This document shows positions 1 through 64,000 of a stretch of 64,000 nt of DNA, piece by piece. Origin of the DNA: Stenotrophomonas maltophilia (GTDB lineage: Bacteria > Pseudomonadota > Gammaproteobacteria > Xanthomonadales > Xanthomonadaceae); contig NZ_RXLZ01000008.1 in NCBI RefSeq assembly GCF_003970865.1, positions 1 through 64,000 on the forward strand, read 5' to 3'. The notes beneath the pieces are model-generated. The model was given only the letters and a program-made list of their open reading frames with translations. It was not told the origin of the DNA and did not search any database. Both the position numbers and the translations under genes were made by a program. Positions within the stretch are counted from its first letter, which is position 1. Every line of letters starts with the position of its first letter.

Positions 1-171
1 CTGAATTATTGGGGGGAGTTGTATTTTTTTTTTTTTTTTTTTCAAGAACGCATGCGTCTACGGGATGGGGGTCCTGTCAGTGGCGTCGGGAATGTGGTAA
101 AGGGACTGGGCAATGTCGGCCTCTTGCCCGCGGCCCGGGCCAAGGCCCGCGCCGCTGGCAAGGAGCAGTAA
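1..171 (+). CDS. 3' end of an unidentified upstream gene (partial)
   Basis: A frame is open from the first base to a TAA whose last A is the A of the nth start codon (TAATG), the kind of overlap seen between co-translated genes. From the ATG at 52 it would encode about 39 residues ending in an Ala/Lys/Arg-rich tail (AARAKARAAGKEQ). In related bacteria the gene before nth is often an electron-transport rsx/rnf subunit, but nothing here proves that. The first 45 bases hold a G6 run and a 19-T run unlike the surrounding GC-rich DNA, so the true upstream coding sequence may be disrupted or badly assembled here. Confidence 0.35.
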   Translation: MNYWGELYFFFFFFQERMRLRDGGPVSGVGNVVKGLGNVGLLPAARAKARAAGKEQ

Positions 172-863
172 TGGCCACTGCGAAGAAGACCCCGCGCGCG
201 CCGGCGCGACGCGGTGGCAGCATGCCGCGCGCCGACGTGGTGGAAATGTTCACCCGCCTGCGTGAACTCAATCCGCACCCCAAGACCGAACTGGAGTACA
301 GCTCGCCGTTCGAGCTGCTGGTGGCGGTCGCGCTGTCGGCGCAGGCCACCGACGTCGGCGTCAACAAGGCCACGCGCCGCTTGTTCCCGGTCGCCAATAC
401 CCCGGCGAAGATCCTCGCGCTTGGCGAGGATGGGCTGAAGCAGTACATCGCCACCATCGGCCTGTTCAACGCCAAGGCCAAGAACGTGATCGCCACCTGC
501 GCGATCCTGCTGGAGAAGCATGGCGGTGAAGTGCCGCGTGATCGCGATGAACTGGAAGCGTTGCCGGGCGTGGGCCGCAAGACCGCCAATGTGGTGCTCA
601 ACACTGCATTTGGTGAGCCGGTGATGGCGGTGGACACGCACATCTTCCGCGTCTCCAACCGCACCGGCCTGGCGCCAGGCAAGAACGTGCGCGAAGTGGA
701 AGACAAACTGGTGAAGGTGATTCCGGCCGAGTTCCTGCTCGACGCGCATCACTGGCTGATCCTGCACGGGCGTTATGTGTGCAAGGCGCGCAAGCCGGAT
801 TGCCCGGGCTGCGTGATCGCCGACCTGTGCCGGTTCAAGGAAAAGACCACGGCCGAGGCGTGA
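171..863 (+). CDS. nth: Endonuclease III (DNA glycosylase/AP lyase)
   Basis: Base-excision repair enzyme that removes oxidised pyrimidines and cleaves the abasic site. The 230-residue product is slightly longer than E. coli Nth because of a basic N-terminal extension (about 17 residues). Visible motifs are the helix-hairpin-helix LPGVGRKTANVVL with the catalytic Lys, the downstream Asp in VDTHIFRV, and a C-terminal [4Fe-4S] cluster with the expected C-x6-C-x2-C-x5-C spacing (CKARKPDCPGCVIADLC). The start at 171 follows AAGGAG by five bases and overlaps the preceding frame's TAA. It converges on the porin gene across a shared hairpin terminator. Confidence 0.96.
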   Translation: MATAKKTPRAPARRGGSMPRADVVEMFTRLRELNPHPKTELEYSSPFELLVAVALSAQATDVGVNKATRRLFPVANTPAKILALGEDGLKQYIATIGLFNAKAKNVIATCAILLEKHGGEVPRDRDELEALPGVGRKTANVVLNTAFGEPVMAVDTHIFRVSNRTGLAPGKNVREVEDKLVKVIPAEFLLDAHHWLILHGRYVCKARKPDCPGCVIADLCRFKEKTTAEA

Positions 864-886
864 CCGCGTTGGTGGTGTGACAAAAC

Positions 887-917
887 AAAGACGGCGGGCA
901 CAAGGCCCGCCGTCTTT
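887..917. terminator. Bidirectional intrinsic terminator between nth and the porin
   Basis: A 13-bp perfect stem (AAAGACGGCGGGC with its complement) and a 5-nt loop lie between two convergent genes. On the minus strand the stem runs into a T-rich GTTTTGT stretch, so it probably serves mainly the porin gene. Confidence 0.8.
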
Positions 918-944
918 GCTTGTAGGCAAGGGTACTTCAGGACA

Positions 945-2177
945 TCAGAACGACAGGTCGCCCCAGACGCCGAATTCCTTGGTCTTGTCGTTCTTCTTGT
1001 CGCTGGCGTTGGCCAGGTGCGTGTACTTGTACACGGTCGACAGCTTGAGGTTCTTCATGACCGGGAACTCGACGCCGACGTTCCAGTACTTGTCGCTCAG
1101 GGTCGGGTCCAGCGTCTTGCTGACGTCAGTGTCATCGTAACGACCGAACACGTTGATGCCGCCGTCGGTGACGCGCACGCTGCCCCACACCGACCAGCCG
1201 CTGGTCTTGTCGGTGGCAACGGTCATCACGTTGTTGAGGTTCTTGGCCTGGAAGTACTCGCCACCGACGCGGAAGTCGCTGCTGGCGTAGGCCACCATCG
1301 CATTGGCGCGGGTATAGGTGTTCTCGGCGCTCTGGATGTCGGTTTCCTTGCCCAGCTTGCCGCTGTAGCCACCGACAGCAACCACGAAGTTCTCGTTCGG
1401 GGTATAGGCCGCGCGGCCTTCCACGTCCATGCCCTTGCTGCGGGTCGGGTTCTTGTAACCAGCGCCGGACACGACCGAGACCGCGTAGTTGAAGTTGTTG
1501 CCCAGGTTGCCGAAGCCATGCAGGCCCCAGTCGGACGAGTTGCCGTACTTCAGGCGGTCGGTCAGGGTGTTCTCGACATAGCGCATGCCGTAGAACTTCT
1601 CGACGTACGGAATCCACGGCATGTCGGCAGCACCGACGCGCAGGTTGAAGGCCGGGTCGAAGCTGCCCTGCACGTAGGCCTTCTTGACGAACAGTTCGGT
1701 GTTGCCGATGGCCGAGCTGTACTGGAAGTCGGTGGTCAGGTTCGCCGACCAGATGTCGTTGAACTTGTGGTCGACGGTCAGGTAGAAGCGCTTGACGTCC
1801 AGGCCGGTGCCGCTGGCGGCGGTGTCCTTGCCGTTGCTGGTCTTGTCGATGTTGGTCAGGTCGAAGAACATGCGACCGCCGATCTTGTTGTCATTGACCA
1901 GCTTGGCCAGCTTGTCGACGCTGGTCTGGGTCTTCTGTGCACCTTCCAGGGCCTGGGCCTGGGTGATGTTCACTTCGGACTGCGCATCGGACTGTGCCTG
2001 CAGCGCCTGCGAATCGTTCTGCAACTGCTGGACCTGGGCCTGCAGCGCAGCGATCTGTGCCTGCAGCTGCTGCAACTGTGCCTGGGACACGCCCGAGCTG
2101 GCGGGGGCTGCGAAGGCGTCGGCGGAAACCAGACCGAGGCTTGCAACGACCGCGGCGGCGAGCAAATGGGAACGCAT
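945..2177 (-). CDS. OprP/OprO-type phosphate-selective outer-membrane porin
   Basis: Predicted 410-residue beta-barrel porin. It opens with a signal peptide (MRSHLLAAAVVASLGLVSADAFA), followed by a Gln/Leu-rich coiled coil at about residues 30-65 (QLQQLQAQIAALQAQVQQL), the N-terminal trimerising element typical of OprP/OprO porins, and ends with the aromatic-terminated strand GVWGDLSF. The ATG at 2177 has GGAG nine bases upstream. A PhoB box lies about 90 bp before the start, and the gene is divergent from pstS, so it is probably induced by phosphate starvation to bring phosphate or polyphosphate across the outer membrane. Anion specificity cannot be read from sequence alone. Confidence 0.9.
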   Translation of the reverse strand: MRSHLLAAAVVASLGLVSADAFAAPASSGVSQAQLQQLQAQIAALQAQVQQLQNDSQALQAQSDAQSEVNITQAQALEGAQKTQTSVDKLAKLVNDNKIGGRMFFDLTNIDKTSNGKDTAASGTGLDVKRFYLTVDHKFNDIWSANLTTDFQYSSAIGNTELFVKKAYVQGSFDPAFNLRVGAADMPWIPYVEKFYGMRYVENTLTDRLKYGNSSDWGLHGFGNLGNNFNYAVSVVSGAGYKNPTRSKGMDVEGRAAYTPNENFVVAVGGYSGKLGKETDIQSAENTYTRANAMVAYASSDFRVGGEYFQAKNLNNVMTVATDKTSGWSVWGSVRVTDGGINVFGRYDDTDVSKTLDPTLSDKYWNVGVEFPVMKNLKLSTVYKYTHLANASDKKNDKTKEFGVWGDLSF

Positions 2178-2266
2178 TTTGGATTTCTCCAGAGGGTTGG
2201 AATGGCTTGGGCAGAACGCCACGCCGGCAGGCCGGTCAAGCGTTTTGCGAACGTTCCGTTAAAACC

Positions 2267-2284
2267 ATGACAACCGAATGACAG
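2267..2284 (-). promoter_or_regulatory. PhoB box upstream of the porin gene
   Basis: On the minus strand CTGTCAT-TCGG-TTGTCAT shows two 7-bp half-sites at the 11-bp spacing of Pho boxes, close to the CTGTCAT consensus, 90 bp from the porin start. A weaker third half-site (TTAACGG) follows in the same phase. Confidence 0.75.
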
Positions 2285-2624
2285 ATTGAGCACCAACCAC
2301 AGATTTCTTCGTGCGGTCATGCGTACGACTCATTTATAGCCACATGCTTGTCGATCCCTTGCGGCATATGGCGTCACGGATCAGCGTCTCGACCCGGGCC
2401 GGCCGCCGCACAGCCCTCACCTGCATCGATGGTTTCGTGTGGATGACGCGGCATCACTGCGGAATGCCGGGCCGGGACGGCATTGACGACCACAGCGGGC
2501 AGGTCCTCAGCGACATATAGAACGTGATCGCAACCGACTTACGTCCGTCTCCGGCGCATTGGTCATCACGTTGCGCGCAGCACGCAGAACCTTCACGCCC
2601 TTGCTGTGCGGGCGCCGGGCAGCG
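2285..2624. other. Intergenic region between divergent porin and pstS
   Basis: About 340 bp between the two Pho-regulated promoters. It has a lower-GC patch near 2281-2350. I see no convincing gene: the one open frame, near 2311-2520, lacks a good ribosome-binding site and any family signal. Confidence 0.5.
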
Positions 2625-2675
2625 CTGTAACGGTTGCGTCATACAACGGTCCCTGCGCTGTCATCGAACCGTTAT
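2625..2675 (+). promoter_or_regulatory. Five-half-site PhoB box array before pstS
   Basis: Half-sites CTGTAAC (2625), GCGTCAT (2636), CGGTCCC (2647), CTGTCAT (2658) and CCGTTAT (2669) recur exactly every 11 bp, the spacing used by PhoB dimers. The third is degenerate. The array ends 55 bp before the pstS GTG start. Confidence 0.75.
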
Positions 2676-2729
2676 GGAATGTGCGCCGGGCGGGTAACCC
2701 CGCATCCCAATCAACCCAGGAGCCACCCC

Positions 2730-3746
2730 GTGATCCACGCCTTCAAGTCGCGCGTTGCCGTTGCCGTCTTCGCAGCGTCGTCCGTGTTCGCCGCCAACGC
2801 CGCTGAAATCACCGGCGCGGGCGCCTCGTTCATCTACCCGGTGATGTCGAAGTGGTCGGCCGACTACAACGCCGCCACCAGCAACAAGGTCAACTACCAG
2901 TCGATCGGTTCCGGCGGCGGCATTGCGCAGATCAAGGCCAAGACCGTTGATTTCGGTTCCTCCGACGCCCCGCTGAAGCCGGAAGAACTGGCGGCTTCGG
3001 GCCTGGCTCAGTTCCCGTCGGTGATCGGCGGCGTGGTGCCGGTGGTCAACGTGGCCGGCATCGCCCCGGGCGCACTGAAGCTGGACGGCACCGTGCTGGC
3101 CAATATCTTCCTGGGCAAGATCAAGACCTGGAACGACCCGGCCATCGCCGCGCTGAACCCGGGCGTGACCCTGCCGAGCGCCAAGATCACCGTCGTGCAC
3201 CGTTCGGATGGCTCGGGCACCACCTTCAACTTCGTCAACTACCTGTCCAAGGTCAGCCCGGAGTGGAAGAGCTCGGTTGGTGAAGGCACCTCGGTCCAGT
3301 GGCCGGCCGGCATCGGCGGCAAGGGCAACGAAGGCGTTGCTGCCTACGTGAAGCAGATCAAGGGCGGCATCGGCTACGTCGAACTGTCCTACGCGCTGCA
3401 GAACAAGCTGTCGTACACCGCGATGAAGAATGCCGCCGGCCGCTTCGTGCAGCCGAGCGACGCCTCGTTCGCCGCCGCCGCTGCCAGCGCCGACTGGGCC
3501 AGCGCCAAGGACTTCTACCTGGTGATGACCAACGCCCCGGGCGCCGAGTCCTGGCCGATCACCGCCACCAACTTCATCCTGGTGCACAAGAAGCCGAAGA
3601 ACGCTGCCAACGGCAAGGCCACCCAGGAGTTCTTCCGCTGGGTCTACAAGAGCGGCGACGCCCAGGCCCGCCAGCTGGACTACGTGCCGCTGCCGGACAG
3701 CCTGGTCCGCCAGATCGAGACCTACTGGTCGCAGAACCTGAAGTAA
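2730..3746 (+). CDS. pstS: Periplasmic phosphate-binding protein PstS (stand-alone copy)
   Basis: High-affinity phosphate-binding protein of the Pst ABC importer. The 338-residue product has a cleavable signal peptide (to about Ala24, AANA|AEIT) and the PstS fold motifs TGAGASFIYPVMSKW, DFGSSDAPL and RSDGSGTTFNF, whose Ser/Thr/Arg residues bind phosphate in this family. The GTG start is preceded by AGGAG at seven bases. It is transcribed alone: a five-site Pho array precedes it and a hairpin terminator follows. A second pstS begins about 580 bp downstream. The two mature proteins are closely similar, but this one is predicted to be soluble whereas the second is a lipoprotein. Confidence 0.95.
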   Translation: MIHAFKSRVAVAVFAASSVFAANAAEITGAGASFIYPVMSKWSADYNAATSNKVNYQSIGSGGGIAQIKAKTVDFGSSDAPLKPEELAASGLAQFPSVIGGVVPVVNVAGIAPGALKLDGTVLANIFLGKIKTWNDPAIAALNPGVTLPSAKITVVHRSDGSGTTFNFVNYLSKVSPEWKSSVGEGTSVQWPAGIGGKGNEGVAAYVKQIKGGIGYVELSYALQNKLSYTAMKNAAGRFVQPSDASFAAAAASADWASAKDFYLVMTNAPGAESWPITATNFILVHKKPKNAANGKATQEFFRWVYKSGDAQARQLDYVPLPDSLVRQIETYWSQNLK

Positions 3747-3766
3747 GCGCGTTCCCCCGCAGGAAC

Positions 3767-3845
3767 GGGATCGGCGGGTCCTCTCTCCCCCGCCGATCCC
3801 ACCCCGGGCGCGAGATCCTCGAGATCTCGCGCTCTTCTTGTTTTT
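3767..3845 (+). terminator. Double-hairpin terminator after the first pstS
   Basis: A 12-bp perfect stem (GGGATCGGCGGG 3767-3778 with 3789-3800) is followed by a 9-bp stem (GCGCGAGAT 3808-3816 with 3824-3832) running into a T-rich tail (TCTTCTTGTTTTT). It should isolate the first pstS from the downstream pst operon. Confidence 0.8.
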
Positions 3846-3900
3846 GGGGGGTGATCGTGAAGAGCGTTTGCGCCTTCGCTGATCCGTGGGTGAGTCGGTT

Positions 3901-3988
3901 GGCCAGGGCGTGCAGGACACGCCGTAAACCCCTCCTTGGGGGCTCGGCCACGGCATCCATGCCGTGGACGGTCCTGCACGCCCTGGCC
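3901..3988. repeat. Three-hairpin palindromic element A
   Basis: Outer arms of 18 bp (3901-3918 and 3971-3988) are perfect inverted repeats. Inside are a small CCCC/GGGG hairpin (3929-3941) and a 9-bp hairpin CCACGGCAT-CC-ATGCCGTGG (3948-3967). It shares its layout with the element at 12597-12700. Confidence 0.75.
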
Positions 3989-4063
3989 CACCGCCTCTAG
4001 ACAGTTCATCGCAGGCGCGGTGGGGTCATGGAAGGCAGGAGCAGGAGCAAAGCAAGAGCGCTT

Positions 4064-4134
4064 GTAGAGCCGAGCCTATGCTCGGCTGATTCTGGCCCGG
4101 CCTCGGGCGGAGCCGAGCGTGGGTTCGGCTTTAC
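4064..4134. repeat. SMAG-type dimeric palindrome
   Basis: GTAG is followed by the hairpin AGCCGAG-CCTATG-CTCGGCT and, after a spacer, an inverted copy (AGCCGA...TCGGCT) ending in TTAC, a degenerate CTAC. This matches the GTAG-capped intergenic palindromes of S. maltophilia. Confidence 0.75.
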
Positions 4135-4238
4135 CTTCCCCGGCCGTCATATCGGTGCGCAGATCCGGGGTCCCCGGGGGTCTCCCGGATCGCAGCCAAC
4201 CCCGTGAAACCCTTGTCAGAACGTGATCCAGGACACCT

Positions 4239-4276
4239 CTGTCATGGTCGTAATACGGCTGTAACAAAAACATCAT
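4239..4276 (+). promoter_or_regulatory. Two PhoB boxes before the second pstS
   Basis: CTGTCAT-GGTC-GTAATAC (4239-4256) and CTGTAAC-AAAA-ACATCAT (4259-4276) each show two half-sites 11 bp apart. The second pair ends about 50 bp before the pstS start. The two pairs are 20 bp apart and so not in the same 11-bp register. Confidence 0.65.
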
Positions 4277-4328
4277 TTCATAGCCGCATCCGCCGACGCC
4301 GTCGGCTCTACCCCGCTATGGAGTGACC

Positions 4329-5417
4329 ATGAAACTGCACTCGGCCGGCCTTGCCGCCCTTTCCCTGGCCATCGCCCTGGGCCTGTCGGCCTGCGGTGGC
4401 GACAAGCAGGCAGCGCAGCAGCCGGCTGCCGACGGTGCCGCCGCTCCGGCCGCTGCCGGTGCCAAGGTGACCGCCGAAGTGTCCGGTGCCGGCGCGTCCT
4501 TCATCTTCCCGCTGGTCTCCAAGTGGTCGGCTGACTACAACGCCAGCACCGGCGCCAAGATCAACTACCAGTCGATCGGCTCGGGCGGCGGTATCGCCCA
4601 GATCAAGGCCGGCACCGTCGACTTCGGTTCCTCCGACAAGCCGCTGAGCAGCGAAGAGCTGGCCCAGGCCGGCCTGGCGCAGTTCCCGTCCGCCATCGGC
4701 GGCGTGGTGCCGGTGGTCAACATCGAAGGCCTGGAAGCCGGCAAGCTGCGCCTGAGCGGCGCCCTGCTGGCCGACATCTTCCTGGGCAAGGTCAAGACCT
4801 GGAACGACCCGGCCATCGTCGCCGCCAACCCGGGCGTGAAGCTGCCGGAAGGCAAGATCACCCTGGTCCACCGTTCGGACGGTTCGGGCACCACCTTCAA
4901 CTTCTCCAACTACCTGTCCAAGGTCAGCCCGGAGTGGAAGAGCAAGGTCGGCGAAGGCACCTCGGTGCAGTGGCCGGACGGCGTCGGTGGCAAGGGCAAT
5001 GAAGGCGTTGCTTCCTACGTGAAGCAGATCAAGGGCTCCATCGGCTACGTTGAACTGGCCTATGCGCTGCAGAACGGCATGCCGTACACCGCCATGCAGA
5101 ACGCGGCCGGCAACTGGGTCGAGCCGAGCGCGGAAACCTTCGCCGCTGCAGCCGCCAGCGCCGACTGGGCCAGCGCCAAGGACTTCAACCTGGTCATCAC
5201 CAACGCTCCGGGCGAGCAGGCATGGCCGATCACCGCCACCAACTTCATGCTGATGCAGAAGCAGCCGAAGGACGCCAAGCGCAACCAGGACACCCTGGCC
5301 TTCTTCAAGTGGGCCTTCGAGAACGGCCAGGCCCAGGCCAACGAGCTGCACTACGTGCCGCTGCCGGCCGAACTGGTCAAGCAGATCGAGGCCTACTGGG
5401 CGACCGACCTGAAGTGA
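4329..5417 (+). CDS. pstS: Phosphate-binding lipoprotein PstS (operon copy)
   Basis: Second phosphate-binding protein and first gene of pstS-C-A-B-phoU. The 362-residue product begins with a lipoprotein signal whose lipobox is LSAC (MKLHSAGLAALSLAIALGLSAC), then an Ala-rich linker of about 25 residues before the PstS domain. It has the same ligand motifs as the upstream copy (SGAGASFIFPLVSKW, DFGSSDKPL, RSDGSGTTFNF). The ATG at 4329 has GGAG five bases upstream; a GTG at 4323 is a less likely start. Lipidation should tether it to a membrane, so the two PstS proteins may divide work between a free periplasmic pool and a membrane-bound one. A hairpin follows before pstC. Confidence 0.95.
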   Translation: MKLHSAGLAALSLAIALGLSACGGDKQAAQQPAADGAAAPAAAGAKVTAEVSGAGASFIFPLVSKWSADYNASTGAKINYQSIGSGGGIAQIKAGTVDFGSSDKPLSSEELAQAGLAQFPSAIGGVVPVVNIEGLEAGKLRLSGALLADIFLGKVKTWNDPAIVAANPGVKLPEGKITLVHRSDGSGTTFNFSNYLSKVSPEWKSKVGEGTSVQWPDGVGGKGNEGVASYVKQIKGSIGYVELAYALQNGMPYTAMQNAAGNWVEPSAETFAAAAASADWASAKDFNLVITNAPGEQAWPITATNFMLMQKQPKDAKRNQDTLAFFKWAFENGQAQANELHYVPLPAELVKQIEAYWATDLK

Positions 5418-5427
5418 TGGTCACGAC

Positions 5428-5450
5428 GGTGCCCGCCCCGCGCGGGCACC
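5428..5450 (+). promoter_or_regulatory. Intercistronic hairpin pstS-pstC
   Basis: A 9-bp GC stem (GGTGCCCGC/GCGGGCACC) lies in the 82-bp gap after pstS with no T-tract. Such a hairpin usually stabilises the upstream message or damps read-through, which would give more binding protein than permease. Confidence 0.5.
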
Positions 5451-5499
5451 GCCTCTTCCACGCCGTGCCGCCCCGCCCCTTCCTGGCCCTGCCGTCCCC

Positions 5500-6468
5500 A
5501 TGAATGCCATCGCCCAGCCTGTAGCCGCCCCGTCCACGCGTGATACGCGTGATGCCCGCAACGACAAACTGTTCCGATGGGTGCTGGTCGGCACCGTCAT
5601 CTTCGTCCTGATCGCCCTGGCCTGCGCCGCACTGTCGATGCTGTGGGGCGGCCGTCATGCCCTGCAGATGCAGGGCCTGAGCTTCTTCTTCTCCGCCGAC
5701 TGGAATCCGGTCGAAAACAAGTTCGGCGCGCTCGCCCCGATCTACGGCACCCTGGTCACCGCGCTCATCGCGATGGTCATCGCCGTGCCGGTCAGCTTCG
5801 GCATCGCCTTCTTCCTCACCGAAGTCGCGCCGCGCTGGCTGCGCGGCCCGGTCGGTACCGCCATCGAACTGCTGGCCGGCATCCCCTCGATCATCTACGG
5901 CATGTGGGGCCTGTTCGTGCTGGTGCCGGTGATGACCGAGTACGTCACCCCGTTCCTCAACGAAACGCTGGGCGAGATGCCGATCATCGGCCCGCTGTTC
6001 CAGGGCCCGCCGCTGGGTATCGGCATGCTCACCGCCGGTTTCGTGCTCGCCATCATGGTCATTCCGTTCATCTCCTCGGTGATGCGCGAGGTGTTCCTGA
6101 CCGTGCCGACCCGCCTGAAGGAATCGGCTTACGCGCTGGGCTCCACAAAGTGGGAAGTGAGCTGGGACATCGTCCTGCCCTACACCCGCTCGGCGGTGAT
6201 CGGCGGCATCTTCCTCGGCCTCGGCCGCGCCCTGGGCGAGACGATGGCGGTGGCCTTCGTGATCGGCAACAGCGTGCGCCTGTCGCCGTCGCTGCTGGAA
6301 CCGGGCACCACCATCGCCGCGCTGATCGCCAACGATTTCGGCGAAGCCACTGAAACCTACCGCTCGGCCCTGCTGCTGCTCGGCTTCGTCCTCTTCATCG
6401 TCACCTTCGTGGTGCTGGCCATCGCCCGCCTGATGCTGATGCGTCTGTCCCGCAAGGAGGGCAACTGA
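5500..6468 (+). CDS. pstC: Phosphate ABC transporter permease PstC
   Basis: Inner-membrane permease subunit of the Pst importer, 322 residues with about six hydrophobic segments. The BPD-type loop that contacts PstB is visible around residues 205-245 (ALGSTKWEVSWDIVLPYTRSAVIGGIFLGLGRALGET), within the PstC family pattern. Its TGA overlaps the pstA ATG by one base (TGATG), which implies translational coupling and equal subunit supply. Confidence 0.95.
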   Translation: MNAIAQPVAAPSTRDTRDARNDKLFRWVLVGTVIFVLIALACAALSMLWGGRHALQMQGLSFFFSADWNPVENKFGALAPIYGTLVTALIAMVIAVPVSFGIAFFLTEVAPRWLRGPVGTAIELLAGIPSIIYGMWGLFVLVPVMTEYVTPFLNETLGEMPIIGPLFQGPPLGIGMLTAGFVLAIMVIPFISSVMREVFLTVPTRLKESAYALGSTKWEVSWDIVLPYTRSAVIGGIFLGLGRALGETMAVAFVIGNSVRLSPSLLEPGTTIAALIANDFGEATETYRSALLLLGFVLFIVTFVVLAIARLMLMRLSRKEGN

Positions 6469-7331
6469 TGTCCACCACCGCTGATTCGCTGTACCTGCGC
6501 CGTCGCATCGGCAATGTCGTTGCGATCGCCGCCTCCTGCGCCACCGCCCTGTTCGGCCTGTTCTTCCTGGGCTGGATCCTGTTCACCCTGGCCTCCAAGG
6601 GCCTGGCCGGCATCAACTGGGATCTGTTCACCAAGATGACGCCGCCGCCGATGCAGGAAGGCGGCCTCGCCAACGCCTTCTTCGGCAGTGCCGTGATGTG
6701 TGCGCTGGCGATTGGCATCGGCACTCCGCTGGGCGTGCTGGCCGGCACCTGGCTGGCCGAGTACGGCAACGCCCGCAAGGCCGGCACCGTGGTCCGCTTC
6801 GTCAACGACATCCTGCTGTCGGCGCCGTCGATCGTGCTTGGCCTGTTCGTCTACACCCTGTACGTGATGCAGACCGGCGGCAACTTCTCGGCGTTCGCCG
6901 GTGCCCTGTCGCTGGCCTTCATCGTGCTGCCGGTGGTGGTGCGCACCACCGACGAGATGCTGCGCCTGGTGCCCTCGCAGATGCGCGAAGCAGCCCTGTC
7001 GCTGGGCATCCCGCAGTGGAAGGTGATCGTGCAGGTGCTGTACCGCAGTGCCTCGGCCGGCATCATCACCGGCATCCTGCTGGCCCTGGCCCGCATTTCC
7101 GGCGAGACCGCGCCGCTGCTGTTCACCGCCTTCGGCAACCAGTACTGGAACAACAACATCTTCCAGCCGATGGCCTCGGTGCCGGTGGTGATGAACCAGT
7201 TCGCCGGCAGCCCGTATGAATCCTGGCAGGTGCTGGCCTGGGCCGGTGCCCTGGTGCTGACTGTCTTCGTGTTGCTGGTCAGCCTTGCCGCCCGCGGCAT
7301 CCTGCTGCGCAACCGTATCTCCCATGACTGA
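6468..7331 (+). CDS. pstA: Phosphate ABC transporter permease PstA
   Basis: Second permease subunit, 287 residues, with six predicted membrane segments and the cytoplasmic coupling loop [20 protein letters not shown]...GETAPL. It starts inside the pstC stop codon and ends within the first codons of pstB, so pstC, pstA and pstB form one coupled translation unit. Confidence 0.95.
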
Positions 7332-8181
7332 CCTTTCCGTGGATAACGCCATGAATGACCTTTCCAACGCCGTGCCGATGCAGCGCATCGCCGTGCCGTC
7401 CTCGCACGAGAGCCTGCACACGCCGTCGCCGGTAAAGCTGGCTGCGCGTGGACTGGACTTCTACTACGACAAGTTCCACGCCCTGAAGGGCATCAACCTG
7501 GAGATTCCGGAAAAGCGCGTGACCGCGCTGATCGGTCCCTCCGGTTGCGGCAAGTCCACGCTGCTGCGCATCTTCAACCGCATCTACGCGCTGTACCCGA
7601 AGCTGGAAGCGCGCGGCGAAGTGCTGCTGGACGGCGAGAACATCCTGTCGCCGAAGTACCCGATGAACCGCCTGCGCAGCAAGGTCGGCATGGTCTTCCA
7701 GAAGCCGGTACCGTTCCCGATGACCATCTTCGAGAACGTGGCCTACGGCATCCGCCACCACGAGAAGCTGAGCAAGGCCGACATGGCTGACCGCGTCGAG
7801 CAGGCACTGCGCCAGGGCGCACTGTGGGACGAAGTGAAGGACAAGCTGGGGCAGAGCGCCCTGGGCCTGTCCGGTGGCCAGCAGCAGCGTCTGTGCATCG
7901 CCCGTGCCGTGGCCCTGCGCCCGTCGGTGCTGCTGCTGGACGAGCCGACCTCGGCGCTGGATCCGATCTCGACCAGCCGCATCGAGCAGCTGGTGGAAGA
8001 GCTCAAGAACGAGTACACGATCGTGATCGTCACCCACAACATGCAGCAGGCCGCGCGCGTGTCCGACTACACCGCCTTCATGTACCTGGGCGACCTGATC
8101 GAGCACGACCGCACCGAAGTGATCTTCTCGCAGCCGTCGCAGCGGCAGACCGAGGATTACATCACCGGTCGCTTCGGCTGA
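7324..8181 (+). CDS. pstB: Phosphate ABC transporter ATP-binding protein PstB
   Basis: ATPase of the Pst importer, 285 residues from the ATG at 7324, which overlaps pstA by eight bases; the ATG at 7351 is an alternative start. Visible are Walker [10 protein letters not shown], the ABC signature [14 protein letters not shown], Walker [13 protein letters not shown] and the switch His in VTHNMQQ. There is an N-terminal tail of about 35 residues before the core, longer than in E. coli PstB. A single SMAG palindrome separates it from phoU. Confidence 0.95.
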
Positions 8182-8209
8182 TCGACGCTGTTCCTTCGCC
8201 ACATGTTCC

Positions 8210-8232
8210 AGCCAGGCATGGCCTGGCTCTAC
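8210..8232. repeat. SMAG-type monomer between pstB and phoU
   Basis: AGCCAGGC-ATG-GCCTGGCT is followed by CTAC. It lies within the 65-bp pstB-phoU gap, so it is probably transcribed and may act as an mRNA hairpin. Confidence 0.65.
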
Positions 8233-8246
8233 CCGGATTGCAGACC

Positions 8247-8954
8247 ATGAACCTTCCCAACGACCACATCGTCAAGAGCTACGACGAAGAGCAGCAGCGC
8301 CTGGTGGCCGAAATCGTGCGCATGGGCGAGATGGCCGTCGCTCAGCTCGAAGCGGCGATGGACGTGATCGAGAAGCGCGACGAGAACGCCGCCCATCGCA
8401 TCATCGCCAACGACGAAGCGATCGATGCGCTTGAGCAGCAGATCAGCCACGACGTGATGCGCCTGGCGCTGCGTGGCCCGATGGCGCGCGACCTGCGCGA
8501 GATCCTGGCGGGCCTGCGCATCCCGGCCGACATCGAACGCATCGGCGACTATGCGGCCAACGTCGCCAAGCGTTCGATCGCGCTGGGCAAGGTGCCGCCG
8601 CTGCCGCAGATCCAGGGCCTGCGTGCGCTGGGCCGCCTGGCTGCGCAGCAGGTGCGCCGTGCCATTGCCGCCTACCGCGACAACGACGCCGATGCCGCGC
8701 TGGAACTGCGCGAGGACGATGCCCGCCTGGACGCGCAGTACACCGCGCTGTTCCGCGAGCTGCTGACCTACATGATGGAAGACCCGCGCAACATCACCCC
8801 GTGCACCCACCTGCTGTTCATGGCCAAGAACCTGGAGCGCGTGGGTGACCACGCCACCAACATCGCCGAGAACGTGTGGTTCCTGGTGCACGGCGAGCAG
8901 CCGCTGCCGCCGCGTGAAAAGCGCGACGAGACCTCCAGCACCGGCCAGCCCTGA
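8247..8954 (+). CDS. phoU: Phosphate signalling regulator PhoU
   Basis: 235-residue all-helical protein with two tandem PhoU repeats. Each repeat shows the conserved (D/N)xER(I/V)(G/A)D metal/phosphate-site motif: IPADIERIGDYAANVAKR and AKNLERVGDHATNIAENV. PhoU links Pst transport status to the PhoR kinase and keeps the Pho regulon off in high phosphate. It is the last gene of the operon and is followed by a terminator. No phoB or phoR is present in this window. Confidence 0.96.
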   Translation: MNLPNDHIVKSYDEEQQRLVAEIVRMGEMAVAQLEAAMDVIEKRDENAAHRIIANDEAIDALEQQISHDVMRLALRGPMARDLREILAGLRIPADIERIGDYAANVAKRSIALGKVPPLPQIQGLRALGRLAAQQVRRAIAAYRDNDADAALELREDDARLDAQYTALFRELLTYMMEDPRNITPCTHLLFMAKNLERVGDHATNIAENVWFLVHGEQPLPPREKRDETSSTGQP

Positions 8955-8988
8955 CGCTGCACTGCAACACCGGAGTTGACTCCAAGGT

Positions 8989-9023
8989 GGCCGCCGTCCT
9001 GGTGACAGCGGCCTTCTTTTTTT
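8989..9023 (+). terminator. Intrinsic terminator after phoU
   Basis: GGCCGC (8989-8994) pairs with GCGGCC (9008-9013) and is followed by TTCTTTTTTT. Confidence 0.7.
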
Positions 9024-9092
9024 GGGGTGTTCCACCCGCGTTGTGGGCGCCGGGCTTGCCCGGTGCGAACCTTCCGGATGCTTCTGTAACAA

Positions 9093-9112
9093 ACCTCACG
9101 AAAATTTGAGGT
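9093..9112. promoter_or_regulatory. Inverted repeat upstream of the bufferin operon
   Basis: ACCTCA-(8)-TGAGGT is a perfect 6-bp inverted repeat in an AT-rich patch about 100 bp before hvfA. It is a candidate operator or promoter element; the factor is unknown. Confidence 0.35.
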
Positions 9113-9213
9113 CTTGGCGAGGATTCGTTGAGTAGGATCGCTGCACCATCGATTCCACCGGCACCCCTGCCGGCCACCCGGGCACCCGCCCACACCACCC
9201 AGGAGCACCACCG

Positions 9214-11180
<1,967 letters not shown>

Positions 11181-11206
11181 CGCCCCCTTCCCCCGGAGAA
11201 CCACCG

Positions 11207-11728
11207 ATGAACCTCCCGACCCTGGCCGCCGCGCGCGGCCAGCTGGACCGTCTCGCCCCCTGGTTGGCCCCGCTCGGCCTGCGCCTGCTGCTGGCCTGGG
11301 AATACTTCGAATCCGGCCGCGAGAAACTGCACGGCCAGAACTGGTTCGCCGACCTGCAGGACGCCTTCCCCTTCCCGTTCGACCAGCTGCCGGCCACCCT
11401 GAACTGGCAGCTCGCCACCTGGTTCGAACTGATCGGCGCGGCCTGCCTGCTGGTTGGCTTCGGCACCCGGTTTGCCGCAGCCAGCCTGCTGGTGCTGACC
11501 GTTGTGGCCACCTATGCGGTGCATTGGCCGATGGAGTGGAACTCGCTGGCCGACCTCGCCATGGGCTATGCGATCACTGACCAGGGCTTCGGCAACTTCA
11601 AGCTGCCGGTGCTGTTCATGGCGATGCTGCTGCCGCTGATCTTCACCGGCGCCGGCAGGCTGAGCGTGGATGCATGGTTGGCGCGATGGTCTCCCTCGGC
11701 CACGCCTGCGCGGCCAGCAGTCCGGTAG
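11207..11728 (+). CDS. hvfD: DoxX-family membrane protein HvfD
   Basis: 173-residue inner-membrane protein with about four transmembrane segments and the DoxX signatures [18 protein letters not shown] and [19 protein letters not shown]. DoxX proteins commonly close bufferin operons; their exact job is unsettled, with redox or metal-linked membrane functions proposed. The ATG is preceded by CGGAGA. Its TAG stop codon is the last three bases of the GTAG of the SMAG repeat that follows. No terminator of standard form is visible besides that palindrome. Confidence 0.8.
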
Positions 11729-11776
11729 ATGCCGACCTTGGTCGGCGCGTCGTGTGCCAACCAAGGTTGGCACCTA
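11725..11776. repeat. SMAG-type dimer overlapping the hvfD stop
   Basis: GTAG with the hairpin GCCGACC-ttg-GTCGGC is followed by GTGCCAACC-AA-GGTTGGCAC and CTAC, two inverted halves. The TAG of the first GTAG is the hvfD stop. Confidence 0.75.
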
Positions 11777-11807
11777 CCGGAATCCTGAGCATGCGGTGCG
11801 CCGGTGG

Positions 11808-11827
11808 GTGTCGACCTTGGTCGACAC
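11808..11827. repeat. SMAG-like palindrome
   Basis: GTGTCGACC-TT-GGTCGACAC, a perfect 9-bp inverted repeat between hvfD and rnt. Confidence 0.65.
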
Positions 11828-11888
11828 GCTCCTGCACAGGGAACCCGTGCGCCACAGGCTGGCCGGGCGCTCAGGGTCGCTCTGCTAG

Positions 11889-12548
<660 letters not shown>

Positions 12549-12596
12549 AGCGGCCAACGGCGGAGCCCCTCGTGGCGTGAAGCGAATCATCAGTTG

Positions 12597-12700
12597 GGCC
12601 GGACGGGTGGACTGCGCAGGGGACGCTGCAAGTACGTCCATGTAAGCTCGGTCGCCGCATCCATGCGGCTCACGCCTCTGCGCAGCCCACCCGTCCGGCC
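12597..12700. repeat. Three-hairpin palindromic element B
   Basis: Outer arms of 23 bp (12597-12619 and 12678-12700) match at 22 positions. Inside lie GGACG/CGTCC (12621-12639) and GCCGCAT-CC-ATGCGGC (12654-12669). It has the same layout as the element at 3901-3988, including a CAT-CC-ATG apex, but different arm sequences. Confidence 0.75.
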
Positions 12701-12811
12701 ACGGACACGTTGCTGGGCGCCACGGAAAGATCAGAAAAGCAGGAGCAACAGCGGGTCGCTGCGCTTGTTGGGGGCTGCCGACGACCTCTGTGGTGGGTCA
12801 CTTCTTTGGTG

Positions 12812-12834
12812 GGTGCCGACCATTGGTCGGCACC
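12812..12834. repeat. SMAG-like palindrome
   Basis: GGTGCCGACC-ATT-GGTCGGCACC, a perfect 10-bp inverted repeat. Confidence 0.65.
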
Positions 12835-12855
12835 GCCGGTTGGTACGGCACTCCA

Positions 12856-12878
12856 GTAGATCCACGCCATGCGTGGAT
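12856..12878. repeat. SMAG-type monomer
   Basis: GTAG followed by ATCCACGC-CAT-GCGTGGAT, directly downstream of the diguanylate cyclase stop. The 334-bp rnt-cyclase gap otherwise holds only palindromes. Confidence 0.7.
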
Positions 12879-12882
12879 GCGA

Positions 12883-15800
12883 TCAACCGATGCTCGTGCG
12901 GTCGCGGCCGTCGCTCTTGGCGCGGTACAGCGCGCGGTCGGCACGCTGGTACAGCAGCGCCGGGGTGCGGTCGTCGGCATCCAGCTCCACCAGCCCCGCA
13001 CTGAAGGTCACACGCAGGCCGTCCACACCGGCCCAGTCGGGGTGGTCATGGAACAGGCCACGCAGGCGCGCGCACAACTGTGCGGCTTCCTCCAGGCGGG
13101 TGTCGTTGAGCAGCAGCGCGAACTCTTCGCCACCGGTCCGCGCCGGCAGGTCCGAATCGCGGCTGGCGGCGGCGATCAACCGCGCCACCTGCACCAGCAC
13201 GGCATCACCGATGCTGTGGCTGTGGCGGTCGTTGACGTCCTTGAAGTGGTCGATGTCCAGCACCACCAGGCACAGCGGATGACCACTGCGCTGCGAACGC
13301 GCGAAGTCGCGGGCCAGGGTTTCATCGAAGGCACGGCGGTTGGCCAGGCCGGTCAGCGCATCCTCGCGGGCCTGCCGTTCGAAGGCCTCGGCCTGGCGTG
13401 CCAGGCGCTCGGCCAGTTCGGTCTTTTCCTGGTTCAGCGCCTGCAGATGCACGGTCTTGGCCTGCAGGTCAAAGGTGGCTTCATCCACCCGCCGTGCCAG
13501 GCGCAGGTTGCTGGCCTTCAGCTGCTGCAGCAGCAGCCGGTAAAGCGCCACCAGCCCGGCCAGCAGCAACAGCCCACCCAGCACCTGCACGCTGCGCCGC
13601 TGCCACCAGAACGGCTCCACGGTGAAGCTCCATACCGCTTCCTGCTGGCCCCAGCTGCCACTCGGATGGGCAGCGGCCACGTGCAGGGTGTAGTCGCCCG
13701 GCGGCAGGCCGACGAACTCCACGCTGCGCTGCGGGCCGCGTTCGACCCACCCCGCATCCAGGCCGTCCAGCCGCGTGCGGTAGCGGATCCGGTCGGACAT
13801 CAGGTAGCTCAGGCCGACATAGCTCACCGTCAAGCGGCGGCCGCCGGGAATGTAGTTGCGGTCCGGGCCTTCCCAATGCACCGGTGCGCCATCCACCTGC
13901 ACGCTTTCAATCGCTGCCGGTGGTGAAAGACGCTCGCGGAAACGCTGCAGGCGTTGCGGATCGACGGTGCTGAGGCCTCCGGCGGTGACCACCCAGAACG
14001 TGCCGTCCTGGCGCAGGATCGCCGATGGCCCGGAGCTGCCGTTGGCCTGCGCGTTGGCCATGCCGTCGATCTCGTTGTAGCGCTCCACCACCACCCGCGG
14101 TGCGCGGCCATCGGCCACCGCGTTGAGGGTGGCCATGTCGGTGCGCAGCACACCGCGATTGCTGCTGATCCACACATTGCCAAGGCGATCCGGCACCAGT
14201 TGGAACACCGCATCCACCGGCATGCCCTGCTCCAGCCCCACCCGCGCCAGCGTGCCGTTCCGCCAGCGGTACAGGCCGCGGTCGCTGCTGATCCACATCG
14301 CGTCGCCCAGCTGGTGGAAGCCGAACACACTGCGGCCGCCGCCCAGCGGCGCGAGGTCGATCGATTGCACGTGGTCGCCACGCAGTACGCGGATTCCCTC
14401 GATGGTGCCGATCCACAGGTTGCCCTGATGATCGTGCTCGAGCGCGGTGATCAGGCCACTGGGCATGCCCACCATCTTTGATACCTGCACGCGGTCGCCA
14501 TCGATGCGGACGACGCCCTTCTGCGTACCGGCCCAGACCACGCCCTGCGGGTCCACGCTGATCGCGCGGATGTTGCCGCCCGGCATGCCATCGGCGGCGG
14601 CATAGTTGTGCCGCAGCCGGCCGTCGCGGCCAAGACGGTAGACGCCATCGCCGAACGTTCCAACCCACAGGTCACCGTCCGGGCCCTGTGCCAGGCTGAG
14701 CACCGAAGGTGCCTTGCCGCCGCGATTGTGCAGCGGCATCGCGCGGAAGCGGCCATCGGCGGTCTGCAGGTCGAGGCCGCTGGCACTGCCGACCCACAGC
14801 TGGCGGTCGCGGTCCTCGAACACGGTGCGCACATAGTCGCCACTGAGGCCATCGCGCTCGGTGTAGCTGCTGAACAGCGTTTCGCGCAGGCGGTACAGGC
14901 CACCGTTGGCGCCGACCCAGATGCTGCCCTCGGCATCCTCGCGCAGGCTGACCACGCGTCCCCCCGGCAGGTTCAGGCCCGCCGGCAGCCGCTCCAGGCC
15001 ATGTGCGGAGATCCGCAGCAGGCCCTGGTTCTCGGTGCCCAGCCACAGGTCACCGTGGCGGTCCTGCAGCATCGAGGTCAGGTGCAGCTGCCCCGGCAGG
15101 CGGTGCATCAGCACCAGCTGATCATCGTCCACCCGGTACAGGCGCTCGCCGGCGACGATCCACAGCGCGCCGTCCGGAGCGCGGTACGGCCACGACAGGC
15201 CGCTGCCGGCACCCAGTCCCCACGCCGCGGGTGCCCGCTTGAGCACGCCGTCGTTGTCGCGCAGCACCAGCCCGTCCAGCGTGCCGGCCCAGACCCGGTC
15301 CTGCGCATCGACCACCAGCTTGGTGAAGCTCATCGCCATCGGCAGATCGGCGGCCGGGGCCTGGTAGACGATGCCGGTGTCCGGCGCCAGATAGCCGATG
15401 CCCTTGCCTTCATACAGCAGCCACAGGCGGCCCTGGCTGTCCATCTGCATGGACTGGATCAGTACCTGCGGGGTATCGGCCTGGTGCTCCCAGACACGCC
15501 ACTGGCCGTCGTTGCCGCGGTGGCTGACGTTGCCGCGCGAATCACTGATCCACAATCCGCCCTGGCGGTCGACGAACAGCGCGCCGATGCCGTTGTCGCG
15601 CAGCCCCGGGCGGGTGCTGCGGTCGAACACGGTGAAATCGAGGCCGTTGTATCGCACCAGGCCTTCCCAGGTGGCGAACCACAGGTGGCCTTCGGGGGTC
15701 TGCGCGATATCGCGCAGCGAGTTGTGTGGCAGGCCGTTGCGCGACGTCCATACATCGATGGCGTAGTCGCGCAGTGGCGGTGCCCCCTCCTGCGCTGCCA

Positions 15801-15909
15801 CCGGCAGTGCGAGGGCCAGCAGCAGCCACAGCAGGCCCTGCCGCAGCCATCGACCGATACCTGATCCGCAGCGCTCCGCCCAGCGCCCGATGTCCCCCTG
15901 TCCGGCCAT
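12883..15909 (-). CDS. Periplasmic propeller sensor diguanylate cyclase (Reg_prop / Y_Y_Y / GGDEF)
   Basis: Predicted membrane sensor making cyclic-di-GMP, 1008 residues from the ATG at 15909. Order: signal anchor (GLLWLLLALALPVAA); a large periplasmic two-component-regulator propeller with repeats such as DNGIGALFVDRQGGLWISDSRG and GHLWFATWEGLVRYNG; a Y_Y_Y domain (PPGDYTLHVAA); one transmembrane helix (VQVLGGLLLLAGLVALYRLL); a coiled coil; and a C-terminal GGDEF domain. The catalytic motif is GGEEF, and an RxxD inhibitory site (RDSD) sits five residues before it, so an active, feedback-inhibited cyclase is expected. The frame stays open upstream to 16059 and the chosen ATG has no strong ribosome-binding site, so the start is uncertain. 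Confidence 0.88.
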   Translation of the reverse strand: MAGQGDIGRWAERCGSGIGRWLRQGLLWLLLALALPVAAQEGAPPLRDYAIDVWTSRNGLPHNSLRDIAQTPEGHLWFATWEGLVRYNGLDFTVFDRSTRPGLRDNGIGALFVDRQGGLWISDSRGNVSHRGNDGQWRVWEHQADTPQVLIQSMQMDSQGRLWLLYEGKGIGYLAPDTGIVYQAPAADLPMAMSFTKLVVDAQDRVWAGTLDGLVLRDNDGVLKRAPAAWGLGAGSGLSWPYRAPDGALWIVAGERLYRVDDDQLVLMHRLPGQLHLTSMLQDRHGDLWLGTENQGLLRISAHGLERLPAGLNLPGGRVVSLREDAEGSIWVGANGGLYRLRETLFSSYTERDGLSGDYVRTVFEDRDRQLWVGSASGLDLQTADGRFRAMPLHNRGGKAPSVLSLAQGPDGDLWVGTFGDGVYRLGRDGRLRHNYAAADGMPGGNIRAISVDPQGVVWAGTQKGVVRIDGDRVQVSKMVGMPSGLITALEHDHQGNLWIGTIEGIRVLRGDHVQSIDLAPLGGGRSVFGFHQLGDAMWISSDRGLYRWRNGTLARVGLEQGMPVDAVFQLVPDRLGNVWISSNRGVLRTDMATLNAVADGRAPRVVVERYNEIDGMANAQANGSSGPSAILRQDGTFWVVTAGGLSTVDPQRLQRFRERLSPPAAIESVQVDGAPVHWEGPDRNYIPGGRRLTVSYVGLSYLMSDRIRYRTRLDGLDAGWVERGPQRSVEFVGLPPGDYTLHVAAAHPSGSWGQQEAVWSFTVEPFWWQRRSVQVLGGLLLLAGLVALYRLLLQQLKASNLRLARRVDEATFDLQAKTVHLQALNQEKTELAERLARQAEAFERQAREDALTGLANRRAFDETLARDFARSQRSGHPLCLVVLDIDHFKDVNDRHSHSIGDAVLVQVARLIAAASRDSDLPARTGGEEFALLLNDTRLEEAAQLCARLRGLFHDHPDWAGVDGLRVTFSAGLVELDADDRTPALLYQRADRALYRAKSDGRDRTSIG

Positions 15910-16086
15910 CAGTGCAGCGGCGGCGGCCAGGCAGGGCTGCCGGGCCTGGCAGCATGCGGGAACTGCCGGGCAGCGCGGAATGGCATGCCGGCGGGAACGG
16001 GCTGGTTCATCGGGGGGGAACTGGGAAGATGCGCAGATGATAGGCCAAACCCGGCCCACGGCGTCACCATCGGCAACCGCGAAGGC

Positions 16087-17496
16087 TCAGCCCGCGCGCC
16101 CCGGCGGCGTCACCTGTGCACTGGCCGGCCACTGCACCACGGCCTCCAGCCCACCTTCGGCGCGGTTGCGCAGCCACAGCCGCGCCCCATCCTTCTCGGC
16201 CAGGGCGCGGGCGATGGTCAAGCCCAGCCCGGCGCCGCCGGTTTCGCGCGAACGCGAGGTCTCCACCCGCACGAACGGGTCGAACACGGCTTCCAGCTGA
16301 TCCTCGGCCAGGCCGGGGCCGTCGTCGGCCACCACTACAGTGATCGCACCGCCACTGCGCTCGACCCGTACCCGCACCCGGTAGGCATACATCACCGCGT
16401 TGTCCACCAGGTTGGAAAACAGGCGGTGCATGGCCAGCGGACGCAGCATCAACACCGCTCCGCTGCCACCTTCGAAGACGACATCACCGCCACCCTCGGC
16501 CGTGTCCTCAACGATGCTTTCCAGCAGCGAATCCAGGTCCAGTGCGGCACGCTGCTCGGCGCTCTCGGCACTGCGCGCCAGCTCCAGGCCTTCGCGCACC
16601 AATGCCTGCATCGCGGCCAGATCGCCAATCAGGCGCTCGCGCAGCACCTCGTCGCTGACGTTCTCCAGGCGCAGGCGCAGGCGGGTCAGCGGGGTCTGCA
16701 GGTCATGGGTGATCGCCGCCAGCATCTGCGTGCGCTCGGCCAGGTGCCGCTGCAGGCGGTGCTGCATGGCGTTGAAGGCTTCGGCGGCACGCTGCACTTC
16801 ACGCGGGCCGCGCAGCGGCAGGGGATCGCGCTGCAGGTCATCGCCCAGGTCTTCGGCGGCGGCGGCCAGCTCCTGCAACGGGGCGCTGGCGATGCGCGCG
16901 ACGATGTAGGCCAGCACCGCGATCGCCAGCACCAGCAGGGTCAGGAACCACGGGTCAACGGCGAGGATGCCGTTGTGCGCCACTGCCGGCGAATCCAGCG
17001 CCAGCTTCAGCAACGTGCCGTCGTTGAGGGTCACGTCGACCGCACGGCACTTGGGCGGGATGAACGCCGGATCACGCTCGCGCGGGCGCTTGCGATGCCC
17101 GGGCGGCGGCGGCGGCAGCAGATCCTGCAGCTTGGGAATGCAGGAGCGGAACGAAGCGAAGTGCACATGCGCGCGTGCGACCGGGCCGGGCCGGTCATCG
17201 AGCACTTCCATCAACGCGGTATCGGCCCGCCCCAGGCGCGCACCCGGTTGCAGCGCGCGGACGCTCGGCCCACCGATTTCGAGCAGGCGCTCACGCAGTT
17301 CGGGATTGCCGTCGAGCAGGTTGACGTAGCCCTGCAGGCGGTCGGCGATGCGGTTCAGGTTCTGCCGCTCGAACTCCTGCTGGCGCTTGGAGGTGGCCAG
17401 CATGGTCGCGCCGATCGCGGCCACGCTCATGCCCAGCAGCAGGATCACGAACAACCGCCCGACCATCGAGGACAGGAAATGGCGCAGGCGCTTCAT
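16087..17496 (-). CDS. macS: Sensor histidine kinase MacS
   Basis: 469-residue EnvZ-like membrane kinase. Transmembrane helix 1 (VGRLFVILLLGMSVAAIGATML), a periplasmic domain of about 150 residues with a Pro run and Arg/Lys-rich stretch, transmembrane helix 2 (FLTLLVLAIAVLAYIVARI), HAMP, the H-box AAITHDLQTPLTRLRLR with phospho-acceptor His, and ATPase boxes N (LFSNLVDNAVMYA), G1 (VADDGPGL) and G2 (GGAGLGLTIAR). It lies six bases after macR in the same direction, so they form a two-component pair. The pair is divergent from macABC, as in S. maltophilia; whether it controls the pump there is inferred from position. Confidence 0.85.
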   Translation of the reverse strand: MKRLRHFLSSMVGRLFVILLLGMSVAAIGATMLATSKRQQEFERQNLNRIADRLQGYVNLLDGNPELRERLLEIGGPSVRALQPGARLGRADTALMEVLDDRPGPVARAHVHFASFRSCIPKLQDLLPPPPPGHRKRPRERDPAFIPPKCRAVDVTLNDGTLLKLALDSPAVAHNGILAVDPWFLTLLVLAIAVLAYIVARIASAPLQELAAAAEDLGDDLQRDPLPLRGPREVQRAAEAFNAMQHRLQRHLAERTQMLAAITHDLQTPLTRLRLRLENVSDEVLRERLIGDLAAMQALVREGLELARSAESAEQRAALDLDSLLESIVEDTAEGGGDVVFEGGSGAVLMLRPLAMHRLFSNLVDNAVMYAYRVRVRVERSGGAITVVVADDGPGLAEDQLEAVFDPFVRVETSRSRETGGAGLGLTIARALAEKDGARLWLRNRAEGGLEAVVQWPASAQVTPPGRAG

Positions 17497-17502
17497 CGTG
17501 GC

Positions 17503-18231
17503 TTATTCCAGGTTCACCGAGGAGGCCAGTACATAGCCTTCGTTGCGGACGGTCTTGATCAGTCCGTCCGGGCCACCATCGTCGCCCAGCTTGTTGCGCA
17601 GCCGGCTGACCTGCAGATCGATGGCGCGGTCCTGTGCCTCGTAGTTGCGGCCGCTGCTGAGCGCGACCAGCTGCTCGCGCGACAGCACCTTGTTGGCATG
17701 GGCGATGAACACCCGCAGCAGGCGGAACTCGGCGCCGGACAGCACCACCACGCGGTCGTCCGGGTCCACCAGGTGGCGATGTTCCAGATCGAACACCCAG
17801 CGCGAGAAGCGCGCACGGCGCACCGCCAGCGGCTCCAGGTTGGCTGGCAGCGCCTCGGTCCGGCGCAATACATTGCGGATGCGCGCCAGCAGCTCGCGCG
17901 GTTCGAACGGCTTGGCCAGGTAGTCGTCAGCGCCCATTTCCAGGCCCAGCACGCGGTCGATCGGCTCGGCACGCGCGGTCAGCATGATCACCGGCGTGTT
18001 CGAGCGCGCGCGCAGGTCGCGGCACAGGGTCAGGCCATCCTCGCGCGGCAGGTTGAGGTCGAGCACGATCAGGTCCACGTGCTCGCGGTCCAGCAACTGG
18101 CGCATGGCGGTGCCATCGGCGGCCGTGCTCACCTGGTAGCCGGCGCGGCCAAGCTGTTCGGCCAGCAGGGTGCGGATGTCGTTGTCGTCGTCGACGATCA
18201 GCAGTCGATGCATCGTGTTTTCAGTCTCCAT
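17503..18231 (-). CDS. macR: OmpR-family response regulator MacR
   Basis: About 242 residues: N-terminal receiver domain with acidic pocket (LLIVDDDND), phospho-acceptor Asp in LIVLDLNLPREDG, Thr and Lys in MLTARAE and YLAKPFEPREL; C-terminal winged helix of the OmpR/PhoB type (LSGAEFRLLRVFIAHANKVLSREQLVAL, ...RAIDLQVSRLRNKLG). Two starts are possible, ATG at 18231 or 18213 (MHRLLIVDDD); the first is annotated. A 23-bp near-palindrome about 55 bp upstream could be its operator in the shared macR/macA promoter region. Confidence 0.87.
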   Translation of the reverse strand: METENTMHRLLIVDDDNDIRTLLAEQLGRAGYQVSTAADGTAMRQLLDREHVDLIVLDLNLPREDGLTLCRDLRARSNTPVIMLTARAEPIDRVLGLEMGADDYLAKPFEPRELLARIRNVLRRTEALPANLEPLAVRRARFSRWVFDLEHRHLVDPDDRVVVLSGAEFRLLRVFIAHANKVLSREQLVALSSGRNYEAQDRAIDLQVSRLRNKLGDDGGPDGLIKTVRNEGYVLASSVNLE

Positions 18232-18286
18232 GTCGCGATCATCCCGTGTCGGCAGCTGAACCGCATCCGGGGCAATGCGTACCAGT

Positions 18287-18309
18287 GTATCCACCCATGG
18301 GTGGGATAC
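18287..18309. promoter_or_regulatory. Near-palindrome in the macR-macA divergent promoter region
   Basis: GTATCCACCCAT-GGGTGGGATAC is symmetric apart from one extra G and is centred in the 204-bp divergent gap. It is a candidate operator for MacR or another regulator of the efflux genes. Confidence 0.4.
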
Positions 18310-18435
18310 CTGTGGTTACGCGTATTCACCGACAGTGTTACATAGAGACATACCCCGAGGATTGAGCCGCCCATCGCCCGGTCTTCACAATGCCCACCAA
18401 CGCCGCCCCTGCGGCCCCGAGAGTGAAGCCACGAC

Positions 18436-19677
18436 GTGACGTTCCGCCTGCTGCCCGCGACCCGCCGGGGTCGCCTGATACTGATCGCCCTGCTTGCCCT
18501 TGCCGTCGCCGCAGCCGCCTGGTGGCTGCTGCGCAAGCCCACCGCCCCGGCGGTGGCGACCACGCCCGTCAGCCGTGGTGACATCGAGCAGACGGTGGAG
18601 GCCACCGGCGTGATCGACGCCTACAAGCTGGTCAGCGTCGGCGCCCAGGCCTCGGGCCAGATCAAGTCGCTGAAGGTACAGCTGGGCGACACCGTGAAGG
18701 AAGGCGACCTGATTGCCGAGATCGATGCCACCACCCAGCAGAACCAGGTGCTCAACGCGCAGGCCTCGCTGGACCAGGTCACCGCCCAGCGCGCCGTGCA
18801 GCAGGCCACCCTGCGCCAGGCCGAACTGGAGTTCGCGCGCCAGCAGCAGATGCTGGCCGCCGAGGCCACCTCGCGCCAGGAATACGATGCCGCCGAGGCG
18901 CAGCTGAAGACCGCCCGCGCCCAGCTGCAGTCCTACGAGGCGCAGATCAAGGGCCGCGAAACCGAGCTGGGCACCGCCCGCGCCAACCTGGCCTACACCC
19001 GCATCACCGCGCCGATGGACGGCACCGTGGTGGCGGTGGTGGCCGAGGAAGGCCGCACCGTGAACGCCAACCAGACCGCGCCGACCATCGTCATGCTGGC
19101 GCGGCTGGACGTGGTCACGGTCAATGCCGAGATCTCCGAGGCCGACGTGGTCAAGATCAAGGCCGGCATGCCGGTGTACTTCACCACCCTGGGTGACCCG
19201 GACCGCAAGTACCACGCCACGCTGCGCCAGATCAATCCGGCGCCGGCCTCGATCGCCAACGAGAATTCGTCCAGCTCCAGCAGCTCCTCCAGTTCCAGCT
19301 CCAGCAGCGCGGTCTATTACAACGCGCTGTTCGACGTGGAGAACCCGGACGGCACGCTGCGCATCGACATGACCGCGCAGGTCTCGGTGCTGCTCAAGCA
19401 GGCAAAGGGCGCGCTGATGGTGCCGGCGGTGGCACTGGGACCGAAGCGCCGTGGCGACGAGCGCATGGTGCGGGTGCTGGACGGCAATGGCCAGCCGCAG
19501 CCGCGCAAGGTCACCGTGGGCATCAACAACGGCGCCTCGGCCGAGATCCTGTCCGGGTTGAAGGAAGGCGAGCGCGTGGTGGTGGGCGAAGCTGGTGCGG
19601 CCGGTGCCAGCGCCGGCGGCGGCAACCGCGGCGGCATGCAGATGCGGGTCGGCGGCCCGGGCATGGGGCGCCGATGA
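18436..19677 (+). CDS. macA: MacA periplasmic adaptor of the MacABC efflux pump
   Basis: 413-residue membrane-fusion protein. One N-terminal membrane anchor ([19 protein letters not shown]), a biotinyl/lipoyl domain ([22 protein letters not shown]), an alpha-helical hairpin (residues ~100-175, [20 protein letters not shown]...), beta-barrel and membrane-proximal domains. It couples MacB to an outer-membrane channel. An uninterrupted run of 14 serines (19267-19308) sits in the loop between the barrel and proximal domains; the codons mix TCG, TCC, AGC and AGT. The start is a GTG at 18436. Its ATGA overlaps macB. In S. maltophilia MacABC contributes to drug, oxidative and envelope stress tolerance. 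Confidence 0.92.
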
Positions 19678-21632
19678 GCACGACGGCGCCGCTGCTGCGC
19701 CTGCGCGACCTGCGACGCGAATTCCCGGCCGGCGACGATGTGATCGCCGTGTTGCGCGACGTCAACCTCGACATCCACGCCGGTGAGATGGTGGCCATCG
19801 TCGGCCAGTCCGGCTCGGGCAAGTCGACGCTGATGAACATCCTCGGCTGCCTCGATCGCCCCACCCGTGGCAGCTACCAGGTGGCTGGCCGCGAAACCGG
19901 GAAGATGGAACCGGACGAGCTGGCCGAACTGCGCCGCGAGCATTTCGGCTTCATCTTCCAGCGCTACCACCTGCTGGGCGACCTGGATGCGCGCGGCAAC
20001 GTGGAAGTACCGGCGGTGTATGCCGGCAGCCCGGGCGCAGTGCGTAACGCCCGTGCCGAGCAGCTGCTGCAGCGGCTGGGCCTGAGCGACCGCATGCATC
20101 ACAAGCCGGGCCAGCTGTCCGGCGGCCAGCAGCAGCGCGTGTCGATCGCACGTGCCCTGATGAACGGCGGCGAGGTGATCCTGGCCGACGAACCGACCGG
20201 CGCGCTCGACACGAAATCCGGCGAGGAAGTGATGGCGATCCTCGGCGAGCTGCACGCCGAAGGCCACACCATCATCATCGTCACCCACGACATGAGCGTG
20301 GCCGAACACGCGCAGCGCATCATCGAAATCCGCGATGGCGAGATCATCGCCGACCGCACCAACCCGAACGCACCGACCTACCGCGCGCAGCGCGAGGCCA
20401 GCACCGGCGTGGCCCGCGGCAACAGCTGGCGGGCGGCGCGCGACCGCTTCACCGAAGCGTTCCGCATGGCCCTGCTGGCGATGAACGCACATCGGCTGCG
20501 CACCTTCCTGACCATGCTCGGCATCATCATCGGCATCGCCTCGGTGGTCTCGGTGGTGGCGCTGGGCAACGGCTCGCAGCAGCAGATCCTGCAGAACATC
20601 AGCGCGCTCGGCACCAACACCATCGACGTCTATCCCGGCCGCGGTTTCGGCGACATGCGCTCGGCGCGGGTGCAGACGCTCAAGGCCAGCGATGCCGATG
20701 CACTGGCAAAGCAGAGCTACGTGGACAGCGCCACCCCCAGCGTGTCGACCTCGGTCACCGCCCGCTACCGCAACCAGTCCTCCACCGCCCAGGTCAGCGG
20801 CGTCGGTGAACAGTTCTTCCGGGTCAAGGGCGTAACCCTGCTCAGCGGCAGCTTCTTCGATACCGACGCGGTGAAGGGCCTGGGCCAGGTGGCGGTGATC
20901 GACGAGAACACCCAGACCCAGTTCTTCCCCGATGTCGACCCGGTCGGCCAGGTGATCCTGCTCGGCAACGTGCCGGCGCGCGTGGTCGGCGTGGCCAAGC
21001 GCCAGAGTTTCGGCTTCGGCGGCAGCACCAGCCTCAGCGTGTGGGTGCCGTACACCACGGTGATGTCGCGCATGCTCGGCCAGAGCCACGTCTCCAGCAT
21101 CACCGTGCGCGTGGACGACGACACGCCGATGGATGCGGCTCAGGAAGCGATCACCCGCCTGCTGACGATGCGCCATGGCACCGAGGATTTCTTCCTCAGC
21201 AACAGCGCCGAGATCCGCCAGACCATCGAGCAGACCACGCGCACGATGACCCTGCTGATCGGCGCCATCGCCGCCATCGCGCTGCTGGTCGGCGGCATCG
21301 GCGTGATGAACATCATGCTGGTGTCGGTCACCGAGCGTACCCGCGAGATCGGGGTGCGCATGGCCGTGGGTGCACGGCAGAGTGATATCCGCCAGCAGTT
21401 CCTGATCGAAGCGGTGCTGGTGTGCCTGCTCGGTGGCCTGCTCGGCATCGGCCTGGCCCTGCTGCTGGGCTCGATGATCGGCCGCTTCGCCAGCGACTTC
21501 CAGGTGCTGTTCTCCACCGCCTCGATCGTTGCCGCCTTCGCCTGCTCGACCCTGATCGGCGTGGCGTTCGGCTTCCTGCCCGCGCGCAATGCCGCGCAGC
21601 TCGACCCGGTGGAGGCCCTGGCCCGCGAATGA
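19674..21632 (+). CDS. macB: MacB ABC efflux permease/ATPase
   Basis: 652-residue fusion of a cytosolic ABC domain with a four-helix MacB/FtsX permease. Walker [10 protein letters not shown], signature [15 protein letters not shown], Walker [13 protein letters not shown] and the switch His of [12 protein letters not shown] are in residues ~35-215. The first membrane helix is near residue 280 ([21 protein letters not shown]), then a large periplasmic domain, then three C-terminal helices with the FtsX signature [27 protein letters not shown]. It overlaps macA and macC by four bases each, giving one coupled operon. Confidence 0.95.
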
Positions 21633-23068
21633 AGATGATGACCCGACTGCCCTTCCCTGCTCCCTCGCGCCTGCTGCTGGTGGGCGCTGTTCTGCTCGCC
21701 CTCTCTGGCTGTGCCTCAGTGGGCCGCTACCCGGTGCAGGCCCCCGACGTGGCGGCCAGCTACGGGCGTGGCGATGCCACCCTCAACGCAGCGGCCGACG
21801 ACCCGCGCAGCAGCCTGGATACACCGGGCCGCGACATCCGCCAGGACACCTGGTGGACCGGCTTCGGCGATGAGCGCCTGGACCGCCTGGTGGCGCAGGC
21901 GCTGGCCGCCAACAGCGATCTGGCCGCCGCCGGCCTGGCCGTGCAGCGTTCGCGCCTGCAGGCCGGCCTGGCCAGCAACGCGCTGTGGCCGCAGCCTTCG
22001 TCCTCCGGGGTCAGTGGCAGCGCCAGCCGCGCCACCGACCAGGCTGACGACTGGCGCCGCAGCTATTCCACCGGCGTCTCGCTGGGCTGGGAGGTCGATC
22101 TGTGGGGCCGCCTGCGGACCCAGCGCGACATCGCCCGCTGGGAAGCCGAGGCCAGCGAGGAAGACCGGCAGAACACCGCACTGCTGGTGATCGGCGACAC
22201 CATCACCCAGTACTGGAACCTGGCTTATCTCAACCAGTCCATCGCCACCGGCCAGGCCAACCTGGAGCGGCTGGAACGTACCCGCGAACTGGTCCAGGCC
22301 CGCTTCGACGCCGGTGCGGTATCGCGCCTGGAAGTACGCCAGGCACTGCAGAACCTGCAGTCGCAGCGCTCCTCGCAGAGCGCACTGGAGCAGCAGCGGG
22401 TGGAGGTGCGCAATGCACTGACCGTGCTGCTGGACGGCACGCCCTGGCCCCAGCAGGACGAACCGCAGGACCTGCTGGCCGCACGCAGCCCCGGGATCAA
22501 CGAAGGCCTGCCGACCGACCTGCTCGGCCGCCGTCCCGACCTGCGCGCGGCCGAACTGCGCCTGCGCAACAGCCTGAAGACCATCAAGGTCACGGCCACC
22601 CAGTACTACCCGGCGTTGAGCCTGACCGGCAGCCTCGGCTCCAGTGCAACGTCGCTGGGCGATGTGCTGCGCAATCCGGTGGCCACCTTGGGTGCGGGCC
22701 TGTCATTGCCGTTCCTCAACCTGCAGCGCGCGCAGCTGGATACCGACATTGCCGGCACCGGCTACCAGATCGCCGCGACCAATTTCCGCAAGACGCTGTA
22801 CACCGCACTCTCGGAAGTGGACAACGCGCTGTCCGCACGCGAGCAGCTGGCGCGCCAGGTGGCGGCCTCGCAGGCTTCGTATGACGAAGCGGTCGAAGTG
22901 GAGCGCGCGCAGGAAGTGCGCTACCGCGTGGGTGCCACCGACCTGCGCACCTGGCTGGAAGCGCAGCAGACCCGGCGTGATGCCGAGCTGTCGCTGGCGC
23001 GCGTGCGCCAGGGCCAGCTGAACAACGACGTCACCCTGTTCAAGGCACTGGGCGGCAGCGCGGGGTGA
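21629..23068 (+). CDS. macC: MacC outer-membrane efflux channel lipoprotein
   Basis: 479-residue TolC/OprM-like channel with a lipoprotein signal (lipobox LSGC). Two OEP repeats are visible, with hallmarks such as [27 protein letters not shown] and [22 protein letters not shown]. The ATG overlaps the macB TGA (ATGA). Its presence in the operon makes a complete tripartite pump, unlike E. coli where MacAB borrows TolC. Confidence 0.93.
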
Positions 23069-23079
23069 GGCGGCAAGAG

Positions 23080-23129
23080 CGCCAACCCAGGTTGGCGACT
23101 ACCCGGTGGGTGTCGACCTTGGTCGGCAG
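23080..23129. repeat. SMAG-type palindrome pair between macC and rlmB
   Basis: CGCCAACC-CA-GGTTGGCG followed by CTAC (23099-23102), then a weaker TGTCGACC-TT-GGTCGGCA copy. It lies between convergent genes and may act as a terminator. Confidence 0.6.
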
Positions 23130-23144
23130 GGCCCCTCCTGCCGA

Positions 23145-23888
23145 TCAACCGCGCTGGCGCACAGCCTCGAACAGGCTGACGCCGGCGGCGACGGACACGT
23201 TCAGGCTCTCGATCTCGCCCGGCATCGGGATCTTGACCAGGCCATCGCAGTTCTCGCGGGTCAGGCGGCGCAGGCCATCGGCCTCGCCACCCAGCACCAG
23301 GGCGATGTTGCCCTTCAGGTCCAGCTGGTACAGCGAGGCGGTGGCTTCGCCGGCCAGGCCGTAGATCCACACGCCCTGCTTCTGCAGGTCCTTCAGGCAG
23401 CGCGACAGGTTGGTCACCGCCACCACCGGGATGAGATCGGCGGCACCGGCCGAGGTCTTGCGCACGGTGGCATTGACCGTGGCCGACTTGTCCTTGGGGA
23501 TGATCACTGCAGTCGCACCGGCGGCGGCGGCCGAGCGCAGGCAGGCACCCAGGTTGTGCGGGTCCTGCACCTCGTCCAGCACCAGCAGCAGGGCCTTGCC
23601 CTCGGCTGCAGTGACCAGGCCTTCCAGCTCGTTCTCGCTGTAGGTGCGGGCGGCGGCATAGCGTGCAGCCACGCCCTGGTGGCGCACCGAACCGCCGACA
23701 CCGTCCAGCGCCTGGCTGTTCACCTTGCGCACGTCGATGCCCTTGCGGCGGGCGTTTTCCTCGATTTCGGTCAGGCGCGGGTTCTTCGCACCGGCCTCGA
23801 CCAGCACTTCGCGGACGTTCTCGGCGTCGTTCTCGATGGAGGAGGCGACGGCGTTGACGCCGACAATCCACTGGCTGTTCTTGCTCAT
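23145..23888 (-). CDS. rlmB: 23S rRNA (guanosine-2251-2'-O)-methyltransferase RlmB
   Basis: 247-residue SpoU/TrmH-family (SPOUT) methyltransferase. N-terminal L30e-like RNA-binding domain (WIVGVNAVASSIE...), then three SPOUT motifs: VLDEVQDPHNLGACLRSAAAAG, NIALVLGGEADGLRRLTRENCD and IPMPGEIESLNVSVAAGVSLFEA. Length and motifs fit RlmB rather than other TrmH relatives. Confidence 0.93.
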   Translation of the reverse strand: MSKNSQWIVGVNAVASSIENDAENVREVLVEAGAKNPRLTEIEENARRKGIDVRKVNSQALDGVGGSVRHQGVAARYAAARTYSENELEGLVTAAEGKALLLVLDEVQDPHNLGACLRSAAAAGATAVIIPKDKSATVNATVRKTSAGAADLIPVVAVTNLSRCLKDLQKQGVWIYGLAGEATASLYQLDLKGNIALVLGGEADGLRRLTRENCDGLVKIPMPGEIESLNVSVAAGVSLFEAVRQRG

Positions 23889-23962
23889 GCGGGCGGGGAC
23901 CGGAAAGGGGGTGGCTATGGTAGAGCATCGGCGGGCCGGGCGCTGCGACCGGCCCTCTGTGG

Positions 23963-24037
23963 AGCCGGGCCCATGCTCGGCTGGCGGGAGCCGATGAAGC
24001 CTGAACCCGGAGCAGCCGAGCGTGGGCTCGGCGCTAC
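23963..24037. repeat. SMAG-type dimer between the gfa-like gene and rlmB
   Basis: AGCCGGGC-CCAT-GCTCGGCT and an inverted half with GCCGAGC and GCTCGGC ending in CTAC (24034-24037). It fills most of the 156-bp gap. Confidence 0.65.
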
Positions 24038-24044
24038 AGGCGCA

Positions 24045-24527
24045 TTACCGGCTGCGCGGCGGCCAGTGCGGGGTGTCGTGGTCGGGGTGCTGGTGGGACA
24101 CGATCGTGGCCAGGAAGTCCAGCGCGGCGATGTCTTCCTCGGTACGTCGCGCCGGCAGGCTGGCCAGGCGGTCGACGAAGGGCAGCTTGCGCTCGACCCC
24201 ATACTGGATCGTCGGCGGCAGGCGTTCGGGTTCGTCAAACGCGCCGGCAGCCACCGCCACGCCATCGGGCGCCTCATAGGTCAATGGCGTACCGCAGTCG
24301 GCGCAGAAGCCGCGCCGCACCACATTGGACGACTGGAAATAGCGCGGCTGGCCGCGGGTCCAGCTGAACTGCGCGCCGCGCACCGACACCAGCGGCGCGT
24401 AGTAGGCACCGAAGGCCTTCTGGCACATCCGGCAATGGCAGATCGAGCTGTCGGTCAGCTCGCCACGTGCCTGGAAGCGGATCGCGCCGCACTGGCAGCC
24501 GCCGCTGTATTCGGGTTGGCCCTGCAT
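24045..24527 (-). CDS. GFA-domain zinc protein (glutathione-dependent formaldehyde-activating enzyme-like)
   Basis: 160-residue protein of the Gfa/CENP-V fold. Zinc-binding cysteines appear in the family order: GGCQCGAIRFQ near residue 10, CHCRMCQKAFGA near residue 35, and CADCGTPLTYE near residue 75. The family includes the S-hydroxymethylglutathione synthase Gfa, but most members are uncharacterised, so substrate is not assigned. The ATG at 24527 has GGAGG eight to nine bases upstream. Confidence 0.85.
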   Translation of the reverse strand: MQGQPEYSGGCQCGAIRFQARGELTDSSICHCRMCQKAFGAYYAPLVSVRGAQFSWTRGQPRYFQSSNVVRRGFCADCGTPLTYEAPDGVAVAAGAFDEPERLPPTIQYGVERKLPFVDRLASLPARRTEEDIAALDFLATIVSHQHPDHDTPHWPPRSR

Positions 24528-24548
24528 GGTGAGTTCCTCCAGAAGATC

Positions 24549-24607
24549 GTGTCGACCAAGGTCGACACCCACCTGACGAGCGGTGGGTGCCGACCGTTGG
24601 TCGGCAC
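24549..24607. repeat. Two SMAG-like palindromes between rnr and the gfa-like gene
   Basis: GTGTCGACC-AA-GGTCGACAC (24549-24568) and GTGCCGACC-GTT-GGTCGGCAC (24587-24607). They fill the 85-bp gap just after the rnr stop. Confidence 0.65.
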
Positions 24608-24612
24608 ACCTT

Positions 24613-27072
24613 TCAATACTGCTTCTTGGTGCGCTTGGCCGGCTTGCCACGCTCGGGCAGCGGCGGCAGGCCATCGCCCTCGTCCTCACCCTTGTGCTCG
24701 ACCAGGCGGAAGTCGATCTTGCGCTCTTCCATGCTCGCCTTCAGCACCAGGATCCGCACGCGGTCACCCAGCCGGTAGCTGCTGCCGCGGCGCTCGCCGG
24801 TCAGCGTCTTGCGGGTCGCGTCGAACTTGTAATAGTCCTGCGGCAGCTGGGTCACGTGCACCAGGCCCTGCACCTTCGACTCATCAAGCTCCACGAACAG
24901 GCCGAAGCTGGTCACACCGCTGATCACACCGTCGAACTGGCCGCCCACGTGCTTTTCCATCCACGCCGCGCGGTAGCGCTCGTCGACCTCGCGCTCGGCT
25001 TCATCGGCACGGCGCTCGCGCTCGGAGCACTGCAGCGCCAGCGCAGCCATTTCGCGCGCGTTGTAGGTGAACTTGTCCAGCGGCTTGCCGGACAACGCGT
25101 GCTTGATCGCGCGGTGCACCAGCAGGTCGGGATAGCGGCGGATCGGCGAGGTGAAGTGCGCGTACGCCTCCAGTGCCAGGCCGAAGTGACCGTGGTTTTC
25201 CGGGCTGTAGATCGCCAGGCTCTGGCTGCGCAACAGCACCGATTCCAGCAGCGTGGCATCGGGGCGGTCGCGGATCTTCTTCAGCAGCTTGGTGTAATCG
25301 CCCGGGCGCACCTTCGACCACGGCGGCAGGCTCAGCTTGAACTCCTTGAGGAATTCCAGCAGGTCGGCGTACTTGGTTTCCGGCGGCTTCTCGTGGATGC
25401 GGTACGGGGCCGGCACGTGACGCGACAGCAGGTACTTTGCCGCCTCCACATTGGCCGCGATCATGCATTCCTCGATCAGCTTGTGCGCGTCGTTGCGCAC
25501 CAGCATGCCGGCCTGGGTCACTTCACCACGGTTGTCCAGCACGAAGCGCACTTCGCTGCTTTCGAACTCGATGGCGCCACGCTTGGCACGCGCCTTGGAC
25601 AGCACCTTGTACAGCTGGTGCAGGCGCTGCACCTGCGGCAGCAGGTCGCCCATCCAGGCCTTGGTATCGGCATCGTCCTCGCCCACCGCCTTCCACACCT
25701 GGGTGTAGGTCAGGCGCGCATGCGAGTTCATCACCGCTTCGTAGAAGCGCGAATGCGTGACCAGGCCGTCGCGGTCGATCTGCATGTCACAGACGAAGCA
25801 CATGCGGTCGACCTTCGGCATCAGCGAGCAGATGCCGTTGGACAGTGTCTCCGGCAGCATCGGCACCACGAAGCCCGGGAAGTACACCGACGTGGCGCGC
25901 TTCTGCGCCTCTTCATCCAGCGGCGTACCGGGGCGAACGTAGTTCGAGACGTCGGCAATCGCCACCACGAGGCGGAAGCCATCGGCATTCGGCTCGCAGT
26001 ACACCGCGTCGTCGAAGTCCTTGGCATCCTCGCCATCGATGGTGACCAGCGGCGTGCTGCGCAGATCGACGCGGTCGCCGATCATCGCCGGTTCGACCAC
26101 CAGCGGCACCGAGGCGGCTTCGTCCAGCACTTCCTGCGGGAACTCGAACGGCAGTTCATGGCCGTGGATGGCGGTTTCCACCACCAGCGAGGCGGTCAGT
26201 TTGTCGCCGAGCACGGCGATGATGCGGCCGATCGGCGGGCGGCGGCTGTCCGGCGCCTGGGTCAGTTCGCAGACCACCAGCTGGCCATCGCGCGCGCCAC
26301 CGGTCTGGTCCGGCGGCACCTGCACGTTGCGCTGCACGCGCTTGTCGTCGGGCACCACGTAGTTGATGCCCATCTCGATGCTGAAGCGACCGATCAGACG
26401 GGTCATGCCACGCTCGAGCACGCGGGCGATGCTGCCTTCGCGGCGACCGCGATGATCGATGCCGGTCACGCGGGCCAGCACCTTGTCGCCGTGCATGACC
26501 TTGCGCATTTCATACGGCGGCAGGAACAGGTCGTCCCCCCCTTCGACCGGGCGCAGGAAGCCGAACCCTTCCGGGTTGGCGATCACCACGCCGGTGACCA
26601 GGTTCAGGGTCTGGATCGGCGCGAAGCCACCCCGACGGTTCTGCACCAGCTGGCCATCACGGACCATGGCGCCGAGCCGGCGCGACAGCGCCTCGGCCCG
26701 GTCCGGAGCGGTCAGGCCCAGGCGCGCGCCCAGTTCCTCGGCGGTCTGCGGCCCTTCGCAGCGCTCCAGCAAGGCCAGGATGGCCTCACGGCTGGCGATG
26801 GGCTGTTCGTATTTCTCGGCTTCGCGGGCGGCATAGGGATCGTCGATCACCTTGCCGGTCGGCGGCAGCTTGCGGCCCGGGGCCGGGCCCGGTGCGTCGC
26901 TACTGCGGACCTTGCGGCCACGCGGTGGTGCGCCGCCTTCATTCAATTCAGGGAACCAGCCCGGCAACGGCTTGCCCGGCTTGGTGGCGCGGGCTGTGCC
27001 CGCCTTGGCGCCCTTCTTCGGGGCCTGGCTGCGGGAGGTGCTCCCGCCCTTGCTTGGTTTTTTGGTAGTCAT
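24613..27072 (-). CDS. rnr: Ribonuclease R
   Basis: 819-residue processive 3'-5' exoribonuclease (RNase II/R family) that degrades structured RNA. Order: Lys/Arg/Pro-rich N-terminal tail (~70 residues), winged helix (ASREAILALLERCEGPQTAEELGARLG), two cold-shock OB folds, the RNB catalytic domain with the Asp cluster DGEDAKDFDDAVYCE and YFPGFVVPMLPETLSNGICSL, S1 domain (EKHVGGQFDGVISGVTSFGLFVEL), and a short basic C-terminal tail. The basic ends are those expected for RNA duplex unwinding in RNase R. It starts about 130 bp from the first tRNA-Leu and points away from it. Confidence 0.96.
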   Translation of the reverse strand: MTTKKPSKGGSTSRSQAPKKGAKAGTARATKPGKPLPGWFPELNEGGAPPRGRKVRSSDAPGPAPGRKLPPTGKVIDDPYAAREAEKYEQPIASREAILALLERCEGPQTAEELGARLGLTAPDRAEALSRRLGAMVRDGQLVQNRRGGFAPIQTLNLVTGVVIANPEGFGFLRPVEGGDDLFLPPYEMRKVMHGDKVLARVTGIDHRGRREGSIARVLERGMTRLIGRFSIEMGINYVVPDDKRVQRNVQVPPDQTGGARDGQLVVCELTQAPDSRRPPIGRIIAVLGDKLTASLVVETAIHGHELPFEFPQEVLDEAASVPLVVEPAMIGDRVDLRSTPLVTIDGEDAKDFDDAVYCEPNADGFRLVVAIADVSNYVRPGTPLDEEAQKRATSVYFPGFVVPMLPETLSNGICSLMPKVDRMCFVCDMQIDRDGLVTHSRFYEAVMNSHARLTYTQVWKAVGEDDADTKAWMGDLLPQVQRLHQLYKVLSKARAKRGAIEFESSEVRFVLDNRGEVTQAGMLVRNDAHKLIEECMIAANVEAAKYLLSRHVPAPYRIHEKPPETKYADLLEFLKEFKLSLPPWSKVRPGDYTKLLKKIRDRPDATLLESVLLRSQSLAIYSPENHGHFGLALEAYAHFTSPIRRYPDLLVHRAIKHALSGKPLDKFTYNAREMAALALQCSERERRADEAEREVDERYRAAWMEKHVGGQFDGVISGVTSFGLFVELDESKVQGLVHVTQLPQDYYKFDATRKTLTGERRGSSYRLGDRVRILVLKASMEERKIDFRLVEHKGEDEGDGLPPLPERGKPAKRTKKQY

Positions 27073-27158
27073 CGCCCTACATGGTAGCCGTTGACGGCGT
27101 GCAGAACGGGTCAGCGTTCACCGTTGGAGGTGCCGCGTGAAATATTTGTTGGAAATCG

Positions 27159-27187
27159 TTGACAGTCTGCGGATTCATCTTCACAAT
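27159..27187 (+). promoter_or_regulatory. Promoter of the first tRNA-Leu
   Basis: TTGACA (27159-27164), 17-bp spacer, CACAAT (27182-27187), 15 bp before the tRNA. Confidence 0.75.
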
Positions 27188-27201
27188 TGCGCCTCTGGAA
27201 C

Positions 27202-27286
<85 letters not shown>

Positions 27287-27296
27287 ACGAAAAAAC

Positions 27297-27322
27297 TCCT
27301 CGCTTCGGCGGGGATTTTTTTT
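27297..27322 (+). terminator. Terminator after tRNA-Leu copy 1
   Basis: TCCTCGC-TTCG-GCGGGGA stem with a tetraloop, followed by eight T. Confidence 0.8.
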
Positions 27323-27340
27323 GCCTGTCATCCGGCGACA

Positions 27341-27433
27341 GGGTCGGATCCCTTTCCAAAGGAAAGGGCCCTGACCCCAAGCGCGTTGGATGGGGTCAGA
27401 GCCCGTTTCGCACACGAAACGGAATCCGACCCC
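27341..27433. repeat. Tandem GGGGTC-palindromes between tRNA-Leu genes
   Basis: Two consecutive imperfect hairpins with GGGTC...GACCC ends: 27341-27378 (inner GGATCCCTTTCC/GGAAAGGG) and about 27393-27433 (GGGGTCAGA...TCCGACCCC with CGTTTCG/CGAAACG inside). The same family recurs at 38634-38672; it is distinct from SMAG. Confidence 0.7.
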
Positions 27434-27449
27434 GGATCCAGAAAAAGTG

Positions 27450-27478
27450 TTGACACCCCCATAACAACACCCCATAAT
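27450..27478 (+). promoter_or_regulatory. Promoter of the second tRNA-Leu
   Basis: TTGACA (27450-27455), 17-bp spacer, CATAAT (27473-27478). Confidence 0.8.
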
Positions 27479-27491
27479 CTCGCTCCTCGAC

Positions 27492-27578
27492 GCCCAGGTG
27501 GCGGAATTGGTAGACGCACTAGCTTCAGGTGCTAGCGGGGGCAACTTCGTGGAGGTTCGAGTCCTCTCCTGGGCACCA
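27492..27578 (+). tRNA. tRNA-Leu (CAG), copy 2
   Basis: 87-nt class II tRNA, anticodon loop TTCAGGT within stem CTAGC/GCTAG, encoded CCA at 27576-27578. Identical over its length to copy 3 at 29457. Confidence 0.95.
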
Positions 27579-27594
27579 TGTCGAGAAAGAAAAC

Positions 27595-27616
27595 AACCCG
27601 CGCAAGCGGGTTTTTT
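27595..27616 (+). terminator. Terminator after tRNA-Leu copy 2
   Basis: AACCCGC-GCAA-GCGGGTT with a T6 run. Nearly identical to the terminator after copy 3. Confidence 0.8.
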
Positions 27617-27660
27617 CTTGCCTGTGATTCGGGCTTTTGTAGCGCCGACCGCGCACACCG

Positions 27661-28407
27661 TCAGAACAACGGCCGCAGCACCAGCTCCAGGCCGAGCAGC
27701 AGCAGGAACCCGAGAAAACAGGCACGGAACACCCGGGCACTGATCCGCTGCCGGATCACCTGCCCCAGCCACATGCCCAGCAATGCCGGCAGCACCGCCA
27801 AGGCACTCAGCCCCAGCTGCTGGATGCCGAATGCGCCGTGCAGCACCAGGCCAGTGGTCAGCGAAATCGTCGACACGGTGAAGGCCAGCCCCAGCGCCTG
27901 CACCAGCTCCTCGCGCTGCAACCCCAGCGACTGCAGGTACGGCACCGCCGGCATCACGAACACGCCGGTGGCGCCGGTCACCACGCCCGACAACGCCCCC
28001 ACCAGCGGCCCCAGCCAACGCTCGCGCCGCTGCGGCACGCGGAACACCGGCGCAAGCAGGGCATAGGCCGCATAGACCACCAGCGCCACGCCCAGTGCAA
28101 CACGCGACCAGGTACGATCGACCCGCACCAGTAGCGCTGCCGAACCCAGCGTCACCACCACCACCGCCAGCATCATCGGCCACAGGCGCCGCACGATGTG
28201 GCCCAGCGACGGCCCGGACAACAGCTGCCACGCATTGGTGACAAAGGTGGGGATGAACAGCATCGATGCCGCCGCCACCGGCGACAGCGTGCCACCGAGC
28301 AGACCCATCGCCACGGTCGGCAACCCCATGCCGGTCACGCCCTTGACCACACCGGCCAGCACGAACACCACCACCAGCAGCACGTAGAAGTACATCGATT
28401 CATTCAT
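27661..28407 (-). CDS. TauE/SafE-family membrane transporter
   Basis: 248-residue integral membrane protein with about eight hydrophobic helices in two similar halves, including the family motifs GVVKGVTGMGLPTVAMGLLGG and SGVVTGATGVFVMPAVPYLQSLGL. The family exports sulfite, sulfoacetate or other organic anions; the substrate here is unknown. The ATG at 28407 is weakly supported by an adjacent AAGG; an ATG at 28395 is an alternative. It is divergent from a LysR regulator 99 bp away, which likely controls it, and the pair lies between two identical tRNA-Leu genes. Confidence 0.85.
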   Translation of the reverse strand: MNESMYFYVLLVVVFVLAGVVKGVTGMGLPTVAMGLLGGTLSPVAAASMLFIPTFVTNAWQLLSGPSLGHIVRRLWPMMLAVVVVTLGSAALLVRVDRTWSRVALGVALVVYAAYALLAPVFRVPQRRERWLGPLVGALSGVVTGATGVFVMPAVPYLQSLGLQREELVQALGLAFTVSTISLTTGLVLHGAFGIQQLGLSALAVLPALLGMWLGQVIRQRISARVFRACFLGFLLLLGLELVLRPLF

Positions 28408-28506
28408 GCCTTCATTGGATCGACCGGCCGCTCGGCGCACAATGCGGTCTTCCCAGCCTCGCCTTCGGCTGACCCGAAGGCGCAGGCGTTGCGATGAGGG
28501 CATCAC

Positions 28507-29406
28507 ATGCGGATGGATATCGCCGACCTGCGCCTGTTCCTGGCGATTGCCGAGGCGGGCAGCATCACGGCCGGCGCAGCGCAGGCAAACCTGGCACTGG
28601 CTTCGGCCAGCGAACGCCTGCGCACGATCGAAGCCGATGCCGGCACCCCGCTGTTGAACCGGCATCCACGTGGCGTCAGCCTGACTGAAGCCGGCGCCGC
28701 CCTCGCCCACCATGCACGCCTGATCCTGCAGCAGCAGACGCAGCTGCGCGGCGAACTGCAGGCGTTCGCGCATGGTGCGCGCGGCACCCTGCATCTTTAT
28801 GCCAACACCGCAGCACTGACCAACTACCTGCCCTCGCGGCTGGCACCGTGGCTGGCCGAACGCCCACGCCTGCACGTGGAACTGCTGGAGCGCACCAGCC
28901 CCGAAGTCGTGCGTGCGATCAGCGCTGGCCAGGCCGAGGCCGGCATCATCAGTGATGCGGTCGACGCTGCCGGCCTGCAGCAGCATGTGGTCGCCGAAGA
29001 TCCACTGGTGATGCTGCTGCCCGCAGACCACCGCTTCGCATCGCGGCGCAACGTGGCTTTCGCCGAGGTTGCCGGCGAGACCTTCGTCGCCCTGGCCGAT
29101 GGCAATGCACTGCAGACCTACATCGAGGACCAGGCGCGCGACATCGGGCGGCGCCTGGACGTGCGCATCCGCATGAAGACCTTCGAAGGCGTGTGCATCA
29201 TGGTCGGCCACGGCATTGGCGTCGGCATCGTGCCGCGAACCATCGCCCGCCAGCATCGGCGCAGCACGCGTACCGTCGCCGTGCCGCTCGCCGATGCATG
29301 GGCACAACGTCGCCTGTGTGCGTGTTTTGCCGAGTGGACGCAGCTGTCACCGGCGATGCGCAGCCTGCTGCATCACCTGGGCGTGCAGCCGCAGAAAAAA
29401 GTGTGA
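28507..29406 (+). CDS. LysR-family transcriptional regulator
   Basis: 299-residue regulator: N-terminal winged helix (MRMDIADLRLFLAIAEAGSITAGA...LASASERLRTIEADAG) and a C-terminal periplasmic-binding-like co-inducer domain. GAGGG sits six bases before the ATG at 28507. Divergent arrangement with the TauE-type transporter gene suggests it senses that transporter's substrate. It ends about 50 bp before the third tRNA-Leu, whose promoter starts just after its stop codon. Confidence 0.88.
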   Translation: MRMDIADLRLFLAIAEAGSITAGAAQANLALASASERLRTIEADAGTPLLNRHPRGVSLTEAGAALAHHARLILQQQTQLRGELQAFAHGARGTLHLYANTAALTNYLPSRLAPWLAERPRLHVELLERTSPEVVRAISAGQAEAGIISDAVDAAGLQQHVVAEDPLVMLLPADHRFASRRNVAFAEVAGETFVALADGNALQTYIEDQARDIGRRLDVRIRMKTFEGVCIMVGHGIGVGIVPRTIARQHRRSTRTVAVPLADAWAQRRLCACFAEWTQLSPAMRSLLHHLGVQPQKKV

Positions 29407-29413
29407 AATGTTG

Positions 29414-29442
29414 TTGACACATCTTCTGTCGTTCCCCATAAT
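29414..29442 (+). promoter_or_regulatory. Promoter of the third tRNA-Leu
   Basis: TTGACA (29414-29419), 17-bp spacer, CATAAT (29437-29442), matching copy 2's hexamers. GCAGAAAAAAGTGT upstream resembles the sequence before copy 2's promoter. Confidence 0.8.
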
Positions 29443-29456
29443 TCGTCTCCTGAGTC

Positions 29457-29543
29457 GCCCAGGTGGCGGAATTGGTAGACGCACTAGCTTCAGGTGCTAG
29501 CGGGGGCAACTTCGTGGAGGTTCGAGTCCTCTCCTGGGCACCA
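29457..29543 (+). tRNA. tRNA-Leu (CAG), copy 3
   Basis: 87 nt, same sequence as copy 2, anticodon CAG, encoded CCA at 29541-29543. Confidence 0.95.
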
Positions 29544-29560
29544 TGACTCAGCAAATGATC

Positions 29561-29583
29561 AAACCCGCGCAAGCGGGTTTTTT
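29561..29583 (+). terminator. Terminator after tRNA-Leu copy 3
   Basis: AAACCCGC-GCAA-GCGGGTTT followed by TTT. Confidence 0.8.
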
Positions 29584-29698
29584 CATTTCCGGGGTTTGGC
29601 TCCTCCAAACGGACGAGTGACGATTCGGCAACTTCGGATGATGGTCTCGTCCCCCGAGACTCGCTGCCCTCATTCTTGTGTGCCTTGCCCATGAGCAG

Positions 29699-30367
29699 AT
29701 GACGATGCCTGAACAGTCGACTTCGCCACCATCACAGCCTCTTCCGCCCTCGAAAGAACTTTTCAAGATCCTGTTCGACAGCGGTCAGAAGACCTTCCTG
29801 AGTACCTTTGATCGCGTGGTACTGTCAGTCTATGCGGTCTTCCTGGTAATTTTGCTTGCGGTCGCCGTTGCATGGGGCTTGGCACCACATCCGGATCTGC
29901 GCCTTATGGCGTGGGGGATTGCGATCCTGATCCTTGTGTTAGGACTGTTGTGGGTGGCAGTCACCGCAGCGACAGCCATCGTTGCGCTCTTCAATGGCTC
30001 TCAATCCATGCATGCCGCAATTGATCGCCGCGGACTGCATGCCGAAAGCGTTTTGCTTGCTCTCCGCCCGTTCGCCCAATCCGATTTGAGGCTGCGCGCA
30101 GAGCAGTACGTACTGGAGTCGTCACTGGCGATGCGACGTCACGGCCTTACCGCAGTTATTGTCGGCCTGTCTGCGGCATCAACCCCCATTTACCAAAAAG
30201 GGGTCGAATATGGGCTCTGGGAGCAGTGGAATCAATTCCCTTACGCCGTCGCGTTCTCGCTGCTGGGTGCATTCCTGCTCAGTGCAGCCCTTATCGATTT
30301 CACCTCCAAACTCGATAGGGCCGCAGCGATGCTGAAGCGAGCCGCTGAATCTGAGCCAACTCCGTAG
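29699..30367 (+). CDS. Unknown four-helix membrane protein, lower GC
   Basis: I do not recognise this 222-residue protein. After a polar N-terminus rich in Pro and Ser it has two close hydrophobic helices (about VVLSVYAVFLVILLAVAVAW and a following ILILVLGLLWVAVTAATAIVAL), a soluble middle with RRHGLTAV, then two more helices near the C-terminus. Its base composition is visibly lower in GC than its neighbours, and it lies immediately downstream of a tRNA-Leu, both typical of acquired DNA, but no integrase is nearby. ATGs at 29699 and 29705 are both possible starts. The region 29584-29698 holds nothing clear. Confidence 0.65.
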   Translation: MTMPEQSTSPPSQPLPPSKELFKILFDSGQKTFLSTFDRVVLSVYAVFLVILLAVAVAWGLAPHPDLRLMAWGIAILILVLGLLWVAVTAATAIVALFNGSQSMHAAIDRRGLHAESVLLALRPFAQSDLRLRAEQYVLESSLAMRRHGLTAVIVGLSAASTPIYQKGVEYGLWEQWNQFPYAVAFSLLGAFLLSAALIDFTSKLDRAAAMLKRAAESEPTP

Positions 30368-30394
30368 TCGTCCACTAACAGTGGGACTGCAAAC

Positions 30395-30427
30395 AAAAAA
30401 CCCGCCTTACGGCGGGTTTTCGTTTTT
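30395..30427. terminator. Bidirectional terminator
   Basis: AAAAAACCCGCC-TTAC-GGCGGGTTTT with A and T tracts on both sides, between the convergent unknown gene and emrB. Confidence 0.85.
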
Positions 30428-30443
30428 CAGCAACAACAATCAA

Positions 30444-32030
30444 TCAGTGCCCGCCACCGGCGGCCGCACCTGCGCCTGCGCCGAACGGCGGTTTGGCCAG
30501 CCACAGGAACGCGATGATCGCCAGGAAGATCCAGCCCAGCAGGAAGAAGATGTCGTTGAAGCCCATCTGCGATGCCTGGTGGTTGATCATGTTGTTCAGT
30601 ACCGCTGCGCCATGTTGCAGGTCGCCCTGCCCCATCGCTGCCACCTGGTCCTGCATCCCCGGCTGATAGACCGAGATGTGCTCGGTCAGGTCGGCATGGT
30701 GCACCTGGGTGCGCCGCGCCCACAGCCACGTCGTCAGCGACGCCGCGAAACTGCCGCCCAGCGTACGCAGGAAGGTGGCCAGGCCGGAGCCCGCCGCGAT
30801 TTCGCGCCCATCCAGGTCCGACAGCAGGATCTGCAGCACCGGCATGAAGAACAGCGCGACGCCGATGCCCATGATCAGCTGTACGCCCGCTACATGGTTG
30901 TAGTCCACCTGCAGGTTGAAGTTCGAACGCAGGAAACTGGTCATCGACAACACGATGAACGCCACCGTGGCCAGCATGCGCATGTCGAAGCGTGATGCAT
31001 ACTTGCCCACGAACGGGGTCATGATCACCGGCAGGATGCCGATTGGCGCCGTCGCCAGGCCCGCCCAGATCGCGGTGTAGCCCATGTCACGCTGCAGCCA
31101 CTGCGGGATCAGCAACGCCACGCTGAAGAACGCCGCGTACGCCACCACCATCGCCAGCGTACCGGCGCGGAAGTTGCGATGCCGGAACAGCTTCAGGTCG
31201 ACGATCGGATCCTTGTCGGTCAGTTCCCAGATCAGGAACACTGTCAGCGTGACCACGGCCACACACGCCAGCACCACGATCTTCATCGACGAGAACCAGT
31301 CCTCGTCATTGCCCAGGTCGAGCACCAGCTGCAGCGCACCGACACCGATCACCAGGGTGACCAGGCCGACGTAGTCCATCTTCGGCTTCTCGATGTGCTC
31401 CGGGCGCCCCTTCAGCTGGTTGCCCACTACCAGTGCAGCGAAGATGCCCAGCGGCACGTTGATCAGGAAGATCCATTCCCAGCTGTAGTTGTCGGTGATC
31501 CAGCCACCGAGGATGGGCCCACAGATCGGCGCCACCACGGTGATCATCGCCAGCAGCGCCAATGCCTGCCCGCGTTTCTCGCGTGGATAGATCGACACCA
31601 GCAGCGACTGCGTGATCGGGTACATCGGGCCGGCCACGAAACCCTGCAGCGCACGCGACAGCACCAGCATGCCCATGCTCTGCGCCAGGCCGCACAGCAG
31701 CGAGGTGATGACGAAGGCCAGCGTGGCCCAGACGAACAGCTTGCGTTCGCCGAAACGGCGGCTGAGCCAGCCGGTCAGCGGCAGCGCGATGGCCGTGCTG
31801 ACCGCGAACGAGGTGATGACCCAGGTGGCCTGCTGCGAACTGGCACCGAGGTTACCGGCGATGGTCGGCAGCGAGACGTTGGCGATGGTGGTGTCGAGCA
31901 CCTGCATGAACGACGCCATCGCCAGGCCCACGGTGCACAGGGCGACGCTGGGCGGCAGGAACCCGGAGGCCGCACCCTGCGCCGCCGGTGCGCCCGGAGC
32001 GCCGGGCGCGGCTGGAGCTTGTGCGGACAT
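30444..32030 (-). CDS. emrB: EmrB-type MFS multidrug exporter (DHA2 family)
   Basis: 528-residue 14-helix drug:H+ antiporter. DHA2 motifs are seen: motif D1 VGLAMASFMQVLDTTIANVSLPTIAG, motif A GWLSRRFGERKLF, motif C GPILGGWITDNYSWEWIFLINVP. The N-terminus is an Ala/Pro/Gly-rich tail. Last gene of emrR-emrC-emrA-emrB, which matches the S. maltophilia EmrCABsm system that exports hydrophobic compounds such as uncouplers and nalidixic acid. Confidence 0.93.
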   Translation of the reverse strand: MSAQAPAAPGAPGAPAAQGAASGFLPPSVALCTVGLAMASFMQVLDTTIANVSLPTIAGNLGASSQQATWVITSFAVSTAIALPLTGWLSRRFGERKLFVWATLAFVITSLLCGLAQSMGMLVLSRALQGFVAGPMYPITQSLLVSIYPREKRGQALALLAMITVVAPICGPILGGWITDNYSWEWIFLINVPLGIFAALVVGNQLKGRPEHIEKPKMDYVGLVTLVIGVGALQLVLDLGNDEDWFSSMKIVVLACVAVVTLTVFLIWELTDKDPIVDLKLFRHRNFRAGTLAMVVAYAAFFSVALLIPQWLQRDMGYTAIWAGLATAPIGILPVIMTPFVGKYASRFDMRMLATVAFIVLSMTSFLRSNFNLQVDYNHVAGVQLIMGIGVALFFMPVLQILLSDLDGREIAAGSGLATFLRTLGGSFAASLTTWLWARRTQVHHADLTEHISVYQPGMQDQVAAMGQGDLQHGAAVLNNMINHQASQMGFNDIFFLLGWIFLAIIAFLWLAKPPFGAGAGAAAGGGH

Positions 32031-32037
32031 GGCGACC

Positions 32038-33216
32038 TCAGCCCACCTTCGCCTGCTGCGGCAGGTTGCCCTGGATGATCGTGTGGATCACCTCATCGGC
32101 ATCATGCAGCTGCTTGGCATACACGTCGGTGTCGAACACCGTGCCCTTGGCCGGGGTGCTCGGCAGCACTTCGCCCTTCTGGTCGCGCAGGCTCACTTCG
32201 GCCTTCATCGACAGGCCGATGCGCAGCGGGTGCTCGGCCAGCTGCTTGGCATCGATGGCGATGCGTACCGGCACGCGCTGCACGATCTTGATCCAGTTGC
32301 CGCTGGCGTTCTGCGCCGGCAGCAGCGAGAACGCCGAACCGGTGCCCAGGCCCAGGCTCTGGACGCGGCCCTTGTACTTCACGTCACCGGCGTACAGGTC
32401 CGACTTCAGTTCCACTTCCTGGCCCAGGCGCATGTGGCGCAGCTGGGTTTCCTTGAAGTTGGCCTCGACCCACATCTGCTCGGTCGGCACCACGGCCATC
32501 AGCGCATTGCCCGGCTGCACGCGCTGGCCGACCTGCACCGAACGACGGGCGACGAAACCGGTGACCGGCGCAACGATGCCGGCGCGGGCGTTGTTGAGGA
32601 AGGCCTGGCGCAGCTGCGCGGCGGCCGCCTGCACGTCCGGCTGGGTGGCGATCACGGTGTCGTCGACCAGCGCGCGGTTGCGCTCGACGGTCTCGCGCGA
32701 ACCGGCCACGGCGGCTTCGGCAGCGGCCAGCTCGTCACGGGCATGGGCCAGTTCTTCATTGGAAATGGCACCGGTGGCGGCCAGGTCCTTGCGACGGGCG
32801 AAATCTTCGCGCACGCGCTTCAGCGTCACCTGGCGGGCGTTCAAGTCCGCCTGCGCGCCCTCCACGCTGCGGTACAGGCCACGGGTCTGGCGCACGGTCT
32901 TGGCCAGGTTGGCTTCGGCCTGCTGCAGCGCCACCGACGTGTCGGCCGGATCCAGCTGTACCAGCAGCTGGCCGCGCTCCACGCGCATGCCGTCATCGGC
33001 GTTGATGGCGACCACGGTACCGGCCACCAGCGGGGTGATCTGCACCTGGTTGCCCTGCACGTAGGCGTCGTCGGTCTCTTCGAACCAACGGCCGAACATG
33101 AAGTACCACAGCGCCAGTGCGGCAAGCAGCAGCACGACGATCACGAACAGGCCGCGCAGCAGGTTGCCGCGGCGGTTGGGGGCGGCCGGGGCCGCAGTGT
33201 CTTGGGTCTGGCTCAT
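32038..33216 (-). CDS. emrA: EmrA-type periplasmic adaptor
   Basis: 392-residue HlyD/EmrA membrane-fusion protein. Single N-terminal helix (LLRGLFVIVVLLLAALALWYFMF), the EmrA signature ETDDAYVQGNQVQITPLVAGTV, a long coiled-coil hairpin (residues ~95-210), then VTGFVARRSVQVGQRVQPGNALMAVVP. It bridges EmrB and the EmrC channel. Seven bases separate it from emrB and eleven from emrC. Confidence 0.93.
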   Translation of the reverse strand: MSQTQDTAAPAAPNRRGNLLRGLFVIVVLLLAALALWYFMFGRWFEETDDAYVQGNQVQITPLVAGTVVAINADDGMRVERGQLLVQLDPADTSVALQQAEANLAKTVRQTRGLYRSVEGAQADLNARQVTLKRVREDFARRKDLAATGAISNEELAHARDELAAAEAAVAGSRETVERNRALVDDTVIATQPDVQAAAAQLRQAFLNNARAGIVAPVTGFVARRSVQVGQRVQPGNALMAVVPTEQMWVEANFKETQLRHMRLGQEVELKSDLYAGDVKYKGRVQSLGLGTGSAFSLLPAQNASGNWIKIVQRVPVRIAIDAKQLAEHPLRIGLSMKAEVSLRDQKGEVLPSTPAKGTVFDTDVYAKQLHDADEVIHTIIQGNLPQQAKVG

Positions 33217-33227
33217 GGCGGAAGTCT

Positions 33228-34721
33228 TCAGGAATGCGAGGAATCGGAATGGGAGGCGATCGGTGCGCGGTCGGCGTCAGTGGGCTGGAAACCACCGCCC
33301 AGCGCCTTGCTCAGGCGTACCGAGGTCTGCACCTGCTGCGACTGCAGGCCGGCCAGCTGCTGCTGCGACTGCAGCAGGGTGGACTGTGCGGTCAGCACGT
33401 CCAGGTAGCTGCCGATGCCGGCGCGGTAGCGCTGCTGGGCCAGGTCGAAGGCCGAACGAGCGGTATCCACTGCCTGCTGCTGCGAGTGCGCCTGCTGCGC
33501 CAGCGAACGCACCGCGTTGACCTGGTCGGCGACGTCGCGCAGTGCATCGAGCACGGTCTGGTTGTAGTTGGCCACCGCCAGGTCGTACTGCGCATCGGTG
33601 TTGGCCAGGTTGGCACGCAGCTTGCCGCCTTCGAAGATCGGCAGGCTCAGCGCCGGGCCGATGTAGGCGAAGGTTGAACTGCTTTTCAGCAGGTCACCCA
33701 CGTTCGGGGCGACCACGCCGGCCAGCGCGGTCAGGTTGAAGCTCGGGTAGAACTTGGTCCTGGCTACCTTGATCTGCTTGTCGGCCGCTTCCACGCGCCA
33801 GCGCGCGGCAACGATGTCCGGGCGACGACCCAGCAGTTCGCTGGGCAGCACGCCCGGCAACTGCAGTGCCATCGGGTTCAGTGCCTGCGGGCGCTGGATC
33901 GACAGGCCACGGTCCGGGCCCTTGCCGACCAGCGCGGCCAGCGCGGTGCGGGCGGCATCGATGCGCTGCTGCGCGGCCTGCACCTGCTGCTGCGCGGCGG
34001 GCACGCGGGCCTCGGCCTGGCGCACCTGCAGATCACTGTCGATGCCGGCGCTGCGGCGCTGGCGGGTCAGTTCCAGCGACTTCTGCGAGCGGCCCAGCTC
34101 TTCTTCGGCCACGTCATTGAGCTGCCATGCATAGGCCAGGTCGGTATAGGCCTGGGTGATGCCGGTGGACAGGTTCAGGCGTGCAGCCTGGGCTTCGACA
34201 GTGGCGGCATGGGCGCCGTCCACGGCCGCTTCCCAGGCAGCGCGCTTGCCACCCCACAGGTCCACGCCATAGCTGAAGTCGAAGGCGACCTGGCTGCTGC
34301 CGGCGTAGTGGCCACCCATCTCGCTGCCTGCCATCGACTCAGGCAGGCGCAGGCCGGTATAGCCACCGGACACCGACAGGCTCGGCAGACGATCGGCACG
34401 CGCGGTACCCACCTGCGACTGGGCCTGGCGCAGGCGCGCATCGGCGGCGTCCAGGCTCGGGTGACCGGCCAGGCCTTCGGCAACCAGGGCGTCCAGCTGC
34501 GCATCGCCCAGTGCCTTCCACCAGTCCTGCGCCGGGAAGCCGGTGGCGCTCAGGTCGGTGTCGGCCAGGGTGCGTTCGCTGTGCAGGCTGTCCACGTCGA
34601 GCAGGTGGCCCTGCGGGTTGAGGCCACGACTGCTGGCGCAGGCGGCCAGGGCCAGGGCCAGCGCTGACACCAGCAGCGCGCGCCCGGACCGGCGGAGAGT
34701 GGAATGCGGGATCGGGTTCAT
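33228..34721 (-). CDS. emrC: EmrC outer-membrane efflux channel lipoprotein
   Basis: 497-residue OprM/NodT-family channel with a lipoprotein signal (lipobox LAAC, Cys at about residue 28) and two OEP repeats, e.g. SYGVDLWGGKRAAWEAAVDGAHAATVEAQAARLNL and GRRPDIVAARWRVEAADKQIKVAR. Its ATG overlaps the emrR stop by four bases. Having its own channel distinguishes the S. maltophilia Emr operon from E. coli emrAB, which uses TolC. Confidence 0.92.
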   Translation of the reverse strand: MNPIPHSTLRRSGRALLVSALALALAACASSRGLNPQGHLLDVDSLHSERTLADTDLSATGFPAQDWWKALGDAQLDALVAEGLAGHPSLDAADARLRQAQSQVGTARADRLPSLSVSGGYTGLRLPESMAGSEMGGHYAGSSQVAFDFSYGVDLWGGKRAAWEAAVDGAHAATVEAQAARLNLSTGITQAYTDLAYAWQLNDVAEEELGRSQKSLELTRQRRSAGIDSDLQVRQAEARVPAAQQQVQAAQQRIDAARTALAALVGKGPDRGLSIQRPQALNPMALQLPGVLPSELLGRRPDIVAARWRVEAADKQIKVARTKFYPSFNLTALAGVVAPNVGDLLKSSSTFAYIGPALSLPIFEGGKLRANLANTDAQYDLAVANYNQTVLDALRDVADQVNAVRSLAQQAHSQQQAVDTARSAFDLAQQRYRAGIGSYLDVLTAQSTLLQSQQQLAGLQSQQVQTSVRLSKALGGGFQPTDADRAPIASHSDSSHS

Positions 34722-35161
34722 GGGGTCGTCAGGGAATCGCGGATTCGGGTAAGGAGGGACAGCAGCAGCGTGCGCTCGTCGGCGGAAAGATCACGCAGGG
34801 CGTAATCCATCACCGCGTCGCCGCGCAGCTTCAGCCGCGCCCACAGTGCGCGGCCTTCATCGGTCAGCACGATCTGCAGCGCACGCCGGTCCTGGGCATG
34901 CGGTTCGCGGCGGACGCAGCCCAGCGACTCCAGCTTGTCCAGCAAGCGGGTCACCGCACTGGGCACCTGGTCGATGGCCTGGGCCAGCTCGTTGGCCGTG
35001 CACGGGGCCATGTTGGAAAGCACCTTCAACCCGATGTAATGGGTGAAGCCGATACCCAGGTCTTCTTCGGCCATGGATGCGTCGAGTTGACGGACCAGGC
35101 CGTCGCGCACCTGGCGCAGCAGCAGGCCGAAGCTGGGGGGAGTGGTTGCAGGACAGATCAT
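34718..35161 (-). CDS. emrR: MarR-family repressor EmrR
   Basis: 147-residue winged-helix regulator. Motifs: NELAQAIDQVPSAVTRLLDKLESLGCVRREPHAQDRRALQIVLTDEGRALW, the MarR DNA-binding helix and wing. First gene of the emr operon and expected autorepressor, released by exported compounds. A 22-bp inverted repeat AATATTTC-(6)-GAAATATT sits 25-46 bp upstream of the start and is a good operator candidate. The start at 35161 (MICPATT...) is preferred over longer possibilities because the upstream bases form that operator. Confidence 0.9.
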   Translation of the reverse strand: MICPATTPPSFGLLLRQVRDGLVRQLDASMAEEDLGIGFTHYIGLKVLSNMAPCTANELAQAIDQVPSAVTRLLDKLESLGCVRREPHAQDRRALQIVLTDEGRALWARLKLRGDAVMDYALRDLSADERTLLLSLLTRIRDSLTTP

Positions 35162-35185
35162 GGGGGAGCATTCTCTTCCAAAAAA

Positions 35186-35207
35186 AATATTTCTCAATGG
35201 AAATATT
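35186..35207. promoter_or_regulatory. Candidate EmrR operator
   Basis: Perfect 8-bp inverted repeat AATATTTC / GAAATATT with a 6-bp spacer, in a strikingly AT-rich patch directly upstream of emrR. Size and symmetry suit a MarR dimer. Confidence 0.65.
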
Positions 35208-35333
35208 CGATCTGGCATCGAATGCTGTGTTGCAGCAGCGGGCTGGATCAATGAAGGCGCCTACCTTAATGATCTGGTCAGGTGGCCCGGTAGTACAATT
35301 CAGCCAATGGATGACACATTTCAGCCAGCGGAT

Positions 35334-36215
35334 ATGATGAACAAGGCAGAAATCCCCCCTTCCAAGCGGTTGTTGCGCGACGACGCGCTGGATTGGTTCG
35401 AGCGCAATGACGGGCCGCCGGTTGTCGCTTTCCGCTTCGACAGCCCCCTGGGCCTGGTCCGCGAAGTGGACTGGCACCACCACCAGCGCGCGCAGCTGAT
35501 CTGTGTCGAACGCGGCCTGCTGACCACCCGGACCTCGCACGGCACGTGGTCACTGGCGCCGGGCTCGGCCGGCTGGATGCCGCCGCTGGAGCCGCATACG
35601 GTCACCCTGGACGGCCCGCTACGCGGCTGGGGCATGGCTCTGGCCGCGCCGGCCTGCGCCACCCTGCCCGCCGATCCCTGCGTGCTGGGCCTGTCCAAGC
35701 TGGCGCAGGCGCTGGCCGACCGCATCTGCGAATGGCCGCTGGGCTATGGCACCACGCCCGAGCGCCAGCACATCATCGAGGTGCTGCTGGATGAGATCCG
35801 CACCGCGCCGCGCCAGCGCATGCATCTGCCGATGCCGCACGACCGGCGCCTGCTGAAGATCGCCTCGCAGCTGCTGGCCGACCCGTCCGACGAGCGCAGC
35901 CTGGCCGAATGGGCGCATTGGGCCGGCCTGTCGCCGCGCAGCCTGACCCGTCACTTCCGCGACGAGACCACGCTCAGCTTCGCCCAGTGGCGGCAGCAGG
36001 CCCGCCTGTCCGAGGCCCTGCGCCAGCTGACCGACGGCCGAAGCGTGGCCGACATCGCCCACGCGCTGGGCTTCAGCAGCGCCAGCGCCTTCGTCACCGT
36101 GTTCCGCCGCCACTTCGGGCTGCCGCCGGGGCGCTACCTGGCACGGGCCGGACACGGCCTGGAAACCGGGCTGGACCCTGCGCGCGGCTTGGCATCCCCC
36201 GCCGCATCCGGATAA
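35334..36215 (+). CDS. AraC-family regulator with cupin sensor
   Basis: 293-residue regulator from the ATG at 35334; an in-frame ATG at 35307 would add nine residues, and neither has a clear ribosome-binding site. N-terminal cupin-like half (WHHHQRAQLICVERGLLTTRTSHGTWSLAPGSAGWMPPLEPHTV) and C-terminal double helix-turn-helix (SLAEWAHWAGLSPRSLTRHFRDE and SVADIAHALGFSSASAFVTVFRRHFGLPPGRYL). It is divergent from emrR and shares its promoter region. Two direct copies of TTCAGCCA-NN-GGAT, 23 bp apart around 35299-35334, lie at its start. Ligand and targets are unknown. Confidence 0.88.
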   Translation: MMNKAEIPPSKRLLRDDALDWFERNDGPPVVAFRFDSPLGLVREVDWHHHQRAQLICVERGLLTTRTSHGTWSLAPGSAGWMPPLEPHTVTLDGPLRGWGMALAAPACATLPADPCVLGLSKLAQALADRICEWPLGYGTTPERQHIIEVLLDEIRTAPRQRMHLPMPHDRRLLKIASQLLADPSDERSLAEWAHWAGLSPRSLTRHFRDETTLSFAQWRQQARLSEALRQLTDGRSVADIAHALGFSSASAFVTVFRRHFGLPPGRYLARAGHGLETGLDPARGLASPAASG

Positions 36216-36275
36216 TCACAGGATTGCGAGCGGCGACCGCCGTCGCCGCCTCCCGACAACAGGTAACAACGCCGC

Positions 36276-38519
36276 ATGACCGAACTTGCCCGCCCCGTGT
36301 TCCACGGATTCGAACAACTGCCGCTGCGCGAGTACGCCGAACGCGCCTACCTCGACTACTCGATGTACGTGGTCCTGGACCGCGCCCTGCCGTTCATCGG
36401 CGACGGCCTGAAGCCGGTGCAGCGCCGCATCATCTATTCGATGAGCGAGCTGGGCCTGAATGCCGCGTCCAAGCCGAAGAAGTCCGCGCGCACCGTCGGT
36501 GACGTCATCGGTAAATACCATCCGCACGGCGACAGCGCGTGCTACGAGGCGCTGGTGCTGATGGCGCAGCCGTTCTCGTACCGCTACCCGCTGATCGAGG
36601 GCCAGGGCAACTTCGGCTCCAGCGATGACCCGAAGTCGTTCGCGGCGATGCGTTACACCGAATCCAAGCTGACCCCGATCGCCGAAGTGCTGCTGGGCGA
36701 GCTGGGCCAGGGCACCACCGACTGGGCACCGAACTTCGACGGCACCCTGCAGGAACCGACCTGGATGCCGGCGCGGCTGCCGCACCTGCTGCTGAACGGC
36801 ACCACCGGCATCGCCGTGGGCATGGCCACCGACGTGCCGCCGCACAATCTCAACGAGATCGTCAGCGCGCTGCTGCACCTGCTGGACAACCCCGACGCCA
36901 GCGTGCGCGACCTGTGCGAGCACGTGCAGGGCCCGGACTACCCGTCCAGCGCCGAGATCATCACCGCGGCCAACGACCTGCGCAACATCTACGAAACCGG
37001 CAACGGCAGTGTGCGCGCACGTGCGACCTTCACCAAGGAAGCGCACAACATCGTGGTCACCGCGCTGCCGTTCCAGGTGTCGCCGTCGAAGGTGATCGAG
37101 CAGATCGCCGCGCAGATGCGCGCCAAGAAGCTGCCGTGGCTGGAAGACATCCGCGATGAGTCCGACCACGCCAATCCGGTGCGCGTGGTGCTGGTGCCGC
37201 GTTCCAACCGTGTCGACGCCGACCAGCTGATGGGCCACCTGTTCGCGACCACGGACATGGAACGCAGCTACCGCGTCAACCTCAACGTGATCGGGCTGGA
37301 CGGCCGTCCGCAGGTGAAGAACCTGAAGATGCTGCTCAGCGAATGGCTGACCTTCCGCAGCAACACCGTCACCCGCCGCCTGCAGCACCGCCTGCAGAAG
37401 GTCGAGCGCCGCCTGCACCTGTTGGAAGGCCTGCTGGTCGCCTTCCTCAACCTGGACGAGGTGATCCACATCATCCGGACCGAGGACGAACCGAAGGCGG
37501 CGCTGATCGCGCGCTTCGGCCTGTCCGACGACCAGGCCGAGTACATCCTGGAAACCAAGCTGAAGCAGCTGGCCCGCCTGGAAGAGATGAAGATCCGTGG
37601 CGAGCAGGACGAGCTGGCCAAGGAGCGCGAGAAGATCCTCGGCATCCTCGACAGCAAGGCCAAGCTGAAGAAGCTGATCCGCGACGAACTGACCGCCGAC
37701 GCCAAGAAGTTCGGCGACGCACGCCGTTCGCCGCTGGTGCAGCGCCAGGCCGCGCAGGCCATCGACGAGACCGAGCTGGTACCGAGCGAGCCGATGACCG
37801 TGGTGCTGTCGGAGAAGGGCTGGATCCGTGCCGCCAAGGGCCACGACGTCGATGCATCCGCCCTGTCCTACCGCGACGGAGACGCCCTGCAGGGCGCGGT
37901 GCGTGCGCGCAGCACCCAGCAGGTCGCGTTCCTCGACAGCGAGGGCCGCGCCTACTCGACGCCGGTGCACACCCTGCCCTCCGCGCGTGGCAACGGTGAA
38001 CCGCTGACCGGGCGCTTCTCGCCGGCAGCGGGTACCAGCTTCGTGACCCTGGCCAGCGCCGAACCGGACACCCGCTTCGTACTGGCCTCCACCCACGGCT
38101 ACGGCTTCGTCACCCGCTTCGAGAACCTGATCGGCCGCAACAAGGCCGGCAAGGCGATGCTGAACCTGTCTGCGGGTTCGTCGGTGCTGACCCCATCGGT
38201 GGTCGCCAACGTCGCCACCGACCGCATCGTGGCGGTGACCAGTTCCGGCAACCTGCTGGCGATCGCCGCCAACGACCTGCCGGAACTGGACAAGGGCAAG
38301 GGCAACAAGATCATCGAGATCCCGAAGGCCAAGCTTGCCACTGAACGCGTGGTCGCCATCGTGGCGATCAGCCCGGGGCAGACCCTGCAGGTACGCAGCG
38401 GCCAGCGCACCATGGGCCTGAAGTTCAACGAGCTGGATGCCTACCTCGGCGCCCGCGCCACCCGCGGCCACCTGCTGCCGCGCGGCTGGCAGAAGGTGGA
38501 AGGGTTGTCGGTGGAGTAA
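36276..38519 (+). CDS. parC: DNA topoisomerase IV subunit A
   Basis: 747-residue type IIA topoisomerase subunit that decatenates chromosomes with ParE. The quinolone-determining region reads [19 protein letters not shown], with Ser87 and Glu91 matching E. coli ParC Ser80 and Glu84, both the wild-type residues; the active-site Tyr is Tyr127 ([10 protein letters not shown]). The C-terminal beta-pinwheel has the short blades of ParC rather than the GyrA-box. A terminator follows. The start has AGGTAA about ten bases upstream. Confidence 0.96.
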
Positions 38520-38565
38520 GGGCTGGGGCCCTGCCCGTGGTGGGTGTCAGCCTTGGTTGAGGTGG

Positions 38566-38585
38566 GTGTCAACCTTGGTTGACAC
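38566..38585. repeat. SMAG-like palindrome after parC
   Basis: GTGTCAACC-TT-GGTTGACAC, perfect 9-bp arms; a degenerate copy (GTGTCAGCCTTGGTTGAGG) precedes it. Confidence 0.65.
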
Positions 38586-38596
38586 GCATTACCCCG

Positions 38597-38620
38597 GTAG
38601 ACGCCAACCTCGGTTGGCGT
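38597..38620. repeat. SMAG-type monomer
   Basis: GTAG followed by ACGCCAACC-TC-GGTTGGCGT. Confidence 0.7.
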
Positions 38621-38633
38621 TTTCGATCCCAAT

Positions 38634-38672
38634 GGGGTCAGAGCCGTTTTCGTTGAAAACGGATCCGACCCC
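38634..38672. repeat. GGGGTC-type palindrome
   Basis: GGGGTCAGAGCCGTTTTC-gtt-GAAAACGGATCCGACCCC, same family as 27341-27433. Confidence 0.7.
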
Positions 38673-38679
38673 GGACACG

Positions 38680-38707
38680 AAAAAGCCGGGGCATTCCCCG
38701 GCTTTTT
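38680..38707 (+). terminator. Intrinsic terminator downstream of parC
   Basis: AAAAAGCCGGGG-CATT-CCCCGGCTTTTT, a 12-bp stem with A/T tails usable from both strands. Confidence 0.85.
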
Positions 38708-38802
38708 CGTTGTCGGCTGGCGGGCGATGGAGCGGCTGGCTGGCGAAGGCTGGCTGGCGGTGCTCCGGTGCTGGCGGGCGACAGAACGCTGTGCTTCTTC
38801 TG

Positions 38803-38862
38803 GTAGAGCCGGCCGCTGGCCGGCTGCATTTCGCAGAGCAGCCGACCAGCGGTCGGCTCTAC
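38803..38862. repeat. SMAG-type dimer between parC and bfr
   Basis: GTAG plus AGCCGGCC-GC-TGGCCGGCT, then AGCCGACC-AGC-GGTCGGCT and CTAC: a complete GTAG...CTAC pair. Confidence 0.8.
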
Positions 38863-38865
38863 CGG

Positions 38866-38888
38866 GTAGTCGCCGGGCATGGCCCGGC
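38866..38888. repeat. SMAG-type monomer
   Basis: GTAG followed by GCCGGGC-ATG-GCCCGGC, directly before the bfr 3' end. Confidence 0.65.
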
Positions 38889-38899
38889 GCCACCTGCGG

Positions 38900-39388
38900 T
38901 CAGTGCGCCGGGGCGCCGTTGCCGTCGATCTTGCTCAGCTGGTACAGCTCCAGGCCGATGCGCTTGATCAGGCCCAGCTGCTGCTCCAGCCACCAGGCGT
39001 GGTCTTCCTCGGTGTCCTTCAGCTGCGCCAGCAGGATGTCGCGGCTCACATAGTCGCCGTTCTCTTCGCACAGCTTCATGCCGGCGGCGAGATTGTTCCG
39101 AACCGCGTATTCAGTGTCTAGATCCTTCTGCAGCATCTCTTCCACGGTCTTGCCCGGCTCGGTGGCATGCGGGCGCATGTCCGGGTCGCCGCCGAGGAAC
39201 AGGATGCGGCGCAGCAGCGCATCGGCGTGCTGGGTTTCCTCTTCCATCTCGTGGTTCAGGCGTTCGTACAGCGCGAACAGGCCCTGGTCCTCGTAGCGGC
39301 GGGAATGGATGAAGTACTGGTCGCGGGCTGCAAGCTCGCCGCGCAGCAGTTCCTTCAGGCAGGCGATGACGTCCGGGTTGCCTTTCAT
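38900..39388 (-). CDS. bfr: Bacterioferritin family iron-storage protein (haem ligand replaced)
   Basis: 162-residue ferritin-like four-helix protein. The diiron ferroxidase residues are kept: Glu in [11 protein letters not shown], Glu and His in EETQHAD, Glu in LDTEYAVRN, Glu and His in [10 protein letters not shown]. The haem-binding Met of classic bacterioferritin (Met52 in ...DEMKHAD) aligns with Thr here (EETQHAD), so this subunit may not bind haem between dimers. A usual GGAG precedes the ATG. I looked for a Fur box in the 124-bp divergent promoter region and saw no strong one. Confidence 0.9.
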
Positions 39389-39512
39389 GGGGGGGCTCCT
39401 GTGAATCGATGTGGCATAGGGTGCCGCATTTCAAAATACGGTGATCTAATCGGAATCAGTCGCAGTTGCGCCTGCGGCTACAATCGGCCCACGAGTTCGG
39501 AAAGGACGTGCG

Positions 39513-41840
39513 ATGCGACGTACATGGCGTTGGGTGCTGGGCGTGTTGGTCGCCATCGTGCTGGTTACCGCACTGGTCCTGTGGCTGCTGCTGCGTGGCA
39601 GCCTGGCCGACCTGGACGGCGAGCATGCGCTGCCCGGGCTGGCCAAGCCGGTCACCATCGAGCGCGATGCGCTGGGCGTGGTCACCATCACTGCCGGCAG
39701 CCAGGCCGACGCGATGCGCGCACTCGGCCGCGTGCATGCGCAGGAACGCTATTTCGAGATGGACCTGATGCGCCGCAGCGCGGCCGGCGAACTGTCCGCA
39801 CTGTTTGGCCCGAAGGCCATCGACGCTGACAAGCGCATGCGCGTGCACCGCCTGCGCGCCCGTACCGAAGCGCATCTGGATACCGCGCTGGGCGGCAACG
39901 GTGCGGTCGTGCGCGCCTATGTGGACGGCGTCAACGAAGGCCTTGCTGATCTCTCGGTGCGGCCATGGGCCTACCTGCTGCTGCGGCAGTCGCCGCAACC
40001 GTGGCAGGCCAGCGACAGCGTGCTGGCCGGGCTGGCCATGTATGCCGACCTGCAGGACCCGGACAACCAGACCGAGCTTGCACTGAGCCGCATCCGCGCA
40101 GTGGTGCCGCCCGCGCTGTACGCGCTGATTGCCCACGACGGCACCGAATGGGATGCACCGCTGTTCGGCGAACCGACCGGCAACGCCGCGCTCCCCGATG
40201 CCAGCCAGCTCGATCTGCGCACGTTGAATGGAAAACCGGGCACCGCGCAGGAAGAGGCCGATGTCATCGGCAGCAACAACTTCGCGGTGGCCGGTGCGCT
40301 CACCGCCGACGGTCGCGCGATCGTCGCCGACGACATGCACCTGGGCCTGCGCGCGCCCGGCCTGTGGTTCCGTGTGCGCCTGCGCTATCCCGACCCGCAG
40401 GCCGCGGGCGGCCAGGTCGACGTCACCGGCTTCTCCCTGCCCGGCCTGCCGGCGGTGATCGTCGGCAGCAACGGGCACGTGGCCTGGGGCTTCACCAACA
40501 GTTACATCGACACCGCCGATTACCGCACTGAACCGGCCAACGCCGCAGTGACCGTGCATGAAGAGCGCATCGCCGTGGCTGGCCAGGCCGACGTGCTGTT
40601 CCCGGTGCGCGAAACCGCCTGGGGTCCGATCCTGCATACCCATGCCGACGGCAGCGGCGATGCGCTGCGCTGGGTCGCCCACCTGCCCGGTGCGGTGCGC
40701 CTGGACTTCGGTGACCTGGCCCGTGCCGCTGACCTGAACGGTGCCCTGCAGTTCGCCGACCGCGCCGGCATTCCCGCACAGAACCTGGTGGTCGGCGACC
40801 GCAGCGGACGCATCGCCTGGCGGCTGATCGGCGCCCGCCCTGATCGCGGTCCCGGCTGTGCGCCTGCGGGCTTCACCGCCGCCAGCAACCAGGACTGTGC
40901 GCCGTGGCCGATCCGCAGTGATGCCTCGCCGGCATTGATCGATCCCCCCAACCATCGCTTGTGGACCGCCAACGGTCGTGTCCTCGACGGCGAGGCGCTG
41001 GCTACCGTCGGCAACGGTGGTTATGACCTCGGCGCCCGTGCGCGGCAGATCCGCGACCTGTTGGCGATCCAGGAGCGCTTCGACGAACACGACCTGCTGG
41101 CGATCCAGCTCGACGACCGCGCCGTGTTCCTGCAGCGCTGGTGGGCCCTGCTGCACGACGTCATCGAACGCAGTGACGACCCTGCACTGAAGCGCTTGAA
41201 GGCGGTCAGTCACCAGTGGGGCGGCCGGGCCTCGGCCAGCTCGGTCAGCTACCGGGTGGTGCGCGAGTTCCGCACGCAGGTGATGGATACCCTGTCCGAT
41301 GCACTGCTGGCGCCGGCCAACGCACAGCTGGGCGATGACTATCTGGATCCGCGCCTGGCGCAGTTGGAAGGTGTGGCCTGGCCGATGCTGCAGCAGCGCC
41401 CCGCCAATCTGCTGCCACCGGCCTACGACAGCTGGGACACGCTGCTGCTTGATGCCGCACGCCGCACCGAGAGCGAGCTGGCCAAGCAGGGCCCGCTGGC
41501 CAAGCGCACCTGGGGCGAACGCAACACCGCGGCGCTCTGCCACCCCATCGCACGGGCGTTGCCCGAGGTCGCCAAGCGCTGGCTGTGCATGCCCGCCGAC
41601 CAGCTGCCCGGCGACCGTGACATGCCACGCGTGCAGACGCCCAACTTCGGTGCCTCCGAACGCATGGTGGTCTCGCCCGGCCACGAGGCCGACGGCATCG
41701 TGCACATGCCCGGCGGACAGAGCGGGCACCCGCTGTCGCCGTACTGGGGCGCCGGCCACGAAGACTGGGTGCATGGGCGGCCGACGCCGTTCCTGCCTGG
41801 CAAGGCACAGCACACGATGACGCTGGTGCCGGCGCGGTAG
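39513..41840 (+). CDS. Penicillin acylase family hydrolase (Ntn)
   Basis: 775-residue precursor of the penicillin amidase/N-acylhomoserine lactone acylase superfamily. An N-terminal signal anchor (WVLGVLVAIVLVTALVLWLLL) is followed by the alpha chain, a spacer, and the autocleavage site before the catalytic Ser in DVIGSNNFAVAG (near residue 250), which becomes the beta-chain N-terminus. The oxyanion residues appear in NSYIDTADYR. Substrates of this superfamily include beta-lactams, quorum signals and acylated peptides; none can be assigned here. AAAGGA lies about eight bases before the ATG. The TAG stop is inside the GTAG of a SMAG repeat. Confidence 0.88.
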   Translation: MRRTWRWVLGVLVAIVLVTALVLWLLLRGSLADLDGEHALPGLAKPVTIERDALGVVTITAGSQADAMRALGRVHAQERYFEMDLMRRSAAGELSALFGPKAIDADKRMRVHRLRARTEAHLDTALGGNGAVVRAYVDGVNEGLADLSVRPWAYLLLRQSPQPWQASDSVLAGLAMYADLQDPDNQTELALSRIRAVVPPALYALIAHDGTEWDAPLFGEPTGNAALPDASQLDLRTLNGKPGTAQEEADVIGSNNFAVAGALTADGRAIVADDMHLGLRAPGLWFRVRLRYPDPQAAGGQVDVTGFSLPGLPAVIVGSNGHVAWGFTNSYIDTADYRTEPANAAVTVHEERIAVAGQADVLFPVRETAWGPILHTHADGSGDALRWVAHLPGAVRLDFGDLARAADLNGALQFADRAGIPAQNLVVGDRSGRIAWRLIGARPDRGPGCAPAGFTAASNQDCAPWPIRSDASPALIDPPNHRLWTANGRVLDGEALATVGNGGYDLGARARQIRDLLAIQERFDEHDLLAIQLDDRAVFLQRWWALLHDVIERSDDPALKRLKAVSHQWGGRASASSVSYRVVREFRTQVMDTLSDALLAPANAQLGDDYLDPRLAQLEGVAWPMLQQRPANLLPPAYDSWDTLLLDAARRTESELAKQGPLAKRTWGERNTAALCHPIARALPEVAKRWLCMPADQLPGDRDMPRVQTPNFGASERMVVSPGHEADGIVHMPGGQSGHPLSPYWGAGHEDWVHGRPTPFLPGKAQHTMTLVPAR

Positions 41841-41912
41841 TACCGGCCGCTGGCCGGCAACCTCATGATGCTGGACACACCGGCATGGATGCCGGCCAGC
41901 GGCCGGCACTAC
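41837..41912. repeat. SMAG-type dimer overlapping the acylase stop
   Basis: GTAG (its TAG is the stop codon) plus CCGGCC-GCT-GGCCGG, then TGCCGGCC-AGC-GGCCGGCA and CTAC. Confidence 0.8.
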
Positions 41913-41922
41913 CGTTCAACGC

Positions 41923-43305
41923 TCAAGCCCTGCGACGCTCGATCAGGTTCAGCAGCGGCCCGGTCATCGCCGTGGTCACCAGCGCCATGATCACCAGCAC
42001 CGCGAACAGGCGGTCGCCGAGCAGCCCCAGCTCGTAACCCAGGTTGAGCACGATCAGCTCCATCAGGCCACGGGTGTTCATCAGTGCACCCAGCCGCCAC
42101 GCCTCGCGCGTGGGCATGCCCGCGCTGCGTGCAGCACTGAAGGTACCCAGCAGCTTGCCCGCCGTGGCCACCACGATCACCACCCCGCACAACACGATGT
42201 CGCTGGCCTGCAGCGCATCGGCGCGCATGCGCAGGCCGGTCATGGCGAAGAACAACGGCAACAGCAGGGTCACCGCAAACGGTTCGACGCGGGCCATCAA
42301 CAGGTCGCGCAGCTGCGCGTTGGACGATACCGCGACGCCCGCAGCGAAGGCACCGAACAGCGCGTGGATGCCCAGCATCTCGGTGATCAGGGCACTGCCC
42401 AGCGACAGCAGCAGGATGCCGAGCAGCCAGCGCCCTTCACGGCCCGGTGCGATCTGCTGGCGCGCGAACCACGGCTTCACCAGCCCCAGCATCAGCGCCA
42501 TGAAGGCGACCACGCACAGCAGGTTGAGGCTTGCCGGCAGCCATCCGCTGGCCTGTGCAGCCGCCACGATCAGCGCCAGCAGGCACCATGCGGTGGCATC
42601 GCCCAATGCCGCGCAGGCGATGGCGGTCTGCCCCAGCGGCGTCTGCGTGATGCCGCGGTCGGCAAGGATGCGCAGCAGCACGGGGAAGGCCGTGATGCTC
42701 ATCGAAATGCCAACGAAAAGCGCGAATGCAGTGAAGCCCACGCCCTGCGGGCCGTGCTGCGGATACAGCCAGATCGCGAGGGCGACGCCGAGCACGAACG
42801 GGACCGCGATGCCGGCATGGCTGACCGTGAAGGCGAAGCGTCGCCGCCCACGCAGCGCCGCCAGGTCCAGCTCGGCACCGGCTACCAGCAGGAACATCAG
42901 CACGCCCAGCTGGCTGAGCATTCCCAGCGGGCCCAGCGAACTGACCGGGAACAGGGCACCATGCAACTGCGGCAACAGGCTGCCGAGCACCAGCGGCCCC
43001 ATCATCAGGCCTGCGGCCATCTCGCCGATCACCGCCGGTTGCCCAAAGCGCTTGAGCAGCGCACCTGCGCCCTTGGCCACCAGCAGCAACACCAGCAGCT
43101 GCAGCAGGAACAGGCCCAGCGGTGACGCCAGATGCTGCGCCCAGCTGCCTTCGGCAGCAACCGTGGCACGGGCGACCGCCTCGGGCGCCGCCGGCCCGGC
43201 ATACCGCGCCAGCAGCACGCCGGCCAGCAGCGGGACACCGGCCCAGGCCAGATAACGCCATCCCCATTTCGTGGGCGGCACGTTGCCGCCTGCCTGTACG
43301 TCCAT
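41923..43305 (-). CDS. CPA2-family cation:proton antiporter
   Basis: Roughly 460-residue membrane protein with about 13 hydrophobic segments of the Na+/H+ exchanger (monovalent cation:proton antiporter-2) family. Motifs: FGQPAVIGEMAAGLMMGPLVLG, SITAFPVLLRILADRGI, CAALGDATAWCLLALIV (membrane-buried acidic residue), GIHALFGAFAAGVAV and LGALMNTRGLMELIVLNLGY. No C-terminal RCK/TrkA-N domain is present. The ATG at 43305 has GGGGA seven bases upstream; 43311 is also possible. Ion specificity is not readable. Confidence 0.88.
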   Translation of the reverse strand: MDVQAGGNVPPTKWGWRYLAWAGVPLLAGVLLARYAGPAAPEAVARATVAAEGSWAQHLASPLGLFLLQLLVLLLVAKGAGALLKRFGQPAVIGEMAAGLMMGPLVLGSLLPQLHGALFPVSSLGPLGMLSQLGVLMFLLVAGAELDLAALRGRRRFAFTVSHAGIAVPFVLGVALAIWLYPQHGPQGVGFTAFALFVGISMSITAFPVLLRILADRGITQTPLGQTAIACAALGDATAWCLLALIVAAAQASGWLPASLNLLCVVAFMALMLGLVKPWFARQQIAPGREGRWLLGILLLSLGSALITEMLGIHALFGAFAAGVAVSSNAQLRDLLMARVEPFAVTLLLPLFFAMTGLRMRADALQASDIVLCGVVIVVATAGKLLGTFSAARSAGMPTREAWRLGALMNTRGLMELIVLNLGYELGLLGDRLFAVLVIMALVTTAMTGPLLNLIERRRA

Positions 43306-43338
43306 GAACATTCCCCAATGCGCAGGGGGCGATCATAC

Positions 43339-43405
43339 AAAAAGGGGACGGAGGGGATTAAGTCGTTTGTGCCACTAACGACTTAATCCCCTCCGTCCCC
43401 TTTTT
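43339..43405. repeat. 29-bp-arm perfect palindrome (likely terminator of asnB)
   Basis: Arms 43339-43367 and 43377-43405 are perfectly complementary over 29 bp around a 9-nt loop, starting AAAAAGGGGACGGAGGGG and ending in TTTTT. It sits between the asnB stop and the antiporter start on the minus strand and can terminate on either strand. Confidence 0.8.
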
Positions 43406-43412
43406 TGGGGGC

Positions 43413-45104
43413 TTAGGCCAGCGCCTGCTCGTGCACGCCGGCGATCGCGCGGCCCGAGGGGTCTGCAGCCGCAGCGAAGCTGGCGTCCCAGGCAATGGCC
43501 GCCGGCGACGAACAGGCGATCGACTTGCCGCCTGGCACGGTCTCGGCAGCCGCGCGGCTCGGGAAGAACTGCTCGAACAGGTGGCGGTAGTAGTACGCCT
43601 CCTTGGTCTGCGGCGGGTTGTGCGGGAAACGCTTGTCGGCCGCCGCCAGTACACGGTCGCTCACCTGCGCCTCGGCATGCGCCTTCAGCCCGTCGATCCA
43701 GCCGTAGCCGACGCCATCGCTGAACTGTTCCTTCTGCCGCCACAGGATGCTGTCCGGCAGGTAGCCGTCGAACGCCTCGCGCAACACCGCCTTCTCGATG
43801 CGGCGGCCGCCAAAGCCGGCACCGACCATCTTGTGCGCGGCGTCGAAGCGCATCGCCACATCAAGAAACTCACGATCGAGGAACGGCACGCGCGGCTCCA
43901 CGCCCCAGGCCATCATCGACTTGTTGGCACGCAGGCAGTCGTAGTTGTGCAGCGCGTCGAGCTTGCGCACCAGCTCGTCGTGGAATTCGCGCGCATCCGG
44001 CGCCTTGTGGAAGTACAGGTAGCCACCGAAGATCTCGTCGCTGCCCTCGCCGGAAAGCACCATCTTCACGCCCATCGCCTTGATCCGTCGTGCCAGCAGG
44101 AACATCGGCGTCGATGCACGGATGGTGGTGACGTCGTAGGTCTCGATGTGGCGGATCACTTCCGGCAGCGCATCGAGGCCTTCCTCGAAGGTGTATTCGA
44201 AGCCGTGATGCACGGTACCCAGCGCTTCGGCGGCGATCGCAGCGGCGGCCAGATCAGGCGAGCCCTTCAAGCCGATCGCGAACGAGTGCAGGCGCGGCCA
44301 CCAGGCTTCGGTCTGCCCCCCATCCTCGATGCGGCGACGTGCGTAGCGCGCAGCCACCGCCGCCACCAGCGACGAGTCCAGGCCACCGGACAGCAGCACG
44401 CCGTACGGCACATCACTCATCAGCTGGCGTTCCACCGCATGCTCGAAGGCCTGGCGCAGTTCGGCCAGATCCGCCTGGCGGCCCTGCACGTCGGCATAGT
44501 CGCGCCACGGTTGCTGGTAGTAGCGCACCAGCTCACCACGGGCACTGTCGAAGTAGTGTCCCGGCGGGAACTGCGCGACGTCGGCACAGGTATCGACCAG
44601 CGCCTTCATTTCCGAGGCCACGCGCAGGCGCCCCTGGGCATCGTGGCCCCAGTACAGCGGCACCACGCCGACCGGGTCGCGCGCCACCAGCACGCGTCCA
44701 CTGTCACGGTCCCACAGCGCGAAGGCGAAGATGCCGTTGAGCTGCTCCAGCCACTGCGCCGGCGAGCCGCCCTGGCGGTACAGCGCGTTGATCACCTCGC
44801 AATCCGAGCCGGTCTGGAAGTCATAGGCGGTGGTCAGCGCCGCCTTCAATGCCTGATGGTTGTAGATCTCGCCGTTCACTGCCAGCGCCAGCTGGCCATC
44901 GGCCGACAGCAGCGGCTGCGAACCGCCGGCCGGATCGACGATGGCCAGCCGTTCGTGGACCAGCAGCGCACCTTCGTCGATGTACACGCCGCTCCAGTCG
45001 GGGCCACGGTGGCGCTGGCGTTGCGACAGTTCCAGCGCATGGCGGCGCAGGGAAGGAAGATCGTCACCGGCCTGCAGGCCGAAGATTCCGAAGATCGAAC
45101 ACAT
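43413..45104 (-). CDS. asnB: Asparagine synthetase B (glutamine-hydrolysing)
   Basis: 563-residue enzyme making asparagine from aspartate, ATP and glutamine. The N-terminal class II glutaminase begins MCSIFGIFG, with Cys2 as nucleophile after Met removal, and has RHRGPDWSG and LVHERLAIVDPAGGSQPL; the C-terminal synthetase has the ATP pyrophosphatase loop VLLSGGLDSSLVAA and SGEGSDEIFGGY. GGAG lies eight bases before the ATG at 45104. An Asn-rich leader peptide gene and terminator lie immediately upstream on the same strand, and a 29-bp palindrome follows. Upstream context strongly suggests attenuation by asparaginyl-tRNA supply. Confidence 0.95.
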   Translation of the reverse strand: MCSIFGIFGLQAGDDLPSLRRHALELSQRQRHRGPDWSGVYIDEGALLVHERLAIVDPAGGSQPLLSADGQLALAVNGEIYNHQALKAALTTAYDFQTGSDCEVINALYRQGGSPAQWLEQLNGIFAFALWDRDSGRVLVARDPVGVVPLYWGHDAQGRLRVASEMKALVDTCADVAQFPPGHYFDSARGELVRYYQQPWRDYADVQGRQADLAELRQAFEHAVERQLMSDVPYGVLLSGGLDSSLVAAVAARYARRRIEDGGQTEAWWPRLHSFAIGLKGSPDLAAAAIAAEALGTVHHGFEYTFEEGLDALPEVIRHIETYDVTTIRASTPMFLLARRIKAMGVKMVLSGEGSDEIFGGYLYFHKAPDAREFHDELVRKLDALHNYDCLRANKSMMAWGVEPRVPFLDREFLDVAMRFDAAHKMVGAGFGGRRIEKAVLREAFDGYLPDSILWRQKEQFSDGVGYGWIDGLKAHAEAQVSDRVLAAADKRFPHNPPQTKEAYYYRHLFEQFFPSRAAAETVPGGKSIACSSPAAIAWDASFAAAADPSGRAIAGVHEQALA

Positions 45105-45186
45105 GGGGGAGCTCCTGTTGGGGAATTTCACGGGTGGGAAGGTGTTCGACCGGCCATCCAGGCCCGGGTGGGCTGCGCCCGGGCAC

Positions 45187-45274
45187 AAAAAAACCCGCAT
45201 CGGCTGATGCGGGTTTTCTGGTGTCCGGGCGTGTGTTGCTGTCTATCTACCCAGGGCGCAGTCCCGCATCGGCC
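45187..45274 (-). promoter_or_regulatory. Candidate asnB transcription attenuator
   Basis: In the asnB-sense RNA the order is: GCCGATGCGGG inside the leader gene (45273 to 45263), then terminator arm AAAACCCGCATC (45217 to 45206), loop AGCC, arm GATGCGGGTTTT (45201 to 45190) and a run of U. The leader copy of GATGCGGG can pair perfectly with CCCGCATC and would then exclude the terminator. This is the textbook layout of a ribosome-controlled attenuator. Confidence 0.8.
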
Positions 45275-45344
45275 GCGCACGATTATTCGCGCGCAGATTA
45301 TTGCGGTTGTTGTTATTGACGGCGGTGGCCAGGCGGATCGACAT
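45243..45344 (-). CDS. Asn-rich leader peptide of asnB
   Basis: Short gene of 33 codons, ATG at 45344 and TAG at 45243, reading MSIRLATAV then NNNNRNNLRANN and a basic end. Eight of twelve consecutive codons (10-21) specify asparagine (AAT and AAC). It ends 26 bases before an intrinsic terminator that precedes asnB. A G-rich GGGGTAGGG stretch lies roughly 10 bases upstream as a weak ribosome-binding site. Leader peptides rich in the end-product amino acid control his, trp, leu and thr operons; asparagine-rich ones for asnB are not something I know as standard. Translation is inferred, not shown. Confidence 0.75.
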   Translation of the reverse strand: MSIRLATAVNNNNRNNLRANNRARPMRDCALGR

Positions 45345-45441
45345 GGCATCGACCCTACCCCGGTTTCCGGCGCGGCGCAACAGTTGCGTCGGCAACCACG
45401 CCTGGAGCGCATAATGGCGCGCCCTGAACCGTGTAACAGGA

Positions 45442-46320
45442 ATGCAACACCGCAATGGACGCACCGGGGCACTGGCTGCCCTGCTCTGCCTGGGCCTGAC
45501 GGCCTGCCAGACCCTGGCCCCGCCTTCTACCCTGCCGCAGTCCCAGCAGCAGGCATTGGAACAACGCGGAACCGACGGCAGCTTCGACGGTGCCTTCGAT
45601 ACCGCGCAAACCTTCGAGCGCTTCAACGACCCGCGCGCCATCGCCTACTACGAGCGTGCCGCCGCGGTCACACCCTGGACCTTCCACAACACCAGGGCGG
45701 AAGAAGCACTGGGCCGGATCTGGACCTCCGGCACGCTGCGCCATGCCGACAGCCCCCACATCAACCCGTCGCCGGTGCTGCGCGCGTCCTGGCGACGTGG
45801 CGAGCGCGCCTATCTGGCGGCCGCCAACCACGGCAATCCCTATGCGTTCCACGGGCTCGCCAAGGCCTATCGTCAGCGGGGCGACGCGCAACAGGCGCTG
45901 CGTTGGGACCTGCGCGGAATGATCTACGAGCGCTACCCGAGTTCATCGTCACATCTACCGGATGCGGTAGCAGCACAGGGAGCCACCGTGCATCCACTGG
46001 TTGCGCAGATCCAGCGCCGCGCCGAGCGTGGCGACGCCGAAGCGCAGGTAGACCTGGGCGCGCTGCTGGAAAAGGGCATGGGACTGCCGCGCGATCCGGC
46101 GCGTGCGCTGCGGCTTTACCAGCGCGCCGGTGAGAAGGGCAATGTGTTCGGCCAGTACTTCGCCGGACTGCTGCTGGGCCGTAGTGCGCCGGGGGTGGAG
46201 AAGGACACCGAGGCGGCGGCGCGCTGGTTTGCCAAGGCCGAGGCGCAGTACTTCTACATGGCCGCGCCGAGTTACTGGAAGAAGGCAGTCGAGCCGCCGT
46301 TCTTCATTTTTTCGGAGTAG
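45442..46320 (+). CDS. Sel1-repeat lipoprotein of unknown role
   Basis: 292-residue predicted lipoprotein (lipobox LTAC, Cys at about residue 22). Helical repeats of Sel1/TPR type are visible: YLAAANHGNPYAFHGLAKAYRQRG, and two clear units near the C-terminus, AERGDAEAQVDLGALLEKGMGLPRDPARALRLYQRAGEKGNVFGQYFAGLLLG. Such proteins scaffold complexes in the envelope; partners are unknown. The ATG has AGGA directly abutting it, so initiation may be weak. Divergent from the asnB leader. Its TAG stop lies in the GTAG of the following repeat. Confidence 0.75.
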   Translation: MQHRNGRTGALAALLCLGLTACQTLAPPSTLPQSQQQALEQRGTDGSFDGAFDTAQTFERFNDPRAIAYYERAAAVTPWTFHNTRAEEALGRIWTSGTLRHADSPHINPSPVLRASWRRGERAYLAAANHGNPYAFHGLAKAYRQRGDAQQALRWDLRGMIYERYPSSSSHLPDAVAAQGATVHPLVAQIQRRAERGDAEAQVDLGALLEKGMGLPRDPARALRLYQRAGEKGNVFGQYFAGLLLGRSAPGVEKDTEAAARWFAKAEAQYFYMAAPSYWKKAVEPPFFIFSE

Positions 46321-46361
46321 AGCCGAGCCCGGCAGGAGGCGTGCCGACCAACGGTCGGCAC
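46317..46361. repeat. SMAG-type repeat overlapping the Sel1 gene stop
   Basis: GTAG (46317-46320, TAG is the stop) followed by AGCCGAGC, and a GTGCCGACC-AAC-GGTCGGCAC palindrome. Lies between convergent genes. Confidence 0.7.
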
Positions 46362-46375
46362 CCACCGTCGCAGGC

Positions 46376-47503
46376 TCACGCCAGCAGCCGTTCCACCAGG
46401 CGCTGGTACAGCCCCGGCAACGCTTCCAGATCGTCCACGCGCACGTTCTCGTCCACCTGGTGGATGCTGGCGTTGACCGGCCCCACTTCGATGCACTGCG
46501 CACCCAGCGGCGCGATGAAGCGCGCATCGGACGTGCCGCCGCCGGTGCTTTCTTCCGGGGCACGGCCGATGTGCTCGGCCAGCACCGCACGCGCGGTGGC
46601 GCGCAGCGTGCCTTCCGGGGTGTAGAACGGCTCGCCGCTGCGGTGCCACTTCAGCGTGTACTGCAGGCCATGCCGGTCCAGCAGTGCGGTGATCTCCGCC
46701 TCCAGCTTCGGCGCATCCCAGTGCGGGTTGTAGCGGATGTTGAAATCCACTTCGAGCTCGCCGGGAATCACGTTGTTGGCACCGGTGCCGGCGTGGATGT
46801 TGGAGATCTGCAGGCTGGTCGGCGGGAAACTCTCGTAGCCGTCATCCCAGCGCCGCGCGCTCAGTTCGGCCAGGGCCGGAGCGGTCTGGTGAATCGGGTT
46901 GCGTGCCTTTTCCGGATACGCCACGTGGCCCTGCACGCCCTGCACGCGCAGTTTGGCCGACAGGCTGCCACGACGCCCCACGCGCAGCAGGTCACCCAGG
47001 ACCGTGGTCGACGACGGCTCGCCGGTGATGCACCAGTCGATGCGCTGGCCGCGCTCGGCGAACAGTCGCGCGACGTGGCGCACGCCATCGATGGCGTCGC
47101 CTTCCTCGTCGCTGGTCAGCAGCACCGCCAGCGTACCGGGATGATCGGGATGCGCGGCGACGAACTGCTCGGCGGCCACCACGAACGCGGCCACGCTGCC
47201 CTTCATGTCGGCGGTGCCACGGCCATACAGCACGCCATCGCGGATCTGCGGCGTGAACGGGTCGCTGGTCCAGGCCTCGCGCGGGCCCGTTGGCACCACG
47301 TCGGTATGGCCCAGCAGGACCAGGACCGGCGCGCCCTGCCCGTGGGTCGCCCACAGGTTGTCGACCTCGCCCAGGCGAAGGTGATCGCACTGGAACCCGG
47401 CCTGCTTCAGGCGTGCCGCCAGCAGGACCTGGCAGCCAGCATCATCGGGCGTCACCGAGGGGCGTGCGATCAGTTCGCAGGTCAGGTCGAGGACCGCGCT
47501 CAT
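46376..47503 (-). CDS. dapE: Succinyl-diaminopimelate desuccinylase
   Basis: 375-residue M20 metallohydrolase of the succinylase branch of lysine/diaminopimelate synthesis. Metal and catalytic motifs: [14 protein letters not shown] (His and Asp), [17 protein letters not shown] (bridging Asp), [14 protein letters not shown] (catalytic Glu and metal Glu), and [11 protein letters not shown] plus the C-terminal His in [11 protein letters not shown]. It overlaps yffB by four bases. It works with dapD, two genes upstream, in the same pathway. Confidence 0.96.
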
Positions 47504-47865
47504 GCGTCACCCACACCGAAGCGGGCCTTGAAGCCGTTGTCACTGAAACCCTGGCTGACCGTGCCGTCGGCGGTGACCACCAGCGGGCGCTTGATCAGCT
47601 GCGGGTACTCGCGCAGCAGCAGCTTCCATTCGGCCTCGGAATCGGCGGCCTTGCGGTTGTCCGGCAGCTGCCGCCAGGTGGTGGAGGACTTGTTGACCAT
47701 CGCGGCCAGGCCACCCAGCTGCGCTGCCCACGCCAGCAGCATTTCAGGGCTGGGTTTGTTGTCGCGGTAGTCGATGAAGGTGTACGGCACGCCGAAGCGG
47801 TCCAGCCACTTGGTCGCCTTCTTGCAGGTATCGCAGTTCTTCAAACCGTAGACAGTGGTGCTCAT
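47500..47865 (-). CDS. yffB: ArsC/Spx-family thioredoxin-fold protein YffB
   Basis: 121-residue protein with the N-terminal active-site motif [16 protein letters not shown] (CxxC with a second Cys) and LIKRPLVV of the ArsC-like family. E. coli yffB also lies directly before dapE, so the association is old, but the function is unknown and arsenate reduction is not established. Start ATG 47865 or 47871; neither has a clear ribosome-binding site. The stop overlaps the dapE start (ATGA). Confidence 0.85.
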
Positions 47866-47902
47866 GGCCATCTGTGATGCTGGAAAACAGAGGGCCAGAA
47901 TC

Positions 47903-48769
47903 TCACAACAGGCGCTCGGACACGACCCGGAACGGCACCCGTGGCAGCAGGAAGGCCAGCCCCTCGGCCAGGTTCACGCCCATCGCCTGCAGGCGCGGGC
48001 ACTGCAGCTCGCCATCCAGCTGCAGCGGCTGCAGGCTGTCGATCTCCACCGGCAGCGCGATGCGGGTGCTGGCCCAGCGACAGTCGCAGGTGCGGGCGAT
48101 GGCCTCGTCCTGGCAGGTGAGGAAACGCAGGAGGGCCTGATGGTCACTGAAGGCGGCCGTCCACGCCGCATCCTTCCAGCCCGCAGCGGCCTGCCACTGC
48201 AGGTGCAGCCCCGGCGCACTGCCCTGCCCGCCTTCGATCCGGGTGTGCCCACCGCCATCGGCGCGCACCACATGCTCGAAGCGCGCGGACAGGTGTGGCT
48301 GCATGGCATCGCTGAAAGCGCGCGCGCCAGCGACGAAGGCCAGCTGGTCCATCACGTTGCGATCGAACAGCACCACCGGTGTCCCGTCCGGATCGTCATC
48401 ACGACGCAGGTACCAGCGCCAGTTGCTCTGCCTTGGCGACGGCATCAGGGAGCGCAGCGGCCCGGCCAACGCCGGCCCGAAGTGGCCGTGACGGTAACTG
48501 AGGATGGTGTAAGGCGTACGTCCGGCATGGACCACGTAATGATGGCCCGGCGGTGGCGTTGGTGCGTGGCGCACGTCGACCCACCAGCTCACGTAGACCA
48601 CATCGCGCACGTCACTGACCAGCGCCGGCATCGGCCAGCGCCGCGACAGCGCGCGGCGCAGCCGGGTCCAGCGCGGGGCGTGCAGCAGGCGCGGCAGCAT
48701 CCGCCCGAACAGGGTGTCGGACGGATGCCGGTAGATCGCGGACTGCGCCAGATCCTCCGGCGCAGCCAC
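47903..48769 (-). CDS. Unknown protein within the dapD-dapE operon
   Basis: I do not recognise this 288-residue protein. It is soluble in appearance, rich in Arg, His and Trp (SWWVDVRHAPTPPPGHHYVVHAG, SNWRWYLRRDDD), with three Cys in the C-terminal third (LTCQDEAIARTCDCRW) that might bind metal or form disulfides. It starts with a GTG two bases after the dapD stop codon and ends about 40 bases before yffB, so it is co-transcribed with lysine-biosynthesis genes. The start is uncertain because the only Shine-Dalgarno-like bases abut the GTG. Confidence 0.65.
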   Translation of the reverse strand: MAAPEDLAQSAIYRHPSDTLFGRMLPRLLHAPRWTRLRRALSRRWPMPALVSDVRDVVYVSWWVDVRHAPTPPPGHHYVVHAGRTPYTILSYRHGHFGPALAGPLRSLMPSPRQSNWRWYLRRDDDPDGTPVVLFDRNVMDQLAFVAGARAFSDAMQPHLSARFEHVVRADGGGHTRIEGGQGSAPGLHLQWQAAAGWKDAAWTAAFSDHQALLRFLTCQDEAIARTCDCRWASTRIALPVEIDSLQPLQLDGELQCPRLQAMGVNLAEGLAFLLPRVPFRVVSERLL

Positions 48770-48771
48770 CT

Positions 48772-49851
48772 TCAGTCGGCCAGGCCGCGCAGCAGGTCGT
48801 TGACGCTGGTCTTGCTGCGGGTCTTGGCATCAACCTGCTTGACGATCACCGCGCAGTACAGCGAATGGGTACCGTCCTTGCTCGGCAGCGAGCCGGACAC
48901 CACCACGCTGTACGGCGGGATGTAGCCGTAGGTGATTTCGCCGGTGGCACGGTTGTAGATACGGGTGCTCTGGCTGAGGAACACGCCCATGCCGATCACG
49001 CTGTGGTGACCGACCACCACGCCTTCAACCACTTCCGAACGGGCACCGATGAAGCAGTGGTCCTCGATGATGGTCGGGCTGGCCTGCAGCGGCTCCAGCA
49101 CGCCGCCGATGCCGGCGCCGCCGGACAGGTGGCAGTGCTGGCCGATCTGCGCACAGGAACCGACGGTGGCCCAGGTATCGACCATGGTGCCTTCGCCGAC
49201 GTAGGCGCCGATGTTGGTGAAGCTCGGCATCAGCACCACGTCCTTGCCGAAGTAGGTACCGCGGCGGGCGATCGCGCCCGGCACCACGCGCACGCCACCA
49301 CGGCGGAACTTCGCTTCGTCATAGCCGGCGAAGCGCGATTCGACCTTGTCCCAGAACGGCGCCGGGCGGGCGTCGACCACGGCCATGTCGTTGACGCGGA
49401 AATACAGCAGCACGGCCTTCTTCAGCCACTCGTTGACCTTCCAGCCGCCCTGGCCGTCCGGCTCGGCGACGCGGAACTCGCCGCTTTCCAGGCCGTCGAT
49501 CACGCGGTTGACCAGCGGCTTGGTCGAGCCTTCCAGCTCATGCAGGGTCAAGGTGGCGCGGCGCTCGAAGGCACTCTCGATGCCGAACTTCAGTTCTTCC
49601 ACGCCCGGGGCCGACGGCTTGCGCAGCGACTTGCGGGCGATGGTTTCGGCGCGGACGGCTTCGGCGCTCTTGGCCGGCGCCGGCTTCTTCACAGCACGCT
49701 TCACCGCCGCCGTTTTCTTCGCCGGGGCCTTCACCGCAGCAGCCTTCTTCGGCGCGGTGGTCTTCTTCGCGGCCGGTGCGGCGGCAGCAGGTTTCCGGGC
49801 CGCTGCGCTCTTGGGGGTCGCGGCGGTCTTCTTGGCGGGCTTGGTGGCCAT
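48772..49851 (-). CDS. dapD: Tetrahydrodipicolinate N-succinyltransferase with basic N-terminal tail
   Basis: Acyltransferase of the lysine/diaminopimelate pathway (succinyl-CoA + tetrahydrodipicolinate). The C-terminal ~275 residues match DapD in length and show the left-handed beta-helix hexapeptides ([46 protein letters not shown]). Ahead of this lies an unusual tail of about 70-80 residues made almost wholly of Ala, Lys and Pro with PAKK/APKK/VKKPA repeats, resembling histone-H1-like or AlgP tails. The ATG overlaps the glnD stop by one base (TGATG), and no later ATG lies before the conserved core, so the tail appears to be translated. Confidence 0.93.
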
Positions 49852-52478
49852 CAGGCGGGGTCTCCGGCGTTTCGATCAGGGTCCAGGCAGGCCAGCATCG
49901 CGTCATGCAGCTGCTGCCGGGCAGGTTCAGTCAGGGGGAGGTCGTGTTCGTCACTGATCACGAAGGTGTCTTCGGCGCGTTCGCCGAACGTGGCAATGCG
50001 CGCATCATGCACGCGCAGGCCCTGGTTGCGCAGCACGAACGCCACATCGGCCAGCAGGCCGGGGCGGTCGGGGGCGACCAGGGCAAAACGGGTTGCGCCC
50101 GGCTCATCGCGGAACTCGATGCGCGGGGCGAAACGGAAGTGCCGCAGCTGCCGTGGCACCACCCGGCGTGACGGCCGCAGGCGCGACAGGTCACCGCTGA
50201 GTGCCTCGCGCAGCGCCGCTTCCAGGTTGGCACTGCTGCCATCGGCGAAGGTATCGGCCGGGTTCACTTCGAAGGTATCGAAGATGGTATCGGCCGGACC
50301 GTCCAGCACGCGTGCGCGGTGGATGCCGTAGCCCTTGCGGTCCAGCGTCATCACGATCGCGGCGAACAGGCCGTCGCGGTCCGGCGAATGCACGAATACT
50401 TCCAGCGCGGGGTCGTCGACACTGATCCGGCGTACCTTCACCAGCGCCTGGCCCTGCTTCACCGGCACCAGCGCGGCGGCCTGCCAGGCCAGCTGCTCCG
50501 GGCGCAGGCGGATGAAGCCTTCGTCGGGCATCACCGCGAACTGGCGGTCGATGGTGGCATCGTCGTAACCCCGCTCGCGCACCAGTGCGCGCACGCTGTC
50601 ACGCGCTTCGGCCACGCGCTCGGCCGCCGGCACCGGGTGTTCCAGCCCCTCGCGCAGCGCGCGCCGGGTGGCGAAGTACAGGTCGGCCAGCAGGCGGTCC
50701 TTCCAGGCATTCCACAGCTTCGGGCTGGTGCCGGCGATGTCGGCGCAGGTCAACAGGTACAGGTAGTCCAGGCGGTCGCGGCTGCCGACCAGGGTGGCGA
50801 AGCGATGGATCACCTCCGGGTCGGCGATGTCCTGCTTCTGCGCGGTCACCGACATGCGCAGGTGCTGTTCGACCAGCCACGCCACCAGTTCGGTATCGGA
50901 CGTGCTCAGCGCATGCGCCTGGCAGAACGCGCGCGCGTCCACCGCGCCCAGCTCCGAATGGTCGCCGCCACGGCCCTTGGCGATGTCATGGAACAGGCCG
51001 GCCAGCAGCAGCAGCTCCGGCTTGCGCAGGCGCGGCCACACTTCATGCGCGATCGAGAAGCGCTCGTCGGCACGGCTGCTGGCGAACAGGCCGATATTGC
51101 GCAGGACCATCAGCGTGTGCTGGTCGACGGTGTAGACATGGAACAGGTCGAACTGCATGCGCCCGCTGACCTGGGCGAAGGCGGGAATCCACTGGCCAAG
51201 CACGCCCAGCCGCGCCATGCGCGAGAGCGTATCGACCGGGCGCTGGCCGCGCAGCAGCGCCAGGAACTGCTCGCGCGCATCGGCGTCGGCCTGGTCGTAG
51301 GCCGGCAACAGCGGCAGCGCTTCGGCCAGCGCGCGCGCGGTCAGCGAATGCAGGCCGCGCACCTGCGGGTTGTTGGCCCAGCTGGCAAACAGCGCGAACA
51401 CCTGGCCGATATCACCGCGCGGCCAGTCGGCCTCGTTGGCCGCCAGGTAGCCACGGCGCAGGGAAAAGCCCACGGTCAGCGGTTCCGGCTGGGCCTCGCC
51501 ATCGAATTGTTCCTCGAAGCGCTGCAGCAGGCGGTCGCTGATCCGGCGCACCACCAGCGCAGCGCGGTAGAAGCCCTGCATCATCTTCTCGACACCGAGA
51601 TTCTCGGCATCGTCTTCAAAGCCCAGGCGTGCAGCCAGGGTCTTCTGGTAATCGAAACGCAGGCGCTCTTCCGGGCGACGCGCGACCAGATGCAGGCCAA
51701 AGCGCAGCCGCGCCAGCACCGCACGTTCGCGCTTCAGCGCCGCCGCTTCGTCAGCGCCCAGATGACCGAGCCCGACCAGCGCCTCCAGGTCACGCACGCC
51801 GAAGGCACGCAGTGCCATCCAGCCCAGCGTGTTGAGATCACGCAGGCCACCGGGGCCATCCTTGAGGTCCGGTTCCAGGTTGTCGGCGGTGTCGCCGAAA
51901 CGCTGGTGGCGGTTGCGCAGCTCTTCCAGCTTGGCCAGGAAGAACGCGCGTGCCGGCCACAGTTCCCGATCGTCGATGGCCTCGCGCAGCGCGCGGCGCG
52001 CCGCATCATCGGCCAGGATCGGGCGCGCCTCGATCAGCGCGGTCAGCACGGTCTGGTCCGCCGCCGCCTCGCGGCACTGCGGCGCCGAACGCACCGCATG
52101 GCTGACCGCCAGCCCGCAGTCCCACAGCAGTGCGAACAGGCGTGCCAGTGCCGATTCATGCGCCAACTGTGCCGGCGGATCGCCGAACACCAGCAGGTCG
52201 ATGTCCGACCGCGGGAACAGCTCACCGCGGCCGTAGCCACCCACCGCGAACAACGACAGCCCGCTATCGGCCGGCAGGCAACGCTGCCACGCCAGGCGGA
52301 TCAGATGGTCGGCGGCACGCGCGCGCAGCGCCAGCAGGCGCTCGATGTTGTCGCCCTGGTCGAAGCGGCGGTACAGGCGGGCATCGGCCTGCTGCAGCGC
52401 CTGGCGCGCGGCAGCAGCCCAGTCCGGGTCGTTGGGCGACGCGGCCGGCGTGTCCAGCAGCGAACTCGCCGGCAGCAT
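49851..52478 (-). CDS. glnD: PII uridylyltransferase/uridylyl-removing enzyme
   Basis: 875-residue nitrogen sensor that uridylylates and deuridylylates PII. Order: nucleotidyltransferase domain ([23 protein letters not shown]), helical linker, HD domain for UMP removal ([22 protein letters not shown]), and two C-terminal ACT domains that bind glutamine ([44 protein letters not shown]). Starts two bases after the map stop and overlaps dapD by one base. Confidence 0.96.
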
Positions 52479-52480
52479 CT

Positions 52481-53257
52481 TCAGGAGACCTGCGACTCGC
52501 CCGGCGACAGGGTCAGCACGTCCACGCCGGTCTCGGTGACCGCGATCATGTGCTCCCACTGTGCCGACAGCTTGCGGTCCTTGGTCACCACGGTCCAGCC
52601 ATCCGGCAGCACCTTGTTGTAGCGGGTGCCCTCGTTGATCATCGGCTCGATGGTGAAGGTCATGCCCGGCTGCAGCACCAGGCCCTGGCCCGGGCGGCCG
52701 TAATGCACCACCTGCGGCTCATCGTGGTAGACCTTGCCGATGCCGTGGCCGCAGTACTCGCGCACCACGCTGAAACGCTCGCCTTCGGCATAGCTCTGGA
52801 TGGCATGGCCGATGTCGCCCAGGGTCGCGCCCGGTCGTACCGCGCGGATGCCGCGCCACATGGCTTCGTAGGTGGTTTCCACCAGGCGGCGGGCCATCAC
52901 CGACGGCGTGCCTACGAAGTACATGCGGCTGGTGTCGCCGTGCCAGCCATCCTTGATGACGGTGACGTCGATGTTGATGATGTCGCCATCCTTGAGCACC
53001 TTCCCTTCGCTGGGGATGCCATGGCAGATGACGTTGTTGACCGAGGTGCACACGGTCTTCGGGAAGCCGCGGTAGCCGACGTTGGCCGGAACGGCGCCCT
53101 GCACGTTCACGATGTGGTCGTGGCAGATGCGGTCCAGTTCCTCGGTGGTGACACCGGGCTTGACGTGGGGGGTGACGATGTCGAGCACTTCGCTGGCCAT
53201 GCGGCCGGCGATTCGCATCATCTCGATTTCCTGCGGGGTTTTCAGATTCACGCTCAT
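52481..53257 (-). CDS. map: Methionine aminopeptidase type I
   Basis: 258-residue metalloprotease that removes N-terminal Met. Ligands appear in order: His in NNVICHGIPSEG, Asp in DGDIINIDVTVIKDGWHGDTSRMY (two Asp), His in REYCGHGIGKVYHDEPQV, Glu in FTIEPMIN and Glu in AQWEHMIAVTETG. The ATG at 53257 is the conventional start; an in-frame ATG at 53266 exists. First gene of map-glnD-dapD-orf-yffB-dapE. In many Gammaproteobacteria map is divergent from rpsB directly; here 6 kb of fimbrial genes separate them. Confidence 0.95.
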   Translation of the reverse strand: MSVNLKTPQEIEMMRIAGRMASEVLDIVTPHVKPGVTTEELDRICHDHIVNVQGAVPANVGYRGFPKTVCTSVNNVICHGIPSEGKVLKDGDIINIDVTVIKDGWHGDTSRMYFVGTPSVMARRLVETTYEAMWRGIRAVRPGATLGDIGHAIQSYAEGERFSVVREYCGHGIGKVYHDEPQVVHYGRPGQGLVLQPGMTFTIEPMINEGTRYNKVLPDGWTVVTKDRKLSAQWEHMIAVTETGVDVLTLSPGESQVS

Positions 53258-53496
53258 GGCCCCCATTATCGCCGATCCGGCCGCAATCTGAACGAACGCC
53301 ACCCAACTGGCGATCCGGGCCATGCACGGTTCCGGCAAGGAAAGTGAAAGCGTGATCGCCGCCACCCTTTCGCCTCCCTGTTTATCACGGAATACAGACA
53401 CTTACGCCACCTAAGCTGGGGTCACCGTCGCCGAAGCGGTGCCGATCGTGCCGCCTTCGCCTTGTTCAACGGACCTTCGGGTCAGGGAGGTTGTCC

Positions 53497-54027
53497 ATGC
53501 GATCCGCGCTTCGTTCCCCGCTTGTCTGGGCCCTGGCCGGGGTCCTGCTGTCCAGCCCGGCCCTGGCCGCAGACACCACCACCTTCAATGTCACCCTGGT
53601 GGTCACCAAGGCCTGCACGATCACGGCTGCTGCCGCCACCAACGTCGACTTCGGCACGGCGGCCTCGACCACCGCGACCCCCACCCTGGGCCAGGGCACG
53701 GTGACCGCCCAGTGCTCGGCACTGACGCCCTACACGATCTCGCTGAATGCGGGCGCCAATGCCAGCACCGCCAACGACGTCACCACCCGCCGGATGAAGA
53801 ACACCAACGCCGCGGTGACCGCCAACAACTTCGTGGGCTACCAGCTGTACCAGGACGCCGCGCACACCCTGGTCTGGGGCGCCACCTCCGGCACCAACAC
53901 CCAGGCTGGCATCGGCACCGGCCTGGCGGTGCCCTACATCGTCTACGGCCAGATCCTGAACCTGAGCACGAACAACCCGGCGACCGGTAACTACCTGGAT
54001 ACGGTTACCGCCACGATCACCTATTGA
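53497..54027 (+). CDS. Spore-coat-U-domain pilin-like secreted subunit
   Basis: 176-residue secreted protein: signal peptide (to about Ala23-Ala24, SSPALA|ADTT), then a single SCPU domain with conserved Cys (VTKACTITA and TAQCSA) and C-terminal strand TVTATITY. SCPU proteins are exported by chaperone-usher systems and form archaic-type pili. GGGAGG is six bases before the ATG. First gene of a six-gene cluster; divergent from map over 240 bp in which I see no further feature. Confidence 0.88.
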   Translation: MRSALRSPLVWALAGVLLSSPALAADTTTFNVTLVVTKACTITAAAATNVDFGTAASTTATPTLGQGTVTAQCSALTPYTISLNAGANASTANDVTTRRMKNTNAAVTANNFVGYQLYQDAAHTLVWGATSGTNTQAGIGTGLAVPYIVYGQILNLSTNNPATGNYLDTVTATITY

Positions 54028-54041
54028 TGGAGTACGCCCGC

Positions 54042-54776
54042 ATGGCCGGACCCCGCCCGTGGCGCGCCACCGGCGTGGCGCTGCTCGTCCTGAGCCTGGT
54101 ACTCGCCGCCCCGGCCGGAGCCACCAGCCTGCAGGTCGCCCCGACCAGCCTGCAGCTGGAAGCGCGCCAGCGTGCCGGCGAGCTTTGGCTGACCAACAGC
54201 GGCACCTCGCCGGTGAAGCTGCAGGTGCGGGTGTTCCGCTGGGTGCAGCAGGGCGGCCAGGAGCAACTGCTGCCCACCGATGAGCTGGTGGTCACCCCGC
54301 CGATGCAGGAACTGGCTGCCGGACAGCAGCAGCTGGTCCGGGTGATGCGTCCGGACAGGACGCCACCGCCTGCACAGCAGCACTACCGGTTGATTGTCGA
54401 CGAGGTGCCCGATCTGGCCACCCGCGCCGAAGGCATGCAGTTCGTACTGCGCTATTCGATACCGGTGTTCGTGCAGCCCGCCGCCGGCAAGCTTGCGCCG
54501 CAGCTGCAGGCCCGCCTGGTGCAGTTGCCCGATGGCCGCAACGGCGTCGAGGTGGCCAACGCGGGCAACAGCTATGCGCAGATCGCCGATCTCGCGCTGG
54601 GCAGTGCCACGCGCCCGCGCATCGTGCATCCCGGACTGCTGGGTTACGTGCTGCCCGGGCAGGTGATGCGCTGGCCGATCGAGCGCACGGCGATCGACCG
54701 CGACAACGACCAGATCACGGCCAAGCTCAATGGCGAGTCGGAACAGACGCCGCTGTCGCCCCCATCGGCTCGCTGA
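54042..54776 (+). CDS. Periplasmic pilus chaperone (first copy)
   Basis: 244-residue PapD-like chaperone: signal peptide (VALLVLSLVLAAPAGA), N-terminal Ig-like domain (TSLQVAPTSLQLEARQRAGELWLTNSG, ...QQQLVRVMRPDRTPPPAQQHYRLIVDEVP), and C-terminal domain. It caps subunits in the periplasm by donor-strand complementation. The ATG at 54042 has GGAG nine bases upstream; an ATG at 54027 overlapping the previous stop is an alternative. Confidence 0.88.
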   Translation: MAGPRPWRATGVALLVLSLVLAAPAGATSLQVAPTSLQLEARQRAGELWLTNSGTSPVKLQVRVFRWVQQGGQEQLLPTDELVVTPPMQELAAGQQQLVRVMRPDRTPPPAQQHYRLIVDEVPDLATRAEGMQFVLRYSIPVFVQPAAGKLAPQLQARLVQLPDGRNGVEVANAGNSYAQIADLALGSATRPRIVHPGLLGYVLPGQVMRWPIERTAIDRDNDQITAKLNGESEQTPLSPPSAR

Positions 54777-54783
54777 GGCGTTG

Positions 54784-57162
54784 ATGGGCGCGCTGCTTGC
54801 TGCCCTGGCTCCCGCGGCGATCCAAGCCGCCGATGTGTCCGGTGCAGCGGCCACCGCCGCCGCCGATGTATCAGGCATCTCCGCCGATGCGATCCTGCCA
54901 CCGCCCACACCGTTGACCGCCAACCAGACGCTGTACCTGGACGTTTCGCTCAACAGCACCCCACGCGGACTGCTGCCTTTCATCGAGAACCGTGGCCGCC
55001 TGCAGGCCAGCCCCGACGTACTGCGCCAGCTCGGCTTCAACGCCCACGGCGATGCACCGGTGTACCTGGACCAGATCAGCGGCGCGGTGGTGCGCTATGA
55101 CGCACGCCTGCAGACCCTGGCGCTGGACGTGCCGCTGGACCAGCTGACCTTGCCGACCACCGTGCTCAGCCGCCCGCAGACGCGCGCCCCCGCAGGCAGT
55201 GCCTCACCCGGGCTGCTGCTCAACTACGACGTGTATGGCAGCCGGGTGGATACGCTCGGCAACCTCAGCCTGAGCTCGGAACTGCGCCTGTTCGGCGTCG
55301 GCAACGGTACCTTCGAAAACACCGCGGTCAGCCGGCGCTACCAGCAGCCAGGCGACCGTCGCTGGCGCGGTGAGAGCGTGCGCCTGGATACGCGCTGGAG
55401 CCTGGATTTCCCCGACCAGGCGATGACGCTGGAGGTCGGCGATTTCTACAGCGGCTTCGTCGACTGGACCCGGCCGGTACGCCTGGGTGGCCTGCAGATC
55501 GGTCGTAACTACGGCCTGCAGCCCTATCGTGTACTGACCCCCACGCCCAGTTTCCTCGGCCAGGCGGTGGTGCCGTCCACGGTCGAGCTGTACGTCGATG
55601 GTCTGCGCCAGTACAGCGGCCAGGTCCCGGTCGGCCCGTTCCAGTTGGCGGCACAACCGGGCATCAGCGGCACCGGCAGCGCACAGGTGGTGGTGACCGA
55701 TGCGTTCGGCCGCATGCAGACCCTGGATTTCAGCTTCTATGGCACCCAGCAGCTGCTGGCCAAGGGCCTGTCGGACTGGTCGGTCGGTGTTGGCCAGCTG
55801 CGCGAAGACTTCGGCCAGCGCTCCTTCGCCTACGACGATCGCACCGTGGCCAGTGCCAGCTGGCGCGGCGGCATCAGCGATACCTTTACCGGTGAAGCGC
55901 ATGCCGAGGGCGGAGGCGGCCTGGCCCAGGCCGGCATCGGCGGCTGGTGGCTGCTGGGCGGCGCCGGCGTGTTCAACGCGGCCTATGCGCACAGCAATTA
56001 CCACGGCCTGCAGGGCGGGCAGTGGGCACTGGGTTACAGCTGGAACAACCGTCGCCTCAATTTCAATCTACGCAGCGTGCGCAGCCACGGCGACTACCGC
56101 GACCTGGGCGCATTACAGGGCAACCTGCCGCCGAGCATCAGCGAACAGGCCACGGTCGGGCTGGATCTGCTGCGGCTGGGCACGCTCAGCGCCAGCTACC
56201 TGCGCCTGCGCTACCCCGATGGCGAAGACAACCGCTATGCCAGCCTGTTCTGGTCGCGCACCTGGAGCCAACGCTGGTCGGCCTACCTGTCGGTGAACCA
56301 GAACCTGGACCGGAGTGATGACCGCAGCATCTATCTGTCGGTGACCGCCAGCCTGGGCAACAACCGCCAGGCCAGCCTGTCCAGCCAGCGCAACGGCGAC
56401 AGCCAGAGCTGGGTGGCCGACGTCACCCAGCCGGTGCCCGGCGATGGCAGTGCAGGCGGTATCGGTTGGCGCGCGCAGCTGCGCCACGGCGAGGACGGCA
56501 ATGGTGGCCTGGCCGAAGTCGGCATCCTCAATGACGTCGGCCGCTACTCGTTCGGCGCCTCGCGCCAGGGCGGGCTCAACTATGCCTACGGCAGCGCCAG
56601 TGGCAGCCTGGTCTGGATGGGCGGGCACGCGTTCGCCACCCGCGAGGTCTCCGACGCGTTCGCGGTGATCAGCACCAACGGCGTCGGCGGCGTGCCGGTG
56701 CGGCTGGAGAACCGCCTGATCGGCGTCACCGATGATCGTGGCCTGTTGCTGGTCAGTCCGCTGCTGTCCTGGCAGCGCAACCGGGTCTCGATCGACACCC
56801 TGGACCTGCCCGAGGACATGCGTGCCGACCGCATCGAAGACTGGGTGACACCGCGCCAGCGCGCCGGTACCCACGTGACGTTCCAGTTGCGCTCGCGCCC
56901 CTCGCTGAGCCTGACGCTTCAGGGCATGGACGGGCAGCCACTGGAAGTGGGCAGCGAAGTGCAGCTGCCCGATGGACGCCAGGCCACGGTGGGCTATGAC
57001 GGCCTGCTGTATCTGGAAGACGTTGCTGCCGGCAGCGTGCTGTACATCACCACCAGCCGCGGCCAGTGCCGGGTGAAGGTACCCGACCAGCCCAAGGTGG
57101 TGGCGTCCGGCGCCCGGCCGAAGCCGGCACCGCTGCTGTGCATCCCGGAGGTGGCGCCGTGA
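54784..57162 (+). CDS. Outer-membrane fimbrial usher
   Basis: 792-residue usher barrel: signal peptide (MGALLAALAPAAIQA), N-terminal domain (LYLDVSLNSTPRGLLPFIENRGRLQASPDVL), barrel with plug (residues ~180-560, PSTVELYVDGLRQYSGQVPVGPFQL), and C-terminal domains ending with a Cys-containing stretch (TTSRGQCRVKVP and LLCIPEV). It secretes and assembles the subunits. The ATG at 54784 follows GAGG in the first chaperone's stop region; an upstream ATG at 54730 is possible but would overlap that gene by 47 bases. Confidence 0.9.
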   Translation: MGALLAALAPAAIQAADVSGAAATAAADVSGISADAILPPPTPLTANQTLYLDVSLNSTPRGLLPFIENRGRLQASPDVLRQLGFNAHGDAPVYLDQISGAVVRYDARLQTLALDVPLDQLTLPTTVLSRPQTRAPAGSASPGLLLNYDVYGSRVDTLGNLSLSSELRLFGVGNGTFENTAVSRRYQQPGDRRWRGESVRLDTRWSLDFPDQAMTLEVGDFYSGFVDWTRPVRLGGLQIGRNYGLQPYRVLTPTPSFLGQAVVPSTVELYVDGLRQYSGQVPVGPFQLAAQPGISGTGSAQVVVTDAFGRMQTLDFSFYGTQQLLAKGLSDWSVGVGQLREDFGQRSFAYDDRTVASASWRGGISDTFTGEAHAEGGGGLAQAGIGGWWLLGGAGVFNAAYAHSNYHGLQGGQWALGYSWNNRRLNFNLRSVRSHGDYRDLGALQGNLPPSISEQATVGLDLLRLGTLSASYLRLRYPDGEDNRYASLFWSRTWSQRWSAYLSVNQNLDRSDDRSIYLSVTASLGNNRQASLSSQRNGDSQSWVADVTQPVPGDGSAGGIGWRAQLRHGEDGNGGLAEVGILNDVGRYSFGASRQGGLNYAYGSASGSLVWMGGHAFATREVSDAFAVISTNGVGGVPVRLENRLIGVTDDRGLLLVSPLLSWQRNRVSIDTLDLPEDMRADRIEDWVTPRQRAGTHVTFQLRSRPSLSLTLQGMDGQPLEVGSEVQLPDGRQATVGYDGLLYLEDVAAGSVLYITTSRGQCRVKVPDQPKVVASGARPKPAPLLCIPEVAP

Positions 57163-58196
57163 GGGTGCTGCTGCTCGGCATGCTGCTGGTCGTCGGCCTG
57201 CTCGCGGCACTACCGGCCCGGGCGACAGCGGTCTGCACGGCAACCGCGAACCCGACCCTGCCATTCGGCAACATCAACAGCAATGCTCCCGGCCCTACGG
57301 CGGCGACGCTGAACATCACAGTGACCTGCACTACTGCCGCACTGAGCCTGCTGGCCACCACCGGCGTACGCGTCTGCGTGGGTATCGGCGCAGGCAGTGG
57401 CGGCGGCAGCAGCGCCACCTTCCGCACGATGTCCACCTCCACCAGCAACACCATGAACTTCCAGTTGTACAACACCGCCAGCTACAGCCAGGCCACCGGC
57501 CTGGTGCCACGCGGCACGCCACCCGCGCAGGAACTGACCATGAGCTACAACGTGCCGCTGCTGGCCGGCGGCAGCGGTGCGCAGTCCGTGCAGCTGTTCG
57601 CGCAGATCCCTGCCAACCAGATCCTCGCTTCGGGTGCCTACAGCAGCAGCTTCAGCGGCGCCAACGTGGTGCTTACCTGGGCCTGGAACGAAGTCCTGCT
57701 CGGCAACGCCACCGTGCCGGCCGCCTGCAACGGCGGCGCGACCGGCACCAACAGCGCCAGTGCGGCCTTCAGCTTCACCGCCACTGCCAACGTGCTGCCG
57801 CAATGCGGCAGCTACGTCACCACCAACATGGACTTCGGCAACGTCACCGGCAGCATTCCCGCCAACATCGACCGGACCGCCACGCTCACGCTGACCTGCC
57901 TGAAGAACACCGCCTACCAGATCAGCCTCAACAACGGCCAGAACAACCCCGGCGCCTCCACCACCCGGCGCATGGCCACCACCATTGGCAGCGGCACCTA
58001 CTACCTTCCCTATGAGCTGTACCGCGATGCCGCGCGCAGCCTGCGCTGGGGCAATACCCTCAACGTCGATACCGTTGGCGGCACCGGAAGTGGCAGCGCG
58101 CAGCAGCTGACCATCTATGGCCGGGTGCCGCCGGTCACCGGCCAGCCCCCGGCCGGTACCTACAACGATCTGGTGCAGGTGACCATCACCTATTGA
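57159..58196 (+). CDS. Two-domain SCPU subunit (candidate pilus tip adhesin)
   Basis: 345-residue secreted protein with two SCPU domains in tandem: one from about residue 25 (CTATANPTLPFGNINSN) and one from about residue 210 (QCGSYVTTNMDFGNVTGSI), ending TYNDLVQVTITY. Two-domain subunits of archaic chaperone-usher systems are usually the tip adhesin; that is an inference. The GTG start at 57159 overlaps the usher stop (GTGA) and has GGAGG seven bases upstream. Confidence 0.85.
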   Translation: MRVLLLGMLLVVGLLAALPARATAVCTATANPTLPFGNINSNAPGPTAATLNITVTCTTAALSLLATTGVRVCVGIGAGSGGGSSATFRTMSTSTSNTMNFQLYNTASYSQATGLVPRGTPPAQELTMSYNVPLLAGGSGAQSVQLFAQIPANQILASGAYSSSFSGANVVLTWAWNEVLLGNATVPAACNGGATGTNSASAAFSFTATANVLPQCGSYVTTNMDFGNVTGSIPANIDRTATLTLTCLKNTAYQISLNNGQNNPGASTTRRMATTIGSGTYYLPYELYRDAARSLRWGNTLNVDTVGGTGSGSAQQLTIYGRVPPVTGQPPAGTYNDLVQVTITY

Positions 58197-58201
58197 CCTG
58201 C

Positions 58202-58222
58202 GTGCCGACCAACGGTCGGCAC
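58202..58222. repeat. SMAG-like palindrome within the usher cluster
   Basis: GTGCCGACC-AAC-GGTCGGCAC right after the adhesin stop; a half-copy (GGTCGGCACCCACC) follows at about 58244. Confidence 0.65.
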
Positions 58223-58270
58223 CCACCGGGGTGGGTTTGGAATGGTCGGCACCCACCGGGGCAGGATTCG

Positions 58271-58342
58271 GTAGATCCACGCCATGCGTGGATGCGCGCA
58301 TCACTCCTGCGCCAGGAGAAGTCGACTGGCAGTCGACTCTAC
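58271..58342. repeat. SMAG-type dimer within the usher cluster
   Basis: GTAG plus ATCCACGC-CAT-GCGTGGAT (58271-58293), then AGTCGACT-GGC-AGTCGACT and CTAC (58320-58342). Confidence 0.75.
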
Positions 58343-58400
58343 AGTTCCGGCCGATCCGGCCGATACCGCGCAACGGGTCCTACAGCACGGTGGATGGCAG

Positions 58401-58646
58401 GTGGTTCGCGCACTTCTGATCGGGGCGATGCTGGTCGCCAGTACGCCCGCGTGGGCCGATCCCAGCAGCACCTCCCTGCAGATCCGGCTGACCGTGGTCG
58501 AGGGCTGCAGCGGTGATGCCGACAACGCCCGATGCGCGGCACCGCACCAGCGCAGCGACACGCCCGAGCTGCCGCAACAGATCCGCGACCTGGCGCCGCC
58601 GGCCGACAGCGACGACGCGGCGCCTGCCGTGACCGTCATCTACTGA
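58401..58646 (+). CDS. Short SCPU-like secreted protein, core missing
   Basis: 81-residue predicted protein from a GTG at 58401: signal peptide (VRALLIGAMLVASTPAWA), a start resembling an SCPU first strand (SLQIRLTVVEGCSGD), a polar middle, and a C-terminus (APAVTVIY) like the last strand of SCPU domains. The ~90-residue core of a normal SCPU domain is absent. It overlaps the second chaperone start (TGATG). It may be a decayed pilin or a short specialised subunit. The start has only a weak ribosome-binding site. Confidence 0.6.
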   Translation: MVRALLIGAMLVASTPAWADPSSTSLQIRLTVVEGCSGDADNARCAAPHQRSDTPELPQQIRDLAPPADSDDAAPAVTVIY

Positions 58647-59344
58647 TGCGCATCCTGCTGAGCCTGCTGGTACTGCTGCTGGCGCTGCCCGCGGCGGCGC
58701 TGGACCTGGTGCCGACCACCCTGCAGCTGCCGGCCGAAGGGGGCCACGGCGAGCTGTGGCTGTACAACCCTGGACCCGGCCGCTGGCAGGGCGAGGTTCG
58801 GATCCTGGCCTGGGAACAGCAGGCCGACGCGGAAAAGCTGCGGCCCAGCGACCGGATCCTGGCCAGCCCTGCCCGGCTCGACCTCCCGCCCGGCACCCGT
58901 CAACGCATCTGGCTGCTGCCTCGGGAGACGCAGCCCGTTGCCATCGAACAGGCCTACCGGGTGATCCTGGCCCCCAGCGGACCGGACCTGCCACGCTACT
59001 CGCTGCCCTTGTTCCGGGGACACGCGGTGCCCGTGGCACGGCCGGACCTGCATGCCGGGATCGAACCCGGCACGTCGCATCCCTTTGTGCGACTGCGCAA
59101 CGCAGGTACTGTTCACGCCCGCCTGCACGATCTTGCGTTCGTTGCCGGCGATGGCCACCGTACCCTGCTGCTGCCGGGACTGGCCGGCTACCTGCTGGCG
59201 GGCCAGGAGCGCCGCTGGGCCCTCCCCGCCCATGCCGACGGCTATGCCCGTGGTCATTTCCAGGCCCGGCTGCAGGACGGCCGCGTGGTCGATCTGACCG
59301 CGCCGAACCCGGCAATTGCAGCGAGCGCACCGAGCGGGCTATAA
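58646..59344 (+). CDS. Periplasmic pilus chaperone (second copy)
   Basis: 232-residue PapD-like chaperone with signal peptide (MRILLSLLVLLLALPAAA) and Ig-like N-domain (LDLVPTTLQLPAEGGHGELWLYNPG, ...GTRQRIWLLPRETQPVAIEQAYRVIL). It is diverged from the first chaperone and may serve a different subunit, perhaps the short one it overlaps. Its final TAA lies inside the -10 box of the rpsB promoter. Confidence 0.82.
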   Translation: MRILLSLLVLLLALPAAALDLVPTTLQLPAEGGHGELWLYNPGPGRWQGEVRILAWEQQADAEKLRPSDRILASPARLDLPPGTRQRIWLLPRETQPVAIEQAYRVILAPSGPDLPRYSLPLFRGHAVPVARPDLHAGIEPGTSHPFVRLRNAGTVHARLHDLAFVAGDGHRTLLLPGLAGYLLAGQERRWALPAHADGYARGHFQARLQDGRVVDLTAPNPAIAASAPSGL

Positions 59345-59345
59345 T
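59316..59345 (+). promoter_or_regulatory. rpsB promoter inside the chaperone 3' end
   Basis: TTGCAG (59316-59321), 18-bp spacer and a perfect TATAAT (59340-59345). A start near 59352 leaves a ~210-nt leader before rpsB. Confidence 0.8.
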
Positions 59346-59351
59346 CGACCG

Positions 59352-59564
59352 GATTCCTGCCGCCTGCGTGCGCGGGAGACCGTCCACACCGGACGTCACC
59401 GGTGAATCCACACCTGCTGCCCCCATCCGTGCCGGGGTGCTCCGCAAGGAGTTCGGCCACGGAGGCAACAGGGAAGCCCAACCCCGGAACCGATCGCGCT
59501 TCCACGCGTCCCGCATACCTATCCCCGCGGGCGGAATCGCTGGTTCCATATCAGGAGTATTGCA
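59352..59564 (+). promoter_or_regulatory. Long structured rpsB 5' leader
   Basis: About 210 nt with no open gene between the promoter and rpsB, with GC-rich potential stems. In other Gammaproteobacteria the rpsB leader binds S2 and represses translation; a comparable role here is likely but unproven. Confidence 0.5.
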
Positions 59565-60371
59565 ATGCCCCAGGTCACCATGCGTCAGATGCTGGAAGCC
59601 GGCGTCCACTTCGGCCACCAGACCCGCTACTGGAACCCCAAGATGGCTCCGTACATCTTCGGCGCCCGCGGCAAGATCCACATCATCAACCTGGAAAAGA
59701 CCGTCCCGCTGTTCAACGACGCGATGAACTTCATCTCGTCGGTTGCCCAGAAGCGCGGCACCGTCCTGTTCCTGGGCACCAAGCGCAGCGCCCGCGAAAC
59801 CATCAAGGAAGAAGCCGAGCGTTGCGGCATGCCGTTCATGAACCAGCGCTGGCTGGGCGGCACCCTGACCAACTTCCGTACCGTCAAGCAGTCGGTTGCC
59901 CGCCTGAAGGAACTGGAAGCCGGTGAAACCGACGGCACCTTCGAGAAGCTGGTCAAGCACGAAGTGCTGGGCCTGCGTCGCGAGCGCGACAAGCTGGAAG
60001 CCTCGCTGGGCGGCATCAAGGACATGAACCGCCTGCCGGACGCCATCTTCGTGATCGACATCGGCCACGAAGACATCGCGATCAAGGAAGCCAAGAAGCT
60101 GGGCATCCCGGTCATCGCCGTGGTCGACACCAACTACAACCCGGAACTGGTTGATTACGCGATCCCGGGCAACGACGACGCCATCCGCGCTGTGCAGCTG
60201 TACGCCCGCGCCGCTGCCGACGCCGTGCTGGAAGGCAAAGCTGCTGCTCCGCACGCTGCTTCGGTGCGTGAGGAAGAGTTCGCTGAAGCCGCTGCTGAAG
60301 GCGAAGAGAAGCCGGCCCGCCGCGCTCCGGCCAAGAAGGCTGCCAAGAAGGGCGACGACGCCCAGGCCTGA
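59565..60371 (+). CDS. rpsB: 30S ribosomal protein S2
   Basis: 268-residue S2 with the conserved start [27 protein letters not shown] and signature [34 protein letters not shown]. The C-terminus is a Lys/Ala-rich tail ([14 protein letters not shown]) beyond the core. AGGAG lies seven bases before the ATG. First gene of the rpsB-tsf unit. Confidence 0.98.
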
Positions 60372-60382
60372 TCCAGGCCCCG

Positions 60383-60470
60383 GGGTGGACGCCCGGCGTC
60401 CACCCTCCCTGCGCGCAGCCTTTGGCGCGTGACAGGACCGTGTCACACGGGCCGGCCACCATGCCGGCCC
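60383..60470 (+). promoter_or_regulatory. Two hairpins between rpsB and tsf
   Basis: GGGTGGACG-CCCGG-CGTCCACCC (60383-60405) and GGGCCGGC-(6)-GCCGGCCC (60449-60470); neither has a clean T-tract, though the second runs into CCCCTTTCTTTC. Likely partial termination or message stabilisation setting S2 above EF-Ts or the reverse. Confidence 0.55.
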
Positions 60471-60497
60471 AACCCCTTTCTTTCGTGAGGTAATCCC

Positions 60498-61373
60498 GTG
60501 GAAATCACTGCTTCCCTGGTCAAGGAACTGCGCGAGCGCACCGGCGCCGGCATGATGGAATGCAAGAAGGCTCTCACCGAAGCCAACGGCGACATCGACG
60601 CTGCCGCTGAAGCCATGCGCAAGTCCGGCGCTGCCAAGGCCGACAAGAAGGCTGACCGCGTGGCCGCCGAAGGCCGTCTGGGCCTGGCCCAGGATGGCGG
60701 CAAGGCCGTGCTGGTCGAAGTCAACTCGGAAACCGACTTCGTCGCCAACGATGACAACTTCAAGTCCTTCGTCAACGCCGTTGCCGCTGCCGCCCTGGCA
60801 TCGGGCGCCACCGACGTCGAAGCCGTGAAGGCTGCCAAGCTGGCCGATGGCCGCACCGTTGAAGAAGCCCGCGCCACCGCCGTGCAGACCCTGGGTGAGA
60901 ACATCCAGATCCGTCGCATGGTGAAGGTCGATGGCAACAACACCGTCGGCGCCTACGTCCACACCAACGGCAAGGTTGGCGTGCTGGTCGACCTGGTCGG
61001 CGGCGACGTCGAGCTGGCCCGTGGCCTGGCCATGCACGTGGCTGCCCTGAAGCCGCCGCACAACAAGGCTGCGGACGTTCCGGCCGACTTCGTCGAGAAG
61101 GAAAAGGAAATCGAGCTGGCCAAGATGTCCGAAAAGGACAAGGCCAAGCCGGCCGAGATCCTGGAAAAGATCATCAGCGGCAAGATCAACAAGATCGTCA
61201 GCGACGTGACCCTGTACGGCCAGACCTATGTGCTGGGCGACACCACCGTCGAGCAGGTGGTCAAGGCCGCTGGCGCCGACGTGGCTGGCTTCAAGCTGCT
61301 GATCGTCGGCGAAGGCATCGAGAAGGTGGTGGAAGACTACGCCGCTGAAGTTGCCAAGGCGATGCAGGTCTGA
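60498..61373 (+). CDS. tsf: Elongation factor Ts
   Basis: 291-residue guanine-nucleotide exchange factor for EF-Tu. N-terminal UBA-like domain ([36 protein letters not shown]), core signature [18 protein letters not shown] with the TDFVA motif that contacts EF-Tu. The GTG start at 60498 is preceded by GAGGTAA. Followed by a strong terminator. Confidence 0.97.
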
Positions 61374-61405
61374 TTCCAGCCTTCCGGCTGTGAAGCGACC
61401 AGAAG

Positions 61406-61434
61406 GAGCCGCGGGAAACCGCGGCTCTTTTTTT
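61406..61434 (+). terminator. Terminator of the rpsB-tsf operon
   Basis: GAGCCGCGG-GAAA-CCGCGGCTC followed by seven T. Confidence 0.9.
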
Positions 61435-61472
61435 ATGCATGGCCAAGGGGTGAACCCATGCCCCATCGGTGG

Positions 61473-61493
61473 GTGCGCACCGTTGGTGCGCAC
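61473..61493. repeat. SMAG-like palindrome
   Basis: GTGCGCACC-GTT-GGTGCGCAC in the tsf to HDOD-gene gap. Confidence 0.6.
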
Positions 61494-61630
61494 AACCGGC
61501 ACCTTTGCGTTGCGCGCGAATCAAGCCGATACTCGGCGCAGGGAATCCACAGTCACATAGCAGGAACGAAAATCGCGGACTGTGATGCATTCCTAGGTAT
61601 TCTTGTCCCAATGGAATTGAACGACCCGAC

Positions 61631-63169
61631 ATGCCTCCCGAGCTGACAGCTGCCCTGGCGCTCTGCCGCAACCTGCCTTCGCCACCCGGTATTGCCCTGC
61701 GCATCATCGAACTGGCACAGGACCCGGAAGCGGACATCGCCACCGCCGCCGACATCATCGCCATCGACATGGCGCTGAGCGCTCGCATGCTGCGCATCGC
61801 CAATTCGCCGCTGTACGCCAGCCGCCGCCGCATCGAGAACCTCGGCCAGGCACTGACCATGCTCGGCCTGAATGCCACGATCAGCCTTGCCCTGGGCTTC
61901 ACCGTCACCCAGGGCCTGACCGGCGGCGCCGGTGCCGACCACGACCTGCGCCAGCGCGCGTGGAAGCGCAGCATTCTCAGCGCACTGGCCGCCAGCCAGC
62001 TGGGCCAGGCCCGCGGCCTGCGCCGGCTGGAGGAACTGATGCTGGCCGGGCTGCTGCAGGACCTGGGCGTGCTGTGCCTGGCCCAGGCCGAGTCGGAACG
62101 CTACCTGCCGCTGCTGCGCGAAGCCCGTGACAACACGGATCTGGTTGCCCGCGAGCGCGACGCACTCGGTTGCAGCCACGCCGATGTCGGCGCCTGGGTG
62201 GCCGAGCAATGGGGCCTGCCCCGCTACCTGGTGGAGAGCATCAGCCACAGCGAGGACGACGACGCAGCCGATTCGCCGTTCCAGGCCTGCGTGCAGCTGT
62301 CCGGCGCTGTCGCCGACATCTGGCTGGACCAAGACGCCGATGCCGCCCGCGAGCGCGCCCTGCACCAGGTGCATGACCGGCTGGAACTCGACAGCGCCCG
62401 CTTCGACCAGGTGCTGACCCGCATCAGCGAGGCCCTGCCGGACATCGCCAGCCTGTTCGAGGCTGGCCTGAACTCGCCCTCGCGGGTCCGTGAGCTGATC
62501 GACCACGCGCAGGAGCTGGCCACCCTGCGCAACCTGCGCGAGCTGCAGGATGCCGACCAGGCGCGCCGCCGCGCCGACGAATTCGAGGCGCGGGCCAAAC
62601 GCCTGGCCGACCAGGCCCACCGCGACGCCCTGACCGGCGTGCTCAACCGCCGCCAGCTGGAGGCAGTGCTGGAGCAGGAGTTCCTGCGCGCCGGGCGCCA
62701 GGGCTGGCCGCTGTCGGTGGCCTTCATCGACCTGGACGACTTCAAGAAGATCAACGATGCCCACGGCCACCTGACCGGCGACGAGGTGCTGCGCGCCTTT
62801 GCCGGCAAGCTGCAGGGCCAGCTGCGCAACAGCGACACCGTGGCCCGCTTCGGCGGCGAGGAATTCGTCGCCCTGCTGCCCAATACCAGTGAATCGGTGG
62901 CACTTGACGTGATCCGGCGCGTGCTGGCCAACATCGTCGCCACGCCGATGGCCGAGCTGGAGGGCGGGCCGCTGTTCGTCACCTTCTCCGCCGGCGTGGC
63001 CACCCAGGGCGGCTACGAGCGCTTTGCCGACGTGCAGGACCTGCTGCGCGCCGCCGACGATGTGCTGTACCGATCGAAGAACCTGGGCCGCAACCGGGTG
63101 ATCGCCCGCTCCCCCGGCGCCCTCGGCCACGACGAGCTTTCAGCCACCGCCGGCGCCGAGCTGGGCTGA
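61631..63169 (+). CDS. HDOD-GGDEF diguanylate cyclase
   Basis: 512-residue cytosolic protein: HDOD domain (residues ~10-210, [48 protein letters not shown]), a helical linker, a coiled coil ([27 protein letters not shown]), and a C-terminal GGDEF domain with intact GGEEF and an RxxD inhibitory site (RNSD) five residues before it. It should make cyclic-di-GMP under product feedback. HDOD domains act as signalling platforms; their input is unknown here. It sits between tsf and pyrH, interrupting the usual tsf-pyrH neighbourhood. Confidence 0.9.
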
Positions 63170-63231
63170 ACGGGACGCCCCGCGTGAGCGGGGCGGATGG
63201 CAGGATTTCGCGCCGCAGTGCACAAAACACT

Positions 63232-63259
63232 TTGGCCCAACGCCGCATGCGCGTAGAAT
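63232..63259 (+). promoter_or_regulatory. pyrH promoter
   Basis: TTGGCC (63232-63237), 16-bp spacer, TAGAAT (63254-63259), about 30 bp before the pyrH start. Confidence 0.6.
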
Positions 63260-63290
63260 CGCCCGCGATTTCCACGCACCCGAGGTCCCT

Positions 63291-64000
63291 ATGTCCAAGC
63301 TCGCCTATCGCCGCATCCTTCTGAAACTGTCCGGGGAGGCGCTGATGGGAGATGAGGACTACGGCATCGACCCGAAGATCATCAATCGCCTGGCCCGCGA
63401 GGTCATCGAAGCCCAGCAGGCCGGTGCCGAAGTAGCCCTGGTGATCGGCGGCGGCAACATCTTCCGCGGCGCCGGCCTGGCCGCTGGCGGCATGGACCGG
63501 GTCACCGGCGACCAGATGGGCATGCTGGCCACGGTCATCAACGCCCTGGCCATGCAGGACGCCCTGGAAAAACTGGGCGCCAAGGCCCGCGTGATGAGCG
63601 CGATCAAGATCAACGACGTGTGCGAGGACTACATCCGCCGCCGCGCCATCCGCCACCTGGAAAAGGGCCGCCTGGTGATCTTCGCCGCCGGTGTCGGCAG
63701 CCCGTTCTTCACCACCGATTCCGGCGCCGCCCTGCGCGCCATCGAAATCGGTGCGGACCTGCTGCTGAAGGCGACCAAGGTCGATGGCGTGTATGACAAG
63801 GACCCGAACAAGCACAGCGATGCGGTCCGCTTCGACAGCCTGAGCTACGACGAAGTGATCCGCCGTGGACTGGAAGTGATGGATACCGCCGCCTTCGCAC
63901 TGGCCCGCGACAGCGACCTGCCGATGCGCGTGTTCGACATGGGCCAGCCGGGTGAACTGCTGAAGATCCTCAGCGGCGAGAACATCGGCACCCTGGTCCA
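63291..64000 (+). CDS. pyrH: Uridylate kinase (partial, runs off the window)
   Basis: Starts [20 protein letters not shown] at 63291 and is open to the window edge (236 codons). Amino-acid-kinase motifs: [70 protein letters not shown]. It phosphorylates UMP to UDP. The usual length is about 240 residues, so only a few residues are missing. Confidence 0.96.

Follow-up and report, generated by a model that had tools for sequence, protein, structure and literature searches.

The logic of ribosome-mediated attenuation governs the his, trp, leu, thr, ilv and phe operons. The proteobacterial leaders of this kind share with the asnB element described here a run of regulatory codons, a terminator, a competing antiterminator and a biosynthetic gene behind them; the asnB element is unlike them in its Asn codons, in its predicted leaderless start and in the location of the antiterminator strand, which falls within the last leader codons. 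The 2004 work of Vitreschak et al. on proteobacterial attenuators is not known to contain an Asn case. In some Firmicutes, asparagine genes are controlled by T-box riboswitches, which resemble the proposed asnB element in linking the charging of a tRNA to termination ahead of amino acid genes, but bind uncharged tRNA directly and have no leader peptide.

Excerpts of PMC3766115 and PMC3223726 list His, Leu, Thr, Trp, Ile/Val and Phe as leader peptide specificities, Asn not being among those listed. A term search in the available parts of these two papers and of PMC2965389, PMC4833913, PMC1262725 and PMC9413887 gave no Asn attenuator, and none was found by a full-text search of openly accessible articles; this agrees with the first-pass annotation of this DNA, according to which an Asn-rich leader of asnB may be undescribed. 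In Xanthomonas, the sRNA sX13 leaves an asnB gene unchanged, according to PMC3771888. There are precedents for a leaderless leader gene: in PMC7298713, the S. meliloti rnTrpL RNA begins with the ATG of trpL. This leader gene resembles the predicted asnB leader in being the leaderless gene of a ribosome-dependent attenuator, and differs from it in reading Trp, in belonging to another proteobacterial class and in having an RNA and a peptide which act in trans, while the start of the asnB leader is a prediction.

We describe here a candidate cis-acting element, very probably a ribosome-mediated transcription attenuator by which asnB senses Asn-tRNA; the support for it is computational throughout. 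The window, i.e. the whole 64,000-nucleotide stretch of Stenotrophomonas maltophilia DNA that was analysed, carries the locus on its minus strand, between positions 43413 and 45380. The asnB gene (45104-43413) codes for a glutamine-hydrolysing asparagine synthetase of 563 aa, with the Pfam domains Asn_synthase and GATase_7, and its product scores 866.8 bits with NCBIfam PRK09431, asparagine synthase B, whose cut-off is 499. Between asnB and a divergent plus-strand gene lies, on the asnB strand, a 33-codon leader gene (45344-45243) encoding MSIRLATAVNNNNRNNLRANNRARPMRDCALGR; its translation bears out the Asn-rich frame seen at first pass, with 8 Asn within 12 codons (3 AAC and 5 AAT, 45317-45282), and Asn-rich leaders are also found in relatives.

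Past the leader gene, the same strand contains a terminator hairpin followed by a T-run, AAAACCCGCATC-agcc-GATGCGGGTTTT (45217-45187), the arms of which were located by alignment and folding. The 5' arm AAAACCCGCATC, common to terminator and antiterminator, spans 45217-45206, and the 3' arm GATGCGGG with the T-run spans 45201-45187. The folding energy is -18.4 kcal/mol, and none of 200 shuffles was as stable; a generic terminator scan did not list this hairpin, which was detected by folding. A terminator between leader and asnB had been proposed initially and stands, with one detail corrected: 82 bases, and not 83, separate the T-run from the asnB ATG (45104). The repetition of the 3' arm within the leader, part of the same proposal, was found again: the copy GCCGATGCGGG (45273-45263), just after the Asn codons, is the putative antiterminator strand, and the second occurrence of GATGCGGG in it (45270-45263) gives the expected 8-bp pairing with the terminator 5' arm, none of 200 shuffles of the leader stretch binding equally well. 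A predicted leader promoter is composed of a -35-like TTGCGC (45380-45375) and, after a 17-nt spacer, a -10-like TAGGGT (45357-45352), 7 nt ahead of the leader ATG.

About 100 nt downstream of asnB, a sodium/hydrogen exchanger gene (PF00999, 41923-43311, minus strand) could share the attenuated transcript. Elsewhere in the window, three tRNA matches are found on the plus strand (27202-27283, 27492-27575 and 29457-29540); two of them, with equal scores and 2 kb apart, are possibly a duplicated tRNA.

According to the proposed mechanism, RNA polymerase would start at or beside the leader ATG, and a ribosome would load at the 5' end of the RNA without a Shine-Dalgarno (SD) sequence, as the letters ahead of the gene suggest. 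With Asn-tRNA scarce, the ribosome would stall on the Asn codons, leaving the downstream leader copy free to pair with the emerging terminator 5' arm before the 3' arm is made, and transcription would read through into asnB. With Asn-tRNA ample, the ribosome would run over the copy toward the stop and keep it from pairing, so that the terminator would form and transcription would end upstream of asnB.

The Asn-rich frame is a rare object. Among the 953 ORFs of at least 8 aa in the window, one only, the leader frame, has at least 5 Asn in 12 codons. Within the 4.79-Mb genome, AAYAAYAAYNNNAAYAAY is found twice, one copy being that of the asnB leader, and AAYx4 gives five matches at four places; on reading, the three places other than the asnB leader showed no leader-plus-terminator arrangement. 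No further Asn leader was thus found in this genome at AAY-run places, a scan which other layouts would escape. A mechanical ORF listing is by itself no proof of a gene, and an A-rich stretch could happen to be open beside an ordinary terminator; the uniqueness of the frame in the window, its recurrence in relatives and the covariation reported below speak against such a coincidence, which is already contradicted by conservation and has a practically negligible probability.

The distribution of the leader was examined by scanning the named genomes with the AsnB protein and analysing the best 80 loci, a leader being defined as an ORF of 8-60 aa with its stop 60-300 nt upstream of asnB. Among the loci of these best 80 with at least 73% identity, 65 out of 69 have at least 3 Asn in 12 codons and 62 out of 69 at least 4; the misses are L039, L042, L072 and L044, the last with 60 nt of upstream sequence only. 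At the 11 loci of the best 80 with 68% identity or less, no Asn-rich leader was found. Reading of a set from additional genomes (L117-L146) recognized a leader-like ORF with at least 3 Asn in 28 out of 30; two same-family relatives, L126 (by the ORF rule) and L132, fail the leader test. Conservation in relatives of both the Asn codons and the repeated arm, proposed as a check at first pass, was indeed observed.

An Asn-rich leader is also present in all nine loci L155-L163 of family f12, which is, judged by its leaders, the Rhodanobacteraceae of the named set. A further 52 asnB upstream regions, sampled across families, were scored for at least 4 Asn. Such leaders occur in 9 out of 11 regions of f12 (L187 has 3 Asn and L188 shows no gene start), in all three of f2, in one out of 12 divergent asnB regions of the own family (64-70% identity) and in one out of 10 of f7; none was found in the 13 regions of f9 or in the three of f4, f5 and f10. 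The f7 locus, L208, is a distant lone case within the order, with a leader, MFAIYNTINTTNNRLLRSAGSF, a terminator and an arm copy, the other nine f7 loci being without. From these counts, the element tracks a single AsnB lineage (Xanthomonadaceae, f2 and f12); asnB genes of other lineages mostly lack it.

In 149 genomes of the family, several of which had fed the model, the covariance model R1 of the element found 41 matches with an E-value of at most 4e-22. Of these best matches, 40 lie directly upstream of asnB and the remaining one (G030:C147) is at a contig end. Such a distribution points to a role in cis. It bears on the alternative that the leader works mainly in trans, through its RNA or its peptide, like S. 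meliloti rnTrpL and peTrpL, with asnB as only one of its targets: termination would yield a small leaderless mRNA comparable to rnTrpL (PMC7298713), yet, given where the matches fall, a mainly trans-acting leader appears very improbable.

Upstream of the leader ATG, a fixed layout recurs, formed by TTGC, a -10-like hexamer separated from the -35 hexamer by 17-18 nt, then 6-7 nt and the ATG. TTGC at 35-37 nt before an in-frame start, combined with T at -7/-8, was found for 120 out of 136 distinct leaders, against 21 out of 3539 other ATG or GTG codons; a stricter version of the signature selects 91 of the 136 leaders and 29 of 1781 other ATGs. The -10-like hexamer, TAGGGT in the window, reads TACGGT, TAGCGT or TCTAGT in relatives. 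Conversely, SD-like letters precede 125 out of 141 asnB starts, but only 20 out of 120 leader starts. In the window, AGGG (45356-45353) was considered as a leader SD and rejected, being part of the -10-like hexamer at fixed spacing. A generic promoter scan reported no site, the hexamers departing from the E. coli consensus. The conserved promoter-like signature 6-7 nt before the ATG indicates that the leader gene is probably leaderless, with a predicted transcription start at or beside the ATG; the start is less sure in Lysobacter, since the CAGGAT form found there resembles an SD.

The hairpin, its T-rich tail and the leader could be parsed together in 91 out of 101 loci, 82 of which are distinct. 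Pairing and covariation were evaluated in three clade alignments, A1, A2 and A3, in which 98.1%, 99.6% and 96.0% of terminator cells, respectively, are paired, while 3, 3 and 2 terminator pairs have changed on both sides. This bears on a reading in which the leader ORF acts on asnB through translation, by reinitiation or mRNA stability, the hairpin being an mRNA-end or stability structure. The SD-like sequence found at most asnB starts provides the gene with a ribosome site of its own, which the leader could affect; moreover, the hairpin is without a clear T-run in L057, L059 and L166, and none was found by the scan in L143 and L145, where the leader is present. However, control through translation leaves the arm copy in the leader with no role, and hairpin, tail and leader do occur together in most loci: we regard it as improbable.

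The pairing required by the attenuator is conserved as well. Antiterminator cells are paired in 92.2% (A1), 94.5% (A2) and 89.3% (A3) of cases, against at most 59% in slid controls. For A1 and A2 this is not clearly above letter shuffles, 25 and 174 out of 500 of which, respectively, reach the same pairing, because the sequence hardly varies; for A3, none of 500 shuffles does. The most telling change is found in 5 of the 16 Lysobacter-type loci of A3, where G to A in the leader and C to U in the arm turn an antiterminator G-C pair into A-U; in the terminator, which is thereby weakened, that arm base now forms a U-G pair. The terminator alone offers no reason for such a compensatory change. The covarying stems that the first-pass annotation had suggested looking for are present, in the terminator of all three clades and at one antiterminator pair of A3.

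At the level of single loci, the duplex between leader and arm beats dinucleotide shuffles at the 1% level in 49 out of 82 loci and at the 5% level in 57, while in part of Lysobacter it does not outdo them. The native arm is not the single best partner, 23% of foreign arms on average binding better. The duplex starts inside the leader codons in all 82 loci, and in two of these (L036 and L052) it extends beyond the stop. Overall, the element has the run of product codons in a short ORF and the terminator between leader and gene that are typical of attenuators, along with an antiterminator recognized by its complementarity, its position and its folding in the state that precedes 3' arm synthesis, a feature which is weak in some Lysobacter.

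Folding was compared for different positions of ribosome and polymerase. If the terminator is complete and a ribosome sits on the Asn codons, at equilibrium the terminator wins in 54 out of 82 loci, the window included, and 28 switch. Equilibrium folding was accordingly rejected as proof of switching, and switching, if real, must be kinetic. When the 3' arm is not yet made, the antiterminator has a probability above 0.5 in 74 out of 82 loci, with a value of 1.0 in the window; the values near 0 of L031 and L037 say little, as the duplex finder took a shifted pairing. The spacing between Asn codons and copy is workable: assuming 12 nt from the first base of the A-site codon to the ribosome front, 80 out of 82 distinct loci have at least 3 Asn codons at which a stalled ribosome leaves the arm copy free.

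As to the opposite state, the antiterminator value of 0 with the ribosome at the stop is obtained by construction, the RNA upstream of the ribosome front being omitted. With an assumed upstream footprint of 18 nt, the 3' edge of the leader copy falls within the footprint in 77 out of 82 loci and the whole duplex in 42. The original idea that a ribosome at the stop codon covers the copy fits, by this measure, loci whose copy ends near the stop, and the window only marginally: the GATGCGGG copy of this strain occupies the stretch 25 to 18 nt ahead of the leader stop, and a ribosome parked at that codon hardly covers it. In this strain, either blocking would take place while the ribosome moves, or it would be steric, or control may be leakier in the clade.

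The asnB element differs from the four-segment type of trp and his, since no general protector hairpin was found in the A1 and A2 alignments. A candidate with an Asn-Asn loop in A1, which looks suggestive for part of the Xanthomonadaceae, is 80.2% paired and shows some covariation, none of 500 shuffles reaching its covariation score; it is not claimed, because 9-11 of the 31 rows are unpaired at four of its seven pairs. The A2 candidate, 48.0% paired, is unsupported. With no ribosome and the 3' arm not yet made, the antiterminator forms in 68 out of 82 loci; taken together with the missing protector, this predicts read-through when translation does not occur.

The leader Asn codons of the 82 loci comprise 252 AAT and 248 AAC, against 81 AAT and 625 AAC in the asnB genes of the same loci, a comparison drawn from related rows, so that its p-value is not fair. 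Such balanced usage would be expected if the decoding of Asn, perhaps its slowness, is under selection. A real attenuator might respond instead to a general slowing of the ribosome, or to arrest by the nascent peptide, the leader C-terminus being conserved within clades (RARPMR, ASLPRAGD), as that of arrest peptides can be. The conserved C-terminal codons, however, are the arm copy itself, and the number and order of Asn vary, with both codons in use, as for codon sensing; signals of this sort are accordingly quite improbable, and Asn-tRNA is the preferred one.

Physiology is consistent with this choice. AsnRS was found above cut-off in 32 out of 33 genomes, the own genome among them, and GatB and AsnA in none of the 33, the own genome included, both searches being positive in control genomes. 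The Asn of Asn-tRNA would hence come from the free amino acid and would not be synthesized on the tRNA, a setting in which control of AsnB by Asn-tRNA makes sense.

Two further proteins of the asparagine synthase family are encoded in the own genome, L002 and L003 (G000:C97 and C98, 647 and 733 aa). Both score over the cut-off of TIGR01536; they also resemble XrtA/PEP-CTERM amidotransferases, with scores under the cut-off of that family. In L003, the likely start MSGVVG is not followed by the usual Cys. In 14 out of 297 family genomes (G037, G039, G047, G054, G069, G076, G108, G128, G182, G193, G198, G224, G236 and G268) no match was found for AsnB, nor for asnA or gatB, and AsnRS is above cut-off in 13 of them. 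They are candidates for asparagine auxotrophy, provided that no divergent AsnB escaped detection; two of the genomes are only 81% complete.

No Rfam family matches the asnB element at its threshold: the T-box gives no match at the gathering score or at E up to 1, Thr_leader reaches 22.8 bits against a gathering score of 55, with the terminator part only, and Leu_leader 20.0 against 50. A leader of the same layout is found in the own genome, upstream of ilvC (G000:C172:2219 and on; L233, local 720-1117 and on). It encodes MLHHNTPPRTHIEAADTGAASLRSILVLVLITQPTGAGRASV, with an Ile/Leu/Val run, and has an arm copy, GGTGCGGG, in its last codons and a terminator about 25 nt after the stop; the gene behind it is identified as ketol-acid reductoisomerase with 515.8 bits. 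Codons and gene are different from those of the asnB element, and the Asn model scores 34.7 bits on it, against 132.3. The ilvC leader has no Rfam match at threshold, and its ATG may also lie close behind a promoter. Weak matches of the Asn model, similar to the ilvC leader, occur in G098:C8 (L234) and G063:C22 (L236).

Given this leader in the same genome, the Asn element appears to apply a design already in use in these bacteria to a new specificity: its mechanism is of a known class, with a new amino acid, probably a leaderless start and no general protector. A wider proposal, in which we place somewhat less than even confidence, is that of an Asn-specific class, old in Xanthomonadaceae and Rhodanobacteraceae, leaderless and devoid of a protector, in which the ribosome at the 5' end would be obligatory for termination and loss of translation would open asnB, the reverse of trp and his; the terminated leader transcript, some 160 nt long, may in addition work in trans like rnTrpL, as a leaderless mRNA or small RNA.

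If the attenuator reading is true, asparagine becomes one of the few amino acids that are sensed through a leader peptide. With a predicted leaderless start and no general protector, the element would represent attenuation in a minimal form; what it does when translation is absent is directly testable, and the asnB leader would serve as a reporter of Asn-tRNA charging. The element would also provide a control of asparagine synthesis in a large lineage, which includes opportunistic and plant pathogens.
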